Positions 1-39,615 of a stretch of DNA of 39,615 nt are shown here, piece after piece. The notes under the pieces are model-generated. The model worked only from the letters and a program-made list of their open reading frames with translations, was not told the origin of the DNA and did not search any database. Both the position numbers and the translations under genes were made by a program. This DNA is from Chloroflexota bacterium. Lineage in GTDB: Bacteria > Chloroflexota > Limnocylindria > Limnocylindrales > CSP1-4. Location of the stretch: contig PMLK01000078.1 of NCBI GenBank assembly GCA_003158875.1, positions 1,569 to 41,183 of the forward strand. Direction: 5' to 3'. Within the stretch, counting starts at the first letter, position 1; each line of letters begins with the position of its first letter.

Positions 1-6874: not shown

Positions 6875-6954
6875 TTAGGATCGGGCGAAGCCCGAACGTG
6901 ACAACTGGGAGTAACCTAAACGGGATTTCTCCGGCGCCCGGCCGGGGCCCGGAG
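6875..6954 (+). promoter_or_regulatory. Extra hairpins between leader B and the second paralogue
   Basis: TTAGG (6875-6879) pairs with CCTAA (6915-6919) and encloses TCGGGC-GAA-GCCCGA (6881-6895). Then CTCCGG...CCGGAG (6929-6954) forms a 6-bp stem extended by four more GC pairs past a bulge, ending 10 nt before the Shine-Dalgarno GGGGAG. The last one is strong enough to act as an attenuator or to pause ribosome loading. Leader A has no counterpart. Confidence 0.35.
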
Positions 6955-6976
6955 CAATGACCACGGGGAGATGAGC

Positions 6977-7891
6977 GTGAACGAGACGGCCGCGCGTCAT
7001 CCGAACCGATTCCTGGCGGACCTCACGCAGGCCATGCGTTCGACCGCCGAGACGGCGCGGCAGGCGACTATCGACCAGTGCCAGGATGATGCCAAGGCAT
7101 ATACCGAGAAGCTCCACGCCAGAACGGACGATGAGGCCGCTTCGCTGCGGAAAGCCGCCGAGGCAGACGTCAGCGCCATCCGTGACTGGTCGAAGGCCGA
7201 GATGGAGCGGATTCGCGTCGAGACCGAGCAGCGCATTTCGCGCCGTCGCGAACTCCTCGAGCAGGAGCTTCAGGAATACAACTCCGCGATCGAGCGCGAG
7301 ATCGAGCAGGTCCAGGGCCGCGTAGCCTCGTTCGAAACCGAAGTCGCCAGCTTCTTCGAGCAGCTCCTCCAGGAAGCCGATCCTACCGTCTTCGCCAGCA
7401 TGGCCGCCCAGATGCCGGACCCGCCGTCGTTCGAGGACGCCGACCGGGGCAGCGTCAAGCCAGACCTGCGCGAGCGTCGCGAGCAGATCATGCGATCGGC
7501 GCCCGTCGGCGAGACGCGCATGCCAGCCGCCAAGCCCTCCGGAAACGGAAGTGGCTCGCTGCCCGCGGTGGACACAACGGAACTGATCGGCGGATCGCCG
7601 TCCACTCCGGCGAAGGCCGCCGTCGTCGAGTCGACTCAAGTCGTCGTAGTCGGGCTCGTCAGCGTGGCCAGTATTGCCACGTTCAAGCGTCAGCTGGGTC
7701 GGCTGCCGGGGGTCAAGAACGTGGGCGTTTCCTCGGGACCCGATGGCGAATTCATCTTCACCGTCGGACATGGGGACGACGTGTCGTTGAGTTCGCTCGT
7801 TCCGACATTACCGAACTTCCAGGCTCGCATTACAAGCGAGACCGATGGAGTACTCAACGTTTCCGCACACGATCCCGAGGCGGAAGGCTAG
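6977..7891 (+). CDS. Coiled-coil protein, long paralogue with C-terminal ferredoxin-like domain
   Basis: This 304-residue protein repeats the first paralogue (HPNRFLADLTQAMR, then the coiled coil to about residue 135). It adds a low-complexity linker and a C-terminal domain of about 80 residues (TQVVVVGLVSVASIATFKRQ, LGRLPGVKNVGVSS, then GEFIFTV). Its alternating strands and helices resemble an HMA/ACT-like ferredoxin fold without a CxxC metal site. An ATG at 6971 touches the Shine-Dalgarno GGGGAG with no spacing. GTG 6977 has 6-nt spacing and aligns residue for residue with the paralogue's GTG start, so I chose it. The ATPase gene follows after 42 bp in the same direction. I do not recognise a named family. 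Confidence 0.85.
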   Translation: MNETAARHPNRFLADLTQAMRSTAETARQATIDQCQDDAKAYTEKLHARTDDEAASLRKAAEADVSAIRDWSKAEMERIRVETEQRISRRRELLEQELQEYNSAIEREIEQVQGRVASFETEVASFFEQLLQEADPTVFASMAAQMPDPPSFEDADRGSVKPDLRERREQIMRSAPVGETRMPAAKPSGNGSGSLPAVDTTELIGGSPSTPAKAAVVESTQVVVVGLVSVASIATFKRQLGRLPGVKNVGVSSGPDGEFIFTVGHGDDVSLSSLVPTLPNFQARITSETDGVLNVSAHDPEAEG

Positions 7892-7933
7892 ACTCTACCG
7901 TACGCCTCTCGTGCCACAGGGAGACTCCGTTCC

Positions 7934-9202
7934 GTGCCTCGGTCAGCAGTCGCAATCGCTCTACCGCCCGCCGAATACGCGGCCGTAAGCGCGCAGCTCG
8001 TTGAGGCCGGCTACGAGCCGATCGAAGTCTCTACTGCCGACGAACTCGAGGCGCTCCTCCAGGTCCGTCACGACATCGGCGTCGCCATCCTCGACGGTGA
8101 GAACGAATTCGACCGCACCCTCGAGATGTACGCCTTGCTCCACGACGAGGGTCGCAATATCCCAGCCTTGATGGTCGTCGCCGTTAGGGCCCTGGATCGC
8201 ATGAGCCTGGCCGGTCGGGCTCGCGTCAACGACGAGTACTTCACCCGCCCCTACTCCGCCGAGTCGCTCCGATGGCGCGTGGAGGCGATGCTCATCCGAG
8301 CCGAGATCCCCGTCGAGGACGTCAGCGGCGGCGTCATCGACGGCGACAGCAGAGACGCAACGCCGGCCGCTTCAACGGATCGGGAGCCGCCGCGCGGCCA
8401 GATCGTGATCGTCTTCAACCCGAAGGGCGGCGTAGGGAAGACGACGATCGCCGTCAACGTGGCCGCCATGTTGCAGATCAAGAAGGGCCAGCAGGTACTC
8501 CTCGTCGACTGCGACACCGTCACGGGTCACGTGGCCTCATCACTTGGCCTGGAGAACATCCGGACCGTGGCAGACGCCTGGACGGAGGACCTCAACACCG
8601 GCGATGCCGAAACATTCGCCGAAATCGCGTCCCGGCATCAGAACGGCGTCTCGGTCCTAGTCATGGCCGAATCCCCGCTCCATACGGAGATCCTCGAACC
8701 CAAGCGGGTTGCCGAAGCGATCACCGAGGCCTGCCACGTCTTCGACTGGGTCATCGTGGACATGCACCCGGACTATGGACCGCTGAACCAGGTCATCTTC
8801 GAGCGGGCGGACAAGATCCTCGTCCCCGTAACGCCGGACGTCCCCGCTATCCGCGCCGCCGTCCAGCTGCGAGAGGTAGCCGTCGAACTGGACATCCGCG
8901 ATCGGCTGGCGATGGTGGTCAACCGCGCCAACAGCGGCGTGTCGGTCGCGGACATGGAGCGCACCGTCGGGATGCCGGCTTTGGCCGAGGTTCGTTCGGC
9001 CGGCATGCTGTTCGTTCGAGCGGCCAACGAGGGTCGCTCGGCCGTGGAACGGTTCCCCAAGGAGAAGGTCATCGAGGACATCGAGAGCCTCGTGGACCGG
9101 ATGATGGCGACCCGCGACTCGGGCGAGGCCAAGTCCGGTCAGGGTTTCATGGGCATCTTCAGCGGCGGGCACAACACCAACCCGTCGATGCGAGCCTCGT
9201 AA
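7934..9202 (+). CDS. CpaE/MinD-like P-loop ATPase with degenerate receiver domain
   Basis: This 422-residue protein has an N-terminal domain (about 1-125) shaped like a response-regulator receiver. An Asp lies in VAILDG, but the usual acidic pair is missing and EYFTRPY replaces the conserved Lys. A linker follows, then a ParA/MinD ATPase with the deviant Walker A KGGVGKTT at 164-171, LLVDCDTVTGHVASSLGL and WVIVDMHPDYGP. This layout matches CpaE-type ATPases, which position secretion or pilus machinery, but no tad/cpa genes are nearby. It uses GTG with AGGGAG 10 nt upstream. It lies 42 bp after the coiled-coil gene and probably forms a cytoskeleton-like or positioning module with both paralogues. 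Confidence 0.88.
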   Translation: MPRSAVAIALPPAEYAAVSAQLVEAGYEPIEVSTADELEALLQVRHDIGVAILDGENEFDRTLEMYALLHDEGRNIPALMVVAVRALDRMSLAGRARVNDEYFTRPYSAESLRWRVEAMLIRAEIPVEDVSGGVIDGDSRDATPAASTDREPPRGQIVIVFNPKGGVGKTTIAVNVAAMLQIKKGQQVLLVDCDTVTGHVASSLGLENIRTVADAWTEDLNTGDAETFAEIASRHQNGVSVLVMAESPLHTEILEPKRVAEAITEACHVFDWVIVDMHPDYGPLNQVIFERADKILVPVTPDVPAIRAAVQLREVAVELDIRDRLAMVVNRANSGVSVADMERTVGMPALAEVRSAGMLFVRAANEGRSAVERFPKEKVIEDIESLVDRMMATRDSGEAKSGQGFMGIFSGGHNTNPSMRAS

Positions 9203-9235
9203 CCGGCCTTCCCAGGCAATCGAGCGTCGCCCGGG

Positions 9236-10189
9236 TCACCCGGCCGGGGGTTCTTCCCTCGAGGTCGACTGCGTCAACACCACGCGCTGGGTCTGGGGGA
9301 TTTCGATGCCGTTCTCCGCGAACGCATCCAGCAGACGCTTGCGCAACTCGCCGCCGACGCTCCATTGCTCCGAGGCCCGCACGCTGCCCAGCACCTTGAG
9401 CGTGATGCCGTATTCGCCGAGCGCCGAGACGCGCTCCACTTTGGGCGCTTCGAGTATCAGGTCCGACCAAGCCGGATCCGTTGCCATCGCCTCCCCCACT
9501 CCGTTGATCACGCCGGTTGCGCGCTCGATGTTGGTTCCGTAGACGACCTGGATGTCCTGGTTCACTCGGGCGAAGACGCGGGTCAGGTTGGATGCGACGG
9601 TGATCTCGCCGTTGGGCACCGTGTGAACGGTGCCGTCCTGGTCGCGAAGGGTAGTCCGGCGCAGCGTGAAGTCCTCGACCTTGCCCGCCACCCCGGCGAT
9701 CCGCACAACGTCGCCGCGGGCGTACTGGTTCTCGATCAGGATGAGCGCGCCGTTGAGGTAGTCGCGGACGAGGTGCTGCGTACCCAGGCCGATGGCGATT
9801 CCCGCGATGCCGAGACCGGCTATGGCTGGGCCGATATCCAGCTTGAAGCTCGTCTCCAGGATCATCAGGCCGGCGATCACGACGACAAAGAAACGGATGA
9901 CGTTGACGGCCAGCGTCTCGATCGTGTCCTGGCGCTTCTTGAGTTCGGCGGCGGTCAAGTCCAGGGCGGTGCCTTCGACGCTCTCGCGGTTCAGAAGGGT
10001 CCGGGCAACGCCGCGCACGAAGACGTGAGCCAGCCTGACCACCACGGCGGCGACGAGCACGATAGCGACGACGTCAAAGACCGAGATAGCGACATTGCCG
10101 ACGGCATCCGAATCGACAGTCCAGCTCAAGCCAAACGGAAGTTGGATGGACCAGGTCTGAACTAGGGCGATCGGGATTGGAGTCGACAT
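9236..10189 (-). CDS. mscS: MscS-family mechanosensitive ion channel
   Basis: This 317-residue inner-membrane channel releases solutes under hypo-osmotic stress. It has a hydrophobic helix around residues 35-60 (VFDVVAIVLVAAVVVRLAHV) and a second around 95-115. The pore-lining TM3 is rich in Ala and Gly (IGPAIAGLGIAGIAIGLGTQHLVRDYLNG). The cytoplasmic beta domain contains RGDVVRIAGVAGKVEDFTLRRTTLRD and VPNGEI, the family signatures. The start ATG has no Shine-Dalgarno but lies six bases after TAGGCT. The gene converges on the ATPase gene with a 33-bp gap. Confidence 0.92.
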   Translation of the reverse strand: MSTPIPIALVQTWSIQLPFGLSWTVDSDAVGNVAISVFDVVAIVLVAAVVVRLAHVFVRGVARTLLNRESVEGTALDLTAAELKKRQDTIETLAVNVIRFFVVVIAGLMILETSFKLDIGPAIAGLGIAGIAIGLGTQHLVRDYLNGALILIENQYARGDVVRIAGVAGKVEDFTLRRTTLRDQDGTVHTVPNGEITVASNLTRVFARVNQDIQVVYGTNIERATGVINGVGEAMATDPAWSDLILEAPKVERVSALGEYGITLKVLGSVRASEQWSVGGELRKRLLDAFAENGIEIPQTQRVVLTQSTSREEPPAG

Positions 10190-10195
10190 GCGGAT

Positions 10196-10201
10196 AGCCT
10201 A
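10196..10201 (-). promoter_or_regulatory. -10 box TAGGCT of mscS (leaderless)
   Basis: On the minus strand TAGGCT ends exactly six bases before the ATG at 10189. No clear -35 element or Shine-Dalgarno is present. Confidence 0.4.
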
Positions 10202-10260
10202 CCGCGCTTGCGCCGAATATCGGGGTTCGGTTCGGGGCCGCTCCGGCAGCGGACAAAGAA

Positions 10261-10292
10261 GCGGCCCCTCGGGAGGGGGACCGAGGGGCCGC
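10261..10292 (-). terminator. Rho-independent terminator of the iclR-type gene
   Basis: GCGGCCCCTCGG (10261-10272) and CCGAGGGGCCGC (10281-10292) form a perfect 12-bp stem with an 8-nt loop. It lies 52 bp past the iclR stop. On the minus strand it is followed by TTCTTTGTCC; on the plus strand a T-rich stretch (10301-10314) also follows. Confidence 0.8.
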
Positions 10293-10344
10293 GGTTGGTC
10301 GTTCTTGTTTGTTTGGAGGCTCCTCGCGCCGCGCGAGTTGCGTC

Positions 10345-11112
10345 TCAGATCGTGGCGACGACGCCGCCGATGCGGTCCGTGATCAGAGCGGCCACTTCCC
10401 GAGCCCGGTCGATGAGCTCCGGCACGCGGCTCGGGGTGATCCTGTTGCCCGAGGCCCTGACCTCGAGAGAAGCCACGACCGCGGCCCGCTGATCGAACAC
10501 CGGGACGGCGACGGCGTTGACCGTGGGCTCGTGCTCGCCGAAGGCCGTCGCGAAGCCGCGCTTGCGGACCCGGGCAAGTTCCTCGAGGAGGAGGTCGACG
10601 CGGACGATGGTATGCGAGGTATATGGCGTAAAGCCGATCTTGGAGAGCCTTATGACTTCTCGTTCCGGTTGCGTCGCCAGTAGCACCTTGCCGGGGGCTG
10701 TGGCGTGCAGCGGCGCGTTACGTCCCGTTCGGTCCCGGCCCATACCCGACGCGTCCGCATAGGCGACGGTCAGAACGCTGTCACCGTCGAGTACCTCGAG
10801 GGTCGTGGTTTCACGGATCGATCGCGCCAGTGATTCAAGTTCTGATATAGCTATGGATCGCAGATCGAGCGACCGCTCCGCATGACCGCCGAGTCGAACG
10901 ACCGCCAAACCGAGCCGGTACTTGCCGGAGTCGTCATCTTGCTCAACCAACCCTCGCTTCTGCAAAGTGGCGAGCAGACGCGACGCGGTCGACTTGTGAA
11001 GGCCGAGGCGGCGGGCGAGCTCGGTAACCCCTGCCTCGCCCTGCGTCTCACCAAGAGCGATCAGGAGCGACGCAGCGCGGTCAACCGACCGTACTGCATT
11101 CCCGTCGAGCAT
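10345..11112 (-). CDS. IclR family transcriptional regulator
   Basis: This 255-residue DNA-binding repressor or activator has an N-terminal winged HTH (RSVDRAASLLIALGE, then VTELARRLGLHKSTASRLLATLQKRGLVEQ at about residues 8-60). The C-terminal IclR effector domain contains LHATAPGKVLLA and AFGEHEPTVNAVAVPVFD. AAGGAG lies 9 nt before the ATG. The divergent neighbour is an aminotransferase with an ankyrin gene, and IclR proteins often control a divergent gene. The 460-bp region between them holds a perfect inverted repeat at 11391-11408 that may be its operator. The effector cannot be predicted. Confidence 0.93.
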   Translation of the reverse strand: MLDGNAVRSVDRAASLLIALGETQGEAGVTELARRLGLHKSTASRLLATLQKRGLVEQDDDSGKYRLGLAVVRLGGHAERSLDLRSIAISELESLARSIRETTTLEVLDGDSVLTVAYADASGMGRDRTGRNAPLHATAPGKVLLATQPEREVIRLSKIGFTPYTSHTIVRVDLLLEELARVRKRGFATAFGEHEPTVNAVAVPVFDQRAAVVASLEVRASGNRITPSRVPELIDRAREVAALITDRIGGVVATI

Positions 11113-11390
11113 CGTAGTTTCTCCTTACGGGCGTCTTGGCATGGAAGCGGGGCTCCCCCGGTCAGATCCGGACCACTGATCCTTCCGCGCCCGAAGCGGA
11201 AAGAGGCTGTGAAGCTTGTTGCGGCTCACGAGCCGCCGGACGCCTTATCGCCTCCGGGCCTACCTACCTGGGTCGTCAATCCGGGTCGATCAGCCCTTTA
11301 CGTCTCGCTGTGTGCGACGTCCAGATGGAATGTTTACATAGTTACTAGGGATTAGTCAAGCCCGTTCAGACGGTTCCTCCAGGCTCCCCG

Positions 11391-11408
11391 GTGTCAAGTT
11401 CGTGACAC
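11391..11408. promoter_or_regulatory. Inverted repeat, candidate operator
   Basis: GTGTCA-AGTTCG-TGACAC has perfect 6-bp arms 6 bp apart. Arm centres are 12 bp apart, close to a DNA turn, as expected for a dimeric regulator. It lies between the divergent iclR and aminotransferase genes. Confidence 0.45.
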
Positions 11409-11538
11409 AACGGTACGGGGCCATATCGGGCATATGTGATGCAGCGCAGACGTTGCGCCATGCAAATTCCTGCCAATCTCAGGTCTGGTTTCGACCTGCG
11501 AGCGTCGCTCGGGCGAGGCCTTCGCGGCCGCCGCGTCG

Positions 11539-11544
11539 TACCAT
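11539..11544 (+). promoter_or_regulatory. -10 box TACCAT of the aminotransferase gene
   Basis: TACCAT would start a transcript near 11551, leaving about 25 nt before ATG 11576. That leader includes the Shine-Dalgarno CGGAG. The same hexamer precedes two other genes in this window. Confidence 0.35.
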
Positions 11545-11575
11545 CCTGAAAACCCCGTCGCCCTCGGAGACCGCC

Positions 11576-12904
11576 ATGACAAACTCACTTCCCCCGGCCG
11601 CCGAGCCGCTCGGCAACTCAGGGCCCAGCTCAGATCTGGATGCGGTGAGGGCGCAATTTCCGGCCCTTTCGCGGCGTCACGGCGACGGCCTCTACAGCTA
11701 CCTGGACGGCCCGGGCGGGACGCAGGTGCCGCGTTCCACCATCGAGGCCATGACGTCCTATCTGGAGCGCTCCAACGCGAACCACGAAGGCACGTTCGCC
11801 ACCAGCGAAGAGAGCGACGCGATCCTCGCCGAGGCTCACTCGGCCGCGGCCGACTTCCTCGGCGCCGGAAGCCCGGATCAGATGGTGTTCGGCCAGAACA
11901 TGACGACGCTGACCTTCGCCGTCAGTCGAGCCATCGGCCGGAGCCTCAAAGCCGGGGACGAGATCGTGGTCACGCGCCTCGACCACGACGCCAACGTTGC
12001 TCCCTGGCTGGCGCTTCAGGAAGAACGTGGCATTGAAATCCGCTGGGTGGGCATCCACGATGACTGCACCCTGGATCTCGATCAGATGGAGCAGGCGATC
12101 GGGCCTCGGACGCGCCTCGTGGCTGTGGGCCTGGCCTCCAACGCCGTCGGGACGCTGAACCCGATCCCCCGGATAGTGGAACTGGCTCACGCGGCCGGCG
12201 CTTGGACCTACGTGGACGCCGTCCACGCCGGCCCGCACGTGGCAATCGACGTGACCGCCTTCGATACCGACTTCCTCGTCTGCTCGCCATACAAGTTCTT
12301 CGGCCCTCATCTCGGGCTGCTCTACGGCAAGTCGGAGCGCCTCGAGCAACTCGCCTCGTATAGGGTTCGGCCCGCTCCGGACAGCGGTTCCGGCAAGTGG
12401 GAAACCGGCACCCTGCCGGGCGAGTCGGTCGCCGGTCTGGTCGGAACCTTCGCCTACCTGGAGTGGTTGGGGCGCCGGTTCGGTGGCGTCACGCCCGCGG
12501 GAACCCGTCGGAACGCCCTGAGAGCGGCCATGGGAATTGTTAGGGCAACTGAGCGGGAACTGGCCTTTCGCGCCCTGGCGGCCCTGCAGAGCGTGCCTGG
12601 ACTGAAGCTGCGAGGCATTGTCGACCCTGCCCGGCTCGACGAGCGGGTCCCCACTTTCGCCTTCACGCTGGCCGGCAAGACTCCGCACGAAGTTGCAGTT
12701 GACCTCGGTCGCCGTGGCATCGCCGTTTGGGACGGCGACTACTATGCCTACGAACTCATTCGGAACCTCGGCCTCGCCGAGTCGGGGGGCATGGTCCGGG
12801 TAGGGTTTGCTCACTATAACGAGCCCGAAGAAGTCGACCGTCTGGCGCAGGCTCTCCGGGAGATCGGGGAGAAGACCCCGCCGCATCGGACAACCCACTC
12901 TTGA
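11576..12904 (+). CDS. Cysteine desulfurase-like class V aminotransferase (VC1184 type)
   Basis: This 442-residue PLP enzyme is related to SufS/NifS. The N-terminus reads VRAQFPALSRRHGDGLYSYLDGPGGTQVP, which marks the VC1184-like branch rather than true SufS. PLP-site residues are in YVDAVHAGPH (Asp about 214, His about 217) and the Schiff-base Lys in CSPYKFFGPH (about 240). I see no typical flexible-loop catalytic Cys region near the C-terminus, so desulfurase activity is uncertain. ATG 11576 has CGGAG at 6-nt spacing; the in-frame extension to 11402 lacks homology. It is followed after 10 bp by an ankyrin gene in the same operon and lies divergent from an IclR regulator. Confidence 0.88.
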   Translation: MTNSLPPAAEPLGNSGPSSDLDAVRAQFPALSRRHGDGLYSYLDGPGGTQVPRSTIEAMTSYLERSNANHEGTFATSEESDAILAEAHSAAADFLGAGSPDQMVFGQNMTTLTFAVSRAIGRSLKAGDEIVVTRLDHDANVAPWLALQEERGIEIRWVGIHDDCTLDLDQMEQAIGPRTRLVAVGLASNAVGTLNPIPRIVELAHAAGAWTYVDAVHAGPHVAIDVTAFDTDFLVCSPYKFFGPHLGLLYGKSERLEQLASYRVRPAPDSGSGKWETGTLPGESVAGLVGTFAYLEWLGRRFGGVTPAGTRRNALRAAMGIVRATERELAFRALAALQSVPGLKLRGIVDPARLDERVPTFAFTLAGKTPHEVAVDLGRRGIAVWDGDYYAYELIRNLGLAESGGMVRVGFAHYNEPEEVDRLAQALREIGEKTPPHRTTHS

Positions 12905-12914
12905 GGAAGAGCGC

Positions 12915-13604
12915 ATGAACGCCACGAGTTCCGAGACCACGTTCTTCGAGGCCGTGCGCAATGGCGACGACGCCGCCGTCGAAGCCGCGTTGGGCGCCGA
13001 TCGGAACTTGCTCCACGCTCGTGCCGGCGACACCCTCTCCCCGGTGCTGGTAGCCGCGTTCGGCGGCCACCTCAAACTGGCGTCACGCCTGGCGGTACTG
13101 GCAGCCGAGACCGAGAGCGGCCTCGACGTGTTCGATGCCGCGACAACCGGCCACGTCGCTGCCGTGCGGGCCATGCTGACCGATAAGCGCGCCTCAGTGG
13201 ACGACGGCGGGCCCGAAGGCTACACCGCCCTTCATCTCTCGGCGGCATTCGGTCAACTGGAGATGGCCCGCATGCTGCTCGGCAGAGGCGCCGATCCCAA
13301 CGCAGTGGCTCTCAACGCCGAACGCGTCACGCCGTTGCATTGCGCCGTGGCGGGCAAACACCGCGACATGGCCGGCCTGCTACTGGCATTGGGAGCGTCC
13401 GCCAACGCAATCCAGAAGGGCGGGCAGACGCCGCTCCACACTGCGGCTATCAACGGCGACGAAGCGATCGTCGACATGCTCCTGCTCCGGGGCGCCGACC
13501 CGACCAGGGCCACCGACGCCGGTAAGACGGCGATCGATCTCGCCAACGAGCACGGCCACGCGGCCCTGGCCAACGTAATGCGCCAGGCGGCCACGAACCG
13601 CTAG
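12915..13604 (+). CDS. Ankyrin repeat protein
   Basis: This 229-residue protein is made almost wholly of ankyrin-type helix-loop-helix repeats. Clear repeats include GYTALHLSAAFGQLEMARMLLGRGADPN, TPLHCAVAGKHRDMAGLLLALGASAN and TPLHTAAINGDEAIVDMLLLRGADPT, with weaker repeats in the N-terminal half. Ankyrin proteins mediate protein-protein contacts; no catalytic domain or signal peptide is present, so it is cytoplasmic. GAGGAAGAG precedes the ATG, and the gene lies 10 bp after the aminotransferase. Its stop overlaps the stop of the convergent DUF885 gene by the shared CTAG (13601-13604). Confidence 0.88.
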   Translation: MNATSSETTFFEAVRNGDDAAVEAALGADRNLLHARAGDTLSPVLVAAFGGHLKLASRLAVLAAETESGLDVFDAATTGHVAAVRAMLTDKRASVDDGGPEGYTALHLSAAFGQLEMARMLLGRGADPNAVALNAERVTPLHCAVAGKHRDMAGLLLALGASANAIQKGGQTPLHTAAINGDEAIVDMLLLRGADPTRATDAGKTAIDLANEHGHAALANVMRQAATNR

Positions 13605-15319
13605 CGGGCGAATCCGAGCCAGCCCGGCAGCTCCTTGGCCAGAGTGGCCAGCGGTAGTGTCCCGTGGCCCAGCACGGCATCATGGAAGGCCCGGATGTCG
13701 AACCTCGGCCCAAGGACCTGCGAGGCTTCGGTGCGCAGTCGCGTGATCTCTCGCTGACCGGTCTTGTAGCACAACGCTTGGGCCGGCAGGGCGATATAGC
13801 GGTCCGTCTCGATGCTCGATTCGGTGTCCGACTGGCCTGCCTCGAGCAACTGCTCGACCGATGTCCGCCGATGCCAGCCGAAGGCATGGATGCCGGTGTC
13901 GACTATCAGGCGTGCGGCCCGGTGGGCCTGTCCATCCAGCATGCCGAACCGCTCCGCCTCGTTCAGATAGAGCCCCATCTCGTCGGCGAGTCGCTCCGCG
14001 TAGAGGCCCCAACCCTCGACATACGCCATGCCGGCCATTCGAGAACCGAGGAGCCGGAAGGTATTGAGACTCGGATGTTCGGTCTGAAGCGCAATCTGGA
14101 AGTGGTGGCCTGGAACCGCCTCGTGGAAGCTCATGCTGGCCAGCGCGACGTAGCTCCGGCTCGGCAGGTCGAACGTGTTCACGTAGTAGACGCCCGCCCG
14201 GCTTCCGTCGACCGCTGGGGAATAGTAGTAAGCGGCCGGAGCGTCCGCTTCCTTGAACGGCTCCACGGGCCGAACTTCGCACGCGGCTCGCGGCAGCGAA
14301 CCGAAGTAATCCGGAGCGCAGGCCAGAGCTCGCTCGATCTGGCCACGGGCGCGATCCAGCAACTCTTCGGTCGACTGCGGGATGGTCGCGGGGTTGGACC
14401 GCAACCGTGCCCGAGCCGCCCGCAGATCTTCGCCCAGGCCCAATCGGCGCGTGATGACGCGCTGCTCGTCCTGGATCGAGGCCAGCTCCTCGCGGCCGAT
14501 GCGGTGGAGTTCGGCGGCCTCGATGTCGAGTGATGTCCAGGCCCGGATCTGGGTCTTGTAGAGCTCCTCCCCGTGCGGGGCCGAGAGAAGCCCGGGCTCC
14601 TGGCGAGAAGCGTTCCTGTACTCACCCAGCAGCGATTCGAGGAAGGCGCGATCCGCGGGTCGCACGTACCTGGCGATGGCCTCGACGACTCGATCGCGAT
14701 CGGACGGTTTGGGCAGCTTCAGAGATTCCAGGATCGGGGATTGATCGTCCGGAATCGCCAGAAGGCGCTCCAGCTGGCTGATGACCCGCTCGGTGACAAT
14801 GCGGGCGGCGGTGACACCACTCGCCAGACCGTCGCGCACGGTATCGATGTTGGCGGCCATGAAGCGCGGGTAGTCGGCCAGGCGGGCCATGAAGGCTTCG
14901 AACTGCTCGGGCTTTTCGGTCCGCTGGAAGACTGCCAGCAAAGGCAGGATCGTTTGAGGGCCATCCATCTGGTCCACAACCTTGAGCCGGTCGAAGCGCT
15001 GGCCCAGCTGCTCCAGTTCGATGTCGCAGACGACCCGCACGATGTCGAGGGTGATCCGCTCTTCCGTCGGCAGGCCCGACGTCTCGGCGGCCTGGGCTTC
15101 GATCGCGTCGGCTTCGGCAAGCGTCTGGCGATACAGCCGGGCGGCCTTCTCGCGGCCGGCCGGACCCGGGTCGTCGAGCCGATCCGCTCCCTGCTCGTAG
15201 CCGAGCATCGTGGCGCTGATCGGGGAAAGATCCAGGATGCCGTTCCAGAAGCGTTCCGACAGCGCGTTGACCGCGTCGGCCGCGCTCGGGACGTTACCAA
15301 CGAGATTGGTCTCGGCCAC
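13601..15319 (-). CDS. DUF885 family protein, predicted zinc metallopeptidase
   Basis: This 572-residue protein fits DUF885 in length and pattern. The putative zinc site is HEAVPGHH at residues 399-406, preceded by SYVALASMSF and followed by MAYVEGWGLYAERLADEMG (the third ligand Glu region) and later GFGWHR-like FGWHRRTSVEQLLE. It lacks a signal peptide, so it is probably cytoplasmic, unlike some lipoprotein members. GTG 15319 has GGAGG at 5-nt spacing. It lies downstream of the 957-residue gene on the same strand with a gap of about 105 bp. The peptide substrate is unknown. Confidence 0.88.
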   Translation of the reverse strand: MAETNLVGNVPSAADAVNALSERFWNGILDLSPISATMLGYEQGADRLDDPGPAGREKAARLYRQTLAEADAIEAQAAETSGLPTEERITLDIVRVVCDIELEQLGQRFDRLKVVDQMDGPQTILPLLAVFQRTEKPEQFEAFMARLADYPRFMAANIDTVRDGLASGVTAARIVTERVISQLERLLAIPDDQSPILESLKLPKPSDRDRVVEAIARYVRPADRAFLESLLGEYRNASRQEPGLLSAPHGEELYKTQIRAWTSLDIEAAELHRIGREELASIQDEQRVITRRLGLGEDLRAARARLRSNPATIPQSTEELLDRARGQIERALACAPDYFGSLPRAACEVRPVEPFKEADAPAAYYYSPAVDGSRAGVYYVNTFDLPSRSYVALASMSFHEAVPGHHFQIALQTEHPSLNTFRLLGSRMAGMAYVEGWGLYAERLADEMGLYLNEAERFGMLDGQAHRAARLIVDTGIHAFGWHRRTSVEQLLEAGQSDTESSIETDRYIALPAQALCYKTGQREITRLRTEASQVLGPRFDIRAFHDAVLGHGTLPLATLAKELPGWLGFAR

Positions 15320-15425
15320 GGAAGCCTCCAGCGACTCGGCAGCTCCCGGGCGCTGCTCGCCGCCCGGCAGTGGCTGCTCGGCCTAGGGTACCGCGAAGCC
15401 GGCGATACGCCGAGGCGCCGGCCGG

Positions 15426-18299
15426 TCAGGCCCCGAAGAGCGGCAGTTGCTCGCCGACGGTGTCCGCCACCGCGTCCAGGCCGAGATACGGCTCCAGTGC
15501 CGCAAGCGTCGGCTCCGATCTGGCGGCGAACTCGGCCAGGTGGTTCCACTTGATGAAGTGCCAGTTGCGCTCCTCGACCGAGCGGCGCAACAGTGGCGAG
15601 CGGGCCAGTTTGAGTTTGACCAACTCCGCTCGTTCGGGGGGAATGACTAGGAACCGGACGACCTTGTCATCGATCGGATAACGGGCGTGATGAGCCAGAA
15701 TCGGGTCGCTGAGCATCGCGGTCCACTCGACTTCGAAGAGGAAGCTGGCCTTGCGCCGCACGTACCAGGCGCAGTCGACCCGCTCCAGCTCGCCGTCGGG
15801 AGCCCACGTGATGAGCGGCAGATGCACCTCGCGCTCGGCTTCGTCCAGCAGCGTTCCCAATGGCCGGCCATCGACGCGCCTGCTCTGCTGGCGCCTGCCG
15901 ATCCAGACCTTCATGCCGAGGCGGTGGCCCAATCCGGCCAGAATGGCGATGATTCGATCGTGCTCGGCCGTTCTTGCTTCGAGCTGATCGAAGCCGATCA
16001 CCGCGTCGGGAGTGCTGGCGGGACCCCGATAGCTCGCCAGGCAGGCCTCGACAAGCGTCCGATCGGGAGCGTCGCGGCCCTTGAACATGGCCGACGCCCG
16101 CTCGATCGCAGCGCGTTCGCTGAGGTGGCCACCCGACGAGAGCAGTGAGAAGATGCCCCACTCCACCCGATCGGCGAGCGGCTGCTGGGCCGCGCCGCGA
16201 TCCTCGTCCGAGGCCAGCCAGTAGTGTCCGGGCTCGATCTGGCGGATGCGCCGGTTGTTTGGCCGATCCAGCTCGGCGTGGACGATCTCGGCGAGCTGAG
16301 CGACCGGATCGTCGTATGAGGCTTCGTCTGCGCCGAGCACACCGGGCGTTGGAACGGGCCTGGCCGATACAGCGGTGTCCGTCTGAGACGCCGGCCCGAC
16401 CGGCGCACCGGGCCCGACGCCGAAGGCATCCACCCATGCCGACCAGCCGTCCTTGGCCGCGGGCGGTCGCAGCACTCTGGCCAGCCGCGCCAGCTGGCCG
16501 CTGCCGTCGAGGCCCACCAGCACGTCCCCGAGGAGGTTGTCGAACGTGGTCGGCTCGCCTTTCGCCTTGAGCAACTCGACGGCCGCCTCGGTCGCCGCCT
16601 GGGCAGCCACGGTCGTGCGGAATGGGCCCTCGTCCAGCCTCTCCGGTGCTGCAAACACGCCCCGACCGCGGATCGTTCCGGGGTCGCCGGCTCCGCCCTG
16701 AACCGGCGGCAGCGGCCGGTTGGCACGGGTCCGCGGGCCCGGAGCCAGCACGCCGGTGCCGGGCACGAAGACCGCAATCGCGGAGCTGTCATCGCCATCC
16801 CGATGAAGACGGGCCTCGACCAACCGGCATCCTGCCGCGGCCCCTCCGAGCGCGGCGGCGATGAGGGTCGCGGGGTGATCGTCGTCGAGGAGCACAACCG
16901 CCCGGCCGTTTTGGGATAGCGCCGGCGTGGCGATGGCCAGAGTTCGCCCCACGGAGCGAGCCAGATCCAGCGACTCCTCCGTGGCAGTCGGTTTGACGGG
17001 CGACTGGAAGAGGGCGCCGTACGGCAAGAGCGATACCGCTGCTGGCCCGAATATCCAGCCCGTGCCCTGGTACGAAGCCGCGAGTCGCTCCGGTGTCCAG
17101 CGCAGCGGCGCCTGGCTGAGCAGGAGCCGGACCCTCGAGGGCGTGCCGGAATGGGCCATGCGATCGCCGTGCAAGCCCAGCCGCCGCAGCGAACCGGGCG
17201 TTGTCTCGCTCACAGTCACGTTGGCGGTGGTGGATTCCAGCGCTTCCATGTCCCCTCCGAGGCGGGCCATGGCGGATCGGGGCGTGCCGGACTCGAGCTT
17301 GTGGACGAAATCGTTGAGCAGTTCGATTCCGGACTCGAACGCCAGCCAGGGATTGACCTCGCGCCACTCGTCGGCGCTGGGGACGCTCAAGACGCCGTTC
17401 GAAATGCGCGGCCCGGCCGGCTTGCCGCGCGAAACGTTGAGCCGGCTGGCGATGGTTACCGCATGCAGCAGGGCCAGCCTCAGGCCTGCCGTTACGGCAC
17501 CGACTCGATCCTCGGCGTCGATACGGGTCAGGATCGCATTCAAGCCGAGCAGCTGGCGGGCGGTATGGAGATCGATCAGCTGGTCCACGAGCGGATGCGT
17601 CGGCCGCGGCGCCGGGAAGCGCCGGCGCATCGCCTCTCGCACTTCGCCGCTGACCGGGACGGACTCGGCAAGCTTGACGTCGCCCAGACTGGGATCCGCC
17701 GAGCGAGTCTCCATACCGCCGCTGTCGACGGAGCAATGGGCGCAGCGATATTCACGCGACAGCGGCCGCAGCAGTTCGTCGGGGCCGGTGCGCAGGTCTG
17801 GCAAGGTCGCGCTGCCGGGATTCGCCGGTCTGCGGCGCTCTCTGGTTGCCGATTTGGCGACGGTAGCGGATGCCGTCGCTACCGGCCGCCAGACCATGGC
17901 ATCGAGTGTGACCGGCCGGCCGCAGGTCGGGCAGGCGCTGGCGTAAAGCGCCTCGATCGTGCGCCGAATCGTCGAGCCGGAGAACGGGCCGTTGGCGAGG
18001 GCCGTGACGGCGGATTCGACCTGGCGCAGGTCCGGGGGCCGCAGAACGACATCGGCGAGGAGCCGGGTCAGCGGCCAGGTCTCGTAGTCGGCGGCACGAC
18101 GCTGTTCGGCGATCGCGGCGCGGGCAACCCAGCCGCCACGGCCGCAGAGATCCAGGATTACATCGCCGGGCTTGGTCCAGGCCTCGATCGCAGCCACGAG
18201 CTCGGCGGCGGCGGCGGGCGGAGCGAGGCGCTCGAAAGCGGGCAGCGACGGAATGCTGGCGAGCCCCGGCTCGGGGTTAGTGGCTTCGCGCCCGACCAT
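15426..18299 (-). CDS. Large protein: degenerate DNA-methyltransferase-like region, zinc-ribbon cysteines, possible nuclease-like C-terminus
   Basis: This 957-residue protein has no family I can name. Residues 20-90 resemble the start of SAM-dependent DNA methylases: an amphipathic helix, then KPGDVILDLCGRGG (motif I, where enzymes have DPFxGxG), then a second strand with Glu at 73. Paired cysteines CPTC (123-126) and CAHC (186-189) could bind zinc. No NPPY/DPPY catalytic motif is visible; the expected strand reads RLLLSQAPLRW (391-401). Residues 665-760 look like a winged-helix region. The C-terminus has VDCAWYV (841-847) and FLFEVEWT (853-860), a D...ExE layout like PD-(D/E)xK nucleases but without the usual Lys. 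No SD; CACAAT lies six bases upstream. Confidence 0.8.
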   Translation of the reverse strand: MVGREATNPEPGLASIPSLPAFERLAPPAAAAELVAAIEAWTKPGDVILDLCGRGGWVARAAIAEQRRAADYETWPLTRLLADVVLRPPDLRQVESAVTALANGPFSGSTIRRTIEALYASACPTCGRPVTLDAMVWRPVATASATVAKSATRERRRPANPGSATLPDLRTGPDELLRPLSREYRCAHCSVDSGGMETRSADPSLGDVKLAESVPVSGEVREAMRRRFPAPRPTHPLVDQLIDLHTARQLLGLNAILTRIDAEDRVGAVTAGLRLALLHAVTIASRLNVSRGKPAGPRISNGVLSVPSADEWREVNPWLAFESGIELLNDFVHKLESGTPRSAMARLGGDMEALESTTANVTVSETTPGSLRRLGLHGDRMAHSGTPSRVRLLLSQAPLRWTPERLAASYQGTGWIFGPAAVSLLPYGALFQSPVKPTATEESLDLARSVGRTLAIATPALSQNGRAVVLLDDDHPATLIAAALGGAAAGCRLVEARLHRDGDDSSAIAVFVPGTGVLAPGPRTRANRPLPPVQGGAGDPGTIRGRGVFAAPERLDEGPFRTTVAAQAATEAAVELLKAKGEPTTFDNLLGDVLVGLDGSGQLARLARVLRPPAAKDGWSAWVDAFGVGPGAPVGPASQTDTAVSARPVPTPGVLGADEASYDDPVAQLAEIVHAELDRPNNRRIRQIEPGHYWLASDEDRGAAQQPLADRVEWGIFSLLSSGGHLSERAAIERASAMFKGRDAPDRTLVEACLASYRGPASTPDAVIGFDQLEARTAEHDRIIAILAGLGHRLGMKVWIGRRQQSRRVDGRPLGTLLDEAEREVHLPLITWAPDGELERVDCAWYVRRKASFLFEVEWTAMLSDPILAHHARYPIDDKVVRFLVIPPERAELVKLKLARSPLLRRSVEERNWHFIKWNHLAEFAARSEPTLAALEPYLGLDAVADTVGEQLPLFGA

Positions 18300-18305
18300 G
18301 ACTCA

Positions 18306-18311
18306 ATTGTG
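18306..18311 (-). promoter_or_regulatory. -10-like box CACAAT (leaderless) of the 957-residue gene
   Basis: On the minus strand CACAAT ends six bases before ATG 18299, within the 64-bp gap after the TPR gene. It would allow expression independent of the TPR gene. Confidence 0.3.
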
Positions 18312-18363
18312 ACAGACCTGCCCGGGTCCGAGGAAGGGCGCGTCAACCGGCGTAATCCGGAGC

Positions 18364-19215
18364 TTACGGCTCCTCGATCTCGTCGGTTTCCTCTTCGAAG
18401 GCTTCCTCGCCGGTGACTTCGGCCGGCAGGACGCGATCGAGGTCTTCGATCTCGTCGTCTTCCTCGTCATCCTCGAGGTCATCCTCAATGAACTCCTCCT
18501 CGCGCAGAAGCGTGCCCTTGGTGTAAGGGCGGAGGTCCGAGGATCGAGCTGCGGTCGGGAAGCTGACCTTGCCGTAGTTGCGCGGGTCCTGGAAGACCTC
18601 ACGAATGACGATACGTACGTCGCGGTCACCAAGCGAGGTGATTCCGGCCGAGTACATGTTGCCGTCGGCGAGAAGCTTCAGCAGACGCGCGGCTACTCGC
18701 GGCTCCACTATGCCGATGCGGGTCCCGTTGGCCGACGCGAAGAGCCGGTTGCCTTCGGGAAGGAGCTCGACTGCATCGCCCGGGTTCACGTGAGCCAGGG
18801 CCCGCGGCGCGGCCAGATCCGTGAGCATCGCGAAGCCGGTCTTGCCCGTCTCCTCGACGAAGATGGCAACGGAGGCTTTGTCGGCCTTTTCCGGCGCGGC
18901 GGTCTTGTCGCCGGCCTCGCTCATGAGGACACGCAGCCGCTCGATGTTGCGCTCCGCGATTCGGTTCGTGGGATCCAGGGCCAGGGCGACCTGGTAGTGC
19001 TCGCGAGCCTCGCCGAGCTCGCCTGTCTCCCAGAGCGCCTTGGCGAGACGATTTTCAGTTTCAGCGTCGGGACCGAGTTCCAACATCTTGCGGTTGGTCT
19101 CGACGGCCTCGGCCCAGGAACCGGCGGCAGCCAGATTGATGGCCTGCTCGGCAAGCTGGCGCTTGATCCGGACGGTGTTGCCGCCGGCTGTCTTTTCGAT
19201 CTCGGGGAAAGCCAA
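18364..19215 (-). CDS. TPR protein with uncharacterised beta domain and acidic tail
   Basis: This 283-residue protein has two or three TPR-like helical pairs (about residues 12-85, including WAEAVETNRKMLELGPDAETENRLAKALWETG written here as landmarks WAEAVETNRKMLELGP and AREHYQVALALDP). A beta-rich domain follows (about 105-215; PGDAVELLPEGNRLF, IGIVEPRVAARLLKL, DRDVRIVIREVFQDP). The tail is strongly acidic, with runs of Glu and Asp (about 235-283). The middle domain recalls HIRAN-like folds, but I cannot prove it. TTG 19215 has AAGGA at about 9-nt spacing; no ATG is available before the homologous region. It lies immediately upstream of the 957-residue gene on the same strand. Confidence 0.8.
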   Translation of the reverse strand: MAFPEIEKTAGGNTVRIKRQLAEQAINLAAAGSWAEAVETNRKMLELGPDAETENRLAKALWETGELGEAREHYQVALALDPTNRIAERNIERLRVLMSEAGDKTAAPEKADKASVAIFVEETGKTGFAMLTDLAAPRALAHVNPGDAVELLPEGNRLFASANGTRIGIVEPRVAARLLKLLADGNMYSAGITSLGDRDVRIVIREVFQDPRNYGKVSFPTAARSSDLRPYTKGTLLREEEFIEDDLEDDEEDDEIEDLDRVLPAEVTGEEAFEEETDEIEEP

Positions 19216-19403
19216 GTAAGGAATTCCTTTCGTCAGCTCCGTGGAGCTGCTGGAGCGGCGAAGCGGCAGTTGGGGCCGCCCCGCGAAAAGCATGCCAGTT
19301 TCGACGGCACTCGATCCGTCAGAGCAATTCTATCGGGCAAGCGGGCCGCTTGCCATCGCCAGCTGCGCCGGAGCACCGGGTCGGGTCGACGGCGCGGCCG
19401 GCG

Positions 19404-20342
19404 CTACCGGACCAGGAGGCCCCAGACGAGGACCGCCGCGGCCGCGATGCCGAGCAGGGCCATCTCCTGGTAGAGCGGCCGGCCCTCCGTGATCGGATCG
19501 GACGTTTCACGAATCTGGGCCACGACATACACGAACAGCGTGAGCAAGGCCGGGATGAAGAGCCGCGGCAGGCCGACTGTTCGCAGGATGAGCGTCGCGG
19601 CAGCGGCGGGCATGGCGTATTCGCCGAAGGCGACGAAGCGGACGATGCGGTCCGCGCGCCGGGGTGAGTGCAACGCCGCCAGCCTGTAGCCGGCCAAGCC
19701 GGCCACGAGCGCCGTCAGGATGCCAAACATGAGCAGCTGGCCGGGGCTGAGCGCCTCACGGTCCAGAGCCAGTCCGTCCGGGACGAGGCCGCCGGCGGCG
19801 ACGAAGCCGAAGAACGCCATGCCGATGGCCCCAAACTTGACGCTGACGGGTCGCGGATGGGGCGGCAGGTCCCGCTCATCCTCAACGACGGGCTCGGCGA
19901 CGATCTGGGCCAGATCGAATTCTTCCCGTGGCTTGGCCCGGAGCCTTACCGCGGGCTGGACGATCGGAGCCGTGCCAAGCCAGTACGAGTCGTCGTCGAA
20001 TTCCTCATCCGAGCCTTCGAGGGCGTCCGGAGCGGTCTCTAGGCTCACGACCCAGGCCACGGCGGCCCAGCCAAATATGAAGTCCAGGAAGAGCCACGGG
20101 ACGGGAGAGACCAAACGGGCGATGCCCGCGATGGAGAAAGCCGCCAGCGCCGGAAGGACCATGGGTATGACCGGCATTCGCCACGGGCGCCACTCCCCGA
20201 CGAGCGGACCCGTTCCGACGGCGGCCACGGCCGCGACCAGAGCGGTCGCCACGAGGGCCGGAGACGGGTCGAGCCAATGAACCAGAACCGCTATGGCGGC
20301 TACTACCAGCCCGAGTTCTCGGGCTACGCTGCGCTTCTGCAT
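19404..20342 (-). CDS. Integral membrane protein with acidic cytoplasmic loop
   Basis: This 312-residue protein has about nine hydrophobic segments in two groups. The first four or five (residues 8-110) and the last four (170-310) are separated by a soluble, Asp/Glu- and Pro-rich loop of about 60 residues (SDEEFDDDSYWLG, later VVEDERDLPPHP). I recognise no transporter or enzyme motif. ATG 20342 has no Shine-Dalgarno but lies six bases after TACCAT. Earlier in-frame starts only add Arg/His-rich sequence. It follows polX on the same strand after a 56-bp gap. Confidence 0.78.
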   Translation of the reverse strand: MQKRSVARELGLVVAAIAVLVHWLDPSPALVATALVAAVAAVGTGPLVGEWRPWRMPVIPMVLPALAAFSIAGIARLVSPVPWLFLDFIFGWAAVAWVVSLETAPDALEGSDEEFDDDSYWLGTAPIVQPAVRLRAKPREEFDLAQIVAEPVVEDERDLPPHPRPVSVKFGAIGMAFFGFVAAGGLVPDGLALDREALSPGQLLMFGILTALVAGLAGYRLAALHSPRRADRIVRFVAFGEYAMPAAAATLILRTVGLPRLFIPALLTLFVYVVAQIRETSDPITEGRPLYQEMALLGIAAAAVLVWGLLVR

Positions 20343-20348
20343 ATCGGA

Positions 20349-20354
20349 ATGGTA
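20349..20354 (-). promoter_or_regulatory. -10 box TACCAT (leaderless) of the membrane protein gene
   Basis: On the minus strand TACCAT-TCCGAT-ATG places the box six bases before ATG 20342. There is no clear -35. Confidence 0.4.
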
Positions 20355-20398
20355 GCGAAACGGCGAGCGCGAGCGGTGGAGCGGGTCGCGGCCCTGCG

Positions 20399-22273
20399 CT
20401 AAGCCATCCCGGAACGAGTGCGATCGGGCGCTCCGGAGACCCACTCGAGCAGCTCCGAGCGAGATCTGGTGTTGATGACAACGTCCGGTGTGAGCCACGC
20501 TCGACGGGCCATCGCCGTACCCCAGCGGAGATTGTCCAGCTCCTCCGTTCTGTGGGCGTCGGAGTCGATGGCGAACACGCAGCCGAATTCGGCCGCCCGC
20601 CGAGCTCGCACGTCCGAAAGGTCGAGGCGCTCATCCGAGCCGTTGAGTTCGAGTGCCGTTCCGGTCCGGGCCGCGGCCTCGAAGACCTCGTCCCACTCCA
20701 GGTCAAGGTCGTCACGAGAACCAATGTAGCGCCCTGCCGGGTGGGCGATTATGTCCACGTTAGGGTTGCGAATGGCTGCCAGGGTGCGAGCAGTCAGTTG
20801 TTCGCGCGTCTGCCGCCGGGCAACGTGCACGGAAGCAACAACCAGGTCGTAGCGCTCCAGGACGTCGTCGGGGTAGTCCAGAGTCGCGTCGGCCCGGACT
20901 TCCAACTCGCAGCCGTGGAGCAGCCGAAATCCTTCGGATGAGCTGCCGGCCGGCACCGTCCCGCCCTGCTCCTCGTCCGCGAAGGGACGATTCAACGCGG
21001 CGACGATCCCACGTTGCGTCTCGACCCTTTCCAGCGTAAGTCCATGGGCAATCGCGAGGCTTTGAGTGTGGTCCGTGAGAACCAGGTAGGAGTAGCCGCG
21101 CCGCCGCGCCGCCGCGGCCATCTGCTCGATCGTATGGATGCCGTCGGACCAGTCGGAGTGGCTATGGCAGTCGCCGCGCAAGTCGCCGCGCGTCACGAGC
21201 CGGGGCAGAGTACCCGCGAGCCCGGCCTCCACTTCGCCGCGGTCCTCGCGTAACTCCGGCTCTATGAATGGCAGCCTCAGAAACCCGTAGGCCGCTTCTT
21301 CGGTCGGGAAGGTCCGCAGCTCGGCAGCCTCGCCGGGCTCGTGGGCCGCGGCATCGGCCGCAGTATCGGCCGCGTTATCGGCCGCGTCGAGCTTGAGGAA
21401 ACCCTTCTCCGACAGGCTCCAGCCCATGTCGCGAGCCATGCCTCGCAGGCGGACGTTGTGCTCCTTTGAGCCGGTGAAGTGGATCAGGTAAGTGCCGGCT
21501 TCGCCCGGCGGCATGATCATCAGATCCACCTGAGGGCCGTTGAGGAGCCGCACGGCAGCCTTGCGAGGCCCCCTGGCAATCACGGACTCGACGGCCGGCA
21601 ACGACGTGAACCGCTCCACGAGCGCGTTCGGCTGGTCGGTCTCGGCCAGCAGGTCCAGGTCGCCGACGGTCTCGCGGCGCCGTCTGAACGACCCCGCCGG
21701 CTGTATCGAGCGCATGCCCGGCACATCTTCCAGAACGGCGATCAGGGCATCCACGATGGCCTCGGCCTGGCCCAATCGCATCCGATCATGGCGCGACTCC
21801 ATCGCCGCCATGCCGGCCAGAACGGCCTTCTCGGTCTTCTCCGACATGCCCTTGAGCCCGCGCAGCAGCCCCGACTCGGCGGCTCGCTTCAGGTCCTCGA
21901 GCGAATCGACGCCCAGCTCGGCGTGGAGCTGCTTGACCGTCCGGGGCCCGACGCTCGGGATTCCGAGGAGCGCGACCAGGCCCGGCGGAACCTCCACACG
22001 TAATCGCTCGTAGAACTCCATCCTGCCGGTCTGAGCGAGTTCCACGATCTTGGCCGCGATCGCATCGCCCACGCCGGCGATATGCGGCGGCGTTCCGGAG
22101 ACGTAGGCTCTGGCGACTTCGACCGGAGAATGGGCAATCGCGTCGGCCGCGCGGTGATAGGCCACGGTCTTGAAGACCACCTCGCCCTTGATCTCAAGCA
22201 TGTCGCCGATCTCATGAAAGACACGGGCCAGTTCGGCGTTGGTTGGAACCGTGGTCGGGGCCGGATCGTTCAT
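20399..22273 (-). CDS. polX: DNA polymerase X family with PHP phosphoesterase domain
   Basis: This 624-residue protein combines a PolX polymerase (about 1-340) and a PHP exonuclease-type domain (about 360-610), acting in gap-filling DNA repair. The polymerase part has helix-hairpin-helix segments (HIAGVGDAIAAKIVELA; LGIPSVGPRTVKQLHAELG). Catalytic carboxylates are in GSFRRRRETVGDLDLL and VDLMIM. The PHP part has metal-site motifs DCHSHSDWSDG, LTDHTQ, HGCELEV, ASVH, IAHPAGR and DSDAH, all present. An Ala/Asp-rich linker between the domains is encoded by a 12-bp tandem repeat, which makes it somewhat longer than the usual 570-580. No Shine-Dalgarno; TACCAT lies 7 nt before the ATG. Confidence 0.95.
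   Translation of the reverse strand: MNDPAPTTVPTNAELARVFHEIGDMLEIKGEVVFKTVAYHRAADAIAHSPVEVARAYVSGTPPHIAGVGDAIAAKIVELAQTGRMEFYERLRVEVPPGLVALLGIPSVGPRTVKQLHAELGVDSLEDLKRAAESGLLRGLKGMSEKTEKAVLAGMAAMESRHDRMRLGQAEAIVDALIAVLEDVPGMRSIQPAGSFRRRRETVGDLDLLAETDQPNALVERFTSLPAVESVIARGPRKAAVRLLNGPQVDLMIMPPGEAGTYLIHFTGSKEHNVRLRGMARDMGWSLSEKGFLKLDAADNAADTAADAAAHEPGEAAELRTFPTEEAAYGFLRLPFIEPELREDRGEVEAGLAGTLPRLVTRGDLRGDCHSHSDWSDGIHTIEQMAAAARRRGYSYLVLTDHTQSLAIAHGLTLERVETQRGIVAALNRPFADEEQGGTVPAGSSSEGFRLLHGCELEVRADATLDYPDDVLERYDLVVASVHVARRQTREQLTARTLAAIRNPNVDIIAHPAGRYIGSRDDLDLEWDEVFEAAARTGTALELNGSDERLDLSDVRARRAAEFGCVFAIDSDAHRTEELDNLRWGTAMARRAWLTPDVVINTRSRSELLEWVSGAPDRTRSGMA
21344..21391. repeat. 12-bp tandem repeat inside polX
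   Basis: Four units begin with GGCCGC; the first three end in ATC (GGCCGCGGCATC, GGCCGCAGTATC, GGCCGCGTTATC). They encode the AADxAADTAAD-type linker between the polymerase and PHP domains. The length keeps the frame, so repeat-number change would only alter linker length. Confidence 0.75.
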
Positions 22274-22280
22274 CGGCCCA

Positions 22281-22286
22281 ATGGTA
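22281..22286 (-). promoter_or_regulatory. -10 box TACCAT (leaderless) of polX
   Basis: On the minus strand TACCAT is followed by 7 nt and then ATG 22273. It is the same hexamer as upstream of the next gene. Confidence 0.4.
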
Positions 22287-22351
22287 GTCGCGACCGATTG
22301 GGGCGCCGGTCGGTCGCGAGCGCTGCGCCGCCTCGCGGATCGGACTGGCGG

Positions 22352-23761
22352 CTAATCCGCCACTTCGGCGTGTCGAGCCTCGATCACGCGATCCCGGCCG
22401 CCTCTCTTGGCCTCGTACAGCGCCCGGTCTGCCCGCTCGACGATATCGTCGATCGGTTCATCGGCGCTCTCCGCCGTCGCGACGCCCACCGAGACAGTCA
22501 CGCGGTCCGCGATGCCGGCGTCGGTCAGGTCCATCTCTCGAACGTTGTGGCGGATTCGCTCGCCTATCTCCATGGCCACACCCGGCGCCGGGTTGCGCAA
22601 CAGAACGAGGAATTCCTCGCCACCGAAGCGGACCGGCACGTCCTCCTCGCGGACCGACACCTGAAGCGCGTTGGCAATGGACCGCAGGACGATGTCGCCG
22701 ACCTGATGACCGTAGCGGTCGTTGAACAACTTGAAGTGATCGACGTCGACGGTGACGACTGCCACGCGATCGGTTGCGCGGCGCCGGGTGGCTATGAGCC
22801 GGCAGTATTCGTCGAAGTAGCGCCGATTGGGCAGCTGGGTCAACTGGTCCGTACGCGCCTCGGACTCGACGGCCTGGTGCTGGTAGACGCGGGCTAATGC
22901 GGCTGAGGTCTCGGCCGCGGCTCGGTTCAGCAGCCGTACCGTGGCCTCCGGCCACGACTCGACCGTCCGCCTCGACAGCACGATCGCGCCGGCGACGGAC
23001 CGTCCGGACTGCAGTGGCGCCGCCAGAGTGCTGCGCAAGCCGTAGGCCTCGCGAAGGCGGTAGGCGATGCGATCGGCGACATCCTGGGCGGCGTTGCCCG
23101 AGTCGGGCCAGCCGGATCGTGGCGTTCGGCCGCGAATCGTAGTCCGCAAACTGGCCGTGGCCTCGTTCGCGGCTGCGGCCGCATCGTCGTGGCGATTGTC
23201 GCGCCAGACCGAGGTCAGCTCCCCTTCCCGGAGCCGCAGCCCCGTCACAGGCATCTGCTTGGAGAGGCCGTAGGTGCGCAGCGCTTCCGTCGGCTCGAGC
23301 TGCCGAAGCGGCATCACGGTGTTGGACACGGGAGTGCCCGGCAGCATCGATACGAAGGCCACGTCCAGAACCGTGCTGCCCGGCCGCAGCCGCACGACCG
23401 CGACGTGGTCGGCTTCCGTGGCGGCACCGAGTTCGTGAACGATGGCTTCCACGACCGCATCCGGGGACACGGATCGAGATAGCGAACGCAGGATCCGGCC
23501 GAAGCTCTCCGATTCTGAGTTGCGCCGCTCAGCCTCCACGCCCGAGGCGCGAGCATTGATCACGGCCGAGGCGACGAGACCGGTCACGCCGATCGACAGA
23601 ATCAGGTCGGCCGGGCCGCCGCCGGACAGACAGAACTCCACCAGGCCCCTGCCGACCAGGAAGACCGTCGAGAATCCGAGCAACACCCAGGTTATGACGA
23701 CGCGCGGCAACCGACCTCCTGGATCGTTGCCGAGAGGACCCCGGGCACGGAACACGCTCAC
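22352..23761 (-). CDS. Membrane-anchored GAF-GGDEF diguanylate cyclase
   Basis: This 469-residue protein would make cyclic di-GMP from two GTP at the membrane. Two hydrophobic segments (about residues 20-70) precede a GAF-like sensor region (about 90-285). The GGDEF domain starts near RTDQLTQLPNRRYFDEY, with VDHFKLFNDRYGHQVGD and the active-site GGEEF at 380-384. An RxxD inhibitory site (REED, 371-374) lies five residues before it, so product inhibition is expected. Start choice is uncertain: GTG 23761 lies near a TACAGT box, while TTG 23779 adds six residues. No EAL or PilZ gene is in the window. Confidence 0.88.
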   Translation of the reverse strand: MSVFRARGPLGNDPGGRLPRVVITWVLLGFSTVFLVGRGLVEFCLSGGGPADLILSIGVTGLVASAVINARASGVEAERRNSESESFGRILRSLSRSVSPDAVVEAIVHELGAATEADHVAVVRLRPGSTVLDVAFVSMLPGTPVSNTVMPLRQLEPTEALRTYGLSKQMPVTGLRLREGELTSVWRDNRHDDAAAAANEATASLRTTIRGRTPRSGWPDSGNAAQDVADRIAYRLREAYGLRSTLAAPLQSGRSVAGAIVLSRRTVESWPEATVRLLNRAAAETSAALARVYQHQAVESEARTDQLTQLPNRRYFDEYCRLIATRRRATDRVAVVTVDVDHFKLFNDRYGHQVGDIVLRSIANALQVSVREEDVPVRFGGEEFLVLLRNPAPGVAMEIGERIRHNVREMDLTDAGIADRVTVSVGVATAESADEPIDDIVERADRALYEAKRGGRDRVIEARHAEVAD

Positions 23762-23886
23762 TGTACAAGCATGCCCCAACCGAACCCATTAACCGCCGCA
23801 TCCGGGAGGTACATCGGGATCAGATGGCGCAGTACTTACGTGCTACGCCCTATCGCGATCTTCATCACCTGATCTGCATTGCAGCG

Positions 23887-23916
23887 TTGACCCGACCACC
23901 GGGCCAGGGATAAACT
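23887..23916 (+). promoter_or_regulatory. Sigma-70-type promoter of the metal transport operon
   Basis: TTGACC (23887-23892) is a five-of-six -35 match. Two overlapping -10 candidates are GATAAA (23909-23914, 16-bp spacer) and TAAACT (23911-23916, 18-bp spacer). Confidence 0.5.
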
Positions 23917-24108
23917 CGCTTCGACCCGAGGGCTTCTGTTTTCGTGCCCCGGGATCGTCAAGACCCGCTTTTCGGAGGATCGCTCCCTCAGTGGAGACCG
24001 GACCCAGTACCAGCGGCGTCGGACGCGCAGACGGCGCCTCCCCCGCCGGAATCATTCATCTGGTCCGCCTCGCCCTGTAGCGGGAAGCACGCACGCGTGC
24101 CACCGATA

Positions 24109-24125
24109 GGCGGGACGGACCCGCC
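24109..24125 (+). promoter_or_regulatory. Hairpin just before the MgtE_N gene Shine-Dalgarno
   Basis: GGCGGG (24109-24114) and CCCGCC (24120-24125) form a 6-bp GC stem with loop ACGGA, ending 3 nt before GAGGTGG. It may modulate translation or serve as an attenuator. Confidence 0.35.
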
Positions 24126-24138
24126 GTCGAGGTGGCAT

Positions 24139-25413
24139 ATGCTCTATCTGAGCCAAGCGATTGGGAGACCCGTGCGCGATCAGCACGGCGAGCCCATCGG
24201 AACCGTGGCCGACCTCATCGTGGCCATCGGGGACAGATATCCGCCCGTGACCGGAATCGTGGTCAAGACGAACGGGCGCGAGATCTTCCTGCATTGGACG
24301 TCGGTGACATGCCTCGACGCCGCCGGCGCCACTTTGGGCACATCGGCGATCGATATCAGCAAGTTCCAGCAGCGCCCCAACGAAATCCGCCTCAAGCTCG
24401 ACCTAATGGACCGCCAGATCGTGGACATCGACGGCCGCAAAGTCGTCCGCGTCAACGACCTGCGCCTGGACGAGGTAGAAGGCGCGATGCATCTGGTAGC
24501 CGTAGACGTGGGCGCGTCCGGATTGCTTCGCCGTCTCGGCATCGAGGGCCCATGGCGAACGATCGCCCGCGGCCTGCGTCGCGACGTGCCCGAAAAATAC
24601 ATCGACTGGGAGGACGTGGATCCGGTCGAGCGCACCATCGCCAGCGTCAAATTGCGAGTCCCGCACAAGGGCCTCGCCGAACTTCATCCCGCCGACCTCG
24701 CCACGATCATCGATCAACTCGGCCGCAGCGACCGGGTCGGCGTCATCGAAGCGCTCGACGACGAAGCGGCGGCCGACGCCATCGGCGAGATGGAACCGGA
24801 AACGCAGGTCGACATTCTGGAGGACCTCGAACCTGGACGGGCCGCCGACATCCTCGAGGAGATGGACCCTGACGAAGCGGCCGACCTGGTCGCCGACCTG
24901 TCCGACGAAACCCGGCAGGAGATCCTGGGTCTCATGGAAAAGGAGGATGCCGACGAAGTTCAGGAGTTGATGACCTACGCCGAGGACACGGCCGGCGGCA
25001 TCATGACGACCGAGTTCGTGGCCGTCCCGGCAACCCTCACTGCCGCGCAGACCATCGATCGGCTGCGTGAACTGGAACCCGACGCCGAAACCATCTACTA
25101 CGTCTACGTCACCGACTCCGACGAGCGGCTTGTGGGTGTCCTGTCGCTGCGCGACCTGATCGTGGCCAAGCCCAACGTCGTCATATCCAAGGTCATGTTC
25201 GGCGAACCGGTCGCCGTGCGTACGGACGCGAGCCAGGAGGAGGTCACCGAAGTCGTGGCCCGCTACAACCTGCTGGCCGTGCCCGTGCTCGACGCCGAAG
25301 GCCGACTGGAAGGCATCGTCACTGTCGACGACGCCATCGACACACTGCTTCCCCAGCCCTCGAAGCGCCGCCTGCCACGGCTCTTCAGCAGGTCCGGGAC
25401 CTCGGAGCGATGA
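24139..25413 (+). CDS. Soluble PRC-barrel/MgtE_N/CBS protein, predicted metal-sensing regulator
   Basis: This 424-residue protein carries two PRC-barrel-like domains (about 1-60, LYLSQAIGRPVRDQHGEPIG; and about 85-140, DRQIVDIDGRKVVRVNDL). A MgtE N-terminal superhelix follows (about 175-275, with acidic repeats DDEAAADAIGEME, LEPGRAADILEEMDPDEAADLV). Two CBS domains follow (about 280-400, AGGIMTTEFVAVPATLT; LVGVLSLRDLIV). In MgtE these cytosolic domains sense Mg2+ and gate the pore, but here no transmembrane pore follows in the same chain. Instead the stop overlaps the start of an Nramp-related transporter (ATGA). A role in gating or sensing for that transporter is inference. GAGGTGG precedes ATG 24139. 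Confidence 0.9.
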   Translation: MLYLSQAIGRPVRDQHGEPIGTVADLIVAIGDRYPPVTGIVVKTNGREIFLHWTSVTCLDAAGATLGTSAIDISKFQQRPNEIRLKLDLMDRQIVDIDGRKVVRVNDLRLDEVEGAMHLVAVDVGASGLLRRLGIEGPWRTIARGLRRDVPEKYIDWEDVDPVERTIASVKLRVPHKGLAELHPADLATIIDQLGRSDRVGVIEALDDEAAADAIGEMEPETQVDILEDLEPGRAADILEEMDPDEAADLVADLSDETRQEILGLMEKEDADEVQELMTYAEDTAGGIMTTEFVAVPATLTAAQTIDRLRELEPDAETIYYVYVTDSDERLVGVLSLRDLIVAKPNVVISKVMFGEPVAVRTDASQEEVTEVVARYNLLAVPVLDAEGRLEGIVTVDDAIDTLLPQPSKRRLPRLFSRSGTSER

Positions 25414-26693
25414 GGACTCCCGCCCTCTCCCTCGGCCCTCGGGCCGCCAATCGAGTCCGGCTCGCAGCTATTCTCGGCGTTCTGGGCCCGGGTCTGGTCA
25501 GCGGCTTCGCCGACAACGACGCCGGCGGCATCTCGACATACTCGGTGGCCGGAGTCCGCTTCGGGTATGAGCTCCTGTGGGTTCTGCTCGCCAGCCAGAT
25601 CGTCCTGTTCTTCACTCAGGAGGTGGGGGCCCGGCTGGGCCTGGCGACCGGGCAGGGCCTGGCCGGCATCGTTCGTGAAAAGTACGGCGTCCGCTGGGCC
25701 GCCTTCATGATCGGGGCGATGCTCATCGCCAACACGGGCTCGATCGTCGCGGAGTTCGCGGGCTGTGGGGCCGCTCTGCAGCTCTTCGGCGTCCCCAACT
25801 GGGTCAGCGCCCTGCTTGCCGCTACGGTCGTCGTTCTGCTTCTGACTCGCGGCAGCTACGGCAAGGTGCAATACCTCTTCGTCGCGGTCGGTCTCGGCGT
25901 GTCCATTTCGTATCTGATCTCAGCCCTACTGGCCCGGCCGGACTGGGGTCTGGCCCTCAACTCGCTGATCATTCCCCGCCTCGACACATCGCCTGTGTAC
26001 TGGATCACGGTCGTGGCCACGGTCGGCACGACCATCACGCCGTGGGGCCAGGCTTTCATCCAGTCTTACGTAGCGGACAAACGGCTCGGTCCGGAAGACC
26101 TTGTCGGCGAACGGCTGGACGTGGGTCTCGGAGCGCTGCTCACCAACCTGATCGCCCTGTTCATCGTCGTCGCCTGCGCGGCCGCGGTCTACTCCGTGGG
26201 CACCCACGTAGACACCGGCTCGGCCGACGCAGTACAGCAGATCGCCCGTGCCCTCAAGCCACTGGCCGGCGACGGGGCCACGGTGCTGTTTGCGGTTGGA
26301 CTGCTGGCCGCGTCGTTCCTTGGTCTGGGCGTCGTACCGTTGACGAGCGCCTACGCCGCTTGCGAGGCGTTCGGCTGGGAAACAGGCGTGGACTGGCGCC
26401 TGCGCGAAGCCCCGGCTTTCTACGGCCTGATGATCTTCTTCATCACTTTCTCGGCCCTGTTCATCCTCATCGTGCCGGCACGCATGCTGATCCAGGTCAT
26501 GTTCACCGCCCAGGTCGTGAACTGTGTCCTGCTGCCATTCGTGCTGGTATTCGTGATGCGCCTCTCGGCCGACAAGCAGCTGATGGGCTCGCTCGTGAGC
26601 GGCCGCTTCATGCTCGTCGTCGGATGGCTCGGGACGGGTTTGCTCGTAGCCCTGTCGGTGGTCCTGCTGGTGACCTCGCTGACCGGAGCGTAG
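25410..26693 (+). CDS. Nramp-related divalent metal transporter with altered metal-site motifs
   Basis: This 427-residue inner-membrane transporter of the Nramp (LeuT-fold) superfamily has about eleven hydrophobic helices. TM1 reads GPGLVSGFADNDAGG; the canonical DPGN is replaced by DNDAGG (residues 35-40). The TM6 motif MPH is replaced by TPWGQ (210-214). The known Nramp-related Mg2+ transporters also lack the Mn-selective Met, so the substrate may be Mg2+ or another ion rather than Mn2+. The start is translationally coupled to the PRC-MgtE_N-CBS gene. The stop lies 1 bp from the convergent glycosyltransferase stop. Family is sure; substrate is not. Confidence 0.9.
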   Translation: MRTPALSLGPRAANRVRLAAILGVLGPGLVSGFADNDAGGISTYSVAGVRFGYELLWVLLASQIVLFFTQEVGARLGLATGQGLAGIVREKYGVRWAAFMIGAMLIANTGSIVAEFAGCGAALQLFGVPNWVSALLAATVVVLLLTRGSYGKVQYLFVAVGLGVSISYLISALLARPDWGLALNSLIIPRLDTSPVYWITVVATVGTTITPWGQAFIQSYVADKRLGPEDLVGERLDVGLGALLTNLIALFIVVACAAAVYSVGTHVDTGSADAVQQIARALKPLAGDGATVLFAVGLLAASFLGLGVVPLTSAYAACEAFGWETGVDWRLREAPAFYGLMIFFITFSALFILIVPARMLIQVMFTAQVVNCVLLPFVLVFVMRLSADKQLMGSLVSGRFMLVVGWLGTGLLVALSVVLLVTSLTGA

Positions 26694-26694
26694 T

Positions 26695-27843
26695 TCAGGC
26701 TCGGACGCCGAGCGTGGCCCAGACCTCGGCCATCTGCGCGGCCGCGGCCATGATGTCGTGGGCGGCCACCGACGCGGGCCCGGCGGCGGCGAGGCGGTTA
26801 CGCAAGCGCGGGTCGGCCAGGCGGCCGAGAGCCACGGCGAGTGCCACGGCGTCCGCGGGTGGGATCAGCAGTCCGTTCTCGGAGTCGTGGACGACCTCCT
26901 GTAGACCGCCCGTGTTCGAGGCCACGACCGCCGTTCCGCATGCCAGCGCCTCAACGGCGGCGAGTCCTAGCGGTTCGCGACGGGACGGAACCACGACGGC
27001 ATCGGCGGCCCGCATCCACGCCGCCACTTCAGCCGGCGGCACGGGCGGCAACAACGCGACAGACGGATGGCCAGCCGCAATCGCAGAGGCCAATTGACCC
27101 TCGCCGACCATCGCGCCGCGCCATCGGTCGGCGGCCATCTCCAAGCCGGCGGCGAAGATGTCGGCACCCTTGCGCTCGGACAGCATGCCCACATACAGCG
27201 CCAGCAGATCGTCGTCGCCGGCGCCGACCCGGGCCCGCAGTGCCTCGCGAGTAGCCCTGGGATCGCTGGGCGCCGCGCCGGGCGCCGCAGTGGGCGCCGC
27301 GCCGGGCGCTGGTGCGTCTCCAGACTCGGGCCGGAACAGCGTCAGGTCCAGCCCCGGCGAAATGACGCGTGCCGTGGCGCCGAGCCGCGCCACGTAACCT
27401 GCCGTGTCGGCCGAGTTGGCCACGATCGCGTCCGCTCCACGAACTACCCAGCGGGCCAGCCGGCCGTGGAGGCGGTTGCGCATTGCGTAGTCCGCGACGT
27501 CGCCGCCGTGGGCGTACGCGACCATTGGAATCCGTCTGAGCCGCGCCGCCACCAACCCGATGACCCCGGCCACGTAGACGGGATGGGCCTCGACGCCGTC
27601 GAAACGGCCACGAGCGGTGAGAGCGCGCCAGGCAATGCCGATGTGGCGCACGATCGAGTTGCGCCGGTAGCTGGTCGGGCCCGCCACGATCACCTCCACT
27701 CCCCGCTGCCGCAGCGCTGCCACGCGGCGAGCCACGAAGGGGCTCATGTTCGGCCGGTCCGGCGTGGGGTAGATGTTGGTCACCACCAGGATCCGGGTCG
27801 GACGTGGCGCACTGGTCTGAGGCTCGGGGCGTGCCGAAGGCAT
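26695..27843 (-). CDS. Glycosyltransferase family 4
   Basis: This 382-residue GT-B glycosyltransferase is expected at the cytoplasmic face of the membrane. The N-terminal landmark is RILVVTNIYPTPDRPNMSPFV, with YAHGGDVADY in the acceptor domain. The donor-binding domain has LYVGMLSERKGADIF, VVVPSRREPLGLAAVEALACG (the E-x7-E region) and NGLLIPPADA. A low-complexity APGAAPTAAPGAAP linker (27269-27312) joins the domains and comes from GGGCGCCGC repeats. No Shine-Dalgarno is visible; CATCAT lies 7 nt before the ATG. It is divergent from the epimerase gene, and the sugar specificity is unknown. Confidence 0.9.
   Translation of the reverse strand: MPSARPEPQTSAPRPTRILVVTNIYPTPDRPNMSPFVARRVAALRQRGVEVIVAGPTSYRRNSIVRHIGIAWRALTARGRFDGVEAHPVYVAGVIGLVAARLRRIPMVAYAHGGDVADYAMRNRLHGRLARWVVRGADAIVANSADTAGYVARLGATARVISPGLDLTLFRPESGDAPAPGAAPTAAPGAAPSDPRATREALRARVGAGDDDLLALYVGMLSERKGADIFAAGLEMAADRWRGAMVGEGQLASAIAAGHPSVALLPPVPPAEVAAWMRAADAVVVPSRREPLGLAAVEALACGTAVVASNTGGLQEVVHDSENGLLIPPADAVALAVALGRLADPRLRNRLAAAGPASVAAHDIMAAAAQMAEVWATLGVRA
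27269..27312. repeat. GGGCGCCGC-rich repeat inside the GT4 gene
   Basis: TGGGCGCCGCGCCGGGCGCCGC is followed by a near copy, forming two units of about 24 bp that encode an Ala/Pro/Gly linker. It is a coding low-complexity repeat. Confidence 0.6.
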
Positions 27844-27917
27844 GTCCGGAATGATGCCAGGGCAGAGGCCGACCCGCGCCCGGATCGCGCATCGAGCCGC
27901 CGGCCCGCCCTGGACGC

Positions 27918-27923
27918 TACTAT
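27918..27923 (+). promoter_or_regulatory. -10 box TACTAT (leaderless) of wecB
   Basis: TACTAT-GGCGAC-ATG places the box exactly six bases before ATG 27930. No Shine-Dalgarno is present. This is the clearest leaderless start of the window. Confidence 0.5.
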
Positions 27924-27929
27924 GGCGAC

Positions 27930-29051
27930 ATGCCCCGCAAGATCGTCTGTGTCGTCGGTGCGCGACCCAATTTCATGAAGATGGCCCCGCTTCTGGCCGC
28001 CATGCGCCGCCGTCCGCAAGCCTTCGAGCCGATCCTGGTCCACACCGGCCAGCACTACGACGCCGTGATGTCGGACGTCTTCTTCGAGCAGCTCGACATG
28101 GCCCCGCCGGACATCCACCTCGGCATCGGCGCCGGCAGCCAGGCCACTCAGACCGCCGGGATCATGGTCGCAATGGAGAAGGTCGTGGCCGAACGGGAAC
28201 CCGAGATGATCCTCGTCGTCGGCGATGTCAACTCCACTCTGGCCGCAGCCGTCGTGGCGGCCAAGGCGGGGCTGCCGCTGGCCCATGTCGAGGCCGGCTT
28301 GCGCAGCTTCGACCGCCGCATGCCCGAGGAAGTGAACCGCATCGTCACCGACGGACTGGCTTCTTACCTCTTCGTCACCGAGGAGTCAGGCGCCGTCAAT
28401 CTTCGCCGGGAGGGCGTCGACGAGAAGCGAGTCTTCATGGTCGGCAACGTCATGATCGACACGCTCGACCTGCTGCTGCCACGTATCGCGGAACGCCATC
28501 TCGCTGCCGAGCTCGGCCTGAAGCCGGGTGGCTACGGAGTCGTAACCCTGCATCGTCCGTCCAACGTGGACGACGTCGACATGCTCGGCCGCTGGGTGAC
28601 AGCCCTCCAGGAAATGGCCCGCCGCTTGCCGCTGGTCTTCCCGGCCCATCCCCGCACGGCCGGACGCCTCAAGTCGGCCGGTCTGGCGGACCGACTCGCG
28701 AGCGCGGGCGTCAAGGTAATCGAACCCCTGCCGTACGTGGAGTTCATCAGCCTCGTAGGCGACTCACGCCTGGTTCTTACCGATTCGGGCGGAATTCAGG
28801 AAGAGACGACGGTACTCGGCACGCCGTGCCTGACCCTGCGCGACAGCACCGAGCGACCGGTCACGGTGACTCTGGGTACGAACCGGCTGGTCGGGACCGA
28901 TCCGGCCGACGCGATCCGAGCGCTGGACGAAGCTCTCGCCGCGGCCCGGCCGAAGCCACCGCCCCCGCCCCTCTGGGACGGGCACGCCGCCGAGCGAATC
29001 GTCGAGATCCTGGAGCGGACTCAGTGGACGGCGCTGGGAACACCCGCCTGA
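27930..29051 (+). CDS. wecB: UDP-N-acetylglucosamine 2-epimerase (non-hydrolysing)
   Basis: This 373-residue cytoplasmic enzyme interconverts UDP-GlcNAc and UDP-ManNAc. Family signatures are in order: GARPNFMKMAPLL, HTGQHYD, VVGDVNS, HVEAGLRSFDRRMPEEVNR, TLHRPSNVDD and LTDSGGIQEE. All expected substrate- and catalysis-linked residues (Asp, Glu, His in these motifs) are present. The product could feed the UDP-HexNAc 6-dehydrogenase encoded at 30499 to make UDP-ManNAcA for surface glycan. It is separated from the next gene, which converges, by 47 bp. Confidence 0.95.
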   Translation: MPRKIVCVVGARPNFMKMAPLLAAMRRRPQAFEPILVHTGQHYDAVMSDVFFEQLDMAPPDIHLGIGAGSQATQTAGIMVAMEKVVAEREPEMILVVGDVNSTLAAAVVAAKAGLPLAHVEAGLRSFDRRMPEEVNRIVTDGLASYLFVTEESGAVNLRREGVDEKRVFMVGNVMIDTLDLLLPRIAERHLAAELGLKPGGYGVVTLHRPSNVDDVDMLGRWVTALQEMARRLPLVFPAHPRTAGRLKSAGLADRLASAGVKVIEPLPYVEFISLVGDSRLVLTDSGGIQEETTVLGTPCLTLRDSTERPVTVTLGTNRLVGTDPADAIRALDEALAAARPKPPPPPLWDGHAAERIVEILERTQWTALGTPA

Positions 29052-29098
29052 ACGCACCCGCCTGAGCCGCTCGGCGCCAGAACTGCTGCCGCGGGCGG

Positions 29099-30304
29099 TC
29101 AGACCGGCTCGCGGCCTCGCTCGACGAGCACTCGCTCGTAGATCGCCCTGATCTGCGCCCCGACTGCCGGCAGCCCGAAGCGGGCTTGAGCCCGTGCCGA
29201 TATCGCAGCCGAGTCAAACGCGCCGGGCTCGCGCAGAACCCGATCGAGTGCATCGGCGAGGGCGATCGGATCGCCCGGCTGCACCAGGATTCCGTCTGCC
29301 GCGGAGACCATCTCCGGAATGCCTCCCACCGTGGTCGAGACCACCGGCAATCCCGTAGCCATGGCTTCGATGATCACGCAGGGCAGGTTCTCGAACTTGC
29401 TCGCCAGGACAAACAGATCAGACGCTCGCATGCTCTCGGCGACCTGCGGCTTGGGCAGAGCGCCGCGGAACGTTACCGACGCCGATACCGGCGAGGCCGC
29501 GACGAGTCGCTCGTAGTCGGCCCGCGTCGGCCCGTCCCCGACCACCTCCAGACACCAGTCGGCCCTTCGCAGCGACAACCGTTCGAGCGAGTCGAGCAGC
29601 GTCGGGAATCCCTTGTGCCCTGTGGACTCGAGATTGCCGACGAACAGCAATCGCTTCGGATCCCCTGACCTCGATGGCTTGGCGCCGGAATCCGCCGGGT
29701 GGAACAAGGCCGCGTCGACCGCATTGGGCACGATCTCGAACCGGGCCTTGATCCCGTAAGCCTCGATCGCCCTCTGCAGGAACAGGCATACGGGCAACAC
29801 TCTGGCCGCTCGACCCAGAGCGAAGCGGGCCATCCACACCGAGGCCCGACTCAAGGTCCGTCGTGGGAACGCCGTGTAGTGCTCGGTGACCACCACAGGG
29901 GTTCGGGTGAGCATGCCTACCACGACGGCCGGAACCCCGGCGCTGAAAACGTGGGCATGGATCACGTCCGGACGAAAGCCGGACTTGCGCAGCCTGCGAC
30001 ACGCTCGAACGACGGCCCAGATGTAGATCGGATAGGACAGCCCGGTACCGAGGCGCCGCAAGGGGCCGCCGAGCCGCACAGAACCGTGGCCGAGGTGGTA
30101 GGTCGCCAGGCCCTCCGTCAGTTCCGGGTCGCGTTCCTCATCCATCGTCCAAAGCCCGCCGCCTGTGGTGGGGCCGCTCGGAATGTGCAGCACGGCAACG
30201 TCCACGCCGGCCGCCCGAACGGCCTTGGCATGCTCGCGCACGAAGACGCCGTTGTAGATCCGGTCGCGGCTTGGGTACCACTCTGTAAGGAATAGAGCTC
30301 TCAT
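29099..30304 (-). CDS. Glycosyltransferase family 4
   Basis: This 401-residue GT-B glycosyltransferase begins with MRALFLTEWYPSRDRIYNGVFVREH, the usual first strand and glycine loop. It has HAHVFSAGVPA and VTEHYTAF in the N-terminal domain. The donor site has RLLFVGNLESTGHKGF, then SKFENLPCVIIEAMATGLPVV (E-x7-E type) and GGIPEMV. ATG 30304 matches the start of the fold; TTG 30322 upstream adds six unrelated residues. It is divergent from the nucleotide-sugar dehydrogenase. Donor and acceptor are unknown. Confidence 0.9.
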   Translation of the reverse strand: MRALFLTEWYPSRDRIYNGVFVREHAKAVRAAGVDVAVLHIPSGPTTGGGLWTMDEERDPELTEGLATYHLGHGSVRLGGPLRRLGTGLSYPIYIWAVVRACRRLRKSGFRPDVIHAHVFSAGVPAVVVGMLTRTPVVVTEHYTAFPRRTLSRASVWMARFALGRAARVLPVCLFLQRAIEAYGIKARFEIVPNAVDAALFHPADSGAKPSRSGDPKRLLFVGNLESTGHKGFPTLLDSLERLSLRRADWCLEVVGDGPTRADYERLVAASPVSASVTFRGALPKPQVAESMRASDLFVLASKFENLPCVIIEAMATGLPVVSTTVGGIPEMVSAADGILVQPGDPIALADALDRVLREPGAFDSAAISARAQARFGLPAVGAQIRAIYERVLVERGREPV

Positions 30305-30395
30305 TGGTCGGCAGGGTCCCACAGCTCACTCGGAGGCGTCAAACGAACTGGACCGGCCCTGATCGCGCGACGGGCGTCGGTGAGTCCTTCCCCTT

Positions 30396-30406
30396 AGTCT
30401 TAGACT
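30396..30406. promoter_or_regulatory. Palindrome in the divergent GT/dehydrogenase gap
   Basis: AGTCT-T-AGACT is a perfect 11-bp inverted repeat in an AT-richer patch roughly midway between the two divergent start codons. It could be part of a -10 region (TTAGAC) or a regulator site. Confidence 0.3.
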
Positions 30407-30498
30407 GTCAGGCAAAATGGATCGCCGCCGAGAGGACCCGTCACCGGTTCGACATCGGCCGAAGCGGTCGACCGCAACGTGGCGACACCGGAGGAATT

Positions 30499-31809
30499 GT
30501 GAAAGAGGATCGTTCTGTCGGCGTTATCGGTCTTGGCTACGTGGGTTTGCCGCTAGCTCTGGGCCTGACTGAGGCCGGCCTGAATATCCTGGGCATGGAC
30601 GCTAGTGCCAGCCGCGTCGATGAGCTGAACGCCGGCCACTCCCCTATCGACGACATAGACGACGCGCGCCTCGGAGCCGCGCTGAAGAGCGGTTTCCGCG
30701 TGATGGGCCCGGATCCGGCCGAGCTGTCCAGGATGGATGCGGTCATCGTCTGCGTGCCCACCCCGATCACACAATCCAAAGATCCGGATCTCGCGCCGGT
30801 ACTCTCGGCGGCCGGATTGGTGTCGAGCGGACTGCGAGCCGGGCAACTCGTCGTGCTCCAGTCGACGACCTTCCCCGGCACCACGACCGGGCCGTTCCGC
30901 GAGGTCCTCGAAAAGTCGGGCCTGGTTGCGGGCCGCGATTTTGACCTTGCCTTCGCTCCGGAGCGGGTCAATCCCGGCGACCCCGCCAGCTCCGGGCGGT
31001 TGGTGCCGCGCCTCGTCGGTGGCATCACCCCCGATGCGACCGCCCGCGCCCGCCGTCTCTTCGAGAACATTAACGCCACCGTCATCCCGCTGTCGTCGCC
31101 GGACACCGCGGAGATGGCCAAGCTCCTCGAGAACGTCTTCCGCAACATCAACATCGCCTTCGTCAACCAGCTCGCTCTGTTGTGCGAGCGAATGGGCCTG
31201 GACGTCTGGGAGGTGATCGACGCGGCGGCCACCAAGCCGTTCGGTTTCATGGCCTTCCGGCCCGGACCCGGCGTCGGCGGCCACTGCATTCCGGTCGACC
31301 CTTACTACCTCTCCTGGCGCGCCCGAGAGTTCGACTTCGTGGAACGGTTCATCGAGCTGGCCGGCGACATCAACCTGACCATGCCCCGGCACGTGGTGGA
31401 TCTCACCGCCGACGCGCTGAACGAACGCGGCAGAGCCCTCAAGGGGGCGCGTGTCGGCGTCGTGGGAGTGGCCTTCAAACCGGATGTCCAGGACGCCCGC
31501 AACACGCCCGCCTCAGACGTTCTGGCTCAGCTCGCGGCACGCGGAGCTGACGTGAGGTTCCACGACCCTCTCGTCGCCGAGTTGAAGGATTCGGCCGGCG
31601 TCGTCCGTACCTCGATCTCGTTCGAGGAGTTGATGTCCGGATCGGATGTCCTGGTAATCCTGACGCCGCACAAGTCGCTCGACTGGACTGCGATCTTCGA
31701 CCGGGCGGACCTGATCGTGGACACGGTCAACAGCTCCCGAGGCCGCGTCAAACGAGCCAATCAGGTCCTGCGACTTGGCGCGGGCTGGGCATCGCCGGAC
31801 GCCGTGTAG
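30499..31809 (+). CDS. UDP-N-acetylhexosamine 6-dehydrogenase (WbpA/WecC-like)
   Basis: This 436-residue NAD-dependent enzyme oxidises C6 of a UDP-sugar to the uronate. The Rossmann motif is GLGYVGLPLA near the N-terminus. CVPTP, STTFPGTT and PERVNPGD follow. The catalytic Cys is at 263 in GPGVGGHCIPVDPYYLSW, a form seen in UDP-GlcNAc or UDP-ManNAc dehydrogenases rather than UDP-glucose dehydrogenase. The C-terminal domain has GVAFKPDVQDARNTPA. GTG 30499 has GGAGG 4 nt upstream and gives normal family length. With wecB nearby, UDP-ManNAcA is the likely product, but UDP-GlcNAcA is possible. Confidence 0.9.
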   Translation: MKEDRSVGVIGLGYVGLPLALGLTEAGLNILGMDASASRVDELNAGHSPIDDIDDARLGAALKSGFRVMGPDPAELSRMDAVIVCVPTPITQSKDPDLAPVLSAAGLVSSGLRAGQLVVLQSTTFPGTTTGPFREVLEKSGLVAGRDFDLAFAPERVNPGDPASSGRLVPRLVGGITPDATARARRLFENINATVIPLSSPDTAEMAKLLENVFRNINIAFVNQLALLCERMGLDVWEVIDAAATKPFGFMAFRPGPGVGGHCIPVDPYYLSWRAREFDFVERFIELAGDINLTMPRHVVDLTADALNERGRALKGARVGVVGVAFKPDVQDARNTPASDVLAQLAARGADVRFHDPLVAELKDSAGVVRTSISFEELMSGSDVLVILTPHKSLDWTAIFDRADLIVDTVNSSRGRVKRANQVLRLGAGWASPDAV

Positions 31810-31825
31810 GCTCCGCCGCGGAAAG

Positions 31826-33214
31826 TCATCGGAATCGGGCCAACCCCGCCATCTTCAGCACGCGGCTGAGGAGTCGCGTGCCCGTCCCGAACAAGATCCG
31901 CAATTCGTCCCTGCCCGGCACGAAGAGCGATCTCCACGGCTGACCCGACAGCCGGCTGGCGAGGTACACGTACAGGCCCGCCTGCAACGTGTACGACACC
32001 AGCGATGCGAGCGACGCTCCGACGATTCCGAGCTTCGGGATCAACAATATGTTCAGGGCGACGTTGATGATGAGCACCCCGATCGTCCCCATCGCCATCA
32101 CCCCTGGTCGACCCCTGCCCGCGACGTAACTGCCCATTACCTTGGCCAGACTCATCGAAACAGCCCCGGGCAGCAGCACCAGGAAGGGAGGGATGCTGTC
32201 ACCGAAACGCGGCAGGATCATGTGGATTCCGACGAAGGCAGTCGGGATGAGGCATAGAGCCAGCCCAATTGAGAGCAGCGTCGACAGGCGGCCGACCCTC
32301 CCTATCCACAGATTTGCCTCCTCCGGCGTCGCACCCGCCACTCTGGGCAGCAGGATCGTCGAGATGGAGTCGGGGATATAGAAGATCAGTTCATCCATGG
32401 TAACTGCCAGGCTGTACTGGCCGAGGGCATAGTCGTAGTTGCTCATCTCGGCCTGGATGATGTATGTGTCGGCCCGGTAGTTGAAGTAGCTCGCAAAGAG
32501 CGACGGAGCTGCCCGGACGCCGTAAGAGACGAGTTGCTTGAGGGAGGCCGGATCCGCACCCGGGCTTGTTTTGCCGAGGCGCCTCAGGGCCACCATGACC
32601 GCGAGCGCCGTCAAGACGTTGTACGTGACGGATCCGGCAACCGCGCCGTTGATCCCGAACCGCAAGAGCATGACAAGGACTACGACCAGGCCGAGGAGAA
32701 CGGCGGCCAGCCACAGCTGGATCAGGTTGTAGACCTTGACCGCGTGGCGGCCATAGAGAATCGCGCCACCAAACGATGCGAGCATGCCGGCCGGGATCGT
32801 CAGCACGACAACCCGCAACAGGTAGTCCGGGGCAGCCCTAAGTACAGAGGTCTCGAGCACGGGCAGACCGAACCAAACGACCACGATCATGAACGTCGAC
32901 AGAACCACTGTGAATATCGCCGTGGCTCTGACGAGGCTGCGCAGCTGAGCGCCCTTGCCCGCGTAGTAGTTGACCGCGCTCGGCAGGCCAAGCATTCCCA
33001 GTGCGGCAAGCATTCCGGGAAGGGCGACCACTGCCACGTAGGCGCCCTTGCCCTCCGGCCCGAGAATGCGCGACAGCAGCACGGAAGTCAGGAAGGCGAT
33101 GGCGAAGAGAGTCACTCGAGTCGCCAGAACACCGGCGACCCGTTTGGCGAAGGTCCCGGTCGCCGCCTTCCTGGGCGGCGCGCTCGGCGCGGCCGCCGAC
33201 TCCTCGCCGCTCAA
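31826..33214 (-). CDS. Wzx-type polysaccharide flippase (MATE/MOP superfamily)
   Basis: This 462-residue membrane protein has about twelve to fourteen hydrophobic helices. The first reads RVTLFAIAFLTSVLLSRILGPEGKGAYVAV, the hallmark opening of Wzx/RfbX lipid-linked oligosaccharide flippases. It would move undecaprenyl-linked repeat units across the membrane. TTG 33214 overlaps the upstream glycosyltransferase stop (TTGA), so coupling is likely and no Shine-Dalgarno is needed. Upstream in-frame extension to 33562 lies wholly inside that gene and is rejected. It converges on the dehydrogenase with 16 bp between stops. Confidence 0.9.
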   Translation of the reverse strand: MSGEESAAAPSAPPRKAATGTFAKRVAGVLATRVTLFAIAFLTSVLLSRILGPEGKGAYVAVVALPGMLAALGMLGLPSAVNYYAGKGAQLRSLVRATAIFTVVLSTFMIVVVWFGLPVLETSVLRAAPDYLLRVVVLTIPAGMLASFGGAILYGRHAVKVYNLIQLWLAAVLLGLVVVLVMLLRFGINGAVAGSVTYNVLTALAVMVALRRLGKTSPGADPASLKQLVSYGVRAAPSLFASYFNYRADTYIIQAEMSNYDYALGQYSLAVTMDELIFYIPDSISTILLPRVAGATPEEANLWIGRVGRLSTLLSIGLALCLIPTAFVGIHMILPRFGDSIPPFLVLLPGAVSMSLAKVMGSYVAGRGRPGVMAMGTIGVLIINVALNILLIPKLGIVGASLASLVSYTLQAGLYVYLASRLSGQPWRSLFVPGRDELRILFGTGTRLLSRVLKMAGLARFR

Positions 33215-34317
33215 GAGGAGGTCACGGTTCGAACGTCGGCGATCGGGCCGACCGGTACTCCGAGAGTCTCCAGGACGGTCCTGCCCCGGGCATCCCAGGT
33301 ATTGTCCGGGGCCTCGGCAAAGGCGCGGGCCGCGACCGCGCAACGCTCCGCGAGGCCATCTTCGGTGAGCATGCGAGTCAAACCGTCGGCCAGGCCCTCG
33401 ACCGTGTCGGGGGTGAAGAGGGCTGCGCCCGACGACTCGAGCAGACGAACCGTTTCGGTGGCGGCGGTTGCGACGATCGGCTTGCCGTAGCTGAGGTAGT
33501 CCCACAGCTTGATCGGCAGTACGAAGTTGGTGTACTCGATGATCGGGCGTGGAATCACGCACAGCCGGGCGCCGCGCAGCAACTCCACCAGCTCATCGCG
33601 GCCGGCTCTCCGGGCGTCCACGTACTCTGGCAGCGTCGCTCGCCGCTCCGCCGACAGCTGGCCGACCGCCAGGAGCCTTGCCTCTGGGCACCGCGCGCGA
33701 ACCAGACCCATCGCTTGGATCAGAGTCTCAAAGCCGTCGGCCCAGGCCGTAGCTCCGACGTAGGCGACGATTGGGTCCTTGCCCGCTCCCAGATCGGGTG
33801 AGGCGGTGTCGGTTCCGGGCGGGAGAAGTTGCGGCGACTTCAGGTGCAGTACCTCGGCCAGGCCGAACGATTGCACGAAGCGCACCGTCGCAATGCGGGC
33901 GAGGATCGGGTTCGTGGCCCTCCAGGCCCAGTCCATGAAGACGCGCAGACGCCGCCTTGGATAGACGTCTCGATACAGCTGGTAGGCGTCGCGGAAATAG
34001 ACGCCGACAGGCTTGCGAAGCAGCCGCATCAGCAGCAGGAACGCCAGGTCGTTCGGCATAGAGGTCGTGGTCGCCGCCTCGACATAGACCGCCCGAACTC
34101 GCCTCGAGCCACCGCCCCTCAGCCACTTCAAGACGGCGACGGTACGGGCCCGACCGTTTCTGCCTGTGATCCGCTCCGTGGGTGCCAGTCCCGACAGGGC
34201 CCGGGTCATCATCTCGATGCGCACCTTCGGCGCGCGATCCAACCCGGTCGGGTCGTACATACCGTAGAGGAGAATCCCTTGTCCGGTCGAGCTAGCGGCA
34301 TCCGGGGCGGCAGTCAA
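33211..34317 (-). CDS. Glycosyltransferase (GT-B fold, family 4-like)
   Basis: This 368-residue protein has a weakly conserved N-terminal domain (GILLYGMYDPTGLDRAPKVR; PVGVYFRDAYQLYRDVYP). The C-terminal donor domain is clearer, with PIVAYVGATAWADGFETLIQAM, ARLCVIPRP and LPIKLWDYLSYGKPIVATAA. It lacks the usual E-x7-E spacing, so the class is GT4-like rather than certain. TTG 34317 has GAGG upstream. The stop overlaps the flippase start, giving a two-gene translational unit. It lies 146 bp downstream of the LCP gene on the same strand. Confidence 0.85.
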   Translation of the reverse strand: MTAAPDAASSTGQGILLYGMYDPTGLDRAPKVRIEMMTRALSGLAPTERITGRNGRARTVAVLKWLRGGGSRRVRAVYVEAATTTSMPNDLAFLLLMRLLRKPVGVYFRDAYQLYRDVYPRRRLRVFMDWAWRATNPILARIATVRFVQSFGLAEVLHLKSPQLLPPGTDTASPDLGAGKDPIVAYVGATAWADGFETLIQAMGLVRARCPEARLLAVGQLSAERRATLPEYVDARRAGRDELVELLRGARLCVIPRPIIEYTNFVLPIKLWDYLSYGKPIVATAATETVRLLESSGAALFTPDTVEGLADGLTRMLTEDGLAERCAVAARAFAEAPDNTWDARGRTVLETLGVPVGPIADVRTVTSS

Positions 34318-34463
34318 CCGTCTACCTCAGTCCGAGGGCGACTGGACGCAGCAAGGCGCGCCAAAGACGGACGATGGCTGGTTGGACATGGCTGCAAGGA
34401 TAACTCAGCACCCGTCGTCGACACCGAGCCCAATCCCGATCGGCGTGGCGCAATCACGGACCA

Positions 34464-35870
34464 CTACGGGCAATTGTTGGCGGGCGTCGCCTTGCCGTAG
34501 TAAAGGCTGTCCTGGCCGAACATCGCGATCGACGTAGCGGCCGTCTTTGGAATGTTCAGGCAGATCGAGTCCGCCCCGCTAAGCGACCTGGGAATGCTCG
34601 TCGTGTACGGAGGGCCTAGCACGAGGTTCGTGAAGTTGGAGTCGGGGACGTTCAGGGCATCGGCGAGGTAGTCCGCGACCATCGTCGGCTGGAAATTGGG
34701 GGAGGTCTGGACGCTGGCGCCGACCTGCGAGATGAGGTCCGAGAGATGCAGAATTTGCCCGGGCTGCGACATCTTGGTCAGGAGGGCGCGCATCACCTGC
34801 TGCTGCCGCGCCGCGCGCTTGTAGTCGTTGCAGCCGGCGCACTTGCGGTCTCTGGCGTATGCCAGAGCGTTAGCGCCGTTGAGGTGCTGCGGGCCGGCCG
34901 CCAGATAGAAGCCGTAATGGCCGTTCAGCCAGTCATACATCTTGTCGTCCAGGATGCTGGCATTGACGACGTCGATTCCGCCGACGGCGTCGATCATCTT
35001 CTGGAACCCGGCGAGATTCATGATGGCCCAGTAGTCGATGTGCACCCCAACGAGGTACTGGACCTCATTGACGAGCGTCAGGTACGGGCTGTCCGGGGAT
35101 TTGATCGTGCCCTTTGAAATGTACTTGGGCATGTAGGTGATTTCGATGTTGTAAGGGTCCCGGCCACCGTAGTAGAACTTGAAGCCGGCCACCTCACGCG
35201 GGATGCTGATCATCTGGATCGAGTCGGACTTCGGATCGAAGCTCACGACCATGATCGAGTCGTAGTGCGTGTCGTTCCGGCCTGAATTGGCCGCTCCCTG
35301 GGCCGAGTCCATGCCGGTGAACAGCATCGTGACACGGCCGCTCGCGGCCTCGGTCGGCGCGGCGCTGGGCGTAGGTTCGAAAGACACGCCCGCCAGATCG
35401 CTCGGCTGGGGTGTGGAGAGATCGGCGAAGCCATTGGCCTGACCGTAGGCCTGATTCTCGGCGCTGTAGCCGACCGCCAGCAAATAGCCCAAGTAGCCGT
35501 GCGTGATGACGATGATCGCGGCCAGAGCGAGCGGCACTGCCACCTGCGCCGTTCTCGAGGCTCGTATGCGCCTGCCGGTGAAGAAAGGCTGCAGAACGGC
35601 TACGAGGCGCCAGGCGCCGAAGGCCAAAACGATGACGAAGGCGAGCGCAACGTAGTTCGGGTCTACGAAGCGGGCGGCGAAGACCAATCCACCCTGGCGC
35701 AGCTGGTAGGCAACCACGGCCAGGAGGACGAACGCCGGGATGGCAAAGATCGCCGCCAGGCGTCGTTTCCCGGCGTACAACTGGCCCAGGCCGGGCCAGA
35801 AGAATGAGAGCAGGGACGCGACAGAGGGCGATCGCCCGCTGCGGTTGGTCGGCTGAGGGGTGGTTTCCAC
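34464..35870 (-). CDS. LCP family (LytR-CpsA-Psr) glycopolymer ligase with TM2-like N-terminus
   Basis: This 468-residue protein would transfer a polyprenyl-linked glycopolymer to the cell wall. The LCP domain (about 180-380) contains TMLFTGMDSAQG, DSIMVVSFDP, MISIPREV, the later DAVGGIDVVN, and AYARDRKCAGCNDYKRAARQQQVMRA (written here as landmarks AYARDRK and DYKRAARQQQ), all typical. The N-terminal 120 residues are unusual. They hold SLLSFFWPGLGQLYAGKRRLA, a TM2/DUF5683-like signature, and three or more hydrophobic helices instead of one. GTG 35870 is the first sensible start. An LCP ligase in this locus supports a cell wall acceptor for the polysaccharide. Confidence 0.9.
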   Translation of the reverse strand: METTPQPTNRSGRSPSVASLLSFFWPGLGQLYAGKRRLAAIFAIPAFVLLAVVAYQLRQGGLVFAARFVDPNYVALAFVIVLAFGAWRLVAVLQPFFTGRRIRASRTAQVAVPLALAAIIVITHGYLGYLLAVGYSAENQAYGQANGFADLSTPQPSDLAGVSFEPTPSAAPTEAASGRVTMLFTGMDSAQGAANSGRNDTHYDSIMVVSFDPKSDSIQMISIPREVAGFKFYYGGRDPYNIEITYMPKYISKGTIKSPDSPYLTLVNEVQYLVGVHIDYWAIMNLAGFQKMIDAVGGIDVVNASILDDKMYDWLNGHYGFYLAAGPQHLNGANALAYARDRKCAGCNDYKRAARQQQVMRALLTKMSQPGQILHLSDLISQVGASVQTSPNFQPTMVADYLADALNVPDSNFTNLVLGPPYTTSIPRSLSGADSICLNIPKTAATSIAMFGQDSLYYGKATPANNCP

Positions 35871-35964
35871 GGCGCTGGGAATGTACCACAGGACCCGGAA
35901 AGACTCTGTTTTGGGCGCCTTGGCCCGGCCGACCCGATTGCCGGACGGCCGCAGCCTCGCCTAG

Positions 35965-36531
35965 TTAGTACGTGAAGTTGGCCGCTTCCGGTCGAGCCAG
36001 CCACTCCGCGAGGGTCTGAGCCGACTCATCCTTGGCCGAGAGAACCGGGTCTGTGACCGGCCACTCGACGCCGATCGCCGGATCGTTCCAGCGAATGCCC
36101 GATTCCGCAGCCTTGTTGTATGTGCCGGTCGTCAGGTATTCGATCTCGGCAACGTCCGAGAGCGCACAGAAGCCGCGGGCGAAGCCGGCCGGGGCCCACA
36201 GCTCTCGCGGTTCATCGGCGTTTGCCTCCATACCGACCCAGCGGCCAAGGGTAGGAGATCCGACCCGGATGTCGACGGCCACGAGAAACGCCCGCCCGAC
36301 GATGACCCTCATTAGCTTTCCCATGGGCGGGTCCCACTGGAAGTGCAGGCCGCGCACGACACTCTTTGCCGAGCGAGAATGGTTCATCTGGCGGAAAGTG
36401 TCCGGCAGTCCCAGCGCACCGAACAGATCCTGGCGGAACACCTCAAGAAAGAAGCCGCGGCCATCTGGGAACCTCTCCGGGACGACGATCTTGACGTCGT
36501 CGAGAGCCGTCGATTCGAGGGAAAAGGGCAT
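35965..36531 (-). CDS. rmlC: dTDP-4-dehydrorhamnose 3,5-epimerase family protein
   Basis: This 188-residue cupin is of normal RmlC length and epimerises dTDP-4-keto-6-deoxyglucose on the route to dTDP-rhamnose. RGFFLEVFRQDLF, VVRGLHFQ (catalytic His at 63), AVDIRVGSPTLGRW, LWAPAGFARGFCAL and YLTTGTYNKAAESGIRWNDP (substrate-contact Tyr region) are all present. No rmlA, rmlB or rmlD is in the window, so the product route is incomplete here. It lies upstream of the LCP gene on the same strand (94-bp gap) and divergent from the initiating transferase. Confidence 0.92.
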   Translation of the reverse strand: MPFSLESTALDDVKIVVPERFPDGRGFFLEVFRQDLFGALGLPDTFRQMNHSRSAKSVVRGLHFQWDPPMGKLMRVIVGRAFLVAVDIRVGSPTLGRWVGMEANADEPRELWAPAGFARGFCALSDVAEIEYLTTGTYNKAAESGIRWNDPAIGVEWPVTDPVLSAKDESAQTLAEWLARPEAANFTY

Positions 36532-36652
36532 CGCGCTGGTGCTCCAGGACTCGTGTGGACATCACGCCGCGGGCGTGAAACCGGGCCGCAACCAGGGTCG
36601 GCCAGCGCGTCCCTTGATCGAACCCGCCACGCTGAAGAATACTCAATCGTCG

Positions 36653-36681
36653 TTGCGACATCGGTTCGCAGGCGCGATACT
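36653..36681 (+). promoter_or_regulatory. Sigma-70-type promoter of the initiating transferase
   Basis: TTGCGA (36653-36658) and GATACT (36676-36681) are separated by exactly 17 bp, each matching four of six consensus bases. Transcription would begin near 36688, which lies after ATG 36683 and therefore argues for the later TTG 36734 start. Confidence 0.5.
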
Positions 36682-36733
36682 CATGATAAGAGGGAACGCC
36701 GAGTTCGCCTCCCACAGGAAAAGGGGAGGGAGT

Positions 36734-38149
36734 TTGGTCCGCCGCTACGGTGCGATCCTGCGCTGGTCATTGGCCGCCGCCGATACGATCCTGGCGATAC
36801 TCGTGATCATCGGCGCCGCCAACTTCAGATTCGGCGAGGACCCGGGCTGGCCGCTCGACAAGTCCCCGTCGCTGCCGGACCCGACCTTCACGGTCGGCGT
36901 CTTCATCGGCATGTGGATCGCCGTGCTGTGGATGCACGGCATGTACCGCAGTCGGGCGCGGTGGACGCGCCGCAGCGATGTCGCCACGATCCTGCGGGCA
37001 ACGGTCGTCCAGCTGGTTGCGACCCTGAGCCTGCTCTGGCTCTTCAAGTTACCGGACGTGAGTCGTCTGCTGCTGGCGGTCGTCTTCCCGGCTCTCGCCG
37101 TCGCCGCCATCGGCATCCGCATCGCCGTTCGCCAGATCCTGGTGCTGGCTCGCGACAACGGCCGGAACGTTCGCTACATGCTCATCCTGGGCGCGGGGCC
37201 CCGAGCCAAAGCATTTGCGGATCTCGTCGAGACGCACGCCGAATTGGGCCTCGTCGTGATTGGGCATCTCAAGGCCGACACGTCGGACACGGGCATAGTT
37301 CTGGATCGACCGCTTCTCGGAATGGTCGACGACCTCGAACAGATTCTTCACAGCGAGATCGTCGACGAGGTGGCGATCTGTCTGCCGTTTGCGATGGAGG
37401 AGTTGATCGAGCAAGTTGCCCTTCTGTGCGAGCAGGAAGGCAAGGTCGTCCGGATGCCCGTCGCCCCGATGGAGCGGCTCTTTACCACCGGCACGCTGGA
37501 GAACATCGACGGCATCGGCGTTTACTCGCTGGCCAACGGCCCTGATCGCGCCATCGGTCTGGCGCTCAAGCGCCTCATCGATATCGTGGGCGCCAGCCTC
37601 TTGCTCATCATCCTATCCCCGATCCTGCTTCTTCTGGGGATTGCAATTTGGCTGGACTCGAGACGCCCGGTCGTCTTCCGTCAGGAACGGGTCGGCCTTC
37701 ACGGCCGGTCGTTCAACGTCCTGAAGTTTCGCAGCATGTGCGTTGACGCTGAGGAACGCCTGCCCGAGTTGCGCCCGCAAAACGTGATCAACGGTCACGC
37801 CTTCAAACTGGAGAGGGATCCGCGCATAACGCGAGTTGGACGCTTTCTGCGCCGTTCGTCCCTCGACGAACTGCCTCAACTCATCAATGTGCTGCGGGGC
37901 CAGATGAGCCTGGTCGGCCCTCGCCCGCCGCTGCCCAGCGAAGTCGCCCATTACGACACGTGGCATCGTCGCAGGCTGTCGATGAAGCCGGGCATGACCG
38001 GCTTGTGGCAGGTTCGGGCCCGGCACAGTTCCGAGTTCGATCACTGGGTTGCCCAGGACCTGGAGTACATCGACAGCTGGTCGCTCTGGCTGGACTTCAA
38101 GATCATCGCCCGAACCGTACCGGCGGTTATCGGTGGTAGCGGCCGGTAG
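36734..38149 (+). CDS. Polyprenyl-phosphate sugar-1-phosphate transferase (WcaJ/WbaP family)
   Basis: This 471-residue enzyme starts repeat-unit assembly by moving a sugar-1-phosphate onto undecaprenyl phosphate. There are four or five N-terminal hydrophobic helices, a CoA-binding-like middle domain (MLILGAGPRAKAFADLV) and a re-entrant helix (IDIVGASLLLIILSPILLLL). The catalytic domain has VFRQERVGLHGRSFNVLKFRSM, RVGRFLRRSSLDELPQLINVLRG, SLVGPRPPLP and KPGMTGLWQV. TTG 36734 has GGGGAGGG just upstream and lies after the predicted transcription start. ATG 36683 (488 residues) is the alternative. Long upstream frames overlap rmlC and are rejected. Confidence 0.93.
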   Translation: MVRRYGAILRWSLAAADTILAILVIIGAANFRFGEDPGWPLDKSPSLPDPTFTVGVFIGMWIAVLWMHGMYRSRARWTRRSDVATILRATVVQLVATLSLLWLFKLPDVSRLLLAVVFPALAVAAIGIRIAVRQILVLARDNGRNVRYMLILGAGPRAKAFADLVETHAELGLVVIGHLKADTSDTGIVLDRPLLGMVDDLEQILHSEIVDEVAICLPFAMEELIEQVALLCEQEGKVVRMPVAPMERLFTTGTLENIDGIGVYSLANGPDRAIGLALKRLIDIVGASLLLIILSPILLLLGIAIWLDSRRPVVFRQERVGLHGRSFNVLKFRSMCVDAEERLPELRPQNVINGHAFKLERDPRITRVGRFLRRSSLDELPQLINVLRGQMSLVGPRPPLPSEVAHYDTWHRRRLSMKPGMTGLWQVRARHSSEFDHWVAQDLEYIDSWSLWLDFKIIARTVPAVIGGSGR

Positions 38150-38164
38150 CGACCGGTAGAGACC
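38135..38164. repeat. 10-bp tandem repeat across the transferase stop codon
   Basis: GGTAGCGGCC, GGTAGCGACC and GGTAGAGACC follow each other directly; the stop TAG is in the second unit. A small GGCGC-CGA-GCGCC hairpin (38199-38211) follows before the convergent gene and may aid termination. Confidence 0.65.
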
Positions 38165-38220
38165 GGGCTGACCTGGGCACTAGAGTCCCGACACACCCGG
38201 CGCCGAGCGCCACGACATCG

Positions 38221-39162
38221 TCAGTCCTGGCCCCACCATCGGCTTAGCCGCTTCGATTGACGCGTGGCGACGGCCGCAGCCTTCAAGGCCCACACCCGTC
38301 TGGAGGCCACGTGAAATCGCATGTGGAAACAGGCCAGGGTGGCTATCCGCGCTGACGCCTTCTCTCTTGCGGACAACGTTGAGGCATCGACGGCCGCGAG
38401 GTGCCGGTCGCGCAGCGCGCGGAACAGTCGAGGGGCAGGCATGGAGGCACGCTCCGCGGCGGTGGAGCGATTCAGGTCCCCCAGCTGGCGAATTCGGGCC
38501 TGATCGGCCGTCTCCGGCGGCCTGTTACGACGGCGCAGGAAGAGCTGCCCGTCGACCGTCAGGATCCGTCCCTGCAGCGCCATTTTCGCCAGAACGAGGC
38601 GGTCCGGAGCCAGAACGTCGCTGTAACCTTGCGTCGCCGCGATTGCCTCACGGCGCGCGACCCCGTAGATCATGTTGCAGATCCCCAGGCGCCAGATCAG
38701 ATGGCGGTAGCGGTCGAGGCTGGACGCGTCCCGGAGGTCTATCTGGTCGTCCATCTCCTCGATGGCATTGCCTTCTTCGTCGATAAGGACACTGCGCGGG
38801 TACGCGAGCACCGCGGAATCGTCGGCTTCGAGGGCGTCGACACAGCTCGAGATGAACGTGGGCGCCCACAGATCGTGGTCGGACGCCCACATGAAATAGG
38901 CTCCCCGAGCCTCACCGAGGCAGAAGTTGAAATTGGCCATCTCCCCGAGGTTGGACGCCTGACGGATGTAACGGATTCGCGGCGAGCGCTTCGCATAGGA
39001 CCGGCCTACCGTCTCGGTCTGGTCCGTCGAGCAGTCGTCGCTGATGACGAGATCCCAGAGTGGATAGTCCTGAGCCAGCAGCGAATCGATCGCCCAGGCC
39101 AGGTACCGCCCACCGTTGTACGCCGGCATGGCAATCGTCACCAGGGGCACGCTACGCCGCAA
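38221..39162 (-). CDS. Glycosyltransferase family 2
   Basis: This 313-residue GT-A glycosyltransferase opens with VPLVTIAMPAYNGGRYLAWAIDSLLAQ. It has VISDDCSTDQT and FMWASDHDLWAP, the DxD-type donor/metal site (here ASDHD). The C-terminal 60 residues are Arg-rich and may touch the membrane. TTG 39162 has AAGG about 7 nt upstream and lies nine residues before the fold; GTG 39150 and a far-upstream start at 39270 are less likely. It converges on the initiating transferase. Donor sugar unknown. Confidence 0.88.
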   Translation of the reverse strand: MRRSVPLVTIAMPAYNGGRYLAWAIDSLLAQDYPLWDLVISDDCSTDQTETVGRSYAKRSPRIRYIRQASNLGEMANFNFCLGEARGAYFMWASDHDLWAPTFISSCVDALEADDSAVLAYPRSVLIDEEGNAIEEMDDQIDLRDASSLDRYRHLIWRLGICNMIYGVARREAIAATQGYSDVLAPDRLVLAKMALQGRILTVDGQLFLRRRNRPPETADQARIRQLGDLNRSTAAERASMPAPRLFRALRDRHLAAVDASTLSAREKASARIATLACFHMRFHVASRRVWALKAAAVATRQSKRLSRWWGQD

Positions 39163-39299
39163 TCGGGGACCTTTCTTACTACGCAGGCAGCGGTCAGGAA
39201 GCCGACCGTCCGCGATGTTACAGACCCGGTTTCCGGAACTATTCAGCGGCGACGAGACCCTCGCCGCCAAGAGACAACTCCCGGCCTGAACCCGGCGGG

Positions 39300-39614
39300 C
39301 TACGGACCTCGGAAGTAGCCGGTCACATCCAGCACCAGCTGTGTTGTGTTGCCTCGATTGGACATGTATGTGGCATATATCCCGCCACCGCCGCTGAGCG
39401 AAACTGTCAGGCCGTTGGCCTTGACGTCGCCCTTGACGAAATTGAGGGTCGATGAGGTTGGATAAGCCACCGCGTCCGGACCAACGAAGATCGCCCAGGA
39501 GCTTGTCTCATTGGTAACGGTGAGGTTGCCGCTGATGGCGACCGCGTCGGACGGGATGCCCCGGCCCGTGATCTGGACTGCGCGGGGCGAGTTGGCCACA
39601 AGCTTGCTCGAGAC
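39300..39614 (-). CDS. C-terminal fragment of a probable secreted beta-rich protein
   Basis: The frame is open to the right edge, so only the last 104 residues or so are seen. They are Ser/Thr/Gly/Val-rich and poor in charge, with ITGRGIPSDAVAISGNLTVT, STLNFVKGDVKANGLTV and the ending TTQLVLDVTGYFRGP. The final VLDVTGYF motif is common at the end of secreted actinobacterial and Chloroflexota proteins of unknown role. The GTG at 39599 is internal. The N-terminus, including any signal peptide, lies outside the window. Confidence 0.75.
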   Translation of the reverse strand, partial: VSSKLVANSPRAVQITGRGIPSDAVAISGNLTVTNETSSWAIFVGPDAVAYPTSSTLNFVKGDVKANGLTVSLSGGGGIYATYMSNRGNTTQLVLDVTGYFRGP

Positions 39615-39615
39615 G

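Follow-up and report, generated by a model that had tools for sequence, protein, structure and literature searches.

Our analysis identified the 957-aa protein encoded at positions 15426-18299 on the minus strand of the window, i.e. the complete stretch of 39,615 nucleotides of DNA from a Limnocylindrales (Chloroflexota) MAG analyzed here, as a member of a conserved family rather than an isolated oddity. This family is vertically inherited in Chloroflexota and near-universal in the class Limnocylindria. The protein is predicted to combine a catalytically dead methyltransferase (MTase) carrying a zinc ribbon, a PD-(D/E)xK-like domain, and a tail for binding to the sliding clamp. We give about an even chance to the reading that it is a domesticated R-M-type fusion which is tethered to the clamp and processes replicating or repaired DNA of its own cell, acting as a nuclease in Limnocylindria. 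It has the look of a retired R-M enzyme kept for copying or repair of the cell's own DNA, since a clamp-type C-terminal tag is found in a lineage without the usual mismatch-repair genes.

The reading frame starts with ATG. At E<=1 it had no Pfam match, sequence searches of NCBIfam and the PDB likewise failed to assign it to a family, and PADLOC reported a weak type II MTase match at residues 38-102. Of the related genomes, 40 of 41 contained a homologue. An AlphaFold2 model, for which 51 homologues were supplied, reached a pLDDT of 88.1 and a pTM of 0.88 overall. The original prediction had proposed a 957-residue protein with an MTase-like N-terminus, a zinc ribbon, and a nuclease-like C-terminus. 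The open reading frame and every motif named were present in the translation at the residues given, and the three-part architecture was supported by the models, Foldseek, and hhalign. The outcome proposed as its refutation, neither a Rossmann MTase core nor a restriction-endonuclease-like fold, was looked for by structure prediction and Foldseek and did not occur.

Methyltransferase-like module and zinc ribbon

Residues 20-520 approximately (16740-18242, minus strand) were modelled as an MTase-like core with strands at residues 47-53, 68-73, 390-396, 466-471, 492-497, and 507-512 and, between strands 2 and 4, an inserted zinc ribbon. In a Foldseek search of the full model against the PDB, mostly SAM methyltransferases were listed, none of them at E<=0.001 (best 0.047). 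This list, the order of strands and helices, and the alignment to the intact paralogue L171 identify a Rossmann-type MTase core. L171 (positions 573-2132 of contig C8) is a type II-like MTase of about 519 aa from the genome that also contains the window. Its MTase core can be aligned with the 957-aa protein, but it has canonical DPFSGRGTT and TSPPY motifs and contains neither zinc ribbon nor nuclease domain nor clamp tail. Profile matches of about 500 aa resembling L171 were found in most genomes of the nearest family, f1, and may represent a conserved orphan methylase.

Motif I had been described as altered. It indeed reads DLCGRGG at residues 50-56, followed by W57 (D50-W57 at 18129-18152, minus strand), in the translation and the family alignment, although the Gly-x-Gly (GRG) and the acidic residue after beta-2 (E73) are retained throughout f1. 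In the related family f3 motif I is canonical (DPWAGTGW). An alignment of 115 family members showed that the Gly-x-Gly survives in f1 and f3 and is lost in the forms of about 750 aa. Since f1 keeps GRG and E73 and f3 is canonical, the SAM pocket may survive in the Limnocylindria clade, and the module may still bind SAM there.

An NPPY-type motif had been reported as not visible in the sequence. This proved correct, and the slot of the catalytic (D/N/S)PP(Y/F/W) motif can moreover be aligned. As L171 is intact, its TSPPY fixes the register, and SQAPL at residues 395-399 (17103-17117, minus strand) falls opposite SPPY. The full motif was absent from the 957-aa protein and from every listed member of the 115-member alignment, in which the slot varies freely (SQAPL, GQPPL, SVP-RP, RPPYP, GSPPP, DPP-RP). 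This free variation argues against a protein that still methylates DNA via a non-canonical catalytic motif, a reading we consider extremely improbable despite the GRG and E73 kept in the nearest family.

The family resembles COG1743/DUF1156-like and PglX-type MTases in the layout of motif I and DPPY with a long stretch between them. One relative (L058) gave a weak PglX match, and hhalign against DUF1156 proteins aligned 43 columns around motif I. However, the 957-aa protein has no DUF1156 domain match and has lost the catalytic motif, and the likeness is confined to the generic motif I region. Membership in DUF1156/COG1743 was rejected because there was no Pfam match, only 43 columns were aligned, and TDPPYYDN was not found. 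DUF1156 had no match in the window's own genome either.

The two CxxC pairs noticed in the original prediction turned out to be a constant feature of the family. C123-C126 (17922-17933) and C186-C189 (17733-17744), both on the minus strand, are invariant in 20 family members sharing 21-69% identity and in every complete sequence of the 115-member alignment. An N4/N6 methyltransferase that kept its zinc ribbon and lost its catalytic motif would probably serve as a DNA-recognition module.

Restriction-endonuclease-like C-terminal domain

For the nuclease half the Foldseek search with the full model was indecisive, and the C-terminal domain was therefore folded and searched alone. The separate model of residues 765-957 reached a pLDDT of 89 and a pTM of 0.85. 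Residues 770-945 approximately (15465-15992, minus strand) follow the order helix-strand-strand-strand-helix-strand of PD-(D/E)xK enzymes in the predicted structure, with D and (E/D)x(K/E) in place. The candidate metal ligand D842 (15774-15776, minus strand) starts core strand 2 and the candidate E-x-(K->E) motif E856-V-E858 (15726-15734, minus strand) ends core strand 3. Matches of this domain in the PDB were weak (best E 0.39), but by our own classification rich in PD-(D/E)xK proteins (Card1, YaeQ, MunI, MspJI, XPF, Mus81, SfsA). The named ones among its viral fold matches were largely restriction, MmcB, Mrr, and VRR-NUC proteins. With best E-values of only 0.047 for the full model and 0.39 for this domain, the fold assignments rest on the combined evidence.

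Profile homology to proteins in which an EVE domain is fused to a restriction endonuclease domain is stronger evidence for the nuclease fold than the PDB matches. The C-terminal domain aligned by hhalign to that of the EVE fusions at 96.6% (E 5e-10) for the Limnocylindria set and at 95.7% for the whole family, and the EVE-fusion domain in turn hits a PADLOC model for type II restriction enzymes (REase_II) with an E-value of 3e-15. Both share the signature IDVxW...FEVE(H/W)T. In contrast to the EVE fusions, which are scattered, the 957-aa family is vertically fixed, carries the dead MTase-zinc ribbon module in the place of EVE, and adds the clamp tail. The EVE fusions themselves (L068-L073), with IDVxWL...FEVE(H/C)TTSI in their restriction-type domain, also have no Pfam family for this C-terminal domain.

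The nuclease-like C-terminus had been proposed with D842...E856-x-E858 kept and the catalytic lysine lost. Residues and fold were confirmed and the lysine is indeed absent, as it is everywhere in the family; its position is taken by E858, likewise in the EVE-REase relatives. The loss, however, need not mean the loss of the active site. Active enzymes with E-x-E are known, BamHI being one, and all members with an intact domain have E858, so that the Lys-to-Glu change alone would not indicate a dead nuclease. In an alignment of the C-terminal domain from 51 diverse Limnocylindria proteins, D842, E856, and E858 were among the 23 invariant columns of 193. As the mean column identity was 60%, this points to selection on the site. 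A domain that keeps its metal-binding D...E-x-E triad in this clade would probably nick or cut DNA.

Conservation in the Chloroflexota and uneven decay

A profile search yielded full-length homologues in about 84 of 400 Chloroflexota genomes, as counted from the listed matches. The class Limnocylindria was represented in this sample by 55 genomes of the families f1-f5. Full-length or split copies were found in all genomes of f3-f5 and all but one of f1, and the small-genome family f2 has a diverged form. Searches of the phage and plasmid collections revealed no copy of the family.

Judged from the alignments, the catalytic sites do not decay together. The MTase slot has gone in all members, whereas the zinc ribbon is never lost. 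The families f1, f3, f7, f15, f23, and f33 retain the nuclease triad (E, D, or Q at position 856); it is partly kept in f4 and f5 (K or Q at 856), and lost in f2 and in the forms of about 750 aa from other Chloroflexota. In f2 (L065, L066, L067; genomes of about 1.1 Mb) the gene is kept while motif I, the nuclease site, and the tail are decayed, the latter to QLDL(A/S/G)S. This decay matches the DNA-repair loss reported for Limnocylindraceae.

The forms of about 750 aa keep the tail without the nuclease triad; hence the function shared by the whole family cannot require cutting. This counts against a clamp-client nuclease and gives room to the main sober alternative, a catalytically inert scaffold or DNA-binding regulator bound to the clamp, in which the function would rest on zinc ribbon and tail throughout the family. 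Such a protein would fit the invariant zinc ribbon, a tail mostly kept even where motif I and triad are gone, and the general absence of the catalytic lysine. It would not account for the invariance of D842, E856, and E858 in the 51 Limnocylindria proteins, and E-x-E sites can be active. We regard this alternative as doubtful. As the nuclease site is under selection in Limnocylindria, the clamp-directed nuclease is the preferred reading.

Putative clamp-binding tail and gene context

The protein ends in EQLPLFGA. The putative beta-clamp-binding motif Q951-L-P-L-F955 (15435-15449, minus strand) in this tail was overlooked in the original prediction, but is, besides the zinc ribbon, the most consistent feature of the family. 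A QxxLF-type peptide occurred in the last 25 residues of 103 of the 115 family members, compared to 2 of 412 background genes when their last 20 residues were considered. Residues 948-957 are disordered in the model (pLDDT <50). The bacterial clamp-binding consensus is QL[S/D]LF or QxxLF and also occurs at the PolC C-terminus (PMC12309361). Clamp clients encoded in the window's own genome follow the same motif grammar, namely DnaE (QTSLF), DinB (QMGMF), and an ImuB-like Y-family protein (QLSLF). On contig C85 of this genome, a second DnaE-type polymerase lies beside the QLSLF Y-family protein (L187, L188, L190), an arrangement resembling an ImuB-DnaE2 mutasome.

Nuclease-dead forms of the family still carry the tail (QMMMF, QLALF, QMKLF). 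In f2 and f4 it is degenerate, which together with the weak Foldseek E-values speaks against the domesticated clamp-client nuclease. Where present, the disordered QLxLF peptide would dock the protein on the clamp. The clamp would bring it to DNA that has just been replicated or gap-filled, where it may plausibly take part in repair alongside the neighboring PolX.

This PolX-type DNA polymerase (20399-22273, minus strand; pol beta domains and PHP in Pfam) is a conserved upstream neighbor. Directly upstream of the 957-aa gene lies a gene assigned to TPR repeats by Pfam (18364-19293, minus strand), and downstream a Pfam DUF885 gene (13601-15319, minus strand). In a survey of 102 loci, with counts limited by contig ends, these genes were found on the same strand in 51 (PolX), 79 (TPR), and 66 (DUF885) cases. 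The TPR gene belongs to a family with a conserved C-terminal region which adjoins the 957-aa gene throughout the class and may be an operon partner.

The conserved order PolX-TPR-957-aa protein-DUF885 indicates that the gene is not defence-island cargo, and no mobile or defence neighbors were seen in the 102 loci. The earlier placement between a TPR protein and a DUF885 peptidase, outside a known defence island, thus holds across the survey and is extended by the repair polymerase. An active defence enzyme, either type IIG-like or a modification-dependent restriction enzyme, would be suggested by the R-M-like parts, by PADLOC MTase_II and PglX matches in relatives, and by the REase_II match in the EVE cousin. 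Vertical inheritance, near-universal presence in the class, a fixed syntenic chromosomal context, a missing catalytic MTase motif, and the lack of homologues in the phage and plasmid searches make this reading very unlikely.

Relation to mismatch repair

Class Limnocylindria appears to be without the known mismatch-repair (MMR) proteins MutS1, MutL, and full NucS. MutL (TIGR00585) did not reach the cut-off in any of 61 class genomes. Within the 400-genome sample it was found in none of the 55 genomes of the class, compared to 329 of 345 other Chloroflexota. MutS1 likewise did not exceed the cut-off in any of the 61 genomes, and the matches mostly covered the ATPase part, as in MutS2. No full-length NucS was detected in the class. 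NucS_C matches were short, mostly about 45 residues in frames of about 120-250 aa, and probably represent YraN-type small nucleases. One longer match, in a 267-aa frame (L173), does not have the appearance of a full-length NucS. The NucS model PF01939 had no match in the genome from which the window comes. A literature search for Limnocylindria and MutS yielded nothing, and a statement of class-wide MMR absence was not found in the papers searched. The one paper on Limnocylindria genomes that turned up deals with the loss of base-excision repair, has no mention of MutS or MutL, and proposes Limnocylindraceae as hypermutators (PMC13212565).

NucS is the closest functional analogue of the 957-aa protein. 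NucS/EndoMS is also a nuclease of the RecB/PD-(D/E)xK class with a C-terminal clamp-binding pentapeptide ending in LF, and is found in lineages without MutS-MutL, as is the 957-aa protein in Limnocylindria. The NucS nuclease is activated by the clamp through its C-terminal [E/K][L/Y][T/R]LF motif (PMC8228993). In contrast to NucS, the protein has a dead MTase and zinc ribbon architecture, a length of 957 aa, and an E-x-E site, and its family coexists with MutL in some lineages. As no NucS model matched, membership in NucS was rejected.

The protein could be a NucS-like non-canonical MMR endonuclease which, tethered to the clamp, recognizes and cuts at mismatches and replaces MutS-MutL in Limnocylindria. 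The missing MMR genes, clamp activation of NucS, and the PolX neighbor fit this reading, and the authors of the NucS study left room for further, as yet undiscovered MMR pathways (PMC5290159). We nevertheless consider it unlikely, since Limnocylindria may simply be without MMR, as the proposed hypermutators suggest, and genomes of f7, f15, f23, and f33 carry both MutL and the intact-triad form, whereas this form is not consistently present in MutL-lacking genomes outside the class. A strict replacement of MutL, tested across the phylum, fitted only partly: the class is without MutL, yet the intact triad occurs in MutL-containing families. Furthermore, the MMR absence is one class-level event, so its correlation with the family has no replication. 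That a retired R-M enzyme gave rise to a third, independent bacterial endonuclease for mismatch repair (or replication errors), activated by the clamp, is correspondingly improbable.

The combination of a dead methylase, a zinc ribbon, a restriction-type nuclease, and a clamp tag in one unannotated protein is found almost throughout an entire bacterial class. Under the preferred reading of a domesticated, clamp-tethered nuclease, it would clearly exemplify the conversion of an R-M-like enzyme into a genome-maintenance factor. As the class is without MutS1, MutL, and full NucS, the protein provides a concrete, testable candidate for the MMR pathways yet to be discovered.
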